From Flavobacteriales bacterium (GTDB taxonomy: Bacteria > Bacteroidota > Bacteroidia > Flavobacteriales_F > PHOS-HE28), in contig JAEUSY010000005.1 in assembly GCA_016788295.1 (NCBI GenBank), positions 62,001-126,000 of the forward strand: a DNA stretch of 64,000 nt. The letters are read 5' to 3'. This document shows positions 1-64,000 of the stretch, one piece after another. The position numbers and the translations under genes are program-made. How positions within the stretch are numbered: position 1 is the first letter of the stretch; each line of letters starts with the position of its first letter. The notes under the pieces were generated by a model. It searched no databases and was not told the origin of the DNA. It saw nothing but the letters and a program-made list of their open reading frames with translations.

Positions 1-1035
1 AAGGATAATTCCACACGCTCATTTCCTACGAGTTGGTCGTGGACCTTCCAGGATGGCAACCCATCCACCAGTTCGGTCCGCAACCCCACCGTCACTTTCA
101 ACAGCCCTGGGTGGAAATCCGTGACCTTGACGGTCTCCAACGACAACGGCACCTCCACGAAGACCAATGAGTTCGCAGTGCTCGTTGGCAGCAATGATGT
201 CGCCATGGGTGCCTTCTTCGAGAGCTTCGAAACCCAGGAAGGTGAGAACTTGTACCCCTATTTCGCTGCCAATCACGACAACAACCACACCTCCTTCCGT
301 CGCTACACAGGAGGTGGACATACAGGAAATGCGTGCGCCATGCTCAACAGCGGCGACCGCAACCAACTGGACCTGATCGACCCCACCAATGATCTTGACA
401 TCGACGAGTTGGTGACACCGCTGGTGAACCTGAGCGGCCTTAGCAATGCCGTTCTCGCTTTCCGTTGGGCGTACTCCACGTCCACCAATACGGCTGCCGA
501 TATCACGGAAAAGCTCCAGGTCTTCCGCAGCACCGATTGTGGCCGCACCTGGACCCAGATGCCGGGTGAAATGGCGGGCACAGCATTGGTGAACAACGGG
601 AATAATGCCAATATGCCACCCACACAATGGTCATTGAAGACCATTAACATCCCTTCCAGCGCGCTGACCAATAATGTGCGCTTCAAGTTCCGATACATCA
701 GCGGATCGTTCTCGAACAATTTGTTCATTGACGACATCAACATTGCCACTCCGGTCGGCATTGCTGAGATGCTGGGAGATGGCTTCATCAGCCTATACCC
801 GAACCCCACCAACGACCAATTCACCGTGCAGGTGACCGGCATGGATGCACATGCCACGGAAGTGGTGGTGACCGACCTACGTGGCGCCGTGGTATACAGC
901 AATGTGTACCGGCCGATGGGACAGGGCGCGATTGAACTGAGCGCCCGAGGCATGGGGCTGGCCAACGGATTGTACATGCTACGTGCCTCCAATGGACTTG
1001 GTAGCCGGGTACAGAAGTTGGTGATCGGGCAGTAA
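1..1035 (+). CDS. C-terminal part of secreted protease-like protein with PKD and T9SS sorting domain (5' truncated by window)
   Basis: The frame is open from base 1, so the gene starts upstream of the window and 344 codons are visible. The first 50 residues form the end of a PKD domain (core WSWTFQDGNP). A long beta-rich region follows (cysteine-containing segment STDCGRTW), and the last 80 residues form a type A T9SS sorting domain with the PNPTNDQF motif and a final KLVIGQ strand. The protein should therefore be exported across the outer membrane by type IX secretion. It is nearly co-linear with the C-terminal 400 residues of the next gene, an M43-type metalloprotease, so the missing N-terminus probably carries the same peptidase domain; that is inference. 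A terminator follows directly. Confidence 0.85.
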   Translation, partial: KDNSTRSFPTSWSWTFQDGNPSTSSVRNPTVTFNSPGWKSVTLTVSNDNGTSTKTNEFAVLVGSNDVAMGAFFESFETQEGENLYPYFAANHDNNHTSFRRYTGGGHTGNACAMLNSGDRNQLDLIDPTNDLDIDELVTPLVNLSGLSNAVLAFRWAYSTSTNTAADITEKLQVFRSTDCGRTWTQMPGEMAGTALVNNGNNANMPPTQWSLKTINIPSSALTNNVRFKFRYISGSFSNNLFIDDINIATPVGIAEMLGDGFISLYPNPTNDQFTVQVTGMDAHATEVVVTDLRGAVVYSNVYRPMGQGAIELSARGMGLANGLYMLRASNGLGSRVQKLVIGQ

Positions 1036-1054
1036 CTCCGGACCAACAGAGGTG

Positions 1055-1092
1055 AGCCCCGACCGGAAATCCCGGCCGGGGCTTTCCTTTTT
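1055..1092 (+). terminator. Rho-independent terminator
   Basis: A GC-rich hairpin (AGCCCCGaCCGG paired with CCGGCCGGGGCT) is followed by a pyrimidine/T-rich tail. It lies 20 bp behind the stop codon of the first gene. Confidence 0.8.
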
Positions 1093-1295
1093 CACGTCGT
1101 TATCTACCTCCCCGACCACCCCTTTGGGGGGCTGGCCCTTGGAGAATACTGATGTGCGAACCGGTGCCCGACTTTGACCGGTGTACAACTCAGACCCAAC
1201 GGAGATGACACTGAAATGAACATTCAGCTCCGTTCCCGTGCTTACATTAGTGCCAGCGTTCACGAACGTAACCGATCATTTGCTCTATGCATGCC

Positions 1296-3458
1296 ATGAA
1301 ACACGTACTCAGCGCCTTTGTACTTGGTCTTGCTTCCCTGTCGGCCGTGGCCCAGGAGCCCACTCTTTGTGGTACGGACCAGATGCGCCTCCGCATGATC
1401 GCGGAGGATCCCACCTATTTGGAACGGGAAGCCCAATTGGAACAGGAGATCCGGGAGATGCTTCTCCGGAACGCCGTACAACGTGATGACGACTTCGTTT
1501 ACGTCATCCCCACCGTGTTCCACGTTCTGCACCTCGAGGGCGAAGAGAACATCTCGAATGCGCAGATCCAGAACGCGATGGACATCCTGAACAGGGATTT
1601 CGCCAAGCTGAACGCAGATACGGCACAAGTGGACCCGGTTTTCCGTCCGATCATCGCCAACTCGAAGATCCAGTTCCGCTTCGCCACCAAGGACCCTTTC
1701 GGCAACTGCACCAACGGGATCACCCGCACGCGCACGGCGGAGACGCTCGTGGGAGAATCCACTTCAAAGTTGTCGCCCTGGCCGCGCAACCAATATCTGA
1801 ACATCTGGATCTGCCGCGGTATTCGCAGCGGTGCTGCCGGATATTTCACCGCAGGTGGCCCTGGATTGGGCTCACTTCTGGACGGCGTAATGATCCTGCA
1901 TGATTATGTGGGTGATGGCAGCAGCAGCGGTACCGGAAGCGTTGGACGTTCACGTGCGCTTACGCACGAAGTGGGGCACTACCTGTCGCTCGCCCACGTA
2001 TGGGGATCCAACAATGGTCTGCCGGAAAATGCGCCTGCCTGCCACATGGTGCCTGAGTGTGGTGATGATGGCGTGGACGACACCCCGCTCACCCGCGGTT
2101 GGAGCTGCTGCCCCAACGTTGGCCAGCGCGCTGATTGTGACCCCGAGATCCAGGAGAACGTGGACAACTACATGGAGTATTCCTACTGCTCCAAGATGTT
2201 CACCGAAGGTCAGGTGGCCCGCATGCGCGCAGCACTGAACTCACCATCGCTTCAGCGCGACCTGCTGTGGACGAATGAGAACCTGTTCCTCACCGGTGTG
2301 GCCCCAGGTTCAGAGGTGACCTGCGCCCCAGCAGCTGATTTCTACGCTCAGGTCGGCACCAACCCGAGCAACCCCGCTGTTCCCTTTACGCCAACGGCAT
2401 GCACCGGCGTGAATGTCCGCTTTGTGGATAATTCCACCCTTGCGTTCCCCAATTCCTGGTCCTGGACCTTCCAGGATGGCAACCCGTCCACCTCGAACCA
2501 ACGCAACCCCACAGTGTCCTTCTCTTCACCCGGTTGGAAGACCGTGACCCTTACCGTTAGCAACGACCAAGGTTCATCGTCCAAGACGAATGAGTACGCG
2601 GTGCTGATCGGATCCGCCGAGACCGCCATGGGCGCGTTCTTCGAGAGCTTTGAAACGCAGGAAGGAGAGAACCTCTACCCCTACTTCACCGCCAACTACG
2701 ATAACAACCACACCTTCTTCCGCCGCTACACGGGTGGTGGACACACAGGATCGGCCTGTGCCATGTTGAACAGTGGTGATCGCAACCAACTGGACCTGCT
2801 GGACCCGAACAATGAGAACGACATCGATGAACTCGTCACCCCGCTGGTGAACCTGAGCGGTATCAGCAGTGCGGTGCTGGCCTTCCGCTGGTCCTATTCG
2901 ACCCAGACCAATACCGATTCACTCATCAGTGAAAAGCTCCAGGTGTTCCGCAGCACCGATTGTGGACGAACCTGGACCCAGCTGCCTGGCGAATTGAACG
3001 GAACCGCCTTGGTGAACAATGGTAACGATGCTTCGATGCCGCCCAGCCAGTGGTCCCTGCGCACCATTACGTTGCCTGCCTCGGTGCTCACGAACAATGT
3101 GCGCTTCCGCTTCCGCTTCAGCAGTGGTCCATTCTCGAACAACCTGTTCATCGACGACATCAATATCGCCACTCCAGTGGGCTTGATCGACCTGATGGGC
3201 GAAGGTTTCGTGAACGTGTTCCCCAACCCGACGAACGATCACTTCACCCTACAGGTCCTCGGAATGGAGGATGATCGCACCGAAGTGGTCATCACCGATC
3301 TGCGCGGTGCGGTGGTGTACAGCAATGTATTCCAGCCCATGGGCGGCGCGAACATCGAGCTGAGCACGCGTGGCATGGGCCTTGCCGATGGCATGTACAT
3401 GCTGCGCGCCTCCAATAGCCGCGGTAGCAGCACCCAGAAACTGATCCTCGGTCGTTGA
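1296..3458 (+). CDS. M43-family (pappalysin/cytophagalysin-like) zinc metalloprotease, T9SS cargo
   Basis: Secreted metallopeptidase of 720 residues. An N-terminal signal peptide (MKHVLSAFVLGLASLSAVAQ) supports starting at this ATG rather than the ATG three codons upstream. The zinc motif HEVGHYLSLAH (residues about 224-234) fits HExxHxxxxxH of M43 peptidases. Downstream cysteines and the segment NYMEYSYCSKMFTEGQ fit the Met-turn region of that family. A PKD domain lies at about 365-430, a beta-sandwich region at 440-630, and a type A T9SS sorting domain with PNPTND at about 640-720. Its C-terminal half is nearly the same as the upstream truncated gene, so the two are tandem duplicates. Substrate unknown; degradation of extracellular protein is the likely role. 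Confidence 0.9.
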   Translation: MKHVLSAFVLGLASLSAVAQEPTLCGTDQMRLRMIAEDPTYLEREAQLEQEIREMLLRNAVQRDDDFVYVIPTVFHVLHLEGEENISNAQIQNAMDILNRDFAKLNADTAQVDPVFRPIIANSKIQFRFATKDPFGNCTNGITRTRTAETLVGESTSKLSPWPRNQYLNIWICRGIRSGAAGYFTAGGPGLGSLLDGVMILHDYVGDGSSSGTGSVGRSRALTHEVGHYLSLAHVWGSNNGLPENAPACHMVPECGDDGVDDTPLTRGWSCCPNVGQRADCDPEIQENVDNYMEYSYCSKMFTEGQVARMRAALNSPSLQRDLLWTNENLFLTGVAPGSEVTCAPAADFYAQVGTNPSNPAVPFTPTACTGVNVRFVDNSTLAFPNSWSWTFQDGNPSTSNQRNPTVSFSSPGWKTVTLTVSNDQGSSSKTNEYAVLIGSAETAMGAFFESFETQEGENLYPYFTANYDNNHTFFRRYTGGGHTGSACAMLNSGDRNQLDLLDPNNENDIDELVTPLVNLSGISSAVLAFRWSYSTQTNTDSLISEKLQVFRSTDCGRTWTQLPGELNGTALVNNGNDASMPPSQWSLRTITLPASVLTNNVRFRFRFSSGPFSNNLFIDDINIATPVGLIDLMGEGFVNVFPNPTNDHFTLQVLGMEDDRTEVVITDLRGAVVYSNVFQPMGGANIELSTRGMGLADGMYMLRASNSRGSSTQKLILGR

Positions 3459-3481
3459 TCGAGCGACCTGATCCAATGAAT

Positions 3482-3515
3482 AAGGCCTCCGCTGTTGCGG
3501 GGGCCTTATTTTTTT
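3482..3515 (+). terminator. Rho-independent terminator
   Basis: An 11-bp stem (AAGGCCTCCGC with GCGGGGGCCTT, one wobble pair) with a TGTT loop and a run of seven T. It ends the metalloprotease transcript and lies just before the convergent CoA-binding gene. Confidence 0.9.
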
Positions 3516-3529
3516 AGTGGATGACCCGA

Positions 3530-3895
3530 TCAATAGGTACCGGCCGCAAGCATCACAAGGGTACACCCTTCCACCACTTCGATACCGGCCATTTCAGCTG
3601 CAGCAGCGAACGTATCATCCTCCGTACCCGGATTGAAAATGATACGCCGTGGACGTAGTTCCATTATCCGGGGCTGCCACTGCCGCTGGTTCACAGGGTT
3701 CAGGTAGAGCGTTACCGTGTCCACGCGCGTGCCCTCCGGAATGGTCCGAACGATGGGTATGCCGGCCACTATTCCGTCCCGGTTCCCAACTGCCACTACG
3801 GCATGGCCTTGGGACACCAACCGGACCGTGGCCAAATAACTATACCTGTCCGCATGTGGACTGGCACCGAGGACCAATGTGAGACCCTTTTCCAT
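3530..3895 (-). CDS. CoA-binding domain protein (CoA_binding_2 / YccU-like)
   Basis: Small cytosolic protein of 121 residues with a Rossmann-type fold. The N-terminus MEKGLTLVLGASPHADRYSY has the nucleotide-binding turn, and RRIIFNPGTEDD fits the conserved FNPG(T/A)E segment of CoA_binding_2 proteins. The start at MEKG is preferred because upstream codons do not look like the family, and a GACCTTTG box close to the -7 consensus sits a few bases upstream. Members of this family bind CoA or acyl-CoA in vitro, but no defined pathway role is established. Divergent from the following phosphoesterase gene. Confidence 0.85.
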   Translation of the reverse strand: MEKGLTLVLGASPHADRYSYLATVRLVSQGHAVVAVGNRDGIVAGIPIVRTIPEGTRVDTVTLYLNPVNQRQWQPRIMELRPRRIIFNPGTEDDTFAAAAEMAGIEVVEGCTLVMLAAGTY

Positions 3896-4031
3896 TTCGC
3901 AAAGGTCGCCGAACAATGAACGATCGGTGTTGATGGTTGCCCATGAGTTAACAGCGGGGCCACACACCCACAATATGCGCCCGGTTGTTTTGCACATCCG
4001 GAGGCCCGACCAATGGCATGCGGATCATCAC

Positions 4032-4823
4032 ATGAAACGCGACATTGACATCCTCGTTCTCTCCGACATACACCTGGGCACCTATGGCTGCAGGGCCAAG
4101 GAGTTGCACAGCTACCTGCGCTCGGTACGGCCTCGCATGGTCATCCTGAATGGCGACATCATCGACATCTGGCAATTCAAGAAGAGCTACTTTCCCAAGA
4201 GCCACATGCAGGTTCTGAAGCGCCTGATGAAGTTGGCCTCCAAAGTGCCGGTATACTACATCACGGGGAATCATGATGATGCATTACGCAGGTATAGCCC
4301 GGCAACGTTGGGCAACCTGCAGCTGCTCGATAAGCTCATGCTCACCATTGGCGGGGAGCGATACTGGTTCTTCCATGGGGACATATTCGATGTGAGCACG
4401 ACCCAGGCACGTTGGCTGGCCAAATTGGGCGGTGTCGGGTATGACCTACTGATCAGGCTGAACAACACGGTGAACTGGACCTTGGAGCGCATGGGAAGAC
4501 CGCGCATGAGCTTCAGCCAGCGCATCAAGCAACGGGTGAAAAAAGCCGTGGCCTATATCAACGACTTCGAACGAACGGCAGCGCACATCGCCATAACCGA
4601 TGGACTTGACCATGTGGTGTGCGGCCATATCCACCAACCACAGATAAGGCGGATAACCTTGCCGCATGGCAGCGTAGGGTACATGAACTCCGGCGATTGG
4701 ATCGAACACTTGAGCGCGCTTGAATACGCACAAGGCAAATGGAGCCTGTACATGCACCAGCACGCCACACAGGAAAAGGTAATGACCAAGGCTGCGGAAA
4801 GCCTGCAAGTGGAACTCGCCTGA
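4032..4823 (+). CDS. UDP-2,3-diacylglucosamine diphosphatase-like metallophosphoesterase (LpxH-type)
   Basis: Calcineurin-like phosphoesterase of 263 residues with all five metal-binding blocks: SDIHLG (D12, H14), NGDIID, GNHDD, a middle block containing FFHGD, and CGHIHQPQ. The overall pattern, with FFHGDIFD and a C-terminal NSGDWIEHLSAL block, fits the LpxH/LpxG-like UDP-2,3-diacylglucosamine pyrophosphatase group that makes lipid X in lipid A synthesis. The start at MKRDIDILVLSDIHLG places the first strand at the N-terminus, as in the family. The gene runs tail to tail with the acyltransferase gene, 0 bp apart. A broader metallophosphoesterase role cannot be excluded, because Bacteroidota carry several paralogues. 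Confidence 0.8.
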   Translation: MKRDIDILVLSDIHLGTYGCRAKELHSYLRSVRPRMVILNGDIIDIWQFKKSYFPKSHMQVLKRLMKLASKVPVYYITGNHDDALRRYSPATLGNLQLLDKLMLTIGGERYWFFHGDIFDVSTTQARWLAKLGGVGYDLLIRLNNTVNWTLERMGRPRMSFSQRIKQRVKKAVAYINDFERTAAHIAITDGLDHVVCGHIHQPQIRRITLPHGSVGYMNSGDWIEHLSALEYAQGKWSLYMHQHATQEKVMTKAAESLQVELA

Positions 4824-6575
4824 TCAGACCTCAGACATTCCCTTACGAAGGTCCTCTACAGTACGCTCTGGCAACTTCTCCAGATCCAGTACCATCAGGC
4901 CGTCAAGCGCGTCATTGAACCGGGGATCCCGATTGAACCCGATGATACGGGCATTCAGCAGCAGGTATTTCTTCAATAGAACAGGCATGGCCGTTTCGTG
5001 CGGGTCCACCTCCGCGATCAACCGGTCCATTTTCTTCAGGTCCGCCTTCGAGGCTTCCACCAGCACAGCATTGTCGCCATTGTCGCGCGCCACCTTGAAC
5101 CGATTGCGTGGCACCACATGCTGCGCAAGCTCGTGATCGTAGTGGTGCTGATGCACGAACTCCATGATCAGCTCACGAGAGAACCGACTGTACGTACCGC
5201 TGATGCTTACCGGTCCAATGAGGTAGCGGTGCTCCGGATTGGCGGTGATATGCAGGAGCAGACCTCGCCACAGCATGTACAGCGGCAGGCGCTGCCGTTG
5301 GTATTCCTGTGCAACAAAGGACCGTCCCAGTTCGAAGCTTCTGCGCAACACACGTTCCATGGGGCGGCCCATACGGAACAATGTGCTGGTGTAGAAGCCC
5401 CGTTTGCCGTAGCGCTTCATGATGCGAGCGCCATCACCGATCCGGTAGGAGCCCACTAACCTGCGCTGCTCACGGTCCCAGAGGAACAAGTGGTCGTAAT
5501 AGATGTCGAACTCATCAAGGTCCGTTGCCTTGTTCGTGCCCTCGCCCACCGCCCTGAATGTGGTCTCACGCAAACGGCCTATCTCGCGAAGGATATTGGG
5601 AATACGGCTGCTCGGGGCCAGAAAAAGCTCGAACTCAGCCTGCTCGTTGATCTTCAGGTCGCTTAATGTAGCGATCTCCCGTTCGAGCACCTCGGCCGGG
5701 ACAGGCTCAACAACAGGCTTGGGGCGAGCAGGGAATCGTAGCGGTTCGAACAGGTCCCGCTTCACCTTTAAACCGCTGCCAAGCGCATAGGTACGTGCAC
5801 GCAGGAAGCGCGCCAATTGGTCCGTTGAGGTGAACGCTGAGATCTCCTTGACGGGTATCGGCTTGCCTATGCGCATACGCACTGATCGCCCACGCATACG
5901 GAGCATTTCTCCGGGCAACGCAAGTGTGCGCAAGTTCGGATGGATCATGCCCAGCATGTGAAAGACCAGGCTGTTCGCGCCATCGAACCAGACAGGCACT
6001 ACAGGCACCTCGGCATGTTGCATGAGCTTTACGACCGGGGACTTCCACCGCGGATCGGCAACGGCCTTTACATCGGTATGCCAACTACTTACCTCCCCCG
6101 CAGGGAAAACGGCAAGCGCTCCACCATCCTTCACGTGGGCCAAGGCCTGGCGCATGCCTTGGAAGCTGCTCAACGAGCCCAACTGTTCGAACGGATTCAC
6201 CCCAATGAACCGGTCCTTGAGCGGCTCCAATTGACGGAGCAGGAAGTTGGCCATCACCTTCAGGTCAGGCCTTATTCTGCCAAGTACCTTCACCAAGGCC
6301 AGACCATCGATGGCACCATAGGGATGGTTGGCCACGAAAACCAAACCGCCTTCCTTGGGAATGTTATCCAGATCCTCTTTGGCTACCTCAATGTCCAACT
6401 CCAGATTGCGGAACACCCCGTCCACGAACTCAAGGTCATGGAGGTCCTCAATGGAATTGTAGAAACGTTCCAACCGTTTCAGACCGCTCACCTCCGTAAG
6501 CAAGGTGATACGCGGATCACCAGGCCGCATATGGCTGGCCTTCGCCAATTCGGCAGGTTGGACCAATCGCTTCAT
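4824..6575 (-). CDS. Bifunctional GNAT/PlsC acyltransferase, OlsF-like (ornithine/glycine aminolipid synthesis)
   Basis: Fusion protein of 583 residues. Residues about 70-260 form a lysophospholipid-acyltransferase (PlsC/OlsA) domain with the motif NHPYGAID (83-90, HxxxxD) and FPAGEVS (157-163). Residues about 320-583 form a hemolysin-type GNAT N-acyltransferase domain similar to OlsB (segments FDIYYDHLFLWD, LVGSYRIGDG, GRSFVAQEYQ). The same two-domain order is known for OlsF of Flavobacterium and Serratia, where the C-terminal domain N-acylates ornithine and the N-terminal domain adds the second acyl chain. Glycine rather than ornithine could be the head group, as in Bacteroides. The start at MKRLVQPAEL lies 53 bp downstream of the transglutaminase-like gene, so the two may be co-transcribed. 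Confidence 0.8.
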   Translation of the reverse strand: MKRLVQPAELAKASHMRPGDPRITLLTEVSGLKRLERFYNSIEDLHDLEFVDGVFRNLELDIEVAKEDLDNIPKEGGLVFVANHPYGAIDGLALVKVLGRIRPDLKVMANFLLRQLEPLKDRFIGVNPFEQLGSLSSFQGMRQALAHVKDGGALAVFPAGEVSSWHTDVKAVADPRWKSPVVKLMQHAEVPVVPVWFDGANSLVFHMLGMIHPNLRTLALPGEMLRMRGRSVRMRIGKPIPVKEISAFTSTDQLARFLRARTYALGSGLKVKRDLFEPLRFPARPKPVVEPVPAEVLEREIATLSDLKINEQAEFELFLAPSSRIPNILREIGRLRETTFRAVGEGTNKATDLDEFDIYYDHLFLWDREQRRLVGSYRIGDGARIMKRYGKRGFYTSTLFRMGRPMERVLRRSFELGRSFVAQEYQRQRLPLYMLWRGLLLHITANPEHRYLIGPVSISGTYSRFSRELIMEFVHQHHYDHELAQHVVPRNRFKVARDNGDNAVLVEASKADLKKMDRLIAEVDPHETAMPVLLKKYLLLNARIIGFNRDPRFNDALDGLMVLDLEKLPERTVEDLRKGMSEV

Positions 6576-6628
6576 CGTGGGGACACGAAGGTATCCATCT
6601 GGCCCATCAGCGCTACGTTCGGAAGTGC

Positions 6629-7606
6629 TCAGGGTTCCAGAATACCGATGATACGCTCGTTCATCAACTCTCCACCGGGGTAGTTGCGGGTATAATCCAA
6701 GTTGATCCAATGCCTTCCGTCCGAATCGGTGTGGTGGTAGAGCGGGGCATCACCCACCTCCTTGACGAACAGGACCTTGCGGATGAGGTAAGCTGCACGT
6801 TCAAGCCGCTCATCGTTACCAACGAGAAGTTCGGGATAAACATGACCGGTGGTGCGCACCAAACGCACCTCACCACCAACAGCGCTGATCAAAGCGGCCA
6901 TCAGAACAGCATGATCGTCGCAATCGCCGGCCATCAGTTCGATGCTCTCGGCCGTAGGCGCGAAATACTCCCGGCCCTTTGGGTCGGAGACATAGGTCCA
7001 CGTGCTATTTATCTCTTTGAAGATGGAGAGCGCACGCACGAGGACCACCTCATCGCCCGCCACTTTCACCTCCTTGAAATTGGCCGTGGCCATTAGGATC
7101 GCGGCCTTGCGTACGGCAGGATCAAGCTCATTCACCAAAGCCCTCAACTTCTCGGCATCATGGAACGGGTCGAGCCGTTGTGAGGCCATGGGTACCTGTG
7201 AAGCGGTCATTTGCAATGACCTCAGCCACTGGGAGTAGTTGGTAAAAAGGTCCCCGAAGGTGTAATTACCGATGATGCTCGTAACCGACAGGCCGACGAG
7301 TGCGATGAGCAATGCACCGTACACCACCAACTGGAAGCGCCGAACAAGGACCATGAAGGCCCCAATGACCGCCGCGAACGTGAGCACTTGGTCCACGCGA
7401 ACACCTCCCCACCATGGTAGCACCACCTCGGGGATGTAGGGGTCGATGATCACGAACAAAGGCAGCGCAAGGACCAACGCCGCCAGGTACATCACCACTG
7501 TACGCGCCAGCCGATCGCCATAACCTGCGAACCACTTGGGGGGCTTTACTTCCTTCTCTCCCATGTCCTTAGGCGCTGCGAAACTCGTGCCCTTGCTGTG
7601 CTCCAT
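6629..7606 (-). CDS. Membrane protein with transglutaminase-like domain
   Basis: Protein of 325 residues. Three hydrophobic segments lie at about 34-54, 73-88 and 94-115, followed by an extracytoplasmic or cytoplasmic transglutaminase-core domain. The core carries GDCDDHA (Cys229), GHVYPE (His255) and WINLDYTRNYPGG (Asp about 308), matching the Cys-His-Asp triad order of transglutaminase-like cysteine proteases. The start at MEHSKGT is chosen because the upstream extension is basic and not membrane-like. Probably an operon with the downstream acyltransferase. Activity (cross-linking, proteolysis or none) cannot be told from the sequence. Confidence 0.8.
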   Translation of the reverse strand: MEHSKGTSFAAPKDMGEKEVKPPKWFAGYGDRLARTVVMYLAALVLALPLFVIIDPYIPEVVLPWWGGVRVDQVLTFAAVIGAFMVLVRRFQLVVYGALLIALVGLSVTSIIGNYTFGDLFTNYSQWLRSLQMTASQVPMASQRLDPFHDAEKLRALVNELDPAVRKAAILMATANFKEVKVAGDEVVLVRALSIFKEINSTWTYVSDPKGREYFAPTAESIELMAGDCDDHAVLMAALISAVGGEVRLVRTTGHVYPELLVGNDERLERAAYLIRKVLFVKEVGDAPLYHHTDSDGRHWINLDYTRNYPGGELMNERIIGILEP

Positions 7607-7787
7607 CGGTCTTGTGCCCGCAAAAGTTGTAAACAACCTTAAGGCATGTCCACCTCGCGAGCCTTCGATCAAGCCTTAACAGACTTTAACGCTCGACAAG
7701 AACGCCGAAAACCCCTATGAACACTGCGTTTCAGGTGGACGAAGGCGATCTCACGAACAGTGTTTGACAGCCGGTGCCGCAGAAGGG

Positions 7788-7817
7788 TTGTGAGGTCCGT
7801 GCATACGGATAGTTTTG
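7788..7817 (+). promoter_or_regulatory. Predicted Bacteroidota-type promoter
   Basis: TTG at 7788-7790 and TAGTTTTG at 7810-7817 are 19 bp apart, matching the TTG-N19-TAnnTTTG arrangement known from Bacteroides. The -7 box ends 6 bp before the ATG of the M23 peptidase gene, so the leader would be very short or absent. Confidence 0.6.
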
Positions 7818-7823
7818 CCGCCC

Positions 7824-8741
7824 ATGAAACTCACCGCCATTCTGCTGACCGCGGCCCTTTGGGGGGCTGTGCGACCGGTGATGGCGCAGACCGATTCGCT
7901 GGACCATGGCGGTCCGGAAGGTTTGGACATCTATGAGGAGCTTCTGATGGAGGACGGTGGCTCCGTGGACCCTGTTGTGCCCCGGATCGCCATTTCTCCG
8001 TTGGTCTGGGATGTGAACGACTCATTGTCCTATATCCCGGGGTACGATATGTACTGCCACTGGAATACGGACGTGATCTTCGACCGCGGCAACACCGCAC
8101 GGTTCGTGCATGACACTCTGCGTTTGGTCCTGAGCCAACAGGACTGCGACCACGCCATCCCTTGCGACGGCAAGCTCAATTCGCCTTTCGGTCCGCGCAG
8201 GGGTCGAATGCACTACGGCATAGACCTGGAGCTCGAGACCGGTGACCCCGTGAAAAGTGCGTTCGCGGGAATGGTCCGGATCTCCAAATACAACAAGTCG
8301 TTCGGGCATGTAGTGGTGGTCCGCCACCAGAACGGCCTTGAGACACTTTATGCCCATTTGAGCAAACGAATGGTGGAGCCCGGTCAAATGGTTGAAGCAG
8401 GTGACGTTCTAGGGTTGGGTGGGAACACGGGTCGGAGCTACGGCAGCCACCTGCACTTCGAAGTACGCTTTCTTGACCAACCCATTGATCCATCACTGGT
8501 CTTTGATATCGAAAAAGGGCAATTGAAGGCCCATACGTTCGACATACACAAAGGCACCTTTGCAACGATCGCAGCTGCAAAGGCCACTGCAGGCACGCGG
8601 CGCTATCATGTAGTACGCTCCGGCGATACCCTCTCTGCCATTGCCAGAAGGAATGGCACTTCCGTATCAAGCCTTTGTCGCTTGAACGGGATCAGCGCAA
8701 GCAGCACGCTCCGTTTGGGGCAGCGGGTCCGTGTGAACTGA
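7824..8741 (+). CDS. M23 (LytM) peptidase with C-terminal LysM domain
   Basis: Exported murein hydrolase-like protein of 305 residues. The signal peptide is MKLTAILLTAALWGAVRPVMA. The LytM core has HYGID (His130, Asp134) and HLH (His209, His211), which are the zinc ligands and catalytic histidine of active M23 endopeptidases, so activity is expected. A LysM peptidoglycan-binding domain occupies about 260-304 (YHVVRSGDTLSAIARRNGTS). The ATG at 7824 is preferred over an upstream TTG because it begins the signal peptide and follows a good -7 box. Likely role: cleavage of peptide cross-links during cell-wall growth or division. Confidence 0.9.
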   Translation: MKLTAILLTAALWGAVRPVMAQTDSLDHGGPEGLDIYEELLMEDGGSVDPVVPRIAISPLVWDVNDSLSYIPGYDMYCHWNTDVIFDRGNTARFVHDTLRLVLSQQDCDHAIPCDGKLNSPFGPRRGRMHYGIDLELETGDPVKSAFAGMVRISKYNKSFGHVVVVRHQNGLETLYAHLSKRMVEPGQMVEAGDVLGLGGNTGRSYGSHLHFEVRFLDQPIDPSLVFDIEKGQLKAHTFDIHKGTFATIAAAKATAGTRRYHVVRSGDTLSAIARRNGTSVSSLCRLNGISASSTLRLGQRVRVN

Positions 8742-8755
8742 AGGTTCGACAAGGG

Positions 8756-9343
8756 TCATTTACCCTGTGCCAGGTCACTGCTGCGGCGGGCGTTCTTGCT
8801 CAGGGATGTCACCATCTCCTGATTATAGTCCGGTGACAGTAGGAGGTCCGTGCCATCCTTAAGGCGCATGAGCACTAGGTCGTGCCGAGCTTCGGGCAGC
8901 CGATCGATCAGGCTTCTACCCAGCCCCCCTGTAAGCGATGATCGTCCGATATCCACCGAACAGAATCGGATGTAGGCAAGGTATCGAAGTCGGGCCTGTG
9001 CCTTGCTCATCCCTTGTGACCGTGATTTGATATACTCCCGTGCAGCAGCACGATCGATCAGGCTAGCATCCACCACCTCGATCATCGGCACATATTCAGC
9101 CTGTCCATCCTTTTCAATGTGCAGACCTTCATCGTCAAGCACATACACATACCGTTTGCGTACGTCGCGGACCAATGCGATGACCGCAGCCACGGCACAC
9201 AACACTGTTATGGCGATCATGTAGCTGAACGTATCGAGCAAGGTGACCGATATGACCCCGGCAAGAAGAAGCAAGGGAGCCAGCCATATTACCAGTTGCG
9301 TATTATGCCAAACGCGGCGGGTGTGGAACTTGCGGATGCCCAT
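8756..9343 (-). CDS. Small membrane protein of unknown function (PH-domain-like)
   Basis: 195 residues. Two adjacent hydrophobic segments at about 16-58 form a hairpin, followed by a soluble beta-rich region (YVYVLDDEGLHIEKDG, VLMRLKDGTDLLLSPDY) that resembles the bacterial PH-like domain found behind membrane hairpins in YdbT/YdbS-type proteins. That comparison rests on pattern only. The gene is convergent with the M23 peptidase gene, with 14 bp between stops. No catalytic motif is visible. Confidence 0.7.
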   Translation of the reverse strand: MGIRKFHTRRVWHNTQLVIWLAPLLLLAGVISVTLLDTFSYMIAITVLCAVAAVIALVRDVRKRYVYVLDDEGLHIEKDGQAEYVPMIEVVDASLIDRAAAREYIKSRSQGMSKAQARLRYLAYIRFCSVDIGRSSLTGGLGRSLIDRLPEARHDLVLMRLKDGTDLLLSPDYNQEMVTSLSKNARRSSDLAQGK

Positions 9344-9400
9344 GATCGGGGGTGAAAGTAAGTTCCGAATAACGGCGGAACGGAACGCACGACATCAGGA

Positions 9401-9430
9401 AAGAACAAAGGCGACCATGGGTCGCCTTTG
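9401..9430 (-). terminator. Rho-independent terminator after tRNA-Leu
   Basis: On the minus strand a 10-bp stem (CAAAGGCGAC/GTCGCCTTTG) is followed by TTCTTTCC. It sits 4 bp behind the tRNA 3' end. Confidence 0.8.
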
Positions 9431-9433
9431 CTG

Positions 9434-9517
9434 TACCGAAGGCGGGACTCGAACCCGCACAACCTTTCGGTCACACGCCCCTGAAACGTGCGCGTCTACC
9501 AATTCCGCCACTTCGGT
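9434..9517 (-). tRNA. tRNA-Leu (anticodon CAG)
   Basis: The 7-bp acceptor stem ACCGAAG/CTTCGGT is perfect. The D-arm (GGCGGAATTGGTAGACGC), anticodon stem CACGT/GCGTG with loop TTCAGGG, a long class II variable arm and GGTTCGAGTCC in the T-arm are all present. The CAG anticodon reads CTG codons, and the long variable arm agrees with leucine. The CCA end is not encoded. Confidence 0.96.
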
Positions 9518-9541
9518 AAGTGGATCTCTCCGCAGGGGCGG

Positions 9542-9549
9542 CAAATATA
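9542..9549 (-). promoter_or_regulatory. -7 promoter element of tRNA-Leu
   Basis: TATATTTG on the minus strand fits TAnnTTTG exactly and ends 24 bp before the tRNA 5' end. No clear TTG -33 box is seen at the usual distance. Confidence 0.5.
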
Positions 9550-9720
9550 ACAGAACATCTTTCGCCGATCGCGGGGTAAAAAAAATCGCACCCACCTGAA
9601 GCACGAAGCCCCCATCCACCGGGCGGCGGACAGGGGCAACGTGACTCTTCAGATCGACCTCTGAACTACTTGGACACCCGGTTGAACGGAGGCTGCGATA
9701 CACAGGTTACAACATGCCAG

Positions 9721-9759
9721 AAAAAAATGCTCCCGCCGACCGATGGTCAACGGGAGCAT
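9721..9759 (-). terminator. Rho-independent terminator of the M49 peptidase gene
   Basis: The minus strand shows ATGCTCCCG, a 15-base loop, CGGGAGCAT and then seven T. It follows the stop codon of the dipeptidyl-peptidase gene by 15 bp. Confidence 0.85.
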
Positions 9760-9774
9760 GGTCCATCGCTCGGT

Positions 9775-11814
9775 CTAGTTCTCGTCCGGCAGGAAGCTGA
9801 ACTGCTGGCCGTAACGCAGCATCTGGCCAATGAGGTCCTTGGGATAGGTCACCTTCACGTCGGTGATGTTCCCGTTCGCGTCCACCACAGCCTCCATTTC
9901 AGGTTGAATGAACCCGGCGTAAGGAGCGGTCTTGATCTTCTCCGCACGCTTCAATACCTCGGCGTGCAACGCCTGGTCCACCTTCACGCCATAGTTCTCC
10001 ACCAAGGCCTTGCCAGCCTCGTAGTCGCCTTGGCTCTTGATGCGCTGCACTTCACGGAGAAGATCACCGAACAGCACACGCAGCTTGTCGTAATCGCGGA
10101 TATCGAAGTAGGTCTCGCCGTTGCGCTGCACCTTCACGATCACGCTGTCGGCCATGCCCTTCTCGTACACCCATGCGCTTACCCATTGGCGGTTGCGCAT
10201 GTGTGCCTCTTCAATGACCTTGCCCGGCTTGATCCGGCGCAACTGCACCATAAGGCCATTGCGGATGTAGGAGTCGTATTCGGCCTTACCCACTTCCAAG
10301 CTCGGCATAACGCCCAGTTCCACCAGTTTGGGGTCCATTACGAAATAGAGGGCCACCAGGTCGGCACGTCCCTCCTCCAAGGTGCTGGCATAGGTCTTCA
10401 ATGTGGCATCGGTCTCGCCAATTCCGGGCTCCAACTGTCCGCTGGCATGGCCGATCACCTCGTGCAGAGCGGTGTGAAGTTTGCCGGCCAAGCTGCCGTG
10501 TTCCTTGGCGCGAGCGATCTCTTCCGCGTCGTGGCAGAACACTTCGAGGCTGCTCTGGCCACTGCTCTTGTCGTAGGCATCACTGATGTTGCCAAGGCTC
10601 ACGCTCTTGCTTCCGTGCGCCGTACGGATCCAGTTGGCGTTCGGCAGGTTAACGCCCACCGGGGTGCTGGGTGCGGCATCACCAGCCTCGCCCACGGTGT
10701 TGATGAAGCGGTAGGTTATGCCCACCACGTTCTTCTTCTTGTGCTGGGGAAGCAGGGGCGAGTTGTCCTCGAACCACTGGGCGTTCTCCATGATCACGGC
10801 CATGCTCTTGGTGGCCTCGGGATCGTTCACTTCCACAATTGCCTCGTAGCTGCCGCGCTTTCCAATGGGGTCGTTGTACACCTCAATGAACCCGAGGATG
10901 TAATCCACCGTGCTCTTGGTGTCCTTCACCCACGCCACGTTAAAGTCATCCCAGGTCCTCAGGTCACCCGTACGGTAGTACTTGATCAAAAGCTCCAATG
11001 CGGTCTTCTGTTCGGGTGTTTCAGCAACGGAAACAGCCTTCTCCAGCCACTTCACGCTTTCGGCCAAAGCGGCTCCATAGAGACCGTCCACCTTGTAGAC
11101 CTGCTCCATCAACTTGCCATCCTTGCCACGCACCAAACGGCTGTTGAGCCCATAGCTCAGCGGCTGGGGGTCGTTCTTCTTCTCGATGGCGGCGTAGAAC
11201 TTCTCCACTTCCTTTTGGCTGATGTCGTCACCATAGAAGTTCACAGCGCTGGCGAGCACGGGGTCCTTATCGGCATCCAGGCTCACTTTCTTTGCGTCGA
11301 TGCTGGGATCGAAAATGGCGGCCAGCACCTCTGGGGCCAGCGAAGCATCGCTCTCTTTCAACAACTGCTCGAAGTACGCCTGCGGGAAAGCTGGCGTGTG
11401 CTTGTCGTTGCTGTAGTGGTGGTGAATGCCGTTGCTGAAGAACACCTGCTTGGCGTACAGCATGAAATTGTCCCAATCGGTACCACTGCGTTCACCCTTG
11501 TAGTTGGACAGCACCGCCTCCAAGGCCCGGCGGATCTTCAGGTTGTGCTTGTAGTTCTGGTCCCACATGATGTCCCGCCCGGAAAGGCCGGCCATGTTGA
11601 GGTAGTAACACAACTGTTTCTGTTGAAGGGTGAGCTGGTCCCAACCCGGTATCTGGTAGCGGAGCACGCGGACATCCGCGAACTGTTCGGCCTCCCATTG
11701 GAAGGTGTCGGCTACGGCCGTACTATCGGCATTGGATGCGGTGGCATCCGTGTGATCGCCTCCGCATGCAATGAAAAGCGGTGCAGCAAGTAGAACGGAA
11801 AGGAGTTTGCGCAT
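9775..11814 (-). CDS. M49-family dipeptidyl-peptidase III-like zinc peptidase, lipoprotein
   Basis: 679 residues. The N-terminus ends in a lipobox (PLFIAC, lipidated Cys at 17), so the enzyme is membrane-anchored on the periplasmic or outer face. HEVIGH at residues 451-456 and EEGRAD at 480-485 match the HExxGH and EExRAE/D zinc-site pair that defines M49. Length fits bacterial members (650-700). The expected reaction is removal of dipeptides from the N-termini of short peptides, here after export rather than in the cytosol as in eukaryotic DPP III. A TATCTTCG element 20 bp upstream (11835-11842) is a plausible -7 box, and a terminator follows, so it is probably monocistronic. Confidence 0.92.
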   Translation of the reverse strand: MRKLLSVLLAAPLFIACGGDHTDATASNADSTAVADTFQWEAEQFADVRVLRYQIPGWDQLTLQQKQLCYYLNMAGLSGRDIMWDQNYKHNLKIRRALEAVLSNYKGERSGTDWDNFMLYAKQVFFSNGIHHHYSNDKHTPAFPQAYFEQLLKESDASLAPEVLAAIFDPSIDAKKVSLDADKDPVLASAVNFYGDDISQKEVEKFYAAIEKKNDPQPLSYGLNSRLVRGKDGKLMEQVYKVDGLYGAALAESVKWLEKAVSVAETPEQKTALELLIKYYRTGDLRTWDDFNVAWVKDTKSTVDYILGFIEVYNDPIGKRGSYEAIVEVNDPEATKSMAVIMENAQWFEDNSPLLPQHKKKNVVGITYRFINTVGEAGDAAPSTPVGVNLPNANWIRTAHGSKSVSLGNISDAYDKSSGQSSLEVFCHDAEEIARAKEHGSLAGKLHTALHEVIGHASGQLEPGIGETDATLKTYASTLEEGRADLVALYFVMDPKLVELGVMPSLEVGKAEYDSYIRNGLMVQLRRIKPGKVIEEAHMRNRQWVSAWVYEKGMADSVIVKVQRNGETYFDIRDYDKLRVLFGDLLREVQRIKSQGDYEAGKALVENYGVKVDQALHAEVLKRAEKIKTAPYAGFIQPEMEAVVDANGNITDVKVTYPKDLIGQMLRYGQQFSFLPDEN

Positions 11815-11834
11815 GGTGTGGTCTGGATGGGCCG

Positions 11835-11842
11835 CGAAGATA
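11835..11842 (-). promoter_or_regulatory. -7 promoter element of the M49 peptidase gene
   Basis: TATCTTCG on the minus strand, one base off TAnnTTTG, 20 bp before the start codon. The same octamer precedes tRNA-Arg and the DoxX gene. Confidence 0.4.
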
Positions 11843-11883
11843 GGCTGCCTTCCGGACCAGGGCCTGCTGAAGACCCCTGTACC

Positions 11884-12354
11884 TCAGCGCCGTACAGCGC
11901 TCAGGGTCATGTTGGCCTTGGCCTCTTCCACCATGCGTTTCATACGGTGATAGGCCACAAGCTGCTTGTTGTACCGCTTCAGGTCAGAAGGGTCCAACTG
12001 CTCCACATGCAAGAGGTCCATCTTATCGGCCAGGTCATGCAGCTTCACGCGTATGGCGAGATTGTCCTGCACCACGCGATCAATGTACTGTTCATAGGTC
12101 TCTTCGGGCACGCGGGTGATGTGCTGCAAGGCCTTCAGCACACGTGGAGAGAACCCTTTTTTCTCCAGCTCCACCATGGTAAGGTCCGACCGTTCCAATA
12201 CATCGTGCAAGGCGCCGAGCACCTGTTCATCGAAATCGTGACCTCGCATCATTACACGCATGACGTGCAGGATGTAGGGCTTACCGAAACGGTCGGTCTG
12301 GCCCTTGTGCACCTTGGCGGCCAAACGTATGGCGGTCTCCAACAGGTATTCCAT
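11884..12354 (-). CDS. Stand-alone RelA/SpoT-type HD hydrolase (putative small alarmone hydrolase)
   Basis: 156 residues, essentially one HD domain. Visible blocks are HKGQTDRFGKPYILHVMRV near the N-terminus, ALHDVLERSDLT (HDxxE) and KLHDLADKMDLL. This order matches the (p)ppGpp hydrolase half of RelA/SpoT and the single-domain Mesh1/SAH enzymes. No synthetase domain is present. The start MEYLLETAIRLA is used because the family begins with this helix and because the preceding lipoprotein gene ends 13 bp upstream. Hydrolysis of (p)ppGpp is inferred; other phosphoester substrates are possible. Confidence 0.8.
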   Translation of the reverse strand: MEYLLETAIRLAAKVHKGQTDRFGKPYILHVMRVMMRGHDFDEQVLGALHDVLERSDLTMVELEKKGFSPRVLKALQHITRVPEETYEQYIDRVVQDNLAIRVKLHDLADKMDLLHVEQLDPSDLKRYNKQLVAYHRMKRMVEEAKANMTLSAVRR

Positions 12355-12367
12355 GGCGTTCGCCTTG

Positions 12368-13051
12368 CTACTTGCGCAAGGTAATGCGTAGGTCAAGCGC
12401 TTTGGGATCGCGGGCAATGATACCCCAATCCGTGTCCACGTTCACTTCGCGTGGCTTCGTGGCCGTATTGGACAAGCCTTCGGCCACCACCGTACTGTCA
12501 ACATTGCTCGCGAACACGAAGTGGTATTTGTATTTCATCATCGACAGCAGGGCGCCCATGTTCAGGTCGCCACCCTCCTCCCCTTCCAGCGCTTCCTCCT
12601 GCTGACCAAGCCCGGCACCCAGTTCCTGGGCATGGCGGTTATTCGTTCGCACCAGTGAATTACCCTCCCAAGCGAAAAACCTGTGCGACTCACCACTGCT
12701 ATCGGGCAAAAGCACATTGAGCGCCGAATTGAGCGCATTCAGGTCGTTGAACTTGAAGCTGATCCGCTGCACCCATTCCTCCTTCTTCAGCTTCACCTTG
12801 CTGATACCCGGAAGCGACGAAAGCTTCTGCAAGTTGTCCTTCAGGTCCAGCATACCCAGATCATCCTTGGGCTTGTCCTTATCCTCTGAAAGGGCTTCGA
12901 AGCTCTTGAGCATCTCACCCAGTTCGCTCATGTCCACCACGTATTCCATGGTGCCACTACCATTCTTCTTGAAGTTGTAGTTCTCCTCGATGGTAAGGCA
13001 ACCGGTGAGCGTGAAAAGCAGCCCAACGGCGATGATCAGTTTTTTCCCCAT
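12368..13051 (-). CDS. Lipoprotein of unknown function
   Basis: 227 residues starting with a lipoprotein signal (MGKKLIIAVGLLFTLTGC, Cys18). The mature part is soluble and mixed alpha/beta, with TMEYVVDMSELGEM near the N-terminus and an acidic linker (EEALEGEEGGD). Not recognised beyond being a lipoprotein. It lies 13 bp upstream of the HD hydrolase gene on the same strand, so the two are likely co-transcribed. A TACCTTTC box, one base off the -7 consensus, lies shortly upstream. Confidence 0.8.
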   Translation of the reverse strand: MGKKLIIAVGLLFTLTGCLTIEENYNFKKNGSGTMEYVVDMSELGEMLKSFEALSEDKDKPKDDLGMLDLKDNLQKLSSLPGISKVKLKKEEWVQRISFKFNDLNALNSALNVLLPDSSGESHRFFAWEGNSLVRTNNRHAQELGAGLGQQEEALEGEEGGDLNMGALLSMMKYKYHFVFASNVDSTVVAEGLSNTATKPREVNVDTDWGIIARDPKALDLRITLRK

Positions 13052-13100
13052 GATGCGGCCGAAAGGTACGTGGCATTGCCCCCTCACTGACCGAAGAGCG

Positions 13101-13138
13101 AAAAAGCGAAGCCCCCGGCGATGGACCGGGGGCTTTGC
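13101..13138 (-). terminator. Rho-independent terminator of the first giant T9SS gene
   Basis: The minus strand reads AGCCCCCGG, a short loop, CCGGGGGCT, then TCGCTTTTT. It lies 20 bp behind the stop codon. Confidence 0.85.
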
Positions 13139-13158
13139 CAGCAAGGTCTGGACAACAA

Positions 13159-16100
13159 CTACCGGATAAGCGGCAGTCGGAAGGTCGTCTTGTTGTTCCC
13201 TTCCCGGACGTTGATCAGCCAGATACCGGTGGCCAGATCACTGTGCGGGATGATGATGCGCGAGGGCACACCGGCAGCACGTTGGGTGGCGTGGAGCCTG
13301 CCGGCCGCATCACGAAGCTCGATCAGAACCGGCTCGCCGAAGTGCGCGATGTCCACAACGAAGCCTTCAGCGGATACCCAGGCACGGATCCCTTCGACCG
13401 CTTCACCCGAGGCCGCGCCCGTTGTAAGTTCCACTTCCACCTCAGCCGAGGCAGTAGCGGTGCAGGCACCAAGGGTCAGCGTCTGCGTTACGATGTAGGT
13501 ACCGGGCACCGAGTAGGTATGCTCGAACTCAGGCTCGGTGCTGGTTGTGCCATCGCCCAGGTCCCAGAAGATGGCATCCAGGTCGTTGGCCGTGGTGCTG
13601 AACAGGATGGGTGTACCCAGCATGACCACGGGTTGATCCACAACGATATCGGTGACAGGTGCAGGCGCACTGCCCACGACAGCCGTGCTTTCGGTGGTGC
13701 AACCGTTCGCGTCGGTCACCAGCACGGTGTATGTGCCGGGTGCAGCGCTGATGATCCCACCGTTGGCGCCGTTGCTCCACGTGGAGGTGTGCGGGGCCGT
13801 ACCGCCCAGGACCTCCAGCACCACAACACCATCATTGGCATCAGGGCAGCTGGCATCCTGCACGGAGGACTGTACTTCCAACGCGAAGGGTTGTGTGAGG
13901 GTGAAGTCGTTGATAATGGAGGGACAACCCTGCTGAACCGCCACGCTCACGCTGTAGTTGCCAGCTTCGAGACCGTTGATGGTCGCTGTGCCGTTGATCA
14001 TGGTCTGCTGTGCGATCACCTGCCCGAAGGCGGTCATCCAGGTCACCATTTGGTCGTTGCCGCCGGGCAAGGTCACCGTTGCACTACCATCTGCTTGGCC
14101 ATTGCAGCTCACAGCTTCAACTGTACGCTGTACCGGAGCAGTGGCGTGCAACAGCAGGCGCGGTTCGTTCTCGTTGTCATTGGCGAGCATTACGAAGCTG
14201 TAGCTCGCTCCTTCAGTGAGCGGCGTAATGGTGCCGGTCTGGAGATCCTCAATGGTGATGCAGCTGAGCCCGGTGATGCCTTCCATTTCGGTGGCGGTCA
14301 CCGTATAGGTACCGTTCACCGCAACGTTGACCAGCACGGGGATGGTGATGGCATTGCTGAACGCACCGTACATACTGATGGCCAGGTTATGGTCATCGCT
14401 GCTGCGCGTGGCGATCTGCGGGGCCTGTGGGTGGCTGAAGACGAACTTGGCCACATCGTTCGACTCGAACGCAGGGGTGCCATCCTGGAACACCACCACC
14501 GCTTCATCGCTGTAGCTGTTCACGGTGCTGGCGAGGCGCAGGCGCACCATGGGCATGGGGCCATCCAGCGAACCACCGAACACACCACCGGTATTGCCGG
14601 ACACTTTGGCGCTCTCATCCACCGTGGTGGTCACTGCAGGACCATCCGCTTTCAACCAGAAGCCTTGGCTGCTCTGGATGATACCATTGGCGCCATTGGT
14701 GCCGACCGTACCGTTCCAAGTGGCGTTGTTACCATTGGCCGGGTTGTAGATCCAGTAGAAGTTCTGCACATCACTACCGAGGCTGATGGACGCGAAGTCG
14801 ATCGGCGAAGGCAGCGGGTTGCTCACCAGGTTGTAGCCATCGGCGGCAGGGTTGCCGCTGTTGGTCCACGTGAGGGGAAGCGTGATGGGCGTGTTGGCCA
14901 CATTGGGGGCACCCGTCACATCCACAAGGAAGGGATTGGTACCACCAAGGTTGTCGCCGCTCCATACCGCGTAACCCAGGCCTGTTGAAAGTGCTTCGGA
15001 GGTACCGGCCACACCGATCATGCCCTGGTTGACATCGGCATCGGCCACGGTCTCGTCGTACTTACGCACGCTGGGCCACAGGATACCACTGCCCGTGGGG
15101 CTGTAGAAATTGGGGTAGTGCGAACCGGGGAAACCCGCCATGAAGAAGTCGTCCTTCCAATCGTTCACGGTCTCACCGGCAACCGGAGTGCCCAACAGAC
15201 GCCAGTTGGTGGCACCACCGGGTATGTAGCGCTGCACGGTCAGGTCACCCGTATAGGAGGCCGACGGGTCTACAGGACCAAGACGGCCGGTGCGGGTCGC
15301 ATCGCTGCGCAACTGCACTGTGGCAGCGCTGGCATTGAAGGTACCGTCGTTCAGTTGCAGGGTTCCGAAGATGTTCAGGCCACCGGTCACGGTAACACCC
15401 GCGCTGGCGTTCACCGTAAGGTCGTTGAAGGCTACCGTTCCCGTTATGGCAATGGATACTGGCGCCGTGCTCTCCAAGGTCACTTCGCCCGAAGCGGCCG
15501 CAACAGTGAACTGGGCCAGGGTGAGCAGGTCACCATGCACGTTCAACATATTGCCGGCATTGACCACCAGACGGCTCGTTGCTTCGGTGGTGAGGTCGTT
15601 GATGGCCGTGTTCGCGTTGACCGTGATGGTATCACCGGTCTGGATGACCATGGACGATGTGTTGTTCCAGGTCACGGCAATGGGCGTACCCACTGGCGTG
15701 GTGGCCCAGATGGCGCTGTTCACCCCTCCATTGCCTTGGCTGTAATAGGTGCAGCCTGTGATCGTAATACTGGTGGAGGTGTTGAAGGCTCCGCATCCGC
15801 CTGCTGCAGCGATGTCGTAGTTCACCGTGTAGGTGCCGGGGGTGCTGGCACCAGGATCCACTTCACCGGTGGAGGCATTGATGCTGAGACCTGCAGGGCT
15901 TGCAGAGAAGGCTCCACCCGAGGTGCCGGTCAGCGTAACGCCCCCTGGACCGGATGCGCTGCAATAGGGCGAACCCGCGTAGCTGATGGAGGCGCTGGGG
16001 GCAGCGGTGACCGTGATGGATGCCGTGGTCTGGAACAGGGCGCAACCGCCAGAGGCTGCAATGGTGTAAGTGACCGTGTAGGTTCCGGCAGTACTGGCCG

Positions 16101-17712
16101 CGAGGTCCACGGCACCGGTGCTGCTGTTGATGCTCAGACCGACCGAGCTGCTATAGCTGCCACCAGCAGTACCCGTGCGGGTAACGCTGGCCGTGCCTCC
16201 CGTGCTGCAATAGGGCGAACCCGTGTAGCTGATGGTGGCGCTGGGAGCCGGAGTCACTGTAACTGGCACTGTGGTGTTCGTTGAACCGCAAACGTTGCTC
16301 ACGGTAATGCCGTAGCTGCCCGTGGCGGCACCTGTCACCGAAGGGTTTTGGCTGCTGGTGCCGGGGCTGAAGGTGCCTGTACCGGTCCAAGCATAAGTGA
16401 ACGGAGCAGTTCCCGTGGCCGTAACACCCAGGTTCAAGGTGCTACCTGCACAGACAGGACTGTTGCTGCTGGTGGCCGTGATCTCCGGCACCGTGCAGAA
16501 ATTGAGACGAACGTAGCGGAAATGCCCCACATCTAATGCTTCATCGTCGCAGATAGACAAGACCCAGGTCCCGTTGGGATCACCGGAAAAACCGGCCAAG
16601 GTCTGCTCGGGGGCATAGGTACCGGTCGGATTGTTCACCGTATTCCCGATCGTGGACAAAGCCGTACCACCGTCCTGGAAAATAAAGGCGCCACCCGGGC
16701 AGCTGGCCGGATTACCGATATTATCACCGGTAGTGTTCCGGTTGATCCACAAATTGCGCGTCACTCCAGAAGGAGAGGTCAGGGTCACATTCAAGTCGCC
16801 ACGATAGGTATGGCTCACGATGAGCTCAACGCTCAATAGACGCGCATTGCCAGCGGCAGTACCCAAGGTCGTAGGCAATCCGGATTGAGGAAGGGAAACT
16901 CGGGTCGCTGCATTGTCAGCACAACCGTTATCGACGATCGAATTGAAGCTTCCTGTTGTGGTCAAGCAAGTTGCCTCGGTGTAAGGCATTGCAACGATCA
17001 CCTGACCATCAGCGCCGGCACCGCCATTTCGCGTGGCCATTCCACCCGTCTTCCAGGCACCGCCTCCACCACCACCCGGAACAGAGCCAGCCAAACCGTT
17101 ACCCTGGCTTCCACTGCGGCCATTGCCGCCGTCGCCACCATCTGCGGGTGCTGTTGCACCAGCAGGGTTGGCACCATTGTTCCCGTTCGCTGCAGTACCG
17201 GCACTGGAACCACCGCCGCCGCCACCAAGCACCACAGTGCCATTTCCACCTGCACCGCCGCCGAACACCACATCACCAATGCAGGAACCTGCGGCACCGC
17301 CAACTCCGCCGTTGGGGTTGTTATTGATAACACTTGCACCTCCGACCGCGAAAATGGTGGAGGTCGTACCGAACCATGAACTTCCACCGGTGCCCGGTGC
17401 AGCATTGCTGCCCGCACCAACGGTAACGGTATACGTTCCCGGCGTAACGGTGAGCACGCTTCGTGCATAAGCACCGCCACCGCCACCACCGCCAGCACCG
17501 TTATTGGATCGGGTACCACCTCGTCCACCACCTCCCCAGCATTCCACAGTGACCTGCGAAACACCGGTAGGCACTTGGTAAGTGCCTGAGGCCGTGTAAG
17601 GAACAGCCAACTGCCCTATGGCATCGGCCATCAGCACCAGCACCAAGGCCAGTGTCAGCATCGGCCGCATCAGGCGACCGGCAAGCGTGTAAACTGTCAT
17701 CATCGTTTTCAT
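13159..17712 (-). CDS. Giant secreted multidomain T9SS protein (Gly-rich, P-domain, PKD)
   Basis: 1517 residues. The start MKTMMTVYTLAGRLM leads into a signal peptide ending near MADAIGQ. A glycine-rich low-complexity region follows at about 60-230, then a proprotein-convertase P-domain at about 250-410 (LIVSHTYRGDLNVTLTSPSG, GTWVLSICDD). Ig/SprB-like repeats at 410-650 include two near copies around SYAGSPYCS and SYTGSPYCS. A long beta-rich module runs from YYSQGNGG at about 656 to about 1200, followed by SprB-like repeats, a PKD domain near 1360-1420 (FWDLGDGTTS) and a terminal strand-rich segment (LATGIWLINV) resembling a T9SS sorting domain without the PNP motif. The downstream giant gene carries the same central module. 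Role unknown: adhesin, matrix or surface layer are options. Confidence 0.85.
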   Translation of the reverse strand: MKTMMTVYTLAGRLMRPMLTLALVLVLMADAIGQLAVPYTASGTYQVPTGVSQVTVECWGGGGRGGTRSNNGAGGGGGGGAYARSVLTVTPGTYTVTVGAGSNAAPGTGGSSWFGTTSTIFAVGGASVINNNPNGGVGGAAGSCIGDVVFGGGAGGNGTVVLGGGGGGSSAGTAANGNNGANPAGATAPADGGDGGNGRSGSQGNGLAGSVPGGGGGGAWKTGGMATRNGGAGADGQVIVAMPYTEATCLTTTGSFNSIVDNGCADNAATRVSLPQSGLPTTLGTAAGNARLLSVELIVSHTYRGDLNVTLTSPSGVTRNLWINRNTTGDNIGNPASCPGGAFIFQDGGTALSTIGNTVNNPTGTYAPEQTLAGFSGDPNGTWVLSICDDEALDVGHFRYVRLNFCTVPEITATSSNSPVCAGSTLNLGVTATGTAPFTYAWTGTGTFSPGTSSQNPSVTGAATGSYGITVSNVCGSTNTTVPVTVTPAPSATISYTGSPYCSTGGTASVTRTGTAGGSYSSSVGLSINSSTGAVDLAASTAGTYTVTYTIAASGGCALFQTTASITVTAAPSASISYAGSPYCSASGPGGVTLTGTSGGAFSASPAGLSINASTGEVDPGASTPGTYTVNYDIAAAGGCGAFNTSTSITITGCTYYSQGNGGVNSAIWATTPVGTPIAVTWNNTSSMVIQTGDTITVNANTAINDLTTEATSRLVVNAGNMLNVHGDLLTLAQFTVAAASGEVTLESTAPVSIAITGTVAFNDLTVNASAGVTVTGGLNIFGTLQLNDGTFNASAATVQLRSDATRTGRLGPVDPSASYTGDLTVQRYIPGGATNWRLLGTPVAGETVNDWKDDFFMAGFPGSHYPNFYSPTGSGILWPSVRKYDETVADADVNQGMIGVAGTSEALSTGLGYAVWSGDNLGGTNPFLVDVTGAPNVANTPITLPLTWTNSGNPAADGYNLVSNPLPSPIDFASISLGSDVQNFYWIYNPANGNNATWNGTVGTNGANGIIQSSQGFWLKADGPAVTTTVDESAKVSGNTGGVFGGSLDGPMPMVRLRLASTVNSYSDEAVVVFQDGTPAFESNDVAKFVFSHPQAPQIATRSSDDHNLAISMYGAFSNAITIPVLVNVAVNGTYTVTATEMEGITGLSCITIEDLQTGTITPLTEGASYSFVMLANDNENEPRLLLHATAPVQRTVEAVSCNGQADGSATVTLPGGNDQMVTWMTAFGQVIAQQTMINGTATINGLEAGNYSVSVAVQQGCPSIINDFTLTQPFALEVQSSVQDASCPDANDGVVVLEVLGGTAPHTSTWSNGANGGIISAAPGTYTVLVTDANGCTTESTAVVGSAPAPVTDIVVDQPVVMLGTPILFSTTANDLDAIFWDLGDGTTSTEPEFEHTYSVPGTYIVTQTLTLGACTATASAEVEVELTTGAASGEAVEGIRAWVSAEGFVVDIAHFGEPVLIELRDAAGRLHATQRAAGVPSRIIIPHSDLATGIWLINVREGNNKTTFRLPLIR

Positions 17713-17855
17713 GGTCGAAGAGTTTGCCCCGCGCACGGCGGAACGGCCCTTTATTCGTCACCGACCCCGAAAAGGTTCCACCGAGGGATGAAAAAGCCGG
17801 ATGGATGGCTCAAAATAACCGGCGAACGCCCTACCCTGCCCCATGCCCCCAACGC

Positions 17856-17883
17856 GAAAGCCCCGCCGGTCGGCGGGGCTTTC
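17856..17883 (-). terminator. Rho-independent terminator of the second giant T9SS gene
   Basis: A perfect 12-bp inverted repeat (GAAAGCCCCGCC/GGCGGGGCTTTC) lies 22 bp behind the stop codon on the minus strand. The T-tract is weak, so it may act in either direction. Confidence 0.7.
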
Positions 17884-17905
17884 AATTCATCGAATGTCTT
17901 GATCC

Positions 17906-20900
17906 TCAGCGCACTACCGGCACACGGACGGTGCGCAGGGTATCGCCATTGGTCATACGGACGAACCAGATGCCCGTTGCGAGGCCTTCCGAGGGGATCA
18001 GGATCCGGCCCGGTGTAGCGGCCACCTGGCGTTGCAGGTGCAGGCGACCCGTGGCATCAAGCAGCTCGATGCGCAGGGGGCTCTGGTTGTTCAGGCCGTG
18101 CTCGATCACGATGTTATTGGGTGTGGCCCAGGCATTCACCGCACCAGCCACGTTCTGGAAGGCCACACCGGTGGTCAGTTCCACCGTGATCTCCATGCTG
18201 GCCTGGTCCGTGCACAGGCCATCGGCCACTGTCAGGGTCACCGTGTATGTACCAGGCTGCATGTATGTATGCACCACCTCGGCGCCTTCAGAAGTGGTAC
18301 CATCACCCAGGTCCCAAAGCAGGCTCTCGGCCTCGGAGAAGCTTTGGAAGGCCACTTCGACACCCACGGTCACCAGTTCGGCGCTCGCGGTGAACGCAGC
18401 CTCCGGACCATTGCTGTCGATCAGGTAGGCTTCGCTGGTCCAGGTGCAGTTGTTGGCATCGGTCACAGTGAGGTTGTAAACCCCGGCGGCAGCCACCAGG
18501 TCCTCATTGGTGCTGTTGTCGCTCCAGAGGTAGGTGTACGGAGCCACACCACCCATCACCAACACATCCACCGTTCCATCGGCCGTGTTGCCGCAGGTGG
18601 CGTTCACCACCTCGGCCACCGCCTCCAGTTCGAAGGGCGCGGTGATGGTGAAGTCGCTGACCAGTTCGCCGCAAACGGCCGTTGTGCCCAAGCGCACGCT
18701 GTAGCTACCGGCCGCCAGACCACCAAAGGTGGCTGAACCGCTAACGCCCGTCTGTTGCAGCAGCACATTGCCGAATGCATCGGTCCAGGTAATGTCAACA
18801 GGACCCGCAACGCCTTCCACCGTGGCCTGTCCGTTCGGCGTATTGGCGCAGGTGGCATTGGTGGTGTTGAACGGAACGGGGGCCGTGGCGCGCAGCACCA
18901 AGCGGGGCTGGGTCGCGTCGGCGCCCGCCTCGATGGCAAAGCTGTACGAAGCACCTTCAGTAAGCGGCGTGATCACACCCGTAAGCAGGTCCTCCAGACT
19001 GAAGCAGCTGAGGCCGACCTGGCTGGTAAGCTCCGCAGCGGTCACGGTGTAAGTGCCGCTCACCGGGGCGTTCACCAGCACAGGGATGCTGATGTCCGTG
19101 CTGAAGGCGCCGTACATATCGATGGCGAGGTCCTCACCGTCAGTGCTACGCAGGGCCATGTGCGGTGCCTCGGGATGGCTGAACACCACTTTGGACACGT
19201 CGCCACCGCCGAACGCTGGTGTGCCGTCTTGGAACACCACCACTACTTCATCGCTGTAGCTGTTGAGGGTGCTTCCTACCGTAAGGCGGAGCAAGGGCAG
19301 GCCCGTCTGTCCGTCAGCGCCGAACAGTCCGCCGGCGTTGCTGGCCACTTTGGCATTCTCATCCACGGTGGTGGTCACCGAGGTACCGGTGGCTTTCAGG
19401 TAGAAGGCCTGGCTGCTCTGGATCACGTTGGTGGCACCGTTGGTACCGATCACACCGTTCCAGCTGGAAATGTTCCCGTTGGTGGGGTTGTAGCTGAGGT
19501 ACTGGTTCAACACATCGGCGCCGCGGTTGATGGCCGCGAAGCTGATGGGCGAAGGCAAGGGGTTGCTCACCAGGTTGTAGCCGTCCACCAGCGGAGTGCC
19601 GGTGTTGGTGTAGGTCATGGGCAGGGTCACCGGAGCGGCCGCGATAACAGGCTGGCCGGGCACCTCGATCAAGAAGGGGTTCGTTCCACCCAAGTTGTCA
19701 CCGCACCATACGGCATAACCACGACCGGGAACCAGGGCCTCGCTCACCCCGGCCACACCGATCAGGCCATCGTTCTGGCCGGTACCGGTGTTGCTCTCGT
19801 CGTAGCGACGGATGCTGGGCCAGGGTTGGCCATCCACGATGAAGTTGGGGTAGTCGCTTCCGGGGAAACCGGCCGTAAAGAAGTCGTCGTTCCACTCGGC
19901 AACGGTGGCACCGTCCACCGGGCTGCCCAGCATGCGCCAGTTGGTGGCCCCGCCAGGGATGTAGCGTTCCACCACCAGATCGCCGAGGTAATCGGCCGTG
20001 CCGGCAACAGGCCCCAGACGACCGGTGCGGTTGGCATCGCTGCGCAGGCGTACCGTGGCGTTCGTGGCATCGAAGTCGCCATCGGCCAGCAGCAGGGTGC
20101 CGAAGATGTTCACGCCACCGTTCACCGTGGTGCCGGCAGGGGTGTTCACCGTAAGGTTGTTGAAGGCCACCACACCCGTGCTATTGACCGTGACCGGCGA
20201 AGTGCTGACCAGTTCCACTTCACCATTGGCGGCAGAAACACTGAACTGCTCCAGGGTGAGCAGGTCGCCATACACGCTGAGGAGGATCTCGTTGCCGATC
20301 ACCAGGCGGCTGCCTGCTTCGGTGGTCAGGTCGTTGATGCTGGTGCCCGCGTTCACCGTAACGGTGTCGCCGGCCTGCACCACCATGCTGCTGCCGGGGG
20401 TCCAAACGGCCATGCCGGGGGTTCCTGACGGGGTTGTGGCCCAGATCGGGTCGTTCACGTTGCCGTTGCCTTGGCTGTAGTACGCCGGTACGGGCAACGT
20501 GGTGGCGCTGATCTCATTGCTGTCTTCGCCAGTGCTGCAGCCGCCGGTGCTGCGCACTACATAATAGTAGGTCGTGAGCGGATCCAGACCGATGATGTTC
20601 AGCGTAGTGACATTGCCCACGCTGGCGTTGTTGTACCCCGTGACATAGCTCCGGGTCTGTCCATTGTAGGTGTGGCTGCCTAGGTTGGCCACGTTATCAA
20701 TACCGAACACTTGCCACTCCGCATCCAAGGTGGGGAAGCCACTTCCCGGGTTCGTCGTTACGCCTCCGAGCACACCACTGTTACGAACAAGGGTCGCATC
20801 TACTGTAGTGCGTCCACCGGTGCCGGTCCACGCAGCACCGGGATCCTCGCCAATACGACCAAAGATGTCCACGTTGGCCGATGAACTGATCTTGAACAAG

Positions 20901-22369
20901 GCCACCGCATCATCACCATTGAAGCCCACGGCGGTATTGGAAGTCGCACTACCACCATAGATCGTAGCTGCGCCATTCCTATAGACCACTGTGGCACCCG
21001 AAGCCAGCGTGCCGCTCAACTGAACATCATTGGATGCGGTCCCCGACCCGTTGGTATACAGGCGCAACCGGTAGTCGCTCAAGTCCACGGTCGCACCCGT
21101 GCCGTTGAAGATCTCGATATACTTGTTGTTGGAGGAGCCCTCCACATACTCGCTGATGAAGAGGTCCGTAGCGTTGGTGGGCACCAGTTCGTACACATCG
21201 AGGAAATAGCCGGTGGCACCGGGCACGGCGTTCCAGTTGGCGGTAAAGCCGGTAACCCCGACCGCCGTGGCCGCAGTAGCCACCGGATCGGCAGGTGTTT
21301 CGTTGTCCGTGATGGCGACGTTGCGGGTGGAAGGTGTTCCGATGGATGGCGTACCCTGGCCGCCCGAGATGTTCTGGAGGGTGAAGACCAAGGCGGCGTT
21401 CCCCGTGCAAAGGGCATCATCACTGATGGTGAGCGTCACGGTCTTATTGGCGCCATCGTTGGCGGCCCAGGTCACGGTCTGGGTGGTGTAGTTGTTCACC
21501 CGCGCGGCATCACCGCTGGTAAGCGCCACTTCCACGCTGGTGGATTGTGTGGTGCTGAAGTTGCTAATGGCGAGGGTCAGGTTGGCCGTACCATCGTTCT
21601 CGTTGACCGAGAGGTCCGATCCAGCGAAGCTGACAGTGGTGTTGACTGGTGCAGGAGTGCCATTTAGTGTAATCGAGAAATTATCCAAGCCTATGCCCTG
21701 TCCATTCGTACTACCACTAACTCCAGTAAAAGTCCAACGCAGGGTGTAGCTATCCCCATTAGCAATGCTCAACCCGCTAATGGTAAATGTCTTGCTGATC
21801 GCTGTCGGAGGATTCAGGATGGTCGTATTATTCGCATCCGCCGCGTAAGACTGGTCACCACTAGTTGCTACAGTGGTTGCATTGGTGCCATTTCCATGAA
21901 AGAACGTCCAATCGAATGCCCTCGATCCTGACCGGTACTTTTCATAATCAAAAGCTACATCGATCGAGTTGATCGTCGCACCAGTGTTGTTCGTGAACCG
22001 GAAAGCAATTGTCCTTGGAGAGGTAAAACCACTTGTGGTCAGAAATCCAATTGCACGGTCCGTGGAACTCCCGGTCACACCATTGGCCCAGTTCACAGCG
22101 CCCCCTGAAGAAGTGCCCGTTACCGCACCTGTGCCAGTAGAACCATACGCTACCGTAGTCGAGGTTTGAAGTGAAGCCCAATCGGTTGAGTTCGACGTAC
22201 CGCCAACCCTCCAACCGGTTGGAAGGCTGGCTGTTGCCGATGTCCCGATGGAAAAATCAGTGGTAACCGGAGTACCCAGCGAGGTAATGCTCAACTGAGC
22301 ATTCGAGATGGAGACTACTGCACCTAAAGCAATGAGCAGACTGGTTCGAAGCGTAATGAGCTTCCTCAT
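17906..22369 (-). CDS. Giant secreted multidomain T9SS protein (Calx-beta, lamin-tail, PKD)
   Basis: 1487 residues. The signal peptide is MRKLITLRTSLLIALGAVVS and ends near SNAQ. An N-terminal beta-sandwich lies at 25-240, a Calx-beta-like domain at about 245-360 (VNENDGTANLTLAISNF) and a lamin-tail domain at about 393-490 (FISEYVEGSSNNKYIEIFNG). FN3-like segments follow. From YYSQGNGNVNDPIWATTP at about 630 the protein matches the central module of the neighbouring giant gene down to about 1150. SprB-like repeats, a PKD domain near 1325-1390 (LLWDLGDGTTSEG) and a PNP-less T9SS-type terminus (LATGIWFVRM) finish the chain. The two genes are tandem paralogues with swapped N-terminal domains. 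Cell-surface location is inferred. Confidence 0.85.
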   Translation of the reverse strand: MRKLITLRTSLLIALGAVVSISNAQLSITSLGTPVTTDFSIGTSATASLPTGWRVGGTSNSTDWASLQTSTTVAYGSTGTGAVTGTSSGGAVNWANGVTGSSTDRAIGFLTTSGFTSPRTIAFRFTNNTGATINSIDVAFDYEKYRSGSRAFDWTFFHGNGTNATTVATSGDQSYAADANNTTILNPPTAISKTFTISGLSIANGDSYTLRWTFTGVSGSTNGQGIGLDNFSITLNGTPAPVNTTVSFAGSDLSVNENDGTANLTLAISNFSTTQSTSVEVALTSGDAARVNNYTTQTVTWAANDGANKTVTLTISDDALCTGNAALVFTLQNISGGQGTPSIGTPSTRNVAITDNETPADPVATAATAVGVTGFTANWNAVPGATGYFLDVYELVPTNATDLFISEYVEGSSNNKYIEIFNGTGATVDLSDYRLRLYTNGSGTASNDVQLSGTLASGATVVYRNGAATIYGGSATSNTAVGFNGDDAVALFKISSSANVDIFGRIGEDPGAAWTGTGGRTTVDATLVRNSGVLGGVTTNPGSGFPTLDAEWQVFGIDNVANLGSHTYNGQTRSYVTGYNNASVGNVTTLNIIGLDPLTTYYYVVRSTGGCSTGEDSNEISATTLPVPAYYSQGNGNVNDPIWATTPSGTPGMAVWTPGSSMVVQAGDTVTVNAGTSINDLTTEAGSRLVIGNEILLSVYGDLLTLEQFSVSAANGEVELVSTSPVTVNSTGVVAFNNLTVNTPAGTTVNGGVNIFGTLLLADGDFDATNATVRLRSDANRTGRLGPVAGTADYLGDLVVERYIPGGATNWRMLGSPVDGATVAEWNDDFFTAGFPGSDYPNFIVDGQPWPSIRRYDESNTGTGQNDGLIGVAGVSEALVPGRGYAVWCGDNLGGTNPFLIEVPGQPVIAAAPVTLPMTYTNTGTPLVDGYNLVSNPLPSPISFAAINRGADVLNQYLSYNPTNGNISSWNGVIGTNGATNVIQSSQAFYLKATGTSVTTTVDENAKVASNAGGLFGADGQTGLPLLRLTVGSTLNSYSDEVVVVFQDGTPAFGGGDVSKVVFSHPEAPHMALRSTDGEDLAIDMYGAFSTDISIPVLVNAPVSGTYTVTAAELTSQVGLSCFSLEDLLTGVITPLTEGASYSFAIEAGADATQPRLVLRATAPVPFNTTNATCANTPNGQATVEGVAGPVDITWTDAFGNVLLQQTGVSGSATFGGLAAGSYSVRLGTTAVCGELVSDFTITAPFELEAVAEVVNATCGNTADGTVDVLVMGGVAPYTYLWSDNSTNEDLVAAAGVYNLTVTDANNCTWTSEAYLIDSNGPEAAFTASAELVTVGVEVAFQSFSEAESLLWDLGDGTTSEGAEVVHTYMQPGTYTVTLTVADGLCTDQASMEITVELTTGVAFQNVAGAVNAWATPNNIVIEHGLNNQSPLRIELLDATGRLHLQRQVAATPGRILIPSEGLATGIWFVRMTNGDTLRTVRVPVVR

Positions 22370-22510
22370 GAGGATGGTGATTACGTCCCATGCAAGACAC
22401 AAGGGACGGAGTGAAGGATCGAGTTAGGGATGCCGAAGGTAACCACGCGCCGGTTATCCACATCGCCTTGTTCGTGATAAGGCCGGTCAAGAAGAACAGG
22501 CATGCCGGAA

Positions 22511-22543
22511 AACGAACAAGGCCCCCGCTCTGCGGAGGCCTTG
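22511..22543 (-). terminator. Rho-independent terminator after tRNA-Arg
   Basis: The minus strand has CAAGGCCTCCGC, a short loop and GCGGGGGCCTTG followed by TTCGTTTTCC, 11 bp behind the tRNA. Confidence 0.8.
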
Positions 22544-22553
22544 CTGTCATTCG

Positions 22554-22627
22554 CGGACCCGTAGGGATTCGAACCCCAAACCTTCTGATCCGTAGTCAGA
22601 TGCTCTATCCAATTGAGCTACGGGTCC
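22554..22627 (-). tRNA. tRNA-Arg (anticodon ACG)
   Basis: The acceptor stem GGACCCG/CGGGTCC is perfect. Other parts seen are the D-arm GCTCAATTGGATAGAGC, anticodon stem TCTGA/TCAGA with loop CTACGGA, and T-arm GGTTCGAATCC. The ACG anticodon is read as ICG after deamination and decodes CGN arginine codons. CCA is not encoded. Confidence 0.97.
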
Positions 22628-22642
22628 TCTGAAAAACGGCTG

Positions 22643-22650
22643 CGAAGATA
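22643..22650 (-). promoter_or_regulatory. -7 promoter element of tRNA-Arg
   Basis: TATCTTCG on the minus strand ends 16 bp before the tRNA 5' end; one mismatch to TAnnTTTG. Confidence 0.45.
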
Positions 22651-22702
22651 GGGAAAGGATCCATGTAGCGAAGAAGAAAAGTTGAAGTGTGGGGCAAGTC
22701 GC

Positions 22703-23446
22703 TCAGATCCACCCGTTCAGGCGGTAGTAGGCAATGGCCACCCACTCGCGCAGCACGGTCACCTCCAGCTTCAGGTAGTTCCACCAGGTGTAGCGCAGGC
22801 CGGGGGCATCGCTCACGTCGGGCACCCAGTCCTTCCCCCCTATCCTGCGGTGCTCATAAGCGAACGCATGGTACATGGCATGGTCCCAGGCGGGCGCGCC
22901 GCACACGGCTGTCAATCCGGCCTTCCGGAAGGCCAACACACTGCGGTACATGTTCTCGGGAGCGGTGACCAAGGCCAGCCGGTCCTGTTGGCCGGTGAGC
23001 GACCGTGCCATGGCCAATGCCTGCGCCCGGGTGTTGTCGCCCTCGTTCACCGGAACGATGCGCGAACGGGCCACACCACGGAGCACCAACTCATCGATCA
23101 TGGCCAGGAGCGCTGTCGGATCACCGGGATGCACCACGGCCAGCGAGGCATTCGGCCATTCGCTGGCCACCTCGGCAGCACGATGCAGCCGCAACAGTTC
23201 GGGGCCCGAAGGCATGCCGCTTCCACCCAAAACCACAATAAGATCCGGTGCCGTGGCACACTCCCCTGCCGCCGTGCCCAGCCAACGGTGCGCATCAAAG
23301 GGCATGCGGGTGAACGCGAGCAGGGCCAGCACCAGGAACAATGCTCCCGAGACCTTCAGCAGCCTGCGGAGCGCACCACCCAATGCCTGCCACAGGTTAC
23401 AGAGCAGCATGCGCATGGTGTTCGGCAGATCGACAAGGCGCGACAT
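22703..23446 (-). CDS. DUF218 / YdcF-SanA-ElyC family membrane protein
   Basis: 247 residues with one N-terminal membrane anchor (GALFLVLALLAF, residues about 34-45) and a DUF218 domain. The domain starts at PDLIVVLGGSGMPSGPELLRL, and NEGDNTRAQAL and LVTAPENMYRSVLAFRKAGL match the conserved nucleotide-fold blocks of the family. SanA and ElyC act in envelope integrity in enteric bacteria, with no proven enzymatic reaction. It lies 42 bp downstream of the M48 gene on the same strand, so it could belong to the ClpS-M48 operon. Confidence 0.85.
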   Translation of the reverse strand: MSRLVDLPNTMRMLLCNLWQALGGALRRLLKVSGALFLVLALLAFTRMPFDAHRWLGTAAGECATAPDLIVVLGGSGMPSGPELLRLHRAAEVASEWPNASLAVVHPGDPTALLAMIDELVLRGVARSRIVPVNEGDNTRAQALAMARSLTGQQDRLALVTAPENMYRSVLAFRKAGLTAVCGAPAWDHAMYHAFAYEHRRIGGKDWVPDVSDAPGLRYTWWNYLKLEVTVLREWVAIAYYRLNGWI

Positions 23447-23488
23447 GCCACGAAGATCGGTGGAAGGAAAAGAACCGGCCGCGGTCGC

Positions 23489-24292
23489 TTACGGCTTGTA
23501 GTACTTCAGCGCCTCGGGCATGTAGTTCTCCAGGTCGCGCATGCGGGTCTCATCGCTGGGGTGCGTGCTCAGCAGCTCGGGTGGTGCCTGTCCGCCGCCC
23601 TGGCTCATGCGCTGCCAGAACTTGGGAGCCTCACGCGGGTCATACCCGGCCAAGGCCATGAACACCAGGCCCATCTTGTCGGCTTCGGTCTCGTGCTTGC
23701 GGCTGTAGGCCAGCATGCCCAGTTGGCTACCAATGCCCATGCTCTGCAGGAAAATGTCGCGGGTAAGGCCGGGGTTCTGTGCGGTGAGCACTTCCAAGGT
23801 CATGCCTGCACCTTGCAGAGCGATGGCCTGGCTCATGCGTTCGTTGCCGTGGCGCGCAATGGCATGGGCGATCTCGTGGCCCATCACCACGGCCAGACCT
23901 GCATCGTTCAGCGTGACCGGCAGGATACCTGTGTACACCACCACTTTACCGCCGGGCATGCACCACGCGTTCACGGTGTTGTCGTTCACCACATTGAACT
24001 CCCACGTGAACCCGGCCACCCGATCGCCGGCCTTGTTGTCGTTGAGGAAGGTGGTGGCGGCTTCGGCCAGCTTGCGACCGATGGCACGCACCTGGCGCAC
24101 GCGCTGATCACTGTCGGGCAGCGGGGGATTGGCGCCCAGGAACTCGCCGTATTGCGTGGAGGCCATGGCCATGATCTCCGGCTCGCCCACCAGGTTCATC
24201 TGCCGTCTTCCGGTGATCGGCACTTTGGCGCAGGCCTGCACAAGCACGATAGCGGCCAATAAGGCGGCGCTCTTCACAAGGGTCCGTTTCAT
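23489..24292 (-). CDS. M48-family metallopeptidase lipoprotein (LoiP/BepA-like core)
   Basis: 267 residues. Lipoprotein signal MKRTLVKSAALLAAIVLVQA is followed by Cys21. The zinc motif is GHEIAH (His139, Glu140, His143), and the third ligand lies in HETEADKMG near residue 203, as in M48 peptidases. The protein is short, with no TPR tail, which fits the LoiP/YggG-like group. It probably degrades or checks proteins at the periplasmic face of a membrane. Its ATG overlaps the stop codon of clpS (ATGA), which fixes the start and points to translational coupling. Confidence 0.92.
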   Translation of the reverse strand: MKRTLVKSAALLAAIVLVQACAKVPITGRRQMNLVGEPEIMAMASTQYGEFLGANPPLPDSDQRVRQVRAIGRKLAEAATTFLNDNKAGDRVAGFTWEFNVVNDNTVNAWCMPGGKVVVYTGILPVTLNDAGLAVVMGHEIAHAIARHGNERMSQAIALQGAGMTLEVLTAQNPGLTRDIFLQSMGIGSQLGMLAYSRKHETEADKMGLVFMALAGYDPREAPKFWQRMSQGGGQAPPELLSTHPSDETRMRDLENYMPEALKYYKP

Positions 24293-24570
24293 CGTATGTC
24301 GGCGGAAAGTCCGCGTTCCTGAAGGGCCGTGCACTGCGGCTCGAGTTGATCGAAGGTCCCGCGCTTCACACTGCATTTGCCGTTGTAATGCACGATCCAT
24401 GCGCATTGCTCGGCCTGGATGGGGTCGTGGTCGCAGATGTCCACCAGGCTTTCGATCACGTGGTCGAAGGTGTTCACGTCGTCGTTGTGGAGAATGATCT
24501 CCTTCACGGGACCTGTCTCGCAGAGCACTTCTTCGAGCAGGGCCTCCTCGGGGCTGAAATGTGCGCGCAT
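24289..24570 (-). CDS. clpS: ATP-dependent Clp protease adaptor ClpS
   Basis: 93 residues. The core LHNDDVNTFDHVIESL matches the ClpS signature, with the Asn-Asp-Asp that binds N-degron amino groups. EQCAWIVHYNGKCSVKRG matches the second half of the fold, including the helix that packs under the binding pocket. ClpS hands proteins with destabilising N-terminal residues to ClpAP or ClpCP. The gene has its own TAGTTTTG -7 box 7 bp upstream and overlaps the following M48 gene by 4 bp. The partner Clp ATPase is not in the window. Confidence 0.95.
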   Translation of the reverse strand: MRAHFSPEEALLEEVLCETGPVKEIILHNDDVNTFDHVIESLVDICDHDPIQAEQCAWIVHYNGKCSVKRGTFDQLEPQCTALQERGLSADIR

Positions 24571-24577
24571 GGTGGCA

Positions 24578-24585
24578 CAAAACTA
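24578..24585 (-). promoter_or_regulatory. -7 promoter element of clpS-M48 operon
   Basis: TAGTTTTG on the minus strand fits TAnnTTTG exactly, 7 bp before the clpS start. As at the M23 gene, this implies a very short leader. Confidence 0.5.
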
Positions 24586-24648
24586 AGCGGTACCGATCGG
24601 TGTCGTGCATCACCGGACCAAGAGAGCGCCGCTTCGCCTGTACCGCGC

Positions 24649-27600
24649 CTACGGCTTGGCCAGGATCTCCGGGCCGAACTTCTCCAACAGGGCGGTGGCC
24701 TCGCGCATGGGGATGCGCTTGCCGTTGAGGTAGGCGGTGATGAAGGCATCCTTCACCCCGAGCACCACGGCCTCATCCTTGCGCACCCGGGCACTTTCCA
24801 CATCGAGGTAGAGCCCGGTGGTGTAGCGCACCTTCTGCGTTTCGGTGAGCTCGCTGTTGAGGGGGGTGATGTTGAAGAGCCTGTCCAGCGGAACGGGCTT
24901 GCTGTACACACCCACCTGCACGGTGAAGAAGAGGCCCTTCACCGTCTCCACCTGACGGGCAGGTGCGGCTCCAGGAACATTGTAGTAGCTGGTGGCCTCG
25001 GGCGCTGGAGCGAAGGTGGCCACGATCTCCTGCGCGGTGGCCGGGTAGCGGGCCAATACCTGTGCGGCCTCCTCGGCCGGGGTGGGCGGCAAGGGCTGCG
25101 TAGGTGGCTGAATGACAACCGGGGCGGGCTGTTGTGCAGCAGGTTCCAACACGGTGTTGGCGGGCGCTGGTGCGCGCTCGGACACCAGCGGTGCAGCGGC
25201 CTGTTCGGCACGGGCAGCGCGCATGGCCTCGCCCAATGGAATGCGTTGGCCATCGCGGTAGGCCACTACGAAGGCGTCACGGTAGCCACGGTCGCGCACC
25301 TGGTCCTTGGCACGCGCGGCCTGCTCGAAGCCGGTGAACAGGCCGGCGGTGTAGCGCACCAGACCATTGCCCACGGTCTCGCCCATCACCGGTGTCATGT
25401 CGCTGAACGCCTCTTGCGGCACGGCATTCCGGAAGGCTCCGATCTGCACCTTGAACACGATGCCCTTGGGCAGTTCCATGTCCATGGGAATGGCCTCTTC
25501 GCGACGCTCGGTGGCCGCACGCAGCTCGAACATGTCGGTAACCAGTTCATCAGGCATGCGCAGGGTCGAAGGACGTTCGTCGGCAGCGACGACAGGACGC
25601 TCCGAACGGACGGCTGTTGCGGGCGCCGGTCGTTCACCCGCCTGCGTTCCCGTTGACGGTGTTGGCACCTCGGTGCGGGCAATGACAGGCTCGGGCGTTG
25701 GCGCACGGTCCGGCGTAGCTGTTGGTGCAGGTGCCGTGGCACGAACAGGTGCTGTGGAAGCAGCGCCTGGCGCACCGGTTGCGGCGCTTGGTGCCGGCAT
25801 GCGGGCGCTGGCCAACATCGGTTCGGTGCGGCGTGTGCGCATTTCCAAGGCCATGATACTGCTGGACCGATCGGCATTGAGGCCTTGGAGCATCACCCCG
25901 GCCTGGGCCTCGTTGATGGCCGCAGCACCGCGCAGTCGCGAGGCCACATTGTCCAATGAATCGGCCCGGGCGTCGAGGGCATCGGCGCGGGCGTTCAATA
26001 CGTTCATGCGTTCCACCGCAACAGCTGCAGGCACACGACCATTGGCGGCATCGCGCTCGGTGGTCCTGGCCTCGGCACGTAGAACAGCGCTCACCTCACG
26101 GTTGCCCACCGCCGCGCGGCTGGCATCATCGGCCGCTGTGTATTGCTCCAGTGCAAGCGATCGGGCCTGGAAGTAGCGGCTATGGTCGGTGTCATCCTCC
26201 ACCATCAACTGCTCTTCGGAGGAGAGGTAGTAGTATTTCACCAACCGCTCACGCGAAAGTCGTGCGGCCTCTGCCTGACGCGCGCTCAACTCCAGTTCGC
26301 GTGCCTTTTCGGCGTTTACCAGCGAGGCAGCCTGTAATGAATCACCTCCGATGCGTGCACGCACGGCAAGCTTTTCCAAGCGGTCACGATCGCGCTTGCG
26401 CGCAGTGGCCGCACTATCCGCGTAGGCCACGGCCATGTCCTGCAGGCGCATGGCGTCCTGTTGTTGTTCGGCAGCCGTAGTGCGGGCGCTTTCCGCCTTT
26501 ATAGTGAGCAATTGCGGGTCCATGGACGGGTCTGCCGCCTCAAGGCTGGTGAGGCTGCCCGCTTCACTGGACAGGAATCGTTCATAGCGCGCGGCAGGCG
26601 AGCGCTGTTCGGCCGACAAACGCTGCTCGGCAGCAGCGGCCATGCGCTCAGCATCGATCCGGGCCTGGTCCAGCGATGCGCTCGCGGGTGTGGTCGTCGT
26701 TGCCGGCATGGCTGCTGGCGCGGCCCCTGCTCCGCTTTCCGGCGCACGTTGAACGGCCACTTCGGGCTGCTCGGATGTGGTGACCGGGTCGGCACTTCCA
26801 TCATTGCCAACACCAGTGGCCACGATGGTGGGAACAATGTTCTGAGCGTTGCCTCCGACCTGCTCCGTTGGTGGGGGTGTAACCTCTGCGGTGGTAGTGG
26901 GTGCTTCCACGATGGTCCGCTGTGCCACCTCCGGTGTATTGGCGGTCGCTTCGGTGGCCGGGCGACCGAACATGCGCTCAGCAATGGCGTCATAGGCCAG
27001 GGTCTCGCCGCGCTGGTGGGCATCGCCCAGCAGGTAGTTGCGTACGGTGATGGAGCGATCGGCATCACGCAGCGCTTCCAGTTCGGTGCGGTATGCCGTA
27101 CGGAAAAGGCTGTCGCGCAGAATGATGTCCTCCGAGCGGTCGGCACGTTTGCGCAACTGGGCGGCCTTATCAAACCCGGCCTGGGCACTGGTGCGGTAGT
27201 CTTGCGCCATCAGGAGCAGTGGCTCCGTGGGTGCGAATCCTTTGGTGGTGATGGCCTTGTCCAAAACCTTCATGCTATCGGTGGCGGCGCGCCACTCTTC
27301 CTTGGTGAGGTACGCACTGCGCTGGCCCAGGTCGGCACGGATGATCAATCGCTCATCGATCAGGCGATCGGTCTCCTTGCGCGTGCGGTCATAAGCGCGA
27401 TCACGTGTTGCCGAGGCCAGGTACGCTTCGAGTGAATCGATGCGGGTGGTGAGGTCCTCCATGCGCGCCAGGTCCGCATCCCTGAAGGCCACAGCGTCAT
27501 CGACCGTGGTCGCACGGTGCTCCAACTTGCTGGCATACACATCGGTGGCGTAGGGCGCCAGTTGCACGAAGCGGTCGTTGACCGGATCGCTGTTGGTGGT

Positions 27601-30600
27601 GCCTGCAACGCGCACACCATCAGAAGCACCAGTGCTTTTCGGAGCACCATCGGCAGTGCCCAGAGCGGCCAGCTCATTCTGCCTGTCCCTGAGATGCTGT
27701 TCAGCTTTTTGCAACTGCTCGGCGCGCATTTCACGCAAGCGGGCCACACGCGGCAGCACCTCCTCGGCGCGCTGCGGCGCCAGCTCAAGCAACTGCACCT
27801 GACGGGCCATCTCCTCGCGGATGCTATCTGCCAGCATCAGTTCAAGTCCGTTGAGGCCCGCAGCACGCTCGTCGGCATCAGGCAGTTCCATCAGGCTCTT
27901 CCGGTCGCGGTCATAGTCGGCGTAGAGCTTGGGGAGGATCGCGCTCGCCGGTGCGTTGCGGTCGAAGACCAAGGGTGTTCGGGCCGGGTCGACTTGCACA
28001 TCAGAAAGGTCATCAGCCGAGCGATCGGTGCTCTCTGCCAATGCATCTGCCTTTTCCATGGCCGCCAGCTTGGCCTCCATCTCGGTCAGCATGCGCTGCA
28101 GGCTGTCGCGACGACCACGGTCTCGTTCCACGGCGATCAGCTGGCGCAGTTCATCGCGCTGGTTCTCCACTACGAAACGGTCCGTGTTGGTCCCGTCCGT
28201 GGTGCCTTGTTGCTCCGTGACCTCGGGCCGTGTGTCATTGCCATCGGCCAGGTCACCCCCGCCCTGCTTGCCCGCCTCAACAGCCACCGCAACAGTGGGT
28301 GCCTCTGTGCGACCACTCTCCTGCTGGCCCTGCTGACCTTGTTGCCCCTGCTGTGCCGCATTCCCGGTCCTGGCAGCCTCTGTGCTGGCATCCGCGGTCT
28401 GCTGCTCCGTGCGCACAGGTCCTTGTTCAGCACGATCCCGGTCAGTGCTCACTGGTACTACACCAACCTGCCCTTGTTCCAGTGTGCGTTGGTCGTTGCC
28501 CGAATTGGGCATCACGGCCGTGCGACCGGTAGTCGCCTGGGCCTGGCCTTCGGTAGTGCGCTGTTGCGCTTGTGTAGGGGTTTGCGCAGCGCCTGTACCA
28601 TTGGCAGCGGAGACCAACGCCCAATCGAAAGTGCGAGACTCCGCTTCGGTGGTCGACACGGCCAATTGTGCATCGAAGCGCTCATCGATGGGCAGTGCTT
28701 CGATGCGATCACTGCTTCCCGCAATGCGTCCACCAAGTTGCTCCACTTGTGCGGCGTCCAATCGGGTCGCCACGCCGGCAGAACCACCGGTGGTCAAGTG
28801 CTTCGTGAGCGATGCCTGTCCACGCAGGGTGGCCGTGCGTTTCTCCTCGGCCCGCGCCTTGGCGAACGCAGCTTCGGTCTCGCTGTGTTGCGCAGCCAAT
28901 TGTTCGCTCAGTTCATCGATGCTCCGTTGAAGCTCGTCCTTCTTCGCCTTGCTGCGTGCATCCGTCTGCTCGCGCTTCAGGCGGTTGAGGCGATCGGTCA
29001 TCTCGTTCTCCTCGGTGCGCTTGCCGTTGGCAACGGTGAGCAAACGCGCGGATTCCTTCTCCTGTGCGGAAAGGGTACGACGTGCTTTTTCGGCGACATC
29101 GGGATCCAGATCGGGCCGGGCCTTCGTGTCGAGTCGCTGCTTCAGTTCGGTCAAATGGGCCAGTGTGCGGGCATCGTTGCCTGCGGCCATGGTGGCCTGC
29201 AGTTCGGTGCTCAAGCGTGTGGCCGTCGCAGCCTTCTGGCGGGTGGTCTGTGCCTCGCTCTCCAAGGCCACCCCGGTGCGGTGTGCGGCCTGTGCACGCA
29301 TGGCGGCCTCGCGCGAACGCTGGCGGGCGCGGGCCGCCTCCACCATCAGGGCGTTGCGCTCCTCTTCGGTCGAAGCCTGGGCAGCGGCCTGAATTCGTGC
29401 CTCGGCCTCACGGGTCTCACGCTCGGCCTCGGTGGTGGCATCGAGCGCAATGCTGAACGCCTCTTGCGCGTGCACCGACAGTTCCTCGGACATCCGTTCC
29501 AGTTCCAACGCATCTTCCTGGGCCAGCTTTACCGCTGCACGCTCATCCATATCGCCAGCGAATCCGGCCTGGGTCATCAGATCGGCAGGGGCTGATGGCT
29601 CGGGAGCGGGTTGTGCCGCAACGGGACGATCACCGTTCACATCAAGGCGTGCCCTACGCTTGATCTCATCCAAGGCAAGGGCTAACAGGTCATCATCCAA
29701 CGGTGTCTCGAAGTAGTTGCGGATGACCAAGCGTTCCTGATCGCCATTGCGCGTTAGGGTAAGCTCCTGGCGATAGGCCTTCGGACCATCACTACGGGGC
29801 ACTTCCACAATACCGCCATGGGTCTTGCCCGTTGGGCCACACTCCACTTTGTAGCGGAACCTGCCGCTCCTTGGCAGCGATAGCGCATAGTTGCCGTTGA
29901 GGTCGGTACGCACATCGGCCACCTGCTCTCCGGTAAGCGCGTCCTCCACCATGATGCGCGCCTTGCGGTCCAGTTCATCGTACTCGCTGGCGAAGGTGCC
30001 CTTCAGTACGGTGATCACCAAGGGCAGTTGGGCCGTGGCCACGCGGTACACGTGCACCTGGCCTTGACGACTGCTGCGTGCACTGGCAAAGCAGGCCTCC
30101 TTGCCCTCGGGGTCCACGAGATAGAAAATGTCATCATCGGGTGTGTTCACCGCGAAGTCCAGGTTCTCCGGACGACCGAAGGCATCCATGCCCCGGTCAT
30201 AGGCTGCGCGGAACACATCGTAGCCGCCCATGCTGTTGTGCCCCTTGCTGCTGAAGTAGAAGGTCTTTCCGTCGGGGTGCAGGAATGGGAAGTCCTCATC
30301 CTGATCGGTGTTGATGTAGCCGGCCAGCTTCACCGGTGCAGCGAAGGTGCCATCGGGCAGCAGTTCGGTGCGGTAGATATCGCGCCCGGTCTTGCCATCC
30401 TTGCCATAGCTGCTGAAGTAGATGGGGCCACCGCGTTCGGGCAGGTAGACCAGCGAGCGTTCCTTGCTCTTCTTGTCCAACGAGGTACGCAGCTCTTCAG
30501 GCAGCACCACGATCTTGCCGCCAATGTCGCTGAGGTCGTAGAAGCGGAAGAACTCCTTGTCATCCACCTCCACCTTGTTGCGCACCGTGATCTCCTTCAG

Positions 30601-31044
30601 GTTGTTCAGCAGCTTTTCCCCATTGCGGCACTGCTTCTGGAGGGCATCAACGGGGAGCTCGGCAATGGCCTTCTTATCGTCGGTGCCAAGGAAACGTTGG
30701 TAAGCGGCCTGCGCCTCGCGGAAACGGTAGTTCAGGTGATAGGCACGGCCCAGCCAATACCAAGCGCGCGGGTCGGTGGAAGGCGCCTCGGTGGCATATT
30801 TCAGGTGCCCGATGGCCTTCTCCTTGTCGCTGCCTCCGAACAGCAAACACGCTCCAAAGCGGTAGTTGAGGTCGCGGTCGGCCGGGGTAAGGCTGACCAA
30901 CTGGGAGTACATGGGCATGGCCTCGGCGTAGCGCTTCTCGTTGAAGAGCGCATCCGCCTTGGCGCGCAGCTGTTGATCACCGCCCTGCCCGAGGGACAGG
31001 AACGGAAGGAGCACGCCGATAAATATGACCGCGAAGCGGGTCAT
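24649..31044 (-). CDS. 2131-residue exported TPR / PD40 / coiled-coil / double-SPOR protein
   Basis: Signal peptide MTRFAVIFIGVLLPFLSLGQ supports this ATG; an in-frame ATG 16 codons upstream would only add a basic leader. TPR repeats lie at about 18-115 (AEAMPMYSQLVSLTP). PD40/WD40-like strands lie at about 200-306 (FPFLHPDGKTFYFSSKGHNS), and a CarboxypepD_reg-like domain at about 361-398. Then come some 1400 residues of charged, Ala/Gln/Glu-rich coiled coil and linker. Two SPOR-like domains close the protein at about 1855-1945 (VFKVQIGAFRNAVP) and 2035-2121 (FFTVQVGVYSKPVP). The front half resembles PorE of the T9SS, with SPOR in place of its OmpA-like domain. SPOR domains bind denuded peptidoglycan. 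Downstream of plsY with 44 bp between, so likely one operon. Confidence 0.88.
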   Translation of the reverse strand: MTRFAVIFIGVLLPFLSLGQGGDQQLRAKADALFNEKRYAEAMPMYSQLVSLTPADRDLNYRFGACLLFGGSDKEKAIGHLKYATEAPSTDPRAWYWLGRAYHLNYRFREAQAAYQRFLGTDDKKAIAELPVDALQKQCRNGEKLLNNLKEITVRNKVEVDDKEFFRFYDLSDIGGKIVVLPEELRTSLDKKSKERSLVYLPERGGPIYFSSYGKDGKTGRDIYRTELLPDGTFAAPVKLAGYINTDQDEDFPFLHPDGKTFYFSSKGHNSMGGYDVFRAAYDRGMDAFGRPENLDFAVNTPDDDIFYLVDPEGKEACFASARSSRQGQVHVYRVATAQLPLVITVLKGTFASEYDELDRKARIMVEDALTGEQVADVRTDLNGNYALSLPRSGRFRYKVECGPTGKTHGGIVEVPRSDGPKAYRQELTLTRNGDQERLVIRNYFETPLDDDLLALALDEIKRRARLDVNGDRPVAAQPAPEPSAPADLMTQAGFAGDMDERAAVKLAQEDALELERMSEELSVHAQEAFSIALDATTEAERETREAEARIQAAAQASTEEERNALMVEAARARQRSREAAMRAQAAHRTGVALESEAQTTRQKAATATRLSTELQATMAAGNDARTLAHLTELKQRLDTKARPDLDPDVAEKARRTLSAQEKESARLLTVANGKRTEENEMTDRLNRLKREQTDARSKAKKDELQRSIDELSEQLAAQHSETEAAFAKARAEEKRTATLRGQASLTKHLTTGGSAGVATRLDAAQVEQLGGRIAGSSDRIEALPIDERFDAQLAVSTTEAESRTFDWALVSAANGTGAAQTPTQAQQRTTEGQAQATTGRTAVMPNSGNDQRTLEQGQVGVVPVSTDRDRAEQGPVRTEQQTADASTEAARTGNAAQQGQQGQQGQQESGRTEAPTVAVAVEAGKQGGGDLADGNDTRPEVTEQQGTTDGTNTDRFVVENQRDELRQLIAVERDRGRRDSLQRMLTEMEAKLAAMEKADALAESTDRSADDLSDVQVDPARTPLVFDRNAPASAILPKLYADYDRDRKSLMELPDADERAAGLNGLELMLADSIREEMARQVQLLELAPQRAEEVLPRVARLREMRAEQLQKAEQHLRDRQNELAALGTADGAPKSTGASDGVRVAGTTNSDPVNDRFVQLAPYATDVYASKLEHRATTVDDAVAFRDADLARMEDLTTRIDSLEAYLASATRDRAYDRTRKETDRLIDERLIIRADLGQRSAYLTKEEWRAATDSMKVLDKAITTKGFAPTEPLLLMAQDYRTSAQAGFDKAAQLRKRADRSEDIILRDSLFRTAYRTELEALRDADRSITVRNYLLGDAHQRGETLAYDAIAERMFGRPATEATANTPEVAQRTIVEAPTTTAEVTPPPTEQVGGNAQNIVPTIVATGVGNDGSADPVTTSEQPEVAVQRAPESGAGAAPAAMPATTTTPASASLDQARIDAERMAAAAEQRLSAEQRSPAARYERFLSSEAGSLTSLEAADPSMDPQLLTIKAESARTTAAEQQQDAMRLQDMAVAYADSAATARKRDRDRLEKLAVRARIGGDSLQAASLVNAEKARELELSARQAEAARLSRERLVKYYYLSSEEQLMVEDDTDHSRYFQARSLALEQYTAADDASRAAVGNREVSAVLRAEARTTERDAANGRVPAAVAVERMNVLNARADALDARADSLDNVASRLRGAAAINEAQAGVMLQGLNADRSSSIMALEMRTRRTEPMLASARMPAPSAATGAPGAASTAPVRATAPAPTATPDRAPTPEPVIARTEVPTPSTGTQAGERPAPATAVRSERPVVAADERPSTLRMPDELVTDMFELRAATERREEAIPMDMELPKGIVFKVQIGAFRNAVPQEAFSDMTPVMGETVGNGLVRYTAGLFTGFEQAARAKDQVRDRGYRDAFVVAYRDGQRIPLGEAMRAARAEQAAAPLVSERAPAPANTVLEPAAQQPAPVVIQPPTQPLPPTPAEEAAQVLARYPATAQEIVATFAPAPEATSYYNVPGAAPARQVETVKGLFFTVQVGVYSKPVPLDRLFNITPLNSELTETQKVRYTTGLYLDVESARVRKDEAVVLGVKDAFITAYLNGKRIPMREATALLEKFGPEILAKP

Positions 31045-31088
31045 GATCCGAGAGTGGGCGCTTTTACGCAAGCTGGTGCGCCACGGTT

Positions 31089-31739
31089 TCATTGCGATGG
31101 GCCGGAACGACCGGCCAGGTTCATGCGGTTCTCCTGGCCTTTGAGCAGCCGCCCGATGTTCTCCCGGTGCGTGTAGAACACCAGGAGGCACAGGGCAATG
31201 GCGAAGCCGATCTTCACGGTGCTATCCTCATGAAAGAGGAAGGCCATGGACAACGGGAACGACAGCGCGGAGAACAAGGAACTGAGCGACACATAGCGGG
31301 AAAGGAGGAAGACCACCAGGAACACCGCCACGCATACACCTGCGGCACCCGGATGGAAGGCCAGCACGCCACCGAGCGAGGTGGCCACCCCCTTGCCTCC
31401 CTTGAACCCCGCGAACACAGGGTACAAATGGCCAACAACGGCCGCCACCACCAAGGCCACGCGCAGCCAATCGAAACCGGGTGTACCGTCCGCTACGCCC
31501 ACCATTTTCGGCAGCAGGAAGACCGGCAGAAAGCCCTTGGCCACATCGATCAGCAGTACAGGTATACCGGCCTTCCTACCCAGCACGCGGAAGGTGTTGG
31601 TGGCCCCTGCATTGCGGCTTCCGTGCTCGCGCACATCAACGCCATAAAATGCGCGGCCCCACCACACGCTGGTGGGAATGCTTCCGGAGAGATAGGCCAG
31701 TAACACGGCGGCCAACCCGTACACCCAGGGGAGGTCCAT
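31089..31739 (-). CDS. plsY: Glycerol-3-phosphate acyltransferase PlsY
   Basis: 216 residues, polytopic (five or more hydrophobic helices). The three PlsY motifs are present: SGSIPTS near residue 19, GSRNAGATNTFRVLG near 40-54, and GHLYPVFAGFKGGKGVATS near 102-120. It transfers acyl from acyl-phosphate to glycerol-3-phosphate, the first step of phospholipid synthesis, in the inner membrane. It lies 3 bp after the stop of the 1504-residue gene and just before the SPOR giant, all on the minus strand. Confidence 0.96.
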   Translation of the reverse strand: MDLPWVYGLAAVLLAYLSGSIPTSVWWGRAFYGVDVREHGSRNAGATNTFRVLGRKAGIPVLLIDVAKGFLPVFLLPKMVGVADGTPGFDWLRVALVVAAVVGHLYPVFAGFKGGKGVATSLGGVLAFHPGAAGVCVAVFLVVFLLSRYVSLSSLFSALSFPLSMAFLFHEDSTVKIGFAIALCLLVFYTHRENIGRLLKGQENRMNLAGRSGPSQ

Positions 31740-31742
31740 GGT

Positions 31743-34700
31743 TCAGTTCAATCCGAAGCGTTCGCGGAAATCGTCCACCTTCTTCTTGTTCGTGAGAATG
31801 TACTGGTAAGCGGGCAGGTCCTTGCCATCCTCCAGCTTGCGCTTATCGTCCTTCACCTCGCTCAGCATGGTGTTGAACTGCTGGTCGCTGCTGTAGGCAT
31901 AGAGCATGTTGCGCGTGTACTGGAAGAAGTAATAGGTCTGGTCGTCCAGCATCAGCATGATGGTGAGGATGTTCCCGCTGCGCTTGCGCTCCAGATGCAC
32001 CTTGCCCTTCACGTAGCGGTACACCGGCTTTTTCAGGATGCTGGCAATTCCGATGGGGCCCTCGCTCACCCAGCTCTGTTCGGGACCATCCCAGCGCATC
32101 TTCACATCGGCAAGCACCAGGGGCTTCACCAATTCCTCGGGCAGTTTCTTGATCTCGCCCTTGATGCTCAGTTCGCTGATCAGCTTATCCGAACGCTCCA
32201 GGCCCAGCACTTCGCGGAGCATACGTTCATAGTAGGTCTTGGTGATGTCCACCTGTTTCTGCTCGGGGTAGGCCAGGATCTCGGCGGCCATGCGCTCCAA
32301 CGCGTTCTCCAGGAAGTGGAAGTCCACGAGCATCACCTCGGAGGTGGTGGTCTTGTCGCCCTCCGTTTCATGGCGCAAGGTGCCCACGTTGGTCAGCTTG
32401 ATCCGGCCCACATCCACCCCATGATCGATCCGGCCATCGGCCATTACCAGGCAATTCTCCACGGCCAGGCTCACAAGGTCGCCAGGCAGATCGCGCTGGC
32501 GGATCTTGTCCTTCGGACCGATCATGTACTCCTTGCGGCCTTTATCGTAGTACAACAGGCCCTTCGCGGCCATCACGGGATAGTCCTTGCGGTCCTTCAA
32601 TGGACTTAGGAAGGCCGCGTAGGTGCGGTACGGATCATCGCTGGTGAGGTAGGCACCGGAGCCGATCACCGCACCGAGGTCATCACGCAGCGAATCGGCC
32701 ACGGGGATGAACACCTCCAAGGGGTCGATCGGGCCACTGAAACGCATCCAATTGCGCGCCATGCCTGCACAACCGTGCTGGATGCGGGTGCTGCCCGAGA
32801 AGGTCAGTTCCTTCACGCTGGCGGTGAGCGCCACATCGCCAAAGAAGTCGAACGCAGGGCTGAGCTGGAAGTCCTCTTCCTTGGCAATGCGCCCCTGTGC
32901 ACGGGTCTGGAAGGCGGTGTCCACCCCTACGCTGTGGAGCTTGATCTTGAACGCCCGCTTGTTCTCGTCCAGGTAGTCGATCTCGCCTGTGGCCGTATAG
33001 TCGCGCCGGGCCTTGATGTTGGCCGTGGCGTTGTAGATGCGGTGGTACTTGGTAACGTAGTTGGCCGTGATCACGGTGTTCGTGAGCGGGTCCATCACGG
33101 CATTGCGCCGGATGCGCACACGCATGCTGTCCGGCGTGATCAACGCATCGGCCACTTGGATGTACTGCACATCATTGGCGGTGATCAGGTGTTTCTTCAG
33201 GTCGTATCTCGCTTTGGGTGCCATGAAGGCGAGCGAGTCCTGATCGGGGCGGGTACTGATGAAGTTGGAGCCTGAAAGCTGGAGGTCCTCATTACCAGCT
33301 GCTGCCGTGCGATCGCTCTCCAGCTCGATATCGCCTTGGTCCATGAACCACTTGAAGCGGTCCATGAAGCAGATGTACTGGTTCACCGGGAACTCCACCT
33401 TGGTCTCGCTGCCATTGCTAACGAACTCGCCCACACGCTCATCCAGCTTCACAGTGGCGTTCACGTTATCCGTTTTGAAGGCAATGCTGGAGGTATCACC
33501 CTCGGTGAGGCGGAAATCCGAGGTATCGGCATGGAGCTTCATGGTCTCGAACTGGAAGAGGTCCGAGCGAAGGGTGGCATTACGGAAGTCGATGAGGCCT
33601 GCGCCCGTCATACCAGCGGGGGTCAGGTCCGTGATGCCGTGCAGCAGGGCCTGGTCATCGTACATCACCATGGGCTTGCGGAGCTTCTCGGAGCGCAGCA
33701 CATCGCGGGCAGGTTCCAGGCGCACGAAGAGGTCGTTACCGGCCACCACGGGCACCTTGGCGGGCGCTGTGCTCGATCGGTTGTACAGCGTGTCCGCGCG
33801 TCCCAATGTGCTATCAGGTGTAAAGACAAGGCTCTTCGACCGAAGCTTCGTGGTGAGGTACTCCATGTCGCCATCGCCCTGCAGACCGCGGTTGTTGAGG
33901 GTGATGGTGTTGGTGAACTTCGCTTTGCGTCCATAGAGCGGGAGGCCCGCATCTCCGGTGTTCCGCACGAAGCCCAGGGCATAATCCGGCTGGAGTTTCA
34001 GCGGTTCGCGGATATCGGGGAAGATGCCGCCGCTGACCAGAGTTCCGGTGAACGTTAGACCCGCATTGGTGAAGTTGTCCAGCGAATCGATCTGGAACGG
34101 GTCGCTCTTGTAGTAGAACTTGTCACGCACGTACACACCGCGCTGTATGGTGCGTTTGCTGTAGAACACAAAGCTCTCCTTGGTGCTGTTGAACTTGGGG
34201 TATTCGGGGTATTTCTCCTGCTGCCTTCCCCCCTTGTTGCTCGGCGCATCGATCTCCAATGTGCCGGTCACTTGCTCCAGCACGTTCTTCACACGCACCA
34301 GCGTGGTGCGGCCCTCGGCGTTCTTCTCGAAACTGTCGGCCATGAAGGAGACACTGTCCACGTTCAACAGATCGATGGTGAAGGGGTCGTAGTGGAAGTA
34401 GTACTCCTTGCCGTAGTACTGCAACTTACCGGCCTGTATGCTGCCGCCGAACGTGAAGTCACGGCCCTTCTTGATGGTGACAAGCTTCTCGCTGGGGTAG
34501 ATCTTCACATCCTGCGAGTCGCTCACCACGATGCGGGCCACGCCACGCATGGTGAGGTCGTTGTTCAGCAGGTTCAGCGTGGCGTTCACCCCATCCTCCA
34601 CATTGGAGTTGAACTGCAGCACATCGTAATCCTGTTTGCCAGCGCTGTTCAGGATGTGCTGGCGCAGGCGCGGAAGGACCTCCACCCACTCTGTCTCGGG

Positions 34701-36257
34701 GTCGTACTTCAGGTAACCCTTGTTGGCCATATCGATGAGCAGCGGCACCACCTGCTGCTTCTGCATGCGGCTGTACACGGCGAATTCCTGTGCATAGAAA
34801 TGTCCACCGTTCTGTTTGCTGAAATCGTTCAAGCGCACCAGGGGATGCACGTTATCGATCCCCAGCATGCCCATGTAGCGCTTCTCCTTGAAGTAGTCGT
34901 AGCTCTCGAAACTGGCCTTGTTCTGCGTACTTCCCTGGAGGGAGCCCATCTGCACCAGCGGGTCACCCTGTTTCCAGGTCAGCACCTCGAAGTACATATC
35001 AAGCAGGTGGAAGCTGTTGTAGAAGGGCGCTTTACCCAAGCCCTCGTCCTTCTTGATGATGGTGAGCTGCTTCTTGTCCTTCAGGAAGCGCAGGCTGACG
35101 CTCTGGTGGTAGAGCGAATCCTTTTCCATGCGCAGGCGCACGGTGGCATCGTCGCTGGTGATGCGCTCAGGCTCGATGCTGAACTTCAGGCCACTGGAAA
35201 CGATGAAGGGCCGCTTATCGCGATAGAACGTGAGGTAGGCCGGCTCCTCCTTGGTGCCATAGCCCTGCAGCTTCGCGCCTTCAATGGTGAAACCGCCCTC
35301 GAAGTCGATGCCCTCGGCGATGTCGCGGACCTTCAGACGCCGATCGTGGCTCTCGAAACGTGGATAGGTCGCATTGTCCTTGTCCACATTGGCCATCACC
35401 TTGTCGCTCACCTTGCCCAGCAGGGTGCGCTCGAAATAGGGGTGGTTGAAGCGCACGGTATCCACGTCGAAGGCGGCGCTCTTCATGCGCACGGTGTAGG
35501 CATGGTCCCATTCGGCGAAGGTGGCGCCAGGCTTCAGGCCGGCTCTTTCCCAAGTGACCTTTCCGCCCATGCCCCGCCAGGTCTCTGTGGTGGGGTAATA
35601 GGTGCCCGAGGTGGCGAGGATGATGGCACTATCGCCCTTTGCGAGGCAAACGAGGTCGGTCTTCGCGAACCGTACCATGGGCACACTGTCGAAAACGAAG
35701 GTGAACTGTGGGCTTCGGCTACGCCAGATGGTACTGGCGCCTGAGTAAAGGGTATTGTCCTTGAAGAGGCCTGCGCAAGTGGCCACGAACGCGACCACGT
35801 TCTGCTTGCGGTTGCCCTGCACCAGTTGGTCCATGCCCTGCATCCATGCATCGAACTCGGCAGCTCCACGGCCCGTGCCGGGGAATGCGGCCACCGCGGC
35901 CAGGTAATCCCTGAAATGGGGGAATGCCTCGAAGCGTTTCTTCAACATGAAGTTGGCCACCTCCACCACCTTCACACGCTGTCGCTCGCTGTACCAGGTG
36001 CTGTTCCAGGCGGGGGCGAACACCTGCTCCATGAACGGCCTGCCCTCCTTCTTGTCGGCCGCGATAATGAACTCGGACACCTCCTGCAGGAACAGCGCCT
36101 GATCGGAGGAGAAAGGCTTGGTCTGGGCAACAGATGACAGCGAAGCACAAGCCCATAACAAGCTCCATAGCAGAGCCCTGAGGTGGACCGTACGTGGAAC
36201 GTACTTGGTCAGACCCTCATTGACCGTCCTTTCGTCGTTCTGCACCGTTCCGTTCAT
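31743..36257 (-). CDS. 1504-residue exported protein of unknown function
   Basis: Start MNGTVQNDERTV overlaps the prmA stop codon (ATGA), so it is translationally coupled to prmA. A basic N-region and a hydrophobic stretch (LRALLWSLLWACASLSSVAQ) suggest a signal peptide at about 27-46. The rest is soluble and strand-rich, with no membrane segment. Around residues 1040-1160, alternating strands (APKARYDLKKHLITANDVQY, VADALITPDS) look like the OstA/LptA beta-taco pattern, but this is a visual resemblance only. There is no T9SS tail or PNP motif. I do not recognise the family. Position among prmA, plsY and the SPOR giant hints at an envelope role. Confidence 0.85.
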   Translation of the reverse strand: MNGTVQNDERTVNEGLTKYVPRTVHLRALLWSLLWACASLSSVAQTKPFSSDQALFLQEVSEFIIAADKKEGRPFMEQVFAPAWNSTWYSERQRVKVVEVANFMLKKRFEAFPHFRDYLAAVAAFPGTGRGAAEFDAWMQGMDQLVQGNRKQNVVAFVATCAGLFKDNTLYSGASTIWRSRSPQFTFVFDSVPMVRFAKTDLVCLAKGDSAIILATSGTYYPTTETWRGMGGKVTWERAGLKPGATFAEWDHAYTVRMKSAAFDVDTVRFNHPYFERTLLGKVSDKVMANVDKDNATYPRFESHDRRLKVRDIAEGIDFEGGFTIEGAKLQGYGTKEEPAYLTFYRDKRPFIVSSGLKFSIEPERITSDDATVRLRMEKDSLYHQSVSLRFLKDKKQLTIIKKDEGLGKAPFYNSFHLLDMYFEVLTWKQGDPLVQMGSLQGSTQNKASFESYDYFKEKRYMGMLGIDNVHPLVRLNDFSKQNGGHFYAQEFAVYSRMQKQQVVPLLIDMANKGYLKYDPETEWVEVLPRLRQHILNSAGKQDYDVLQFNSNVEDGVNATLNLLNNDLTMRGVARIVVSDSQDVKIYPSEKLVTIKKGRDFTFGGSIQAGKLQYYGKEYYFHYDPFTIDLLNVDSVSFMADSFEKNAEGRTTLVRVKNVLEQVTGTLEIDAPSNKGGRQQEKYPEYPKFNSTKESFVFYSKRTIQRGVYVRDKFYYKSDPFQIDSLDNFTNAGLTFTGTLVSGGIFPDIREPLKLQPDYALGFVRNTGDAGLPLYGRKAKFTNTITLNNRGLQGDGDMEYLTTKLRSKSLVFTPDSTLGRADTLYNRSSTAPAKVPVVAGNDLFVRLEPARDVLRSEKLRKPMVMYDDQALLHGITDLTPAGMTGAGLIDFRNATLRSDLFQFETMKLHADTSDFRLTEGDTSSIAFKTDNVNATVKLDERVGEFVSNGSETKVEFPVNQYICFMDRFKWFMDQGDIELESDRTAAAGNEDLQLSGSNFISTRPDQDSLAFMAPKARYDLKKHLITANDVQYIQVADALITPDSMRVRIRRNAVMDPLTNTVITANYVTKYHRIYNATANIKARRDYTATGEIDYLDENKRAFKIKLHSVGVDTAFQTRAQGRIAKEEDFQLSPAFDFFGDVALTASVKELTFSGSTRIQHGCAGMARNWMRFSGPIDPLEVFIPVADSLRDDLGAVIGSGAYLTSDDPYRTYAAFLSPLKDRKDYPVMAAKGLLYYDKGRKEYMIGPKDKIRQRDLPGDLVSLAVENCLVMADGRIDHGVDVGRIKLTNVGTLRHETEGDKTTTSEVMLVDFHFLENALERMAAEILAYPEQKQVDITKTYYERMLREVLGLERSDKLISELSIKGEIKKLPEELVKPLVLADVKMRWDGPEQSWVSEGPIGIASILKKPVYRYVKGKVHLERKRSGNILTIMLMLDDQTYYFFQYTRNMLYAYSSDQQFNTMLSEVKDDKRKLEDGKDLPAYQYILTNKKKVDDFRERFGLN

Positions 36258-37147
36258 GCGCTTGGTTTCCTGCACCTCAGCAACGCCCAGTCCCCTTCGT
36301 TCAAGCGTTCCGCAAGTTCCAGGCCGCACTCTTTGGCACGTTGGGCCAACATGTGGCGATCGGTGACCACAAAGCCACTGAGGAACAAGGCCCCGCCCGG
36401 ACGGAGCGCTGCGGCCATGACGGGCATGGCGTTGAGGAGCACGTTGCGTTCGATGTTGGCCAAGATAAGGTCGTAGGTATGGCCCTTCAGGGCTTCGGCA
36501 TCGCCCTTTTCCACAGTGATGCGGTGACAATCGTTGTGGGCGATGTTCACCAGGGCATTGTCAACGGCCGCCTGATCAATGTCGATGGCACGCCCCGTGG
36601 CCGCACCCATGCGTTCGGCCAAAATGGCCAACACGCCGGTGCCGCAACCCAGGTCGCAGATGTCCTTGCCGCTCATATCGAAGCTCTGCCTGCCTTCGGC
36701 ACCAGCATCCGCGAGACCGAGCATGGCTTGCACCATCATGCGGGTGGTGGCATGGTGCCCGGTGCCAAAAGCCATGCGGGGCGTGATCACCAGTTCGTGG
36801 GTGAAGCCCGGCACGCTGGGGTGGTGATCGGCACGAATGCGCACTGAAGTACCCACTTCCACCGGCTTGAAGTTGCGCTCCCACTCCGCGTTCCAATTGC
36901 GATCGGCAATGTCCAAGCTGGTCCATGAGACGTTCACATGGGGATCACGCAAGGTCATCAGTTCGCCCAGTGCCTCGGCCTTGAACTTGTCCGTGGGGAT
37001 GTAGGCCTTCAGTTCTCCGCTCCCACCGGCCATATCGGTGAAGGACTCCTCGAAACTATCGTAGCCCAGTTCGGCCAGTTCCACCATGAGTATGTCGCGC
37101 CAGGGATCGCAAGGGGCGAGGAGGAAGGAGACTTCGGTGTAGCGCAT
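36254..37147 (-). CDS. prmA: Ribosomal protein L11 methyltransferase PrmA
   Basis: 297 residues, full length for the family. The N-terminal substrate-recognition domain is followed by FGTGHHATT (127-135), the SAM-binding loop DLGCGTGVLA (165-174), and LILANIERNVL, which matches the NPPY-like active-site block of PrmA. It trimethylates L11 lysines and the N-terminus in the cytosol. The stop codon overlaps the next gene's start. Confidence 0.95.
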   Translation of the reverse strand: MRYTEVSFLLAPCDPWRDILMVELAELGYDSFEESFTDMAGGSGELKAYIPTDKFKAEALGELMTLRDPHVNVSWTSLDIADRNWNAEWERNFKPVEVGTSVRIRADHHPSVPGFTHELVITPRMAFGTGHHATTRMMVQAMLGLADAGAEGRQSFDMSGKDICDLGCGTGVLAILAERMGAATGRAIDIDQAAVDNALVNIAHNDCHRITVEKGDAEALKGHTYDLILANIERNVLLNAMPVMAAALRPGGALFLSGFVVTDRHMLAQRAKECGLELAERLNEGDWALLRCRKPSA

Positions 37148-37166
37148 TTTGGGGGGTGAGAGAGTT

Positions 37167-37210
37167 GGCAGTAGGCAGTGGGCAGTGGGCAGTGGGCAGT
37201 TGGCAGTTGG
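37167..37210. repeat. Short tandem repeat, 7-bp unit GGCAGTN
   Basis: Six imperfect copies of GGCAGT(A/G/T) in a row between prmA and tpiA. Non-coding; likely prone to copy-number change. Confidence 0.85.
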
Positions 37211-37212
37211 CC

Positions 37213-37260
37213 CTTCGACAAGCTCAGGGCGAGCAGTGGGTCACTTCGACAAGCTCAGGG
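37213..37260. repeat. Two copies of a 17-bp dispersed-type repeat
   Basis: CTTCGACAAGCTCAGGG occurs at 37213-37229 and again at 37244-37260. This word is a familiar intergenic repeat in many bacterial genomes; its function is unknown. Confidence 0.8.
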
Positions 37261-37317
37261 TAAATGGTGGATAGCGGGGTAATGGGCGCGGCTTACACCC
37301 GTTTGCTGCTCGCGCGT

Positions 37318-38082
37318 TCAGTGCTTGGCCGCGGTGGCCAGGCGCACCAGTTCCACGAAGGAGGTGGCATCCAGCGCTGCACCACCGATCAGGCCGCCAT
37401 TGATGTCGGGCTGACCGAAGAGGCCTGCGGCATTGTCGGGCTTGCAGCTGCCGCCATAGAGCAGGGGAATGGTATCGGCAAGGGCCCCCACCTTGTTGCG
37501 CAAGGCACTGCGGATGAACGCGTGCATCTCCTGTGCCTGTTCGGGCGAGGCGGTAAGCCCAGTACCGATGGCCCAAACGGGTTCGTAGGCCACCACCACA
37601 CGGGCGATCATTTCAGCATCCATTCCTGCAAAGGCCTCGTCGATCTGGCGACCCACCACATCAAAATGGCGACCGGCCTCACGCTCTGCCTTCACTTCGC
37701 CACAGCAGTAGATGGGGGTGATCCCTCCAGCAAGCAAGGCGGCCATTTTGCGCCCTACAGCGGTATCGGTCTCCCCGAAATATTGGCGGCGCTCGCTGTG
37801 GCCCACGATGCAGGCCCCCACGCCAATGCTCTTCAGCATGCCCACGCTCACCTCACCGGTGTAGGCCCCGGTCGCGGCTTCGTGACAGTTCTGCGCCGCC
37901 ACCAGAACGCGGGTCCCATTTACTTGTTCGGCCACGGAAGCCAGGAACGGGAAAGGCGGCGCCACCACCACCTCCACTTGTGCGGGCAGGGCCTCCAGGC
38001 CTTTCACTACACCATTCACCAGCTCCGCCGCCGTGGTGCGGTCGGTGTGCATCTTCCAATTACCGGCTACGATCGTTCTCAT
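37318..38082 (-). CDS. tpiA: Triosephosphate isomerase
   Basis: 254 residues. GNWKMH places Asn8 and catalytic Lys10; CIVGHSERRQ holds the electrophilic His; AYEPVWAIGTG holds the catalytic Glu; YGGSCKPDNA closes loop 7. It interconverts dihydroxyacetone phosphate and glyceraldehyde-3-phosphate in glycolysis. The start is fixed by the MRTIVAGNWK N-terminus. A CATCTTTG box lies 36 bp upstream (38119-38126). The DoxX-family gene directly upstream on the same strand is a conserved neighbour in this phylum. Confidence 0.97.
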   Translation of the reverse strand: MRTIVAGNWKMHTDRTTAAELVNGVVKGLEALPAQVEVVVAPPFPFLASVAEQVNGTRVLVAAQNCHEAATGAYTGEVSVGMLKSIGVGACIVGHSERRQYFGETDTAVGRKMAALLAGGITPIYCCGEVKAEREAGRHFDVVGRQIDEAFAGMDAEMIARVVVAYEPVWAIGTGLTASPEQAQEMHAFIRSALRNKVGALADTIPLLYGGSCKPDNAAGLFGQPDINGGLIGGAALDATSFVELVRLATAAKH

Positions 38083-38156
38083 GCGTTCGGGCGGCCCGCA
38101 TCGGCGCGCGACCGGGCGCAAAGATGCTCACCACGGCCCATGATCGGTCCCGCTTT

Positions 38157-39518
38157 CTACTGCACGCGTGCCTTTGCCTCCTCCAAGGTGGGCGTATCGT
38201 TGCCGTGCCATAGGCCCTTCACCGTGCCGGCCTTCAGCACCATCACCCCGGGATTCGCCCTGATGGCGGTCTTGATGGTCTTCTCGTCGCACTGCACGAA
38301 GTCGAAGGGCAGTTGGTGTTCGTGGCGCACCTCCTCAATGGCATCCCAACCGCTGGCACTTACGCCATACACGTACCAACCGGCGGCGTATGCCTCCCCG
38401 GCCAACTTCGCGATGGCCGCCATGTTCGTGCGGTCGGCCTTCTGCACGTTGTACATCATCACCAGCATCACCGGGCCTTGTTCGGCCAGCAGGTCGTTGG
38501 TCATGTCGTAGCCATCCTTGTCGGTGAGCAGGAAGTCCGACACGGGGCTGAGGATGCCAGGTTCCACTTCCACGATCCGGCGATCCACGTACTCGAAGTT
38601 CTCATCGTCCCAAGGATAGGCACCTGCCGCATCGTACTCCTTGGCCTCGCCGGTGGTCTTGTTGCGGTAGATCACATAGGTCTGCACCACGGGCGGCTTG
38701 CCCATCACCTTCTGCTCGGGGATGCTCTTGCCCTCGGCATAGGGGCGGTAATCGCGCACCGGGAGGTGGGCATAGCACCACCACGCGAACACCAGTGTAA
38801 GCACGCTCACCCATCCGGCAGCAGCCCACTCGGCCTTCGGGCCTTGCATGGCGCGCTTTATCGCGAGGTAACCGAGGTAGCCAACTGCGGTGAAGAGCAC
38901 AGGCCCCCACCACGTGAACACCCAGCTCCAACCCGCAACGAACAAGAGGCCACCGGGCAATAGCACCAGGTCCTCGGCACCGGTATTCCAGCCAATGCCC
39001 TTGCCGCGCCACGCCGCGAACAAGATCGGCAACAGGAAGACGAAGAGCACCGCGTCCTTGGTGAAGCTTTCCCAAGGGGTGAGGCTGCGACCAACACTGC
39101 CTTTCATGGCATCGCCGAAGCACCCACAATCGGTCACACAGGTCATGTCCTGGGTCTGCTCCTGACCGTTCACGGTAATGGTGTAGGTCATGGGGTTGCC
39201 AGCGGCCTGGCGGTCGTTGCAACGGGCGGTGAAGGCGGTAAGCCAGCCGAAGAAGAGCGTAAGAACGAGCAGTGATACGGTGGCCAACTTCATGCGGCCA
39301 CCGAACAGCAGGGCGAACCCGAGCACGATCTCGCCCAGGCAGGCCAGCACGGCGAAGGTGAGCGCGTAGGGCTCAAGGCCCGGCAGGCCCAGCGCGCTCT
39401 CGGCGAAATACTCCTCCAGTTTGTACGAGAAGCCGAGCGGGTCGTTGGCCTTGATGAGGCCGCTGACAATGAACAGGGAACCGACGAAGATCCGGGAGAA
39501 GAGAAGGAGTGCGCGCAT
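38157..39518 (-). CDS. BT_3928-type DoxX/MauE-like membrane protein
   Basis: 453 residues. The N-terminal half is a DoxX-like helix bundle: SRIFVGSLFIVSGLIKANDP, two more helices to about 100, and later hydrophobic segments near 155-230. A cysteine-containing loop (DMTCVTDCGCFGDA) is typical of this group. The C-terminal 180 residues look like a thioredoxin-fold domain without a CxxC (VMLVMMYNVQKAD, PGVMVLKAGTVKGLWHGN). Function not established; redox or isoprenoid-quinone-related roles are proposed for MauE/DoxX relatives. A TATCTTCG -7 box is at 39552-39559. Confidence 0.85.
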   Translation of the reverse strand: MRALLLFSRIFVGSLFIVSGLIKANDPLGFSYKLEEYFAESALGLPGLEPYALTFAVLACLGEIVLGFALLFGGRMKLATVSLLVLTLFFGWLTAFTARCNDRQAAGNPMTYTITVNGQEQTQDMTCVTDCGCFGDAMKGSVGRSLTPWESFTKDAVLFVFLLPILFAAWRGKGIGWNTGAEDLVLLPGGLLFVAGWSWVFTWWGPVLFTAVGYLGYLAIKRAMQGPKAEWAAAGWVSVLTLVFAWWCYAHLPVRDYRPYAEGKSIPEQKVMGKPPVVQTYVIYRNKTTGEAKEYDAAGAYPWDDENFEYVDRRIVEVEPGILSPVSDFLLTDKDGYDMTNDLLAEQGPVMLVMMYNVQKADRTNMAAIAKLAGEAYAAGWYVYGVSASGWDAIEEVRHEHQLPFDFVQCDEKTIKTAIRANPGVMVLKAGTVKGLWHGNDTPTLEEAKARVQ

Positions 39519-39551
39519 GCTGTTCGGGTATGGGATCGCTACGGACGGCGG

Positions 39552-39559
39552 CGAAGATA
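39552..39559 (-). promoter_or_regulatory. -7 promoter element of the BT_3928-type gene
   Basis: TATCTTCG on the minus strand, 33 bp before the start; the same octamer precedes tRNA-Arg and the M49 peptidase gene. Confidence 0.4.
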
Positions 39560-39622
39560 GAAGGGCGCTCCAGCGGAAGCCCCTGCATTAACGATCCTTG
39601 AACAGACCGGCCACGAAAGGGT

Positions 39623-40153
39623 TCAGGAGGAAGGCAGATCGCGGTGGTTGTGCAGGATGCCGCGCATGCTGGCCAGGTGGTGGTCGTCGTGCTCGGCCAG
39701 GTAGGTGGCCATATCCACCGGACGCATCTTCATTTGCCTGCATGGGTGCTGGGCGCTGTGGCGCAGGGCACCAGGGTCCATGCCTTCCATGCGGGCCACC
39801 AGGCGCACACGTTGCAGGCGGAACTCCTCCAGCAGATCACCGAGCTCACGGCCCCTGTGGCCTTCAAGCAAGTGGGTCTGATCGCCAAGGTCGATCGCAG
39901 AGAGCTCGGACCGGCGCGCCATGAAGTCTTCCACGCGGGCCTCCATCCGCTCATCGAGCAAGAGAAGGTGACCGATGTGCTCCATCACGCTCCAACTGCC
40001 CGAACGACGCATGGTCAGGCGCTCGCGGGGTTCATGGGCTGCAAGGTGGGCAAGGCGGGCCGGGGTGCCGAGCAGTCGCTCCAGCAATACAGGGAATTCG
40101 CCTAGTCCGCGGCCGAAAGGTAGGGTCCGGTTGTTCCAGGGTATCAGTTCCAT
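39623..40153 (-). CDS. DinB-family protein
   Basis: 176 residues, four-helix-bundle DinB_2 fold. The metal-ligand histidines are in SWSVMEHIGHLLLLDE and in AEHDDHHLASMRGI near the C-terminus. RPVDMATYLAEHDDHH is the family's usual last helix. Relatives include bacillithiol transferases and damage-inducible proteins of unknown activity, so substrate cannot be named. Confidence 0.88.
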   Translation of the reverse strand: MELIPWNNRTLPFGRGLGEFPVLLERLLGTPARLAHLAAHEPRERLTMRRSGSWSVMEHIGHLLLLDERMEARVEDFMARRSELSAIDLGDQTHLLEGHRGRELGDLLEEFRLQRVRLVARMEGMDPGALRHSAQHPCRQMKMRPVDMATYLAEHDDHHLASMRGILHNHRDLPSS

Positions 40154-40251
40154 GTCCCGTTATTGACCGTCCAATTTAGCTGGATGTTGCCCAGTGGCAT
40201 CGGGTTTACATGGGGATGACAAAAGACGGTCCGGGCCGGGAGCTTCGAACC

Positions 40252-40791
40252 TTAGCGACCGGTAGCGCTGGCCAACGCATTGTGCTGTAGCAGAGCACGC
40301 TGTTCACGGCGCAGGGCCACCTCGGCCATCAGGCGGTCCACCTCGGGACGCACACGCTGCTCATAGTCCGCGTTCCAGCTCACCATGCCGGTCATGGGAG
40401 TGAAACGAGCTATGCCCATGGGCAGGTCGAAGAACGATAGGTCCAGGCCATCCTGCTGCTCGAACAGGGTCATCTCCACTTCAAGGTCCTTCACGGCCTT
40501 GTCGCCTTCCCACGCCGGACCATGGGTATCCACGGCAAAACACTTGGTCACCCGGCCGGGCATGCTGAAACGGATCACGTAGTGCGCGTTGTTGTCCAGC
40601 TCAACATGGTAGCGACCGCCGGCGCCCGTGGTGAACGCTGCCTGCTTCACCCCATCCTTGTACACGCGCACCAAGGCTTGCTCCAGTGGTGTGTGGTCGT
40701 TGTGGTCCGTTACCAGACCATGTACGCGCAAATGGGCGGCCTGCATCAAAGGGGCCAGCAACAACGAAGCGATAAGGAGCACGGTGCGCAT
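40252..40791 (-). CDS. Exported CarboxypepD_reg-like protein (paralogue 1 of 3)
   Basis: 179 residues. The signal peptide MRTVLLIASLLLAPLMQA is followed by a CarboxypepD_reg-like beta-sandwich (LRVHGLVTDHNDHTPLEQALVRV, GGRYHVELDNNAHYVIRFS). A tail with the pattern DLPMGIARFTPMTGMVSWNADYEQRVRPEV follows and is shared with the gene at 45148-45726. Family not otherwise recognised. A TAGTTTCG box lies at 40814-40821, 22 bp upstream. Confidence 0.82.
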   Translation of the reverse strand: MRTVLLIASLLLAPLMQAAHLRVHGLVTDHNDHTPLEQALVRVYKDGVKQAAFTTGAGGRYHVELDNNAHYVIRFSMPGRVTKCFAVDTHGPAWEGDKAVKDLEVEMTLFEQQDGLDLSFFDLPMGIARFTPMTGMVSWNADYEQRVRPEVDRLMAEVALRREQRALLQHNALASATGR

Positions 40792-40813
40792 GTGGTCGCT
40801 TTTTTAGGGGAGG

Positions 40814-40821
40814 CGAAACTA
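40814..40821 (-). promoter_or_regulatory. -7 promoter element of CarboxypepD_reg paralogue 1
   Basis: TAGTTTCG on the minus strand, one mismatch to TAnnTTTG, 22 bp before the start codon. Confidence 0.4.
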
Positions 40822-40951
40822 CCCGGGTGCATCAGGGGCATCCAAGGGACGGATGCCTCCTGCCACACGCAGATACCAACAGTTCATAGTGCATAACCCC
40901 GTTCAACCCTGGCTGACCGGGGTCCCGAGACCTACGCGATACCTTGCCTCC

Positions 40952-41425
40952 ATGTTGACACGTACCATCTGTTTCGTTGCACTGCTCCTCCCCTTCACAC
41001 TACGTGCCCAAGGGGGTGAAAAGCAGGATGTGCTCGCCACCGTGGACCGCTTCTTCGCGGCCTTGGGCCAGAGCGACACCACGGCCATTGGCCAGCTGAT
41101 GATGCCCGGTTCGCAGTTCGTGCTGGTCGAGGAGCGCCAACCCCGGACGGTGAAGATGTACCCGCGGGATCGCTACCTCCGCGACATCGCCAAGCATCCG
41201 GAGGACCGGCTGGTCGAGCGCATTTGGAACATTGAGGTGACCGTACACGATGGCCTGGCCACAGTACACGCCGCGTACGACTTCCATGTGAACGGCCGGT
41301 TCAGCCACTGCGGGCACGACGTGTTCGATCTTGCCTTGCTGAATGGCCAGTGGATGATCACCGGCGGGCAGTTCACCATGCGGGTGGAAGGTTGCCCGCC
41401 CAGCCCTTTGGGGCCGTTGAAGTGA
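40952..41425 (+). CDS. Exported NTF2-like (SnoaL/DUF4440-type) protein
   Basis: 157 residues. Signal peptide MLTRTICFVALLLPFTLRAQ, then an NTF2-like fold: helix DVLATVDRFFAALGQSDTTA, strands with RIWNIEVTVHDGLATVHAAYDFHV and a last strand GQWMITGGQFTM. Proteins of this type often bind small molecules or act as accessory domains; no catalytic residues can be assigned. It is a lone plus-strand gene within a minus-strand block and convergent with the next gene. Confidence 0.8.
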   Translation: MLTRTICFVALLLPFTLRAQGGEKQDVLATVDRFFAALGQSDTTAIGQLMMPGSQFVLVEERQPRTVKMYPRDRYLRDIAKHPEDRLVERIWNIEVTVHDGLATVHAAYDFHVNGRFSHCGHDVFDLALLNGQWMITGGQFTMRVEGCPPSPLGPLK

Positions 41426-41427
41426 GT

Positions 41428-41739
41428 TCAGCGCCCCACTGCGATGTACACGAAGGCGGCGGCCAGGGCCAGCTTGATGTACAGCCAATACTGCATGGGC
41501 ACCCAGAAGAACGAATTGTCGGGCTTGATCTCGTGGACCTCGCCGGTCTCCAGGTCCTGCATCAAGCGGCCCTCGGCACTGTTCCAGCGCTTGCCCAAAT
41601 AATGGTCCGCCAGACCTGAAAGGCCGACCACCGGCCAGAACAAGCGCGGGTCGCGCAGGTCGGCAATGGCACAGAGAACGCCAGCACCGATCGCGGTAAC
41701 GGGCACCAACCAGCCCTTGCCGGAAAAGACGATGAACAT
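41428..41739 (-). CDS. Small membrane protein of unknown function
   Basis: 103 residues with hydrophobic segments at about 8-25, 34-44 and 80-100, and a soluble loop containing GRLMQDLETGEVHEIKP. It starts 2 bp after the DUF1599 gene stop, so it is in the same operon. Not recognised. Confidence 0.72.
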   Translation of the reverse strand: MFIVFSGKGWLVPVTAIGAGVLCAIADLRDPRLFWPVVGLSGLADHYLGKRWNSAEGRLMQDLETGEVHEIKPDNSFFWVPMQYWLYIKLALAAAFVYIAVGR

Positions 41740-41741
41740 GA

Positions 41742-42284
41742 TCAGCGCCGTTCGTCCATCTGGATCATGGCGAACACCGCATAGTTAACGATGTCCAGGA
41801 AATTGGCGTCGATGCCCTCGCTTACCAGGGTGGCCCCTTGGTTATCCTCGATCTGCTTGATGCGCAACAGCTTCATGAGGATGAGGTCCACGAGCGAGCT
41901 CACACGCATGCTGCGCCAGGCCTCACCGTAGTCGTGGTTCTTGCGGGTCATCAGGTCGCGGGCGTGCTGCAATTGGGCCAGCACCCTGTGCGATGCATCG
42001 TCGGCGGCAAGGTCCGGGGTATCAGCCACGCCCAATTCCAGTTGCACCAGCGCCATGGCGGCGTAGTTGATGATGCCGATCAGCTCGGGCCGGATGCCTT
42101 CGCCCACCCTGCTCTCGCCCACCGTTTGCAGGGTGCGTATGCGCTGGGCCTTGATGAAGATCTGGTCGGTGAGCGAGGGCACGCGGAGGATGCGCCAGGC
42201 CGTGCCATAGTCGTGGGCCTTCTTGGTGAAGAGCGCAAGGCACTCGGAAACAACGGCGTCGTACTGCTGCAGGGTCTTGTCCAT
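41742..42284 (-). CDS. DUF1599 protein (duplicated domain)
   Basis: 180 residues made of two similar halves. KKAHDYGTAWRILRVPSLTDQIFIKAQRI in the first half corresponds to RKNHDYGEAWRSMRVSSLVDLILMKLLRI in the second. This is the arrangement of DUF1599, which is common in Bacteroidota near folP and tpiA. The HDYG motif suggests a nucleotide-related all-helical fold, but no reaction is established. Confidence 0.88.
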   Translation of the reverse strand: MDKTLQQYDAVVSECLALFTKKAHDYGTAWRILRVPSLTDQIFIKAQRIRTLQTVGESRVGEGIRPELIGIINYAAMALVQLELGVADTPDLAADDASHRVLAQLQHARDLMTRKNHDYGEAWRSMRVSSLVDLILMKLLRIKQIEDNQGATLVSEGIDANFLDIVNYAVFAMIQMDERR

Positions 42285-42305
42285 GGGCGGCGCAAAGGAA
42301 CAACC

Positions 42306-43721
42306 TCAACGGCGATCGGCGGTATCGAGCACCGCCTCGATATGGAAGACAAAATCGCGGCCCAGCAGACCGGTCCGTGTGCAACACCGCAGGCTGTCCA
42401 TTGTGGTCAACTGTTCCTTGATGGCCCTGGGCATCTCCAAACGCTCTCGTTCACCATCCCACGCCACCCTTATGCTCATGGATCCACGGCTGTGGGTGAC
42501 CTCTTCCACGGGCCATGTGGTGCAGCTTTCCGCTCCGTGAAGGAAGCTCCGGTTCAGGAATGACGCACCAGCCACGCACAGCAATGGAAGCACGAACCAC
42601 CACACCCCACCGGACCAAAGCATCAGCCTTGGGTACTTGCGCGCCACTTCAGGCGTGCGTAACCAAGCCACGACCAATGCAGAGACCAGCCCCAGAACGG
42701 CGCCTTCCGCGACAAGCCCCCACACCTCCAGTGTGTTCTCCAACCCATTGCGGCCCTCGAAAACGAACAACAAAAGGGCCAGGAAGAACAGGGCCATGGG
42801 CGTCCAGCCACCCCGGCGGTTGCGCCTTGCGTCGACCGGTTCATCCATACTTATCCCTTCATCCGCGTCCGCATACTCCTGCGTGTCTACTTGATCCTTA
42901 TAAGCCCCGTCCCACTCCTGTGAGAGACCGCCCCCCAACAGAACCTCCGATATCAATAGGCCCAACGCCATAAGGCCGATCATGAGACCCAGGAAGGCCA
43001 TGAAACGAAGTGGCCCTGCGTCAGAACCTAGTTCGAGCATCAGCCAGACGGCAAGGGAAAGTTGCGCCACCAGCAGGACAATGCGTACTGTACGACCCGA
43101 GCGCCTCAGCACCTGCTGTGTGACCAAGTAGATGATCCATATGAGCGCGAAGGACAGGTACAAGGCCCACTCCACGCAGAGATCGAACAGGGTAAGGCCC
43201 CAACGTTGCAGGGCCGTGGGCCGCTTTTCGGGATGCTCAACAAGGTACTCCTCCAATAAGGCGTTCCATCGTTCGGTGAGCGGGGCCGAACGCTCCATGT
43301 CCCAGGCCATGTTCTCTTCCGTGGGGTCCCAACTGCAAATGCCAGCGGGGGCGTGAAGCATCAGGCTATCGCCCCCCGCCATTTCCGGGAAAAGACGCAT
43401 GTCCATGTTGGCCTCCAGTGCATCGTTCCACTCACGGGGCACATCCGTGGCATCGAACACGACATGGCGCATAAGGCGGTCCGGATGCTCGAAGCGGATC
43501 ACTGCCCGCTCGCCCGCACGCACCTCGAACCGATAATGGCCATCGACCCGGGTCACGTAACTCGCTGTGCGTGCATCCTTGCGCTCCAACCGTACCACGG
43601 TACCCTGAACAGGCAGCCGCGTGATCGCATCGCGCACGATGCCCTGAACACGCACGGCCAGCACCGGACCAGCAAGGCCTGGCAGCATGCATAAAAGCAG
43701 GATACGGTGAAGCCAGGCCAT
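42306..43721 (-). CDS. CarboxypepD_reg-like protein fused to a membrane domain (paralogue 2 of 3)
   Basis: 471 residues. A signal peptide (MAWLHRILLLCMLPGLAGPV) is followed by a CarboxypepD_reg-like domain at about 22-110 (RVQGIVRDAITRLPVQGTVVRL, YRFEVRAGERAVIRFEHPDRL). The shared family tail is recognisable as ICSWDPTEENMAWDMERSAP. Unlike its two paralogues it continues into five or six hydrophobic helices between about 185 and 390 and a soluble C-terminus. Divergent from folP; a TAGGTTCG box at 43749-43756 precedes it. Confidence 0.8.
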   Translation of the reverse strand: MAWLHRILLLCMLPGLAGPVLAVRVQGIVRDAITRLPVQGTVVRLERKDARTASYVTRVDGHYRFEVRAGERAVIRFEHPDRLMRHVVFDATDVPREWNDALEANMDMRLFPEMAGGDSLMLHAPAGICSWDPTEENMAWDMERSAPLTERWNALLEEYLVEHPEKRPTALQRWGLTLFDLCVEWALYLSFALIWIIYLVTQQVLRRSGRTVRIVLLVAQLSLAVWLMLELGSDAGPLRFMAFLGLMIGLMALGLLISEVLLGGGLSQEWDGAYKDQVDTQEYADADEGISMDEPVDARRNRRGGWTPMALFFLALLLFVFEGRNGLENTLEVWGLVAEGAVLGLVSALVVAWLRTPEVARKYPRLMLWSGGVWWFVLPLLCVAGASFLNRSFLHGAESCTTWPVEEVTHSRGSMSIRVAWDGERERLEMPRAIKEQLTTMDSLRCCTRTGLLGRDFVFHIEAVLDTADRR

Positions 43722-43755
43722 TGGTCGATCTTCGCGGACGCAGCCCACGAACCTA

Positions 43756-44592
43756 ATGCACAGCACCGAACGCCACATGCGTATAAAGGACCGACTTGTG
43801 GTATTTCGCCCGCCGATGGTCATGGGTATCCTGAACGCCACGCCCGACTCGTTCCATTCCGAAAGCAGGGTGCGGGTGGATGATGCCCTGCGGTTGGCCG
43901 AGCGCATGATCAGCGAAGGCGCGGCCATCCTGGATATCGGCGGTATGAGCACACGGCCGGGGGCGCAAGAGGTGGATGTGGACGAGGAACTTCGACGCGT
44001 GGTGCCGGTGATCGAGGCCGTTCACCAGCGCTTTCCCGAAGCCTGGATAAGCGTTGATACCTATCGGGCCAGCGTGGCCAAAGCGGCGGTGGATGCCGGT
44101 GCGGGCATGGTGAACGATGTGGGTGCCGGCCTGCTCGATACGGCGATGCTACCCACCGTGGCCGCGCTCGGCGTGCCCTACATCGCCATGCACATGCAAG
44201 GCACACCACGCACCATGCAAGCAGCGCCGCAGTACACCAACGTGGTGGCGGAGGTGACGCATTTTCTCGGTGAACGCCTACGGGCCTGTCGCGCCGCTGG
44301 CATTGCCGATGTGATCCTGGATCCGGGCTTCGGGTTCGGCAAGACCACCGGACAGAACTACAGCCTACTGCGTGAACTTGACCGCATAAACGACCTGGGC
44401 GCCCCGGTACTGGTGGGCATCTCCCGCAAGCGGATGATCAACGAGGTGCTGGGCACCACCCCGGCTGAAGCCCTGAACGGCACCACGGTGCTGAACACGC
44501 TGGCGCTGCTGCGAGGGGCGGCAGTGCTAAGGGTGCATGATGTACGGGAGGCGGTGGAAGTGGTAAGGCTGGTGGGGGCCTTCGGGGGATAG
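43756..44592 (+). CDS. folP: Dihydropteroate synthase
   Basis: 278 residues. MGILNATPDSFHSESR is the family N-terminal signature, DIGGMSTRPGA the pterin-loop signature, and DPGFGFGKT and GISRKRMI the phosphate-binding blocks. It condenses p-aminobenzoate with dihydropterin pyrophosphate in folate synthesis. The start may be the ATG here or the one seven codons later (MRIKDRLV). It is divergent from the membrane-fused CarboxypepD_reg gene; DUF1599, DoxX and tpiA lie nearby, as in other Bacteroidota. Confidence 0.95.
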   Translation: MHSTERHMRIKDRLVVFRPPMVMGILNATPDSFHSESRVRVDDALRLAERMISEGAAILDIGGMSTRPGAQEVDVDEELRRVVPVIEAVHQRFPEAWISVDTYRASVAKAAVDAGAGMVNDVGAGLLDTAMLPTVAALGVPYIAMHMQGTPRTMQAAPQYTNVVAEVTHFLGERLRACRAAGIADVILDPGFGFGKTTGQNYSLLRELDRINDLGAPVLVGISRKRMINEVLGTTPAEALNGTTVLNTLALLRGAAVLRVHDVREAVEVVRLVGAFGG

Positions 44593-44597
44593 CGACG

Positions 44598-44620
44598 ACA
44601 TATGTATGGCCATACATACT
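44598..44620. promoter_or_regulatory. Palindrome downstream of MarR gene (putative MarR site 2)
   Basis: A near-perfect palindrome centred at 44609 shares a 20-bp core (half-site CATATGTATGG) with the palindrome in front of the MarR gene. It lies between the 3' ends of folP and the MarR gene. No T-tract follows, so a terminator is less likely. Confidence 0.6.
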
Positions 44621-44658
44621 TCCCGAAGCTCCATCCCAAAGCACATCGAGCTGCTCTC

Positions 44659-45090
44659 CTACTCTTGGGTCAGTTGCTCTTCAGCCTTGAAAAGCCCGCT
44701 ACATAGGGCGCGCACATCCCCTTCGCCGATGAGCTGCTGGTAAGTGGACCGCACCTTCTTCCAGGCCGAAGTAGCGTCCGCTTCATTGCGTACACCCACC
44801 GTGGTGAGAAAGACCCTTACCGAACGTCCAAAGACCTCGCGCTGGATCAACCCTTTCAGCTCCATCTTCTCCAAGGTCTTGGTGACCGTGGTCTGATCGA
44901 GCACCAACAACACGGCAAGGTCCCCGACGGAAATGCCCGGTGCCTGCTTGGCGGCCATCAGGATGAAACCTTGTGTCGGACTAAGCTCGAACCTCCCGAA
45001 CTGCTCTTTGGCGGAGCGGTCGAGCACACGCGCCATTGCCGATGCGGAGAAGTAGAGACACTGTCTGAGATCGTCTTGGATGGAAGCCAT
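44659..45090 (-). CDS. MarR-family transcriptional regulator
   Basis: 143 residues from MASIQDDLRQC. The winged helix is clear: LSPTQGFILMAAKQAPGISV leads into the recognition region DLAVLLVLDQTTVTKTLEKM, followed by the wing GLIQREVFGRSVRVFLTTVG. The start at 45090 is preferred because the in-frame ATG at 45123 lies inside the palindrome. A TATCTTGG box (45096-45103) abuts the upstream palindrome, so self-repression is likely. Ligand and regulon unknown; no transporter or catabolic gene is adjacent. Confidence 0.88.
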   Translation of the reverse strand: MASIQDDLRQCLYFSASAMARVLDRSAKEQFGRFELSPTQGFILMAAKQAPGISVGDLAVLLVLDQTTVTKTLEKMELKGLIQREVFGRSVRVFLTTVGVRNEADATSAWKKVRSTYQQLIGEGDVRALCSGLFKAEEQLTQE

Positions 45091-45095
45091 AGCGA

Positions 45096-45103
45096 CCAAG
45101 ATA
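45096..45103 (-). promoter_or_regulatory. Probable -7 element of the MarR gene
   Basis: TATCTTGG on the minus strand, one base off TAnnTTTG, six bases before the start and touching the operator palindrome. Confidence 0.35.
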
Positions 45104-45128
45104 ACATATGTATGGCCATACATATGTT
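45103..45128. promoter_or_regulatory. Perfect 26-bp palindrome, putative MarR operator
   Basis: Thirteen-base arms (AACATATGTATGG and its complement) meet without a spacer. It sits 13 bp before the MarR start codon and overlaps the expected -33 to -7 spacer, as for an autorepressor operator. Confidence 0.75.
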
Positions 45129-45147
45129 CGATGGCTCCTGGCAGGGC

Positions 45148-45726
45148 TCAGAAATACACCCTCCTCCTATTCACCTTCTTCTTCAACGTCGACCCCTCCT
45201 TCGCCGCTTGTTTTCGTCGCGCAGCCACCTCCCGCTCATACAGCACCATCATACGCGCCACCTCCACCCGCATGCGGTCCGTGTATTCGATGTCCCAATT
45301 CAAGTTGCGCACCGAATGTTTGTACGCTGCCATACCGATCGGCGCATCCAGCACACTGAAATCGAACCCCTCGATCCAGGTGAACAGCGTCATCTGGAGG
45401 TCCATGTCGTAGAAAGGGACGTCCGGGAACAGCGGGATCTCCCGTGCATCTATCCGCACGTGCTTGGTCACCAGGTCCTCGCGGTAGAACCAAACGATAT
45501 AGTCGTAGCCGCGCTCCAGAAAGAGCTCATAACTCCCGTTCCACGGGGTGATCACCGTTTCGCGCTCGATGCTATCCTTCACCAAACGGATCTGTACGCC
45601 CTTCATGGCATCGCCGGTGGCATGCTCGGTAACGACCCCGTGCAGGCGGATGTAGAACGCACGAACAGGCCCAAGGGATAGGCCTAGTACCATCAGGAAT
45701 ATCCACCGCAACACCCGTCCGTTCAT
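45148..45726 (-). CDS. Exported CarboxypepD_reg-like protein (paralogue 3 of 3)
   Basis: 192 residues. The signal peptide MNGRVLRWIFLMVLGLSLGP is followed by a CarboxypepD_reg-like domain (RLHGVVTEHATGDAMKGVQIRL, GSYELFLERGYDYIVWFYRED). The tail VLDAPIGMAAYKHSVRNLNW then DIEYTDRMRVEVARMM matches paralogue 1, and the C-terminus is very basic. Function unknown. Its 3' end faces the MarR operator. Confidence 0.82.
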   Translation of the reverse strand: MNGRVLRWIFLMVLGLSLGPVRAFYIRLHGVVTEHATGDAMKGVQIRLVKDSIERETVITPWNGSYELFLERGYDYIVWFYREDLVTKHVRIDAREIPLFPDVPFYDMDLQMTLFTWIEGFDFSVLDAPIGMAAYKHSVRNLNWDIEYTDRMRVEVARMMVLYEREVAARRKQAAKEGSTLKKKVNRRRVYF

Positions 45727-45804
45727 CTCCCGCCGAAATTATCAAGCTCGGGTGCGAAGGTGCGAACTCTTCGACGGACGCATCTTTGTGAACGATCAAC
45801 ACCC

Positions 45805-46170
45805 ATGTTCAGATCCCTGCGTGCCAGTGAGAACATCCACATCGTACTGTGGTTGCTGAAGGACCTGTGCTGGGTGATGGACCTCAAGCTGGCCGGGGTC
45901 ATCATGGTGGTGCCCACGGTGGCCATGGCGGTCCACCTTGCCTGGCGCAGCCGTGCCGACCTCGGTGAACTGCTGCACTCCGTGGCCGTGGTGTTCTGGA
46001 TCCTGGCCAATGGCACGTGGATGATCGGCGAGTTCTTCCTGGCCGATGGCACGCGCCCCCTGGCGGCCACCTTCTTCATGGCCGGTCTGCTCTCGGTGCT
46101 GTGGTACTACGCGGTGGAACTGCCCCGCAAACTGCGCCGCGAACGCAACGAGCGCAGCATGCGGGCTTGA
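45805..46170 (+). CDS. Small polytopic membrane protein of unknown function
   Basis: 121 residues with four hydrophobic stretches (LKLAGVIMVVPTVAMAV, LLHSVAVVFWILANGTW, a shorter one near FFLADG, and ATFFMAGLLSVLWYYAV) and basic ends. A CATCTTTG box at 45781-45788 precedes it. It lies 60 bp upstream of the cyclase gene on the same strand and may be co-transcribed with it. Confidence 0.75.
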   Translation: MFRSLRASENIHIVLWLLKDLCWVMDLKLAGVIMVVPTVAMAVHLAWRSRADLGELLHSVAVVFWILANGTWMIGEFFLADGTRPLAATFFMAGLLSVLWYYAVELPRKLRRERNERSMRA

Positions 46171-46230
46171 CGCAGGCTTAACATACCGACGGCGACACCC
46201 CGGCTAACTTCGCCCCGCGCAATTCCCTGC

Positions 46231-47286
46231 ATGGATCAACTCACCAGTTCCCGCCTACGCCTGCTGCGCACCCTGCGCATCACCGGTTCGTGGGTGGCCG
46301 TGGGGCTGCTGGCCGCCCTGTTCGAGCACAATGTGCTGGCCGAGGCCGGTGTGGAAGTAAGCCTGCGCGAGCGCATCGATGAGCGGTTCATGACCTCCCT
46401 GCTGGCCGGCCTGTTCGGCGGTGGGGTGTACATCTTCCTTCTGCGCGACCAGTTGCGCAAGCTGGCCTACTTCACCGCGTTCGCCATCATGGCCGCACTT
46501 ATTCTACCCATTGTATTGGTGGGTACGGCATTGGTCCCCACCAACTTCCAACTGGCACAGGCCCTGCCCCGCATCTTCACCCTGCACTGGCTGGGACAGT
46601 ATCTCTACTGGACGCTCCTGATGGGCGGCACCATGCTGATGGTCCGCCTCAACGACCAGTTCGGTACAGGGGGCGTCAGCTACCTCACCGGCCGCTACCG
46701 TAGGGCCCGGCAGGAGATGCGCATCTTCATGTTCCTCGATATGCGCTCCAGCACCGCCATTGCCGAGGAACTGGGCCACGAGAAGTACTTCAAGCTCATC
46801 GACGAGCTCTATATGGACATCACGGACCCCATTGTGAACGCCCGGGGCGAGATCTACCAGTACATCGGCGACGAGATCAGCGTGAGCTGGCCGCTGCGGA
46901 AAGGCGTGCGCAAACAACGTTGCGTACGTTGCTTCCTCGACATCCGCACCAAGCTCCAGAAAAGGGCCGCCCACTACAAGGCCACCTACGGAATAGAACC
47001 CGTGTTCAAGGCCGGTTTCCATTACGGATCGGTCACCACGGGAGAGGTGGGCACCGTGAAACGCGAACGGATCTTCAGCGGCGATGTGGTGAACACGGCG
47101 GCCCGCATCCAGAACACCTGCAACGAGCATGGCGTGGACAACCTGCTCAGCGACGAACTGCTGCAGGTGATGCACCTGCCCGCGAACTACACCGTGCGCG
47201 AGATCGGCAGCATCGGCCTCAAGGGCAAGAAGCTCCCCATGCGCCTGTGGACCATCGACAAGGTGGATGGTCCGAAGCGTCGCTGA
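46231..47286 (+). CDS. Membrane-anchored class III adenylate/guanylate cyclase (paralogue A)
   Basis: 351 residues. Four hydrophobic helices lie at about 15-32, 52-70, 75-105 and 120-140, followed by a cyclase homology domain. Metal-binding Asp170 is in FLDMRSST and Asp214 in YIGDEISVSW; the transition-state pair is Asn288/Arg292 in GDVVNTAARIQN. AGFHYGSVTTGEVGT is the usual dimer-interface strand. All catalytic residues are present, so it should make a cyclic nucleotide; ATP or GTP preference cannot be read. It faces a second cyclase convergently. Confidence 0.9.
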   Translation: MDQLTSSRLRLLRTLRITGSWVAVGLLAALFEHNVLAEAGVEVSLRERIDERFMTSLLAGLFGGGVYIFLLRDQLRKLAYFTAFAIMAALILPIVLVGTALVPTNFQLAQALPRIFTLHWLGQYLYWTLLMGGTMLMVRLNDQFGTGGVSYLTGRYRRARQEMRIFMFLDMRSSTAIAEELGHEKYFKLIDELYMDITDPIVNARGEIYQYIGDEISVSWPLRKGVRKQRCVRCFLDIRTKLQKRAAHYKATYGIEPVFKAGFHYGSVTTGEVGTVKRERIFSGDVVNTAARIQNTCNEHGVDNLLSDELLQVMHLPANYTVREIGSIGLKGKKLPMRLWTIDKVDGPKRR

Positions 47287-47298
47287 AAGGCCGACAGG

Positions 47299-48417
47299 TC
47301 AGTACACGTAGCTGCGGCCCCTGCGCACCACCACGGTCTGGCCCAGGGGACTGGGATACACCACCGCATCGCCGTGCACATCGAAGGTGCGGATGGCCGC
47401 TTCGGTGCCGTAGCGCATGCGCTTGCCATGCTCCAGCCCCCGCAGTTCGCGGTTCATGTCCAGCCACACCAGCAGGCCTCCCACAATGCGCCAGCGTTCG
47501 GGCACGTAGGGTTCAACCGTAATGGTGCCTGCCGGATCGAACATCCGCAAGGCCCCGCCCTGTACCCAGAGCAGCAAACTGTCCTGCACCCAGTATTCCG
47601 TGGGCATGCTGTCCGTTAGGGCGTATAGCACACTGTTCTGCCAGCAGCGCAGACGGCCATTGCCGTCCACGAAACCGAGGATGCCCTCCCCTGCCTTGGC
47701 GCTCCATGGTCGCAGTTCCGAGGCCACATGCACGCCGCTGGCATCCTGCACCTCGAACCGGTCCTGCACATCGTTCCAATAGCCGGTAATGCCGCCGCCC
47801 GTGGCCACCAAGGCCAGGCCACAACTGTCCGTCAGCACTTCGTTCCTGCCCGCCTTGAACTGGTGCAGCTTCAGCGCACCCCGGTCGTGGAAGGTCACGC
47901 GGTCCGTGCCGTGCGCCCATTGTGGTCGTTGGCTGCCGCGTTCCAAGGTGGCCATGGGCACCAGCTGGCCACGCCACGAGGCCACCAGTTCCTGCCTTGC
48001 ACTGTCGTGCAGCACCAGCAGGCTGTCGCTCACCGTAAAGCGTTCTATATCGTGCGCCACCAACGAGGTCCTTCCACCGCGCAAGGTGTACACCGTATCG
48101 GCATTGGCCCAGGCCACCCGACCTCCGCGGACAAGCAGGGTATCGGGCGCGCGCTCCTGCAACAGGTGCAACCGACGGCCCTCGGCTAAAAAGAGCTTCA
48201 AGCGGCCGTCATGGTCCAGATACACCACTTGGCCTTCCATGGCGTGGTATTGGCGTGGCGGACGGGGCTCCAGCACCTCGAACCGCTTGTCGGTGAACAC
48301 AACGAAACGCTGGGCCTCGGACACAAAGGGTACCGGCACCTGGGCCAGCAGCCGCGTACCCAGCAGCAACAAGGTCAGCAGCAGGGCCCCACAATGCTCA
48401 AACTGCCGACTTCGCAT
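47299..48417 (-). CDS. Exported putative beta-propeller protein of unknown function
   Basis: 372 residues. A signal peptide (GALLLTLLLLGTRLLAQ) is followed by repeated short strands with pattern G-x-V-x-W/Y-x-D (GQVVYLDHDGRLKLFLAEG, GRVAWANADTVYTLRGG, GILGFVDGNGRLRCWQNSVL), consistent with a beta-propeller. No enzyme motif is seen. Its first 20 bp overlap the end of the cyclase gene upstream, so it is probably translated from the same message and may be a periplasmic partner. Confidence 0.78.
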   Translation of the reverse strand: MRSRQFEHCGALLLTLLLLGTRLLAQVPVPFVSEAQRFVVFTDKRFEVLEPRPPRQYHAMEGQVVYLDHDGRLKLFLAEGRRLHLLQERAPDTLLVRGGRVAWANADTVYTLRGGRTSLVAHDIERFTVSDSLLVLHDSARQELVASWRGQLVPMATLERGSQRPQWAHGTDRVTFHDRGALKLHQFKAGRNEVLTDSCGLALVATGGGITGYWNDVQDRFEVQDASGVHVASELRPWSAKAGEGILGFVDGNGRLRCWQNSVLYALTDSMPTEYWVQDSLLLWVQGGALRMFDPAGTITVEPYVPERWRIVGGLLVWLDMNRELRGLEHGKRMRYGTEAAIRTFDVHGDAVVYPSPLGQTVVVRRGRSYVY

Positions 48418-49441
48418 GGCGTTGCAGGGTATGCACCCGCACCTCGCGGCGGCGGCCCTTTACGGGGATGATGTGCTGCGGGCCGATGGTGAATCGCTCC
48501 GATGCGTTCGGGATGCGGTGCAGGAGCTCGGCCGATACCAGCAGGTCCGTCTTCATCTCCTTCGCCAGGCCCAGCATCCGCGAAACGCTGTTCATCACAT
48601 CGCCACTGAGGTCGATGGCGCGCTTGATGTGGCCGATCTGCGCACTGATCACGCGGCCTCCGTGCACCGCGCCCCGGTACTGCGGCACCACGCCGAACTC
48701 GCCCTTCAGTTCCTCGGCGTGCTCCTCAATGCGCTCCATGATGTCGAAATACAGGTCCAGGCAGTTCTCGTAGCGCACCCCCACGCGCATGGGCCAGGTG
48801 AAGATGATCTCGTCGCCCACGTATTTATGGATGTCCGCCTCATTGCGCAGCACCGCATCGGTCATCAGCGAATACACCTGGTTCAGGTAGCGGTAATAGC
48901 GCATATCGCCCATGCGCTCGGCCAGTGCGGTACTGCTCACAAGGTCGATGGTGAGCACAATGCGTTCCTCGGCCTTGGGCCGTTCATAGCGCCCCAGCAG
49001 GAAACCCAGGAACATGCGGCGGCCCATCAGCTCCTCCACCTGCACCACCAGCAGGGCCACGGTGGTCACCACCACCACGCGCAGGGTGAGCTGGTAGAAC
49101 AGGGCCATGCCCAGGATGTCGCGCACCCGGTAGGGTTCCTCCGCCACCAACAGGCGGAAATGCTCCTGCCCGGTGATGTACGCGAAACCGATCAGCGCCA
49201 CGGTGAGCAGGTTCACAAGCAGGGCTTTGCCCAGGAACTGCAATGGAATGGCCAGGGCGCGGAAGCGCCTCCGGAAGAAGAACTCCTCCATCACGCCCGT
49301 CCACAGGCCCAGCAAGGCCCACATGCCCAGCACGGCGCCCACCGGCTCGCCACTGAAGAGCGTGAGCACCCACGCCACGGCCGTGGTGACCAAGGCATAC
49401 TTGATCACCTTGCGGATCTTGTATCGGGTAATGGGCGTCAC
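48398..49441 (-). CDS. Membrane-anchored class III adenylate/guanylate cyclase (paralogue B)
   Basis: 347 residues from a GTG start (VTPITRYKIRKVIKYAL), chosen because it gives a length and helix layout matching paralogue A; no ATG is found near it. Four hydrophobic helices lie in the first 140 residues. The cyclase domain has LTIDLVSST (metal Asp), YVGDEIIFTW (metal Asp), and LSGDVMNSVSRM with the Asn/Arg pair, so it should be active. It ends 20 bp inside the beta-propeller gene. Confidence 0.85.
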   Translation of the reverse strand: MTPITRYKIRKVIKYALVTTAVAWVLTLFSGEPVGAVLGMWALLGLWTGVMEEFFFRRRFRALAIPLQFLGKALLVNLLTVALIGFAYITGQEHFRLLVAEEPYRVRDILGMALFYQLTLRVVVVTTVALLVVQVEELMGRRMFLGFLLGRYERPKAEERIVLTIDLVSSTALAERMGDMRYYRYLNQVYSLMTDAVLRNEADIHKYVGDEIIFTWPMRVGVRYENCLDLYFDIMERIEEHAEELKGEFGVVPQYRGAVHGGRVISAQIGHIKRAIDLSGDVMNSVSRMLGLAKEMKTDLLVSAELLHRIPNASERFTIGPQHIIPVKGRRREVRVHTLQRHAKSAV

Positions 49442-49650
49442 TGCGGGCCGCGAAAGTACGGCGGGGGCGGGGCGACGCGTGAAGGGGCGGCCACTTGGTG
49501 CGCAGGTCGAGGTCATCGTGGCGGGAAAGGAGCGCCAGGGTGAGGCTGGGCAGTGCGGCGTTGAGGAGCAGGGTGTCCTGCGGTAGACGATCCAGTGGCG
49601 GTTAAGGGCGCAAGGGTGGAACCGCAGCCAACCCGCCTTGCTGCGCGAAA

Positions 49651-49736
49651 AGCACATGCCCGGCGGAGGAACAGGCCGAACGGTCCCTTCCGGGCACGCG
49701 CCTCGAATCCTCGACCGGGCATACAATGCGAATGTA
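49651..49736. repeat. 86-bp repeat, copy A
   Basis: Begins AGCACATGCCCGGCGGAGGA and contains ACAGGCCGAACGG. ATGCCCGG near the start and CCGGGCAT near the end can pair, giving a hairpin-type element. Related to copy B at 49779-49864. Confidence 0.75.
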
Positions 49737-49778
49737 GTGGAACTCTCCGGACCCAGGGAGACGTAGACCACCCTGAAT

Positions 49779-49864
49779 AGCACATGCCCGGCAGAGGAAC
49801 AGGCCGAACGGTTACCGAAGTCGCCGCGCCTAGGATCCCCGACCGGGCATGCATTGCAAATGTA
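49779..49864. repeat. 86-bp repeat, copy B
   Basis: Same length and ends as copy A, with identity strongest in the first 33 and last 30 bases; the middle has diverged. The same terminal inverted repeat ATGCCCGG/CCGGGCAT is present. Confidence 0.75.
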
Positions 49865-50072
49865 TAAGGGTTGCACGAATACCCGCGCAATGCGGGCTGC
49901 AACCTGAACAAGGGGAGCAATTAGGTTGCTGGCAGCCACAAACTCTACCTCCACACGAGGTTACGCTACCCGCTTTCAACACCCATCACCTGACCCATGG
50001 CCACCAACCGCACACCCGCCAAGGAGCTTACCAAGACCGAACTGCTGCAAAAGCAGTAAGGACGGGCCCCTT

Positions 50073-50195
50073 ATGCAAGATGAAACCATCCTGTACTTTA
50101 TCAAGGTGCGGGGCATGAAGGCGAGCGATGCCGAGGCGATGATCAAGCACACGCCGCGCAACATCGTTACCAAGGACATCATCCATCTAGGTTGA
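50073..50195 (+). CDS. Possible 40-residue small protein
   Basis: A short frame (MQDETILYFIKVRGMKASDA and 20 more residues) is preceded by another tiny frame at 49997-50059 (MATNRTPAKELTKTELLQKQ). The composition looks protein-like (amphipathic, charged) but there is no other support. It could be a small regulator or a remnant of a longer gene. Confidence 0.3.
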   Translation: MQDETILYFIKVRGMKASDAEAMIKHTPRNIVTKDIIHLG

Positions 50196-50240
50196 GCGCG
50201 CACGGCGGTCCCGACCAAATGGGCGACAGCACGCTGTCGC

Positions 50241-50612
50241 TTAGTTCGTAGCGAACCCCAACTCCTTAAAGTAGCGCACGCCATCGCGCGGCCCCAGCTC
50301 CACCTCGAAGAACAGTTGGCTTGCCTCGCCGCGACTGCCCAGCGATATGGTCAGTTCAATAAGGCCATTGGCCAGCGGCCTTGCCGCGAATCCGTAACCA
50401 CCAGTGAGCAAACTGCCGCCCGGCTCCCACGCACGGGGCGATAGGGCGCGAATGGTCTTTCCTGACACCAAATACCCTTGCAACCGTTCGAGCATGCCAC
50501 AGGTAGGAACCTTGGTCGCCTTGCGCAACACGGCCAGTAGACCGCGCTCGGTCATCAGCTCGAAGACGCTGACGTAGGGTGTGGGGTTCTTTGGGGAGGG
50601 CATGAAGGACAA
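50241..50612 (-). CDS. Hypothetical protein
   Basis: 123 residues. It begins MSFMPSPKNPTPYVSVFELM; RGLLAVLRKATKVPTC could be a helix-turn-helix-like segment and SLGSRGEASQLFFEVELGP a beta pair. Not recognised. It sits at the left edge of the accessory region and may be a relic of mobile DNA. Confidence 0.55.
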   Translation of the reverse strand: MSFMPSPKNPTPYVSVFELMTERGLLAVLRKATKVPTCGMLERLQGYLVSGKTIRALSPRAWEPGGSLLTGGYGFAARPLANGLIELTISLGSRGEASQLFFEVELGPRDGVRYFKELGFATN

Positions 50613-50708
50613 CGATGAATGCGTTGAGTTGGTTTATGAGCAACTCCTGCTCGCGCTGTGTCTTGAAGAGAACATGTGATACCCGCCCTTGATCTACTCA
50701 GCATGCTG

Positions 50709-51386
50709 TCAGATCAGTGCCTCTACCTTCCATGCGCTCACAAGGGTGCTCTTTTTTCCGGGGACAGGTGGTTTCAACTCACGTTCAAACACGCGCGTGG
50801 CGCATACCGTGATGCCCGTCTGTTGGAGCTTTTCAAGGAAGCGGGTGTCTATCTTCCTCCCTACAACATAGAGGTTCATCAAGTCTTGAAGTACGGTATG
50901 GTCGAACTCGTAACGCTCGGCAGGGAAGGCTTCAGAACGGTCCGACCTTTTTAGCCGCTTCCCGAGCATTGTGTAGTCTGCAACACTTACAAAGTAGCCG
51001 CTGCCTTTGACCACATGCACCTGCAAGGCAAGGCGCATCATGTCATTCAATATTTTGAACGCATTCTCGGTGTCGTTGATCGGACTGCCATCCACACTGT
51101 TACGCTTGAACATCGCGAACTCCACATACGTGCGTTCGGCACCATCGCCAAAGGCCAGGTCCAATTGAGGCTTTTCACCCCGCTTGCTCTTCTCATTGTT
51201 CCGGGGCACGTAAGCACTGGGGTCTATGGGGTGCTCCAAGTGGATCTCCCACGACTGTAGTCCCTTGATGTGCATTAGCGCTGCGAAAAAGTCATACCGG
51301 AACACATCCTCTGTCAGGTCCAGATCCAAGTGGCGGGTATATCGCTCTCCAAATTGCAGGTGGAACTTCTCGAACACATCTTCCAT
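50709..51386 (-). CDS. Hypothetical protein, possible nuclease-like fold
   Basis: 225 residues from MEDVFEKFHLQFG; a GTG ten codons upstream is an alternative. DEHL-rich N-terminal part (DLTEDVFRYDFFAALMHIKG) is followed by KPQLDLAFGDGAERTYVEFAMFKRN, where an Asp, a Glu and a Lys are spaced somewhat like PD-(D/E)xK enzymes; this is weak. ENAFKILNDMMRLALQVHVV and GYFVSVADYTMLGKRL look like nucleotide-fold elements. No family assigned. Divergent from the next gene with 283 bp between starts. Confidence 0.6.
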   Translation of the reverse strand: MEDVFEKFHLQFGERYTRHLDLDLTEDVFRYDFFAALMHIKGLQSWEIHLEHPIDPSAYVPRNNEKSKRGEKPQLDLAFGDGAERTYVEFAMFKRNSVDGSPINDTENAFKILNDMMRLALQVHVVKGSGYFVSVADYTMLGKRLKRSDRSEAFPAERYEFDHTVLQDLMNLYVVGRKIDTRFLEKLQQTGITVCATRVFERELKPPVPGKKSTLVSAWKVEALI

Positions 51387-51669
51387 GGCCTTAAAGTAGC
51401 TGGTTCCAATTGGCACTCCACAAGGCCTCGTTGAATTGGGGCAGACACCCACCCCATCCCCCAAAGCCTCTGCAGGGGCTGTCCACGCCTTTGGCGGACG
51501 ACCCTGTGGGAATGGCAGCCACCGTGCAGAACGACCATGAGGGCTGGGTGGATTGTAGGCGTACGGAATGAGCTTAGAAGATAGGGTCACGATGCTGAGG
51601 ACCATGCCAAAGATCAGGCTCTGAAAGGGATGGCACGGGATCGGCAAGCCTATCAAAAACACCCTCCCA

Positions 51670-52395
51670 ATGAATGTGAATGATATGCTGCGCTACTTCA
51701 TGCTCTTCATCAACGACATCGAGGGCAGGGAAACATTCGTGATGCAACTGGACAAGCCCAACGAGCATTTCACCTTGCAGATCCGGCACCGCGAGCGGAT
51801 GCTTGACCTGCACAAGACCACCGTGCTCCCCGGTGGCAACAAGGCATACGAAACTCTCTTTCAGATCAGCTTCTACGCACTCGCTCGGTTCTTCGCGAAA
51901 CTGCGCAAAGAGGGAAAGCGCGTTGAAGGGGCCTTGAATACCATGGAGGACGTTGAACGCGAATTCGGCACGCGCTGGATGAACCCAGGCTGGTTCGGGC
52001 GGAACTACATGGAAGCCACGCATGCCGACCTCGATAAGATGAAGGACCTAGGCCTTTTGCGCACCAAGAACCGGGGGCGCCAAGTGCGGTTTACGAAAGA
52101 CCCAACCACCGTCGATCAGGATGCAATGTTGAAAGTGATCCATTCAGAGATGGAACCCGGTAAGTACATCCTCTTGAAATGGAACAAGGGCGGTAGTACA
52201 AGCTTCGCTGGGAGTTTGCTGGTATTGCCCGAAGGTGAACGGCGGTTCCTTTGGATACCGAAGAAGGCGTTGAACATTGTAGCGAAGAAGCTCGTGAAAC
52301 TTCTCCTTGGGGAGTTCAAACGACTGGAAGGAACAGGAGGAAAGGAAGTGTATGAGCGGTTGCGGAAAAACTATCCAATGCTCCACAACGATTGA
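51670..52395 (+). CDS. Hypothetical protein
   Basis: 241 residues from MNVNDMLRYFMLF (an ATG five codons later is equally possible). Mostly helical in the middle (TLFQISFYALARFFAKLRKE, ADLDKMKDLGLLRTKNRGRQ), with a winged-helix-like flavour around LLRTKNRGRQVRFTKDP. A basic C-terminus (PKKALNIVAKKLVKLLLGE) follows. No family recognised. Divergent partner of the gene at 50709-51386. Confidence 0.6.
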   Translation: MNVNDMLRYFMLFINDIEGRETFVMQLDKPNEHFTLQIRHRERMLDLHKTTVLPGGNKAYETLFQISFYALARFFAKLRKEGKRVEGALNTMEDVEREFGTRWMNPGWFGRNYMEATHADLDKMKDLGLLRTKNRGRQVRFTKDPTTVDQDAMLKVIHSEMEPGKYILLKWNKGGSTSFAGSLLVLPEGERRFLWIPKKALNIVAKKLVKLLLGEFKRLEGTGGKEVYERLRKNYPMLHND

Positions 52396-52517
52396 CGGGT
52401 CGGATAGGAAACTATGTATAGAGCCCTACAGCGGCTCAGATTCAAGTAATTAGAATAGACCCAAGGAGGGTACCTTGCCTTACGCTGAGGGCGCAGGATC
52501 CACTGCGTAAGACCCTG

Positions 52518-53039
52518 CTAAGGCTTGGTTTCACCACCGTACTCCGGACGACGCTTGTAGCCTGCATCGGGGCGCGCCATGTAGTGCTCGATGTAGGCAT
52601 CGAACGCGGGGTGGCGGGGCACGAGCAGCTCCACGGCAATGAAGCATTGTTCCCAGGGCTGGGCCTTGGGCTGGGTGTACACCACATGAGACTCGAGCAG
52701 GAGGCCGTGGTCCAGCATGTAGGCGAGGCTCACGTTCTCGAACATGGGCAGGTAGCCGAGCTTGTTGCCCTCCCAGTACACGGCCACGGCGTTGGCGTCG
52801 TGCTCGTTGTCGTATTCGCGCACCAGGTCCAGCGCATCGTCCGGGGCAATGCAGTGGATGAGGCCGGGGCCTTGGTGGTGCTGGAAGCCCCGCACGTAGG
52901 TATCGTAGATGAAGATGCCGTGGCAGTCCTCGGTCCAGGCGAGGCGGTGCTGCTCGTCCTTGGGCAACAGGTGCAGGGGCGGCAGGGTAAGGAGGGCCGC
53001 ATTGCCCAGCATGCTCTTGAGAAAGGTGAGGCGGTCCAT
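52518..53039 (-). CDS. HIRAN-domain protein with hydrophobic N-terminus
   Basis: 173 residues. Residues about 40-120 fit a HIRAN domain: IYDTYVRGFQHHQG, then REYDNEHDANAVAVYW and GNKLGYLPMFENVSLAYMLD, the N-A-x-A-V and lGY(l/i)P blocks typical of it. HIRAN domains bind DNA ends in Rad5/HLTF helicases and occur in bacterial DNA-processing or defence contexts. Here there is no helicase, and the first 26 residues (SMLGNAALLTLPPLHLLP) resemble a signal or membrane segment, which is odd for a DNA-binding role. Confidence 0.75.
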   Translation of the reverse strand: MDRLTFLKSMLGNAALLTLPPLHLLPKDEQHRLAWTEDCHGIFIYDTYVRGFQHHQGPGLIHCIAPDDALDLVREYDNEHDANAVAVYWEGNKLGYLPMFENVSLAYMLDHGLLLESHVVYTQPKAQPWEQCFIAVELLVPRHPAFDAYIEHYMARPDAGYKRRPEYGGETKP

Positions 53040-53129
53040 GAGGGGTAAAGATGGGTGGAGGCTGGAGGGCGATGCGGGAATCGGCTTGGGCTTTGGCTTG
53101 TTGGGTGCACTACCCTGGCGGTCTATGGG

Positions 53130-53156
53130 CAGGGTCCCCGAAGCCGGGAGACCCTG
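53130..53156. repeat. Imperfect hairpin in intergenic region
   Basis: CAGGGTC and GACCCTG arms of 7 bp flank CCCGAAGCCGGGA, which can itself fold. No T-tract follows directly; it may be a weak terminator or a relic. Confidence 0.35.
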
Positions 53157-53279
53157 CGGCGATTTTAAGACGGGAGGCCCTGCTGTGGTCTTGGAAAACT
53201 AACCATGATACGTGGTTGCAACCACGCGTCATGCGAAGATTATTTGGCTGACTGGAACCGACCCTCGTGATTTGCGCAA

Positions 53280-53483
53280 ATGGAAAGCCTGATCATCCTG
53301 CTGCTCCGGTATGTTTATCGGTGCCGCACAGGGCGGAGTATAAAGACCTACGCTATCTCTAATGAGGATCGTACAAATAGATATATCCGCATCAGTTGGC
53401 ATGAAGCATTCATTCATATAGTTTGGACCGGTATGATTGGACTGATAATTATTGCCATTACTCGCCTAATTGGAACTGCCTGA
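53280..53483 (+). CDS. Possible small membrane protein
   Basis: 67 residues: a short hydrophobic start (MESLIILLLRYVY), a polar middle (GRSIKTYAISNEDRTNRY) and a C-terminal membrane helix (GMIGLIIIAITRLIGTA). The stretch is AT-richer than the core genome. It could be real or chance; no relative recognised. Confidence 0.4.
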   Translation: MESLIILLLRYVYRCRTGRSIKTYAISNEDRTNRYIRISWHEAFIHIVWTGMIGLIIIAITRLIGTA

Positions 53484-53561
53484 CAGTTCCTCACAAGAAC
53501 TGCTGTACCTCGCAAGAATGGCGCGGCGGCATTGCCTTGTGAGATATAGCGGGAACACTAG

Positions 53562-53569
53562 TAGCTTTA
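53562..53569 (+). promoter_or_regulatory. Weak -7 element candidate
   Basis: TAGCTTTA, 17 bp before the start of the next gene, with TTG at 53537-53539. Spacing is 22 bp, slightly long. Confidence 0.25.
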
Positions 53570-53585
53570 TAGGCCAATACATTTA

Positions 53586-54176
53586 ATGAGAATGACACTC
53601 GCCGAATTCTTGCAATTACTGGGTCTTTTCACCGCTGGTGGGCTGGTAGTCCTCGGAGCTGTCGTATACCTACTCAAGCATGTACTGAAGCGCTGGATAG
53701 ATCGAACATTCGCAACTAAGGAAAAGGAGATCGACCTTCAGAATAGATTGCTTGAACATCAGGCACAAGTGACTTTTTCATCGCTTCATGTTCAGCGCGC
53801 GGATGCCATCCGCAACATCTATGACAAACTCATTGAGTTCAAAGCAGCGGTACTTGATGTGGTTAACCGTGCACATCTCAACGATGGTAAAGGCCAGGAT
53901 AGGTTCGCTAAGTTTTGGACCCTTGCACTGGAACTCCACACCATGGTTGAGCGCGAAGGCATCTACCTGGACCAGAAGACCTGCGATCTGATCCTCAAGG
54001 TCACCAATAGCTACGACCAAGCAGCACTTACAATGCAGGTTGGTGCCGGGGTACCGATAGATTACGCTGCCTATGTTCCTAAGTTGGAACGATCCCGTGA
54101 GATTATCCAGAAGGATTGCCTTGGCGCATTAGCAGAGCTGCAAGAACAATTCAGGAAAATACTTGGTGTGGTGTGA
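53586..54176 (+). CDS. Membrane-anchored helical protein of unknown function
   Basis: 196 residues. One N-terminal membrane helix (FTAGGLVVLGAVVYLLKHVL, about 15-34), then an all-helical soluble region (TKEKEIDLQNRLLEHQAQVT, RNIYDKLIEFKAAVLDVVNR). Not recognised. It lies upstream of the restriction-modification genes and is AT-richer than the core genome. Confidence 0.7.
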   Translation: MRMTLAEFLQLLGLFTAGGLVVLGAVVYLLKHVLKRWIDRTFATKEKEIDLQNRLLEHQAQVTFSSLHVQRADAIRNIYDKLIEFKAAVLDVVNRAHLNDGKGQDRFAKFWTLALELHTMVEREGIYLDQKTCDLILKVTNSYDQAALTMQVGAGVPIDYAAYVPKLERSREIIQKDCLGALAELQEQFRKILGVV

Positions 54177-54317
54177 AGCGGGGATCCGTAAGGCCACCAT
54201 AATACAGATTGACCTTGTGAACCTGAATCCTCACTTCACATGGTCGTTTACTATCGAGTCCTGCGGTATTCCCCTTAAAGTGCATGCTCCACTCGATGAT
54301 GCTGCGTATGACCAGAG

Positions 54318-55220
54318 CTATGGATAACTCTGACGCTTGTTAAAGACATGGTGGCGTCTTTCCAAGATAAGAGCGTCATCCCAAACATTCTGGTAGCTGC
54401 TATGACCGATCGCTATCTCAAGATAGGGCGTGATATGCCTATCTGCGAGAACAGTCTTATATGCTACCCTATAGTACATCCCAACTACAAGGGTCAACCG
54501 ATAAAGAGCATAGAGGCGGGCTTGCTCTGTGTCATTCACTTTACCGAATAATTGGTCGTCGTCAGTGAAAAAGCTCAATGTGGTCCCGATTTGGTTGTAG
54601 AAATCCCACGGTAGATCGTCCTCGTGTTCCAATAATTTTGCCGCTGCTTCTCGCATCCTCTCGCGCTGATAATAGAAGTTGCGGGCGAACGGATCAATAG
54701 TGCCCACGCGTTCTCCACCATCCCACTTGCTGACCATTAGCTTGTGGATATGCCTCGCGTTCTGCGGATCCCACTTCTCATAGTAGTTGCCTCTTTCTTC
54801 AGAGATGCGATCGTGCGGACCAAGTAGTTCAACGTTAAGGTCATGCCAATGAAGCAAAATCGAGGCGATGTAGGTTTCAATCTTGTTGCGCTGATTGTAC
54901 TTCTTGCGCATCGATGGCCAATGGACAATGATCAGTTGGAAAGCATAAGATGTCACGAACGCCCCCACTAGAACGGAAATAATGCTGAAGGTCTGCAAGA
55001 GAATGAGGTGTTCATGCTCATTGAGGATAGCCCTTAACCAAAGCTCTTGGATCAACCAGTAGGATAGAGATAGGACGAAAGCCGCATTCAGCTTGAATGA
55101 TGTTTCTTGCCATGCAAATTCATTAATGGGACGGTAGTCTTTGCTCTCAAAGTCAGCGCCGAATACCGTTATGATGGATTTTTCAACTGGACGACCATAG
55201 CGGTTATAGAGTTTGAACAT
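54318..55220 (-). CDS. Membrane protein of unknown function linked to the MmeI-type gene
   Basis: 300 residues from MFKLYNRYGRPVEK. Two membrane helices lie at about 46-62 (FVLSLSYWLIQELWL) and 73-95 (LLQTFSIISVLVGAFVTSYA), followed by a 200-residue soluble, helix-rich domain. It starts 37 bp behind the stop of the restriction-modification gene on the same strand, so it is probably co-transcribed. No catalytic motif or known family. Confidence 0.75.
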   Translation of the reverse strand: MFKLYNRYGRPVEKSIITVFGADFESKDYRPINEFAWQETSFKLNAAFVLSLSYWLIQELWLRAILNEHEHLILLQTFSIISVLVGAFVTSYAFQLIIVHWPSMRKKYNQRNKIETYIASILLHWHDLNVELLGPHDRISEERGNYYEKWDPQNARHIHKLMVSKWDGGERVGTIDPFARNFYYQRERMREAAAKLLEHEDDLPWDFYNQIGTTLSFFTDDDQLFGKVNDTEQARLYALYRLTLVVGMYYRVAYKTVLADRHITPYLEIAIGHSSYQNVWDDALILERRHHVFNKRQSYP

Positions 55221-55257
55221 GGCGAGGCGAAATCTATTCGGCAAATGATAGGAGCAG

Positions 55258-57996
55258 CTACCTCTTCCTCTTCCCCCCCAACACCCCTCCCACCACCTCC
55301 TCATACCGCTCGAACAAATACCCCACCCGTTCGGCTTCGCTGGTGAAGGGTTTGGTGCGGTAGCACTTGTCCACGGCGCGGTCCAGGGCTTGGTGGGCCT
55401 TGACGAGATCGGCGGGCATGGTGAGGGGATCGTAGAGATCGGCCAAGCTGCTGCCGGGGTGGTTGGCGCGGGCATCGAGCACGACTTGTGCGGCGGACTC
55501 CACGGCTTCGCGCTGGGCTGCGGTGGGTGCGGATGGCCAGGGGTAGTTGTTGTAGACGATCTTGTTGGAGTAGCGGTAATCACTCTTTAGTCTACCAGCG
55601 ACTGCGCGCATCCAACTCATGTGCATCGTGGATGTAAGCACACCAAAGTGGAACAAGGTGGCCTTAGGGATGATCAGGCATAGGTTCGAGGCGATGGTCT
55701 TTGCATCCATGAACCCTATGGGCGCGAATGCGCGACGTTCGGAGGACACACTGGGGACGATCAAGAAATTGCCCCTTTCCGGCTGCCTGTCCTCGTCAAA
55801 CAGTGCTGGTGTCGCAGCCTTGGCTCTCGTTGCTGCTTTGGTGCTTGCGTTGCGGAAACGACGGATGCGCTCGATCCGCTCTCTTACATAGGGCAACTCC
55901 CTCAACTCCGCAGGTGAGGTGTGCTTCAACCAAAGACAATAGCGTTCCTCGCCATTGATGAACTCTTGCGCACCAACGAACGGGCGGATGTACTTCTTCG
56001 AGCCTGGCTCAAGCTTGACGAACTCACGCATCTCCTCCTTCGTGAATAACAAGTTGCCATCATCAGTGGGTTGACTGCCCTTCATCATCTCCGGCACATT
56101 GCAGATCGGCTTACTGCGGCTGGGGATCAAGATATCTCGACCGGCAACGAGGTAGGGATTGATGTTGTCCACCACTTCCATGGTGGGTTCGGCCTTAGGT
56201 TCACTGTAGCTGTAGAGGCGCTTCTTGAGCACATCGTGGTCCGCGAAGCCGATGATGACGCAGTGGACGGCCGCCACGCCGCGGGCCTCGTTGTTCCAGC
56301 GGAAGGTGCGGTGCGCGAAGTGGATCTTGATGCCTTGTGCGAGCAGCGGTGCCCACAGGGCGGCGACCTGTTCCCCTTGGACAATGCTGTTGGTGCTGAC
56401 GAAGGCACAGGTGGAGCCGCCATGCCCATGCTTTTTCATGTAGCGCGCGGCGAGCCCGTACCACGCGCACACAAAGTCCAGGATGCCGCTGTTGGGGGCG
56501 TTGTCCATGGCAGCGAGCAGGTCGGTGCGCATGTCTGCGCTCATAAGCTTGCTGCCTACAAAGGGCGGATTGCCCAGTATGTAGTCGTAATGCTTGCCGG
56601 GCGGCAGAGGTGCGCTCCAATCGGTGCGGAGGGCGTTGGCGTGGATGACGGTGGCGCTTTTGCGGAGGGGGATGCGGAGTACGTATTCACCGAATGCCTG
56701 GCTGATCTCCTGGTTCATCTGGTGGTCCGTGAGCCAGAGGGCCACCTGGGCGATCTGTGCGGGGAAGTCCTCGATCTCGATGCCGTAGAACTGGTCCACG
56801 TTGAGGCGGATGAGCTGGTCCACGTTGGTGACCTGCTGGCCTTTCATGAGGGCACGGATCACTTCCACCTCCAGGCGGCGCAGTTCGCGGTAGGTGATGA
56901 CGAGGAAGTTGCCGCAGCCGCAGGCGGGATCGAGGAAGCGGAGCTCGCTGAGCTTTTTGTGGAAGGCCTGCAGCTTGGGCTTGCTGGCCTTCACCTTGTT
57001 GAACTCCTCCCACAGTTCATCGAGGAAGAGGGGCTGGATGAGCTTGAGGATGTTGGCCTCGCTGGTGTAGTGGGCACCCAGGTCGCGGCGGGCCTTGGGG
57101 TCCATGACGCTTTGGAAGAGGGCGCCGAAGATGGCGGGGCTGATGCGGCTCCAGTTGAGGGCGGCGGCCTCCAGGAGGGTGACGCGCATGCCGGCATCCC
57201 AATCGGCCATGGGGAGGTGCTCTTCGAAGAGCTTGCCGTTCACATAGGGGAAGGCGGCGAAGCGTTCGTCCAGCCTGTTGCTGCGCTGTGCGGGCGGGGT
57301 GTTGAGCACCTGGAAGAGGCGCTCCAGCTTGGGGCCGAGGTCGCTGCCATCCTCGCTGGTGTGGCCTTCGAGCCAGTCGTAGAAGAGCTCGTTCTCGAAG
57401 ATGCTGGTATCGTCGGCAAAGAGGATGAAGAGGAGGCGGACGAGGTAGACCTCGAGGGCGTGGCCTTCGTAGCCGGTGGCCTTGAGCTCATCGTGGAGGC
57501 GGCCCATGAGCTCGGCGGCGCGGATGTTGACGGGGTCCTGCTCGCGGGGTGCGCGGCTGGTGTAGCCGCTGATGAAGTCGAAGCGGTCGATGTGCTGGGG
57601 CAGGTCGGCGAGCTTGAGCTCGAAGGCCTCGCCGCTCTCCATGTGGTGGAGGTGGATGCGCTGGAAGTCGCTGACGACGATGTATTCGGGGAGCTCGTGG
57701 TCCTTGAGGCCGTGGAGGTAGCCGATGGCCTGGCCGTGGGCCTTGGCGAGGTCCTTGCCGCGGCTTTTGTGTTCCACCACGAGCTTGCCGGGCCAGTACA
57801 GGTCGATGTAGCCCTGGCGGTCGTCCAACTTCTTCACCAACTGTTCGAAGACGGCGACGCGTTTGCGGGGGATGCCGAAGACTTGGAGGAAGCCATCCCA
57901 GAAGCTTTTGGCATCGGCATCCTCGTTGTGCGCATCGCGCCATTCGTGGGCGAAGGCGGTGGCGCGGCGGCGGATCTCGTTCTTGGAGAGTGGCAT
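55258..57996 (-). CDS. MmeI-like type IIL (IIG) restriction-modification enzyme
   Basis: 912 residues, close to MmeI (919). The N-terminal nuclease carries D65-x9-E75-x-K77 (DLYWPGKLVVEHK), the PD-(D/E)xK arrangement of MmeI. A helical linker follows, then an N6-adenine methyltransferase: LGAHYTSEANILKL motif X region (307-320), FLDPACGCGNFLV motif I (354-366), GNPPFVG motif IV (475-481). The last 350 residues should hold the target-recognition domain. A single chain should methylate one adenine per site and cut about 20 nt away, protecting against phage. Start MPLSKNEIRRRA fits the family. Divergent from a small membrane-protein gene. Confidence 0.93.
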   Translation of the reverse strand: MPLSKNEIRRRATAFAHEWRDAHNEDADAKSFWDGFLQVFGIPRKRVAVFEQLVKKLDDRQGYIDLYWPGKLVVEHKSRGKDLAKAHGQAIGYLHGLKDHELPEYIVVSDFQRIHLHHMESGEAFELKLADLPQHIDRFDFISGYTSRAPREQDPVNIRAAELMGRLHDELKATGYEGHALEVYLVRLLFILFADDTSIFENELFYDWLEGHTSEDGSDLGPKLERLFQVLNTPPAQRSNRLDERFAAFPYVNGKLFEEHLPMADWDAGMRVTLLEAAALNWSRISPAIFGALFQSVMDPKARRDLGAHYTSEANILKLIQPLFLDELWEEFNKVKASKPKLQAFHKKLSELRFLDPACGCGNFLVITYRELRRLEVEVIRALMKGQQVTNVDQLIRLNVDQFYGIEIEDFPAQIAQVALWLTDHQMNQEISQAFGEYVLRIPLRKSATVIHANALRTDWSAPLPPGKHYDYILGNPPFVGSKLMSADMRTDLLAAMDNAPNSGILDFVCAWYGLAARYMKKHGHGGSTCAFVSTNSIVQGEQVAALWAPLLAQGIKIHFAHRTFRWNNEARGVAAVHCVIIGFADHDVLKKRLYSYSEPKAEPTMEVVDNINPYLVAGRDILIPSRSKPICNVPEMMKGSQPTDDGNLLFTKEEMREFVKLEPGSKKYIRPFVGAQEFINGEERYCLWLKHTSPAELRELPYVRERIERIRRFRNASTKAATRAKAATPALFDEDRQPERGNFLIVPSVSSERRAFAPIGFMDAKTIASNLCLIIPKATLFHFGVLTSTMHMSWMRAVAGRLKSDYRYSNKIVYNNYPWPSAPTAAQREAVESAAQVVLDARANHPGSSLADLYDPLTMPADLVKAHQALDRAVDKCYRTKPFTSEAERVGYLFERYEEVVGGVLGGKRKR

Positions 57997-58172
57997 TTGT
58001 ATTTATCTGGTATCCAGCCTTAGATCGGATGGACAAGATTGGCAATGGTTCTTGATACAATGCAACTTGATCGGAAGCAATTTTCCACACATGCGAGGGG
58101 TGATCCGCCAACACCGGACATAAGCCCAGGTCGAATAGAGCGTTAAGACCCGTTTGAGAATAACTTTCAGCC

Positions 58173-58595
58173 ATGGATACAATCATCGTCCTTGGTGTTG
58201 TTGGTTCCGTAGCTTCAATCATCGGCATCTTCTTGCCGGCCAAAGGCTGGCGTCATAGGGTAGTGCACGTCGTCTATGGTTTGGCCATTGCTGGATTAGG
58301 TGTTGGCATCATGGACAAAAGCAAAGAACTTGATCGCATTAATGATGTCGAAAGAGCTGCGCAAAAGATGATAGCCGACTTTGACATGAACTACACGTAT
58401 AACGGTTTTATTCAGGCGAGTCTTGCATTTTTAGAGAAGAATAGAGACCTCTACCCAGATAGCTATGCAAGAGCAAAAGCACTTTGTGAGTCTCATGACT
58501 GCTGGTCAAACAATGGGGCCGAACCGGTTGAAATCGCATATACTATGAAAGGCTTACTTTCGGGAATTGCAACCATTCAGTCGGGCAATGAATAA
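58173..58595 (+). CDS. Small membrane protein of unknown function
   Basis: 140 residues. Two membrane helices at about 3-24 and 32-48 (VVHVVYGLAIAGLGVGIM) precede a soluble helical tail with two Cys near CESHDC. It is divergent from the MmeI-type gene (176 bp between starts). TAACTTTC at 58161-58168 is one base off the -7 consensus. AT-richer than the core genome; no family recognised. Confidence 0.65.
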   Translation: MDTIIVLGVVGSVASIIGIFLPAKGWRHRVVHVVYGLAIAGLGVGIMDKSKELDRINDVERAAQKMIADFDMNYTYNGFIQASLAFLEKNRDLYPDSYARAKALCESHDCWSNNGAEPVEIAYTMKGLLSGIATIQSGNE

Positions 58596-58836
58596 TGCAG
58601 CCGACAGCACTTCCGCCGCCCCCCGCAGGGTCTCACGCAGTGGACCCTTCCCCAGCCGGGATTTTGCCCAACACGATTGAACCGCATGGTACTTGCCTCC
58701 TTCGGTATCCCATGAATGGGCGTGGTTGGCACGTGGTGTAGATATCACTCAACCGCCACACGGTCTCACCCAGTGGCCCCTGCCCTTCCATATGGCAGGC
58801 ACAACCACCATCCTCCTACCTTCACCCTCCACCACG

Positions 58837-59125
58837 ATGGGTGTAGAATATGCCTTGCACTGCGCCGCCTGCGGCTACCACAACCCGCACAGTTGTGCGG
58901 GTGTGGAGGCGGGCATGGCCGTAACGCTGAGCACCGTGCATTGCGCTGCGTGCAAGCAGCTGTACGATGTGCCTGTGTTCGAGCACGGGAACGGGGTTAC
59001 CGCGCCCCCCCCTGCGGTGCCCCAGGAACAAGGCCCATGCGGTGGTGGCCTGGAGCCATCCGGGGCCATGCCCGGTGTGTGGGCGGCCGATCAGCAAGTT
59101 GGGCCAGAGCGCGGTGTGGGATTGA
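58837..59125 (+). pseudogene. Frameshifted zinc-ribbon protein gene
   Basis: The first part (MGVEYALHCAACGYHN, then VHCAACKQLYDVPVFEHGNG) gives two CxxC knuckles in frame 1. A further CPVCGRPISK is read in frame 2 and ends at 59125. Dropping one base from the run of seven C at 59004-59010 joins both into one protein of about 95 residues with three CxxC motifs. Either a recent loss, a sequence error in the homopolymer, or a slippery site. Frame 1 as it stands runs on to 59280 without domain-like sequence. Confidence 0.6.
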
Positions 59126-59200
59126 GGCCGTCCGCAATGCGGGCAATGGACAACACGTCCGCCGCCTCTCGTGGTCCTACTTGCCCCTACCAATTGCACC

Positions 59201-59234
59201 AAAATAGAACGGCCCCGCCGAGCCGGGGCCGTTC
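59201..59234 (-). terminator. Rho-independent terminator of the FN3 protein gene
   Basis: The minus strand has GAACGGCCCCG, a 5-base loop and CGGGGCCGTTC, then CTATTTTGG. It is 43 bp behind the FN3 gene stop. Confidence 0.75.
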
Positions 59235-59276
59235 ATGTGAACAGTACGTCTGCCTCAGGGCAGGAAGGCGCCGGTG

Positions 59277-59894
59277 TTAGCGCACCAGCGTGAAGGCCAC
59301 ATCGCTCCAAGGGCTCTTACCCTTGGTGCCGATGGCCCGTACGCGGAACCAATGCACTTTGGTGCTGGTAAGACCGGCCACCACATGCTTGATCCGCGTG
59401 GTCTCTGCCACCTGCTTCCACGCGCCGGCATCATCGGGCGACACGCTGTTGTGCTCGATCACATAGATCGAAGCACCACGTGTAGTGGCCCAATCCAGGC
59501 GCGCTTCGCCGGTGTGGTCACTGATCCGCGCGCGGAGCTTCAGGGGCATGGGCAGCCCTTCCGAAGTACGCACGGAACTGCGCAGGAAGAAGCCTGCGTT
59601 GAGGATCAGCTCCTCGTCGTCGCCGGCAATGCTGGCAACACCTGCAGCAAGCCTGTCGATGACCTCCTTCAGCTCGCGCTTGCGCTTCTCGCGCAAGGCC
59701 ACTGCGGTGCGGCCTCCATCGGCTGCGGCGGTGATCGCCTCCTCCAAGGCTTGTCGCTTCTCGGCCACCTCGAGAAGAAGAGCGGACAGGGTGGCAAAAG
59801 CAGCGTTGTCTTTCAAACGCGCTTCGATGAACAATACGCGCAGGAGCAGGTCCTTTGCGCTAAGGCGGTTCAAGCGCCGTACTAACTTTCCCAT
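59277..59894 (-). CDS. Fibronectin type III domain protein
   Basis: 205 residues from MGKLVRRLNRLSAK. An N-terminal helical region (about 1-95) with SALLLEVAEKRQALEEAITA precedes an FN3 domain at about 118-204 (LRARISDHTGEARLDWATTR, HWFRVRAIGTKGKSPWSD). No signal peptide. Similar helix-plus-FN3 proteins are common in Bacteroidota with no known function. Terminator follows. Confidence 0.78.
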   Translation of the reverse strand: MGKLVRRLNRLSAKDLLLRVLFIEARLKDNAAFATLSALLLEVAEKRQALEEAITAAADGGRTAVALREKRKRELKEVIDRLAAGVASIAGDDEELILNAGFFLRSSVRTSEGLPMPLKLRARISDHTGEARLDWATTRGASIYVIEHNSVSPDDAGAWKQVAETTRIKHVVAGLTSTKVHWFRVRAIGTKGKSPWSDVAFTLVR

Positions 59895-60115
59895 CTTAGG
59901 GGGTATAGGGGCAAGGCAGGCGAAAGCCATACCTCACCGTTGGTGTGATCCGTTCCTCACATCCGCTCGAAGGAGGGGATGCGCGGTTCGATCCTGCAAA
60001 GGGTATCCTGCACGACACCAAGGCATCGTTGGACAATGACCTTCCAGCCTGTTGCGAACGACGGCAACAGAACGATGAGCAGCCATGGTCTGGGGCTCGG
60101 ACCAGACAGCACTGA

Positions 60116-61126
60116 TCAGTGGACGAACCGGGGAGTGAACGAACGGGGCGGTCCCCGGCTTTCCCACAACTCCAGATCGAGGCGCTGGCTCAATGCACGG
60201 GTCACTTCCACCCTTCCCGGCGCCAGCTCGTCCATAATGCCCAGCAAGCGTCTTGCAAAGGCCAATAGAACTGTGATGGCCGTGGGACTGGGACAGACCC
60301 GGATCTCACGGACCAAGGAAATGTGCATGAGGAGGTGATGCACATGCGGCATCACCCAATAGCTTTCCCCGGTAAGCCTCGACCATTCCGCCTCTGGGAT
60401 GTACTCAACGGTGAACAGTGCGTCGAAATTTCCCGCTTCATAAAGTGCCTTTCTGATGCGCAACCTTTCGCGGGCCGCATCATCCATGCGCCGCCGGCGC
60501 CAAAAGAACAGGACGGAGATGAGGGAGATCCAGGCACGCACAACCACAGGCTTCGGTGCGGCCTTGAACCCATCGGCTCCTTCCAAGGGAGCAGGAACGG
60601 GCCCTTCAGCGCCCTCAATGGCCATGCATTCATCTGCGTCAGACACAACAGTCCCTTCGGCCGGACATTCTTCACCATCCAAGTGAGCACCGCGACCTGT
60701 GCGGGCGTTCAATGCCGCTAACGCCCCAGTAAAGTCATTGAACGTTGCGTCCATGACATTGGACTTTCCGCCGATGTCATTGAACTCTGTGCCAATGTCA
60801 TTGGACTTTCCGGCAAAGTCATTGGACTTTGTGCCAATGTCATTGGACTTTGCGGCAATGTCATTGATCTCTGCTCCAATGTCATTTGATTTCCCGCCAA
60901 TGACATTGAACTCTGCTCCAATGTCATTTGACTTTGGGTCAATGTCATTGAACTCTGCTCCAATGTCATTTGACTTTGCGGCAATGTCATTGGGATCTGC
61001 GCCAGTGTCACTGGACTTTCCGGCAAAGTCATTGGACATGGTCTTCATGCTCCCGTGCATGCCAAGGCCATCGGATGCCTTTCCGGGCACCTCTCCTTTG
61101 CGCTGGGGCATTCCTGAACCTTCCAC
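60116..61126 (-). CDS. Heptad-repeat protein with C-terminal unknown domain
   Basis: 336 residues. Residues 30-134 are fifteen copies of a 7-residue unit, typically KSNDIGA or EFNDIGG, with consensus (K/E)(S/F)ND(I/F)xx. An acidic linker follows, then a basic or hydrophobic stretch (VRAWISLISVLFFWRRRR, about 196-213) and a soluble domain of about 120 residues (MDDAARERLRIRKALYEAGN and after). The start could also be MKTMSND at 61048. No domain recognised; hydrophobic residues at positions 2 and 5 fit a coiled-coil register only in part. Confidence 0.55.
   Translation of the reverse strand: MEGSGMPQRKGEVPGKASDGLGMHGSMKTMSNDFAGKSSDTGADPNDIAAKSNDIGAEFNDIDPKSNDIGAEFNVIGGKSNDIGAEINDIAAKSNDIGTKSNDFAGKSNDIGTEFNDIGGKSNVMDATFNDFTGALAALNARTGRGAHLDGEECPAEGTVVSDADECMAIEGAEGPVPAPLEGADGFKAAPKPVVVRAWISLISVLFFWRRRRMDDAARERLRIRKALYEAGNFDALFTVEYIPEAEWSRLTGESYWVMPHVHHLLMHISLVREIRVCPSPTAITVLLAFARRLLGIMDELAPGRVEVTRALSQRLDLELWESRGPPRSFTPRFVH
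60725..61039. repeat. Fifteen tandem copies of a 21-bp unit
   Basis: The unit on the plus strand resembles CAATGTCATTGGACTTTGCGG, so the array is a minisatellite. Because 21 is a multiple of three, every copy adds seven codons. All three frames of the minus strand and at least one of the plus strand stay open through much of it. Confidence 0.85.
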
Positions 61127-61620
61127 AACACAAAGAATTGCTCAAGACAAGATCTTTTAATCTAAACCATGGACTTTAGTGTTAACGATCGATCATGAAT
61201 TCGCGAGGGATCTCCACACGACCTCTCGGCTTGGGATGATCGTAGAGCAGTTGACCTTGATCCCGGCCATTGCATCGCACACCATTTCGGCGAGGTTATT
61301 TGAAGCCACCTCGAAATGATCCTTCGGGACGCTTACGCCAATGCTTCAGCGACGGAGCACTACGACGGCGCCTCTTACGGCCATGCTGCGTTGCTCAACC
61401 CTTACAAAGCGTCCAGCTATGCGCGTTGTCACTCCGGGCATGACCCGGAGTCGCGCCTTGGCTGGCAGAAAGATCCATCCTGCCCGGTCCCCGGGGCCTC
61501 GGCACAAATACGATCTCGTGGTGGCTTCCAGATCAACGCTTTCGACCAGGAAGTGAACAGCCGGGAACGAGCCAGGAGGCAGCGCAGTTCATTAGGAAGC
61601 AAGGGCCGTGTGCAAAGGCA
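61127..61620. other. Intergenic region without a convincing gene
   Basis: Some 494 bp between the repeat-protein gene and the response regulator gene. A plus-strand frame at 61316-61723 is open but lacks domain-like sequence and overlaps the regulator. The stretch holds one inverted repeat (61431-61451). Confidence 0.55.
61431..61451. repeat. REP-like inverted repeat
   Basis: ACTCCGGG and CCCGGAGT arms separated by CATGA. This is of the widespread intergenic hairpin type; role unknown. Confidence 0.55.
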
Positions 61621-62301
61621 TCAGCGCGAACGGCGGAGCAGCTTCCAGTTGAACGCTGCACGCAATAGTCCTTGCCGGTTCGAAACACCCAACTTCTCGA
61701 AGATGCTGGCGCGATGGGCGTGAATGGTGTTCGTACTGAGCTTCATTCGCTCAGCTACCATGGCGTAGGTGGGGTCATCGTGCGCACAGATCTCCTCGAT
61801 CACTTCCATTTCCCGCTTGGTCAGGCAACGGATCACTTGTTCCCTTCCTTCCGGGAACGACGCGGGGGTCTTGGTCCTGCCCGTAAGGTGCGATCGCATC
61901 AGTTCATTCATGTAATACCCGGTGGTGCTCACTTGGTCCAATGCCTGGTGGAGCTCCTCCTTATCGATGGATTTCGAGATCATACTGCGGGCCCCCAACT
62001 TCACGGCCTTCGAGACCTCTTCCGGAGAGGGCTCATAGCACAGGAGCATGATCGGCAGGGTATCATGCTGGTTGGTGCGCATCCACTCCAGTGTTGAGAA
62101 GCCGTCGCGCACCGGCATGCACGCATCGATCAGTGCAATGTCCACGCGCCCGACGTTCGCAATCGCTTGCTCGTAATCCGCTCCATTGGCTGCGAGCAAT
62201 ATGACCTCGCCGCGCGGCCATGTGTTGAGCATGGCCGAGATACCATAGCATACCATACGGTGATCATCAACAATGGCGATCCGAAGGGAATGCATCGACA
62301 T
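61621..62301 (-). CDS. NarL/LuxR-family response regulator
   Basis: 226 residues from MSMHSLRIAIVDDHRM (the ATG two codons later is also possible). The receiver has the acidic pair Asp12/Asp13, phospho-acceptor Asp59 (ALIDACMPVRDG) and Lys110 (MISKS). The usual Thr/Ser near residue 88 is Cys (MLLCYEPS), which may affect signalling. The output domain at about 160-220 is a LuxR-type HTH (LTKREMEVIEEICAHDDPTY, STNTIHAHRASIFEKLGVSN). No histidine kinase gene lies nearby, so the partner is elsewhere. Divergent from the next gene across a 494-bp gap. Confidence 0.92.
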   Translation of the reverse strand: MSMHSLRIAIVDDHRMVCYGISAMLNTWPRGEVILLAANGADYEQAIANVGRVDIALIDACMPVRDGFSTLEWMRTNQHDTLPIMLLCYEPSPEEVSKAVKLGARSMISKSIDKEELHQALDQVSTTGYYMNELMRSHLTGRTKTPASFPEGREQVIRCLTKREMEVIEEICAHDDPTYAMVAERMKLSTNTIHAHRASIFEKLGVSNRQGLLRAAFNWKLLRRSR

Positions 62302-62795
62302 GATCGTGTGGGTTGGGGTTTGAAAATAACATTCGCACTGGAATGAAATGTTAATACGCCCCGGATATTGTTCCGGCACTTGAGATCCTCACAGGCGTTA
62401 CCCGCATTACAATACTGATCATTGGCACTACCAAAGATCAGAACATGCACCTCATTGGAAACAATTACAACGGCGTAATTGGAATGGGTAATTGGCCATT
62501 CACAAGCCCATATTGACAACTAGTTTGGCCAAGCCTTCGCAGTCATTGGAGCTTCCTACGACACGAGGCAACGAATGAAATGGTCAACCTTAGTTCAACC
62601 GATGCAGCGAATAGCCAAAACACTTGTACGGTGTTCGGCATTGGTGGCATTAACTGGACAAGTGGCCATCCAACAGGTCCGCGCTACCTGCGGACCAGCG
62701 TTCACGCCGAATGGTGCTCCACGATCGTGGAAGGGTACGGACCGAAAATCGGGAACGGACCAGTTGATCTGCCCACGGAATACCCGTACCTGGAC
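62302..62795. other. AT-richer divergent intergenic region
   Basis: 494 bp between the response regulator gene and the plus-strand membrane-protein gene. No reading frame looks real. It should hold both promoters, but no strong -7 box is seen. Confidence 0.5.
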
Positions 62796-64000
62796 ATGAT
62801 GCATAGGGGTCCGTTCCATTTGCGTCATCATTTCCTGACCACAGGGTTCATTCTTTGGTTAGGGCAATCCAGTTCATGGGGCCAGACCATTCTGCCAGGT
62901 GACTCAACGGATACCTCGCACACGGTCACGAGACAAGATACGACCACAACGGTCAAAAGCAAGCCTGAAGTTCGGCCGAAGGTCAAGGGAGCACCACGTA
63001 CCGAAGGTGCCATCGAACTGGGAGGCGTCCATGGCGCCATCCCCTTCACCCTGGATGGTGGTTCCCTTTGGAACGCCTATGCCAGAGGCCGGGTAAGTTC
63101 CGATCTGTTCGGTGTTCCCCTTGGCCTCCAGTTCGATCTCGGAACGGACATGCCTGTCCGGGGGCAGCGCAACAAGGTCCGCTTCTTCTTCGACCCTGCC
63201 CGGGCGGCCGAGCTGGACCATTGGCGCAATGCACATGTATTGCACGACAAACAGGCAAAGGTCGACTCGCTCCAATTGGAAAGCGCCCGGTTGGACCGGA
63301 TCATCATAGGGCAACAGGCACGGTTGAACGCCTTGCGCAGCGCCGCCCAATATCCAAGCCTGGCGCCGGAGCTGTCTGATAGCATCGCCGTACCGAACGC
63401 AGGCACCTTGGACGGCAACCTCGCGCCAGCCGTTCCATCGATGGCCGACAGTGGCCGAACGGCGATGGAACAACAAACGGCATCCATTGAGCAGGACCTG
63501 GCAACGGCGCAACGCCATAAGGAGGAACTGAACTCGGCCTTGGAGGCCGCACGATCGGCCTTGGCATTGCAAAAGGCCATAAGCAGTGCGGACGCCAGTG
63601 CTATGGCCTGGCCCCTCCGGTTCGCCCGTGGGATAAGGACCTTGGAACTGGGGTCCTGCACGCCCCAAGGGTCGGAGTTCCTCATGAACGGTACCACCAT
63701 TCAAGGGGTCTCCTTCAAGTACATGCAGAAGGACCTCTTCGTGGCATTCGACCATGGGCGGAGCTTTGACGATACCTGGCGTAACACCGACCCCGTCCAG
63801 AACGGCATCCGTCAAGTACAGCAGAGCTTGTTCCTGATCGATGCGCAAGACCTTGCACCTAGGCGGTTGACCGACCTGCGTGTAGGCGCTGGATCACCAG
63901 AGGGGACACACCTGCACGTGGGCTACTTGTATGGAAAAAGGAATGACCTCACCGAAGCGGGGTCAGAACGCACGGACGTTAGCTACAGGACCAACCACGT
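62796..64000 (+). CDS. Putative outer-membrane protein, 3' end beyond the window
   Basis: An open frame of about 400 codons runs off the end. The ATG pair at 62796/62799 starts a signal peptide (MHRGPFHLRHHFLTTGFILW, ending near SWGQ). The frame is also open upstream to 62580, but the signal peptide argues for this start. A beta-rich segment (LFGVPLGLQFDLGTDM) is followed by a coiled coil (KVDSLQLESARLDRIIIGQQ, QDLATAQRHKEELNSALEAA) and strand pairs (GVSFKYMQKDLFVAFDHGRS, LHVGYLYGKRNDL) like barrel hairpins. Function unknown. An opposite-strand frame over it (62904-63848) is taken as a shadow. Confidence 0.65.
   Translation, partial: MMHRGPFHLRHHFLTTGFILWLGQSSSWGQTILPGDSTDTSHTVTRQDTTTTVKSKPEVRPKVKGAPRTEGAIELGGVHGAIPFTLDGGSLWNAYARGRVSSDLFGVPLGLQFDLGTDMPVRGQRNKVRFFFDPARAAELDHWRNAHVLHDKQAKVDSLQLESARLDRIIIGQQARLNALRSAAQYPSLAPELSDSIAVPNAGTLDGNLAPAVPSMADSGRTAMEQQTASIEQDLATAQRHKEELNSALEAARSALALQKAISSADASAMAWPLRFARGIRTLELGSCTPQGSEFLMNGTTIQGVSFKYMQKDLFVAFDHGRSFDDTWRNTDPVQNGIRQVQQSLFLIDAQDLAPRRLTDLRVGAGSPEGTHLHVGYLYGKRNDLTEAGSERTDVSYRTNH

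What the first reader, a model, noticed from the sequence alone, without database searches (positions are those of the whole stretch)
24649..31044. PorE-like architecture ending in two SPOR domains instead of OmpA
TPR, PD40 and CarboxypepD_reg-like domains in this order recall PorE, which anchors the T9SS through an OmpA-type peptidoglycan-binding domain. Here some 1400 residues of coiled coil separate that head from two SPOR domains, which bind glycan strands stripped of peptides. A very long envelope-spanning tether aimed at the division site is a testable idea.
Basis: partly seen in the sequence, partly recalled or inferred. Interest (0 to 1): 0.6.

Follow-up and report, generated by a model that had tools for sequence, protein, structure and literature searches.

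The report
Giant septum-aimed periplasmic scaffold protein
This is a 2,131-residue exported protein, conserved across many Flavobacteriales families, whose tail carries domains that recognise the bare cell-wall strands found where cells divide, so it probably holds an envelope machine at the division site; it shares its front half with a type IX secretion protein, but nothing found ties it to that system.

Summary
One intact reading frame (24649-31044, minus strand, 2131 aa) encodes a signal peptide, TPR, a small PD40 propeller, a CarboxypepD-reg-like domain, about 1,390 residues of spacer, and two SPOR domains. SPOR scores below Pfam's cut-off in this single sequence. It is supported by 20 of 20 relatives matching Pfam SPOR, a predicted SPOR fold that finds CwlC and FtsN, and near-invariant glycan-contact residues.

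It belongs to an undescribed, vertically inherited family, found in 129 of 296 genomes of the class, with 2-4 SPOR domains in nearly every uncut member. It sits in a conserved envelope locus beside an orphan ~1,500-aa exported protein.

Three points of the interpretation fail or weaken. The genome has a separate PorE-type protein with OmpA. The head is no closer to PorE than to other paralogues, and the locus holds no T9SS genes. The protein is not a lipoprotein, and the spacer is helical blocks with disordered linkers, not 1,400 residues of continuous coiled coil.

Best reading: a soluble periplasmic scaffold targeted to septal peptidoglycan, analogous to the CpoB/TolB/Pal logic. Glycan binding is well supported. 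Septal localisation, partners and biological role are inferred.

The parts
24649..31044 (-). Whole gene, 2131 aa, TPR-PD40-CRD-spacer-SPOR-SPOR
   Evidence: homologues align end to end in the genus
30988..31044 (-). Signal peptide (residues 1-19, MTRFAVIFIGVLLPFLSLG, next residue Q), no lipobox cysteine
   Evidence: Sequence; 78 of 79 homologues have an A/G/S-Q type site; cleavage site inferred
30595..30987 (-). TPR helical domain (residues about 20-150)
   Evidence: Pfam TPR hits; AlphaFold helices H5-H131 of the head model
30037..30585 (-). Short PD40/WD40-like propeller (residues about 154-336), smaller than PorE's
   Evidence: PD40 9e-7; strands in the head model; about 80-residue gap against the PorE propeller
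29707..30018 (-). CarboxypepD-reg-like beta domain (residues about 343-446); absent in one relative (L068)
   Evidence: NCBIfam alignment, head model strands E328-E427, alignment A2
25495..29637 (-). Spacer (residues about 470-1850): helix-prone blocks about 497-776, 950-1140, 1170-1360, 1480-1740 with disordered linkers
   Evidence: Composition and periodicity; low conservation
25222..25467 (-). SPOR domain 1 (residues 1860-1941), FKVQIGAF...RYTAG
24697..24942 (-). SPOR domain 2 (residues 2035-2116), FTVQVGVY...RYTTG
   Evidence: not found by Pfam in the single sequence
31089..31739 (-). PlsY glycerol-3-phosphate acyltransferase, 44 bp upstream; missing between neighbours in some relatives
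   Evidence: Pfam 1e-56; spacing
31743..36257 (-). Orphan exported protein of 1504 aa, best candidate partner
   Evidence: No Pfam/NCBIfam match; in 46 of 80 homologous loci; in 128 of 129 genomes with the giant
23489..24292 (-). M48 metallopeptidase, apparent lipoprotein (BepA/LoiP-like), downstream, conserved

Best explanation
A soluble periplasmic scaffold aimed at septal peptidoglycan. Sec exports it and the signal peptide is cleaved (inferred from sequence). The two C-terminal SPOR domains bind glycan strands that cell-wall amidases have stripped of peptides, which concentrates the protein at the division site (glycan binding strongly predicted; localisation inferred from SPOR biology). 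The long spacer of helices and flexible linkers gives reach rather than a rigid span. The N-terminal TPR, propeller and CRD bind an outer-membrane or periplasmic partner, most likely the adjacent ~1,500-aa exported protein (inferred). The result would be to hold outer-membrane or envelope-building machinery at the constricting septum, much as CpoB, TolB and Pal do with separate proteins in E. coli.
For: Pfam SPOR in 20/20 relatives. Predicted SPOR fold with CwlC as top PDB match, by structure and by sequence profile (1x60, E 0.00023). The residue matching RlpA Q270 is Q in 157/158 first and second SPOR copies, and the residue matching R309 is R in 153/158 (residue roles from PMC6895207; equivalence by alignment). 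At least two SPOR copies in nearly every uncut member. The same SPOR type sits on an Amidase_3 cell-wall amidase and on an outer-membrane barrel in the same genome. Conserved locus with the 1,500-aa exported protein and M48 peptidase across families; co-occurrence 128/129 against 112/167. Head conserved end to end as a TPR-propeller interaction module.
Against: No localisation, binding or mutant data. SPOR scores in this one sequence are below the Pfam cut-off. The spacer could not be modelled. The partner is inferred only from neighbourhood, and the co-occurrence is confounded by shared descent. About half of the sampled class lacks the family, so the role is not universal. A third SPOR copy in many relatives has lost the basic residue.
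Confidence: 0.55

Rival explanations
1. It is a PorE-like T9SS component that anchors the secretion machine to septal rather than general peptidoglycan.
For: Head homologous to the own-genome PorE-type protein across TPR-PD40-CRD; T9SS present in the genome (SprA at C14; T9SS sorting domains in the window).
Against: Separate PorE-type protein with OmpA present; closest paralogue is an OmpA-less protein, not PorE; no T9SS genes in the locus; not a lipoprotein; more than half of the SprA-bearing genomes in the class lack it.
Confidence: 0.12
2. It works with the adjacent ~1,500-aa exported protein, PlsY and the M48 peptidase in outer-membrane biogenesis, with the SPOR domains serving only as general peptidoglycan attachment, not division-site targeting.
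For: Conserved gene order and co-occurrence; tight same-strand spacing of 3 and 44 bp.
Against: PlsY is housekeeping and missing between the neighbours in several relatives; SPOR domains recognise denuded glycans, enriched at septa (PMC6895207).
Confidence: 0.23
3. A passive structural filler or stalk that links outer membrane and wall, with no division role, as CHU_0125/Pal does for outer-membrane integrity.
For: Head similarity to CHU_0125 (93 bits); CHU_0125 loss damages outer-membrane integrity (PMC5891637).
Against: No lipid anchor; SPOR instead of OmpA.
Confidence: 0.1

Closest known systems
PorE (PG1058/PGN_1296; NCBIfam NF052230)
   Same: TPR, propeller, CRD in the same order; C-terminal peptidoglycan-binding module
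   Different: PorE is a 672-aa lipoprotein ending in OmpA_C, with a larger five-bladed propeller and no spacer; here 2131 aa, no lipobox, SPOR pair
CHU_0125 family (NCBIfam NF053607), Pal-like outer-membrane integrity protein
   Same: Best-scoring model for the head (93 bits)
   Different: 656 aa, ends in OmpA_C; the score here is far below the 620-bit cut-off
SPOR proteins of division (FtsN, DamX, DedD, RlpA) and CwlC
   Same: SPOR fold and glycan-contact Q and R
   Different: Those are mostly single-SPOR, membrane-anchored or enzymatic; here 2-4 SPOR on a giant with a TPR-propeller head
CpoB, TolB and Pal of the Tol-Pal system
   Same: TPR, propeller and peptidoglycan-binding parts that act at the septum; works-like comparison only
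   Different: Separate proteins in E. coli; no homology tested; Pal binds through OmpA

Membership tests
PorE / T9SS PorE family | NCBIfam NF052230 score of at least 600 bits | tested here: not met
   79.5 bits
PorE / T9SS PorE family | C-terminal OmpA_C peptidoglycan-binding domain | tested here: not met
   No OmpA hit; SPOR instead
PorE / T9SS PorE family | N-terminal lipoprotein anchor | tested here: not met
   No lipobox; 78/79 homologues with Sec-type A/G/S-Q site; PorE lipidation from PMC7192894
PorE / T9SS PorE family | TPR, propeller and CRD head in this order | tested here: met
   hhalign over the whole head, E 4.8e-43
PorE / T9SS PorE family | Needed for T9SS secretion | not testable with these tools
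   Needs deletion and secretion assay
SPOR domain superfamily | Pfam PF05036 match | tested here: met
   This sequence 20.8 bits against 21 (just below); 20/20 relatives match, best 1.1e-16
SPOR domain superfamily | Beta-alpha-beta-beta-alpha-beta SPOR fold | tested here: met
   AlphaFold pLDDT 85; CwlC rank 1, prob 1.00, E 0.047, TM by target 0.67; FtsN rank 20
SPOR domain superfamily | Conserved Gln and basic patch that contact denuded glycan | tested here: met
   Q 157/158, R 153/158 in copies 1 and 2
SPOR domain superfamily | Binding to denuded glycan and septal localisation | not testable with these tools
   Needs biochemistry and microscopy
CHU_0125 family | NCBIfam NF053607 at least 620 bits, with OmpA | tested here: not met
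   93.3 bits, head only

The most novel reading that the evidence does not exclude
A previously undescribed giant divisome-associated scaffold of Flavobacteriales, in which a PorE/Pal-type head has exchanged its general wall anchor (OmpA) for septum-reading SPOR domains on a very long flexible arm. It would form, with the orphan ~1,500-aa exported partner, a lineage-specific machine that couples outer-membrane constriction or assembly to septal peptidoglycan.
Probability: 0.3. Interest if true: 0.75.

Novelty: new variant of a known kind. Interest (0 to 1): 0.5.

Why it matters
How Bacteroidota coordinate outer-membrane constriction with septal wall remodelling is little studied. A widespread giant protein that combines a Pal/PorE-type head with denuded-glycan readers, in a conserved locus with an orphan giant partner, gives concrete genes to tag and delete. 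It also warns that TPR-PD40-CRD architecture is not evidence for T9SS function.

Tried and rejected
OmpA remnant after the CRD: the full-head hhalign ran into the start of OmpA, but the stub alone scored no better than a control (E 0.29 against 0.30), so it was dropped. Continuous coiled coil: heptad test mostly at shuffle level. T9SS co-occurrence: uninformative, SprA in 288/296. Single-sequence scan of genome contigs found no relative; the alignment scan did. Two relatives searches with the full protein failed; the tail query worked. Literature searches for SPOR with PD40, Flavobacterium, Bacteroidota or gliding found no description of the family. Foldseek on the head gave separate TPR and propeller matches, not one whole-head match.

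Full report
What is there. The stretch 24649-31044 on the minus strand is one open frame of 2131 codons. It begins with a Sec-type signal peptide without a lipobox. Of 79 homologues examined, 78 have an A/G/S-Q type site; three lipobox-like strings turned up and none looks credible. TPR and PD40 are found by Pfam. PD40 and the CRD-like domain match the NCBIfam models CHU_0125 (93 bits) and PorE (80 bits), well short of membership (cut-offs 620 and 600). AlphaFold of the head gives a confident TPR, a small propeller and a beta domain (pLDDT 87). Against PorE the propeller region is about 80 residues shorter.

SPOR. In the whole protein SPOR is only E=0.29; in the isolated tail it is 20.8 bits against a cut-off of 21, and all 20 aligned relatives match, best 1.1e-16. 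The tail model has two copies of the SPOR order of strands and helices (pLDDT 85). Foldseek against the PDB ranks the CwlC SPOR domain first (prob 1.00, E 0.047) and lists FtsN at rank 20. A sequence profile of the domains also finds CwlC first (E 0.00023). In RlpA, Q270 and R309 contact the denuded glycan (PMC6895207). By alignment, these positions are Q in 157 of 158 and R in 153 of 158 first and second copies across 80 proteins; some records are near-duplicates, so the counts are not independent. Third copies, where present, have mostly lost the basic residue. The same SPOR type occurs in this genome on an Amidase_3 protein and on an outer-membrane barrel with three SPOR domains.

Spacer. 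Residues 470-1850 are not a uniform coiled coil. Helix-prone blocks alternate with P/G/S/T/Q-rich linkers. Significant helical periodicity appears only in windows within 497-776 and 1645-1700. The spacer is the least conserved part and varies in length. If it were one straight helix it would be far longer than a Gram-negative periplasm (own knowledge), so a straight span is unlikely. It was not modelled.

Family. The tail query finds the gene in nearly all near-complete genomes of the genus and in six other families. An alignment scan of named genomes gives Flavobacteriales records including Salibacter halophilus and Fluviicola chungangensis. Nearly every member with an uncut frame carries 2-4 SPOR domains; a few frames (for example L152, L155) show fewer than two. 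In 296 genomes of the class, 129 carry it at strong E-values, while a sample of 247 phylum genomes shows a full-length member only in the own genome and one other. No paper found describes it.

Locus. The order TIM, PrmA, ~1,500-aa exported protein, PlsY, this gene, M48 peptidase is kept in the genus and in other families. The ~1,500-aa protein has no Pfam or NCBIfam match. It occurs in 128 of 129 genomes with the giant and 112 of 167 without it (the genome lists were transcribed by hand, and shared descent is not corrected for). In several relatives it lies next to the giant without PlsY between them. It is therefore the best candidate partner, by inference.

T9SS link. The genome has a separate PorE-type protein with OmpA (L073:7368-9374, 519 bits; below the 600 cut-off but best in the genome). 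The closest paralogue of the head is a 538-aa TPR-PD40-CRD protein without OmpA (134 bits); the PorE-type protein scores 88 bits. SprA is in 288 of 296 genomes whether or not the giant is present. Nothing specific connects this protein with T9SS.

Mechanism. Shown by computation: domain order, SPOR fold and conserved glycan-contact residues, family, conserved locus. Inferred: export and cleavage, glycan binding, septal localisation, partner binding by the head, and coupling of outer-membrane or envelope machinery to the septum. The works-like comparison is CpoB (TPR), TolB (propeller) and Pal (wall anchor), which act at the E. coli septum (abstracts of PMC4458516 and PMC7066135; domain contents from own knowledge); homology to them was not tested.

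Novelty. SPOR and PorE-type heads are known; their combination in a conserved giant family appears undescribed in the papers held. New variant of a known kind.

Noticed in passing
window 31743-36257 (-): Orphan exported ~1,500-aa protein without any Pfam or NCBIfam match, present in 240 of 296 genomes of the class.
   Followed up: partly
L070:7653-9746 (own genome, contig C22): Outer-membrane barrel with a TSP_3-like repeat and three SPOR domains where OmpA_C would be expected.
   Followed up: partly
L079:8459-9775 (own genome, contig C37): Amidase_3 cell-wall amidase with a C-terminal SPOR domain of the same type as the giant; Pfam does not flag that SPOR.
   Followed up: partly
L119 (CP034120.1): A chromosome titled Glaciecola amylolytica carries the complete Flavobacteriales locus; the record is probably misnamed.
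   Followed up: no
One search, e.g. G499:C13:63238-65487, G399:C6:45746-47995: Proteins of about 980-1000 aa with two PD40-type head matches in tandem; another variant of the head family.
   Followed up: no
L005:1393-3009 (own genome, contig C38): TPR-PD40-CRD protein of 538 aa without OmpA or SPOR, the closest paralogue of the head.
   Followed up: partly
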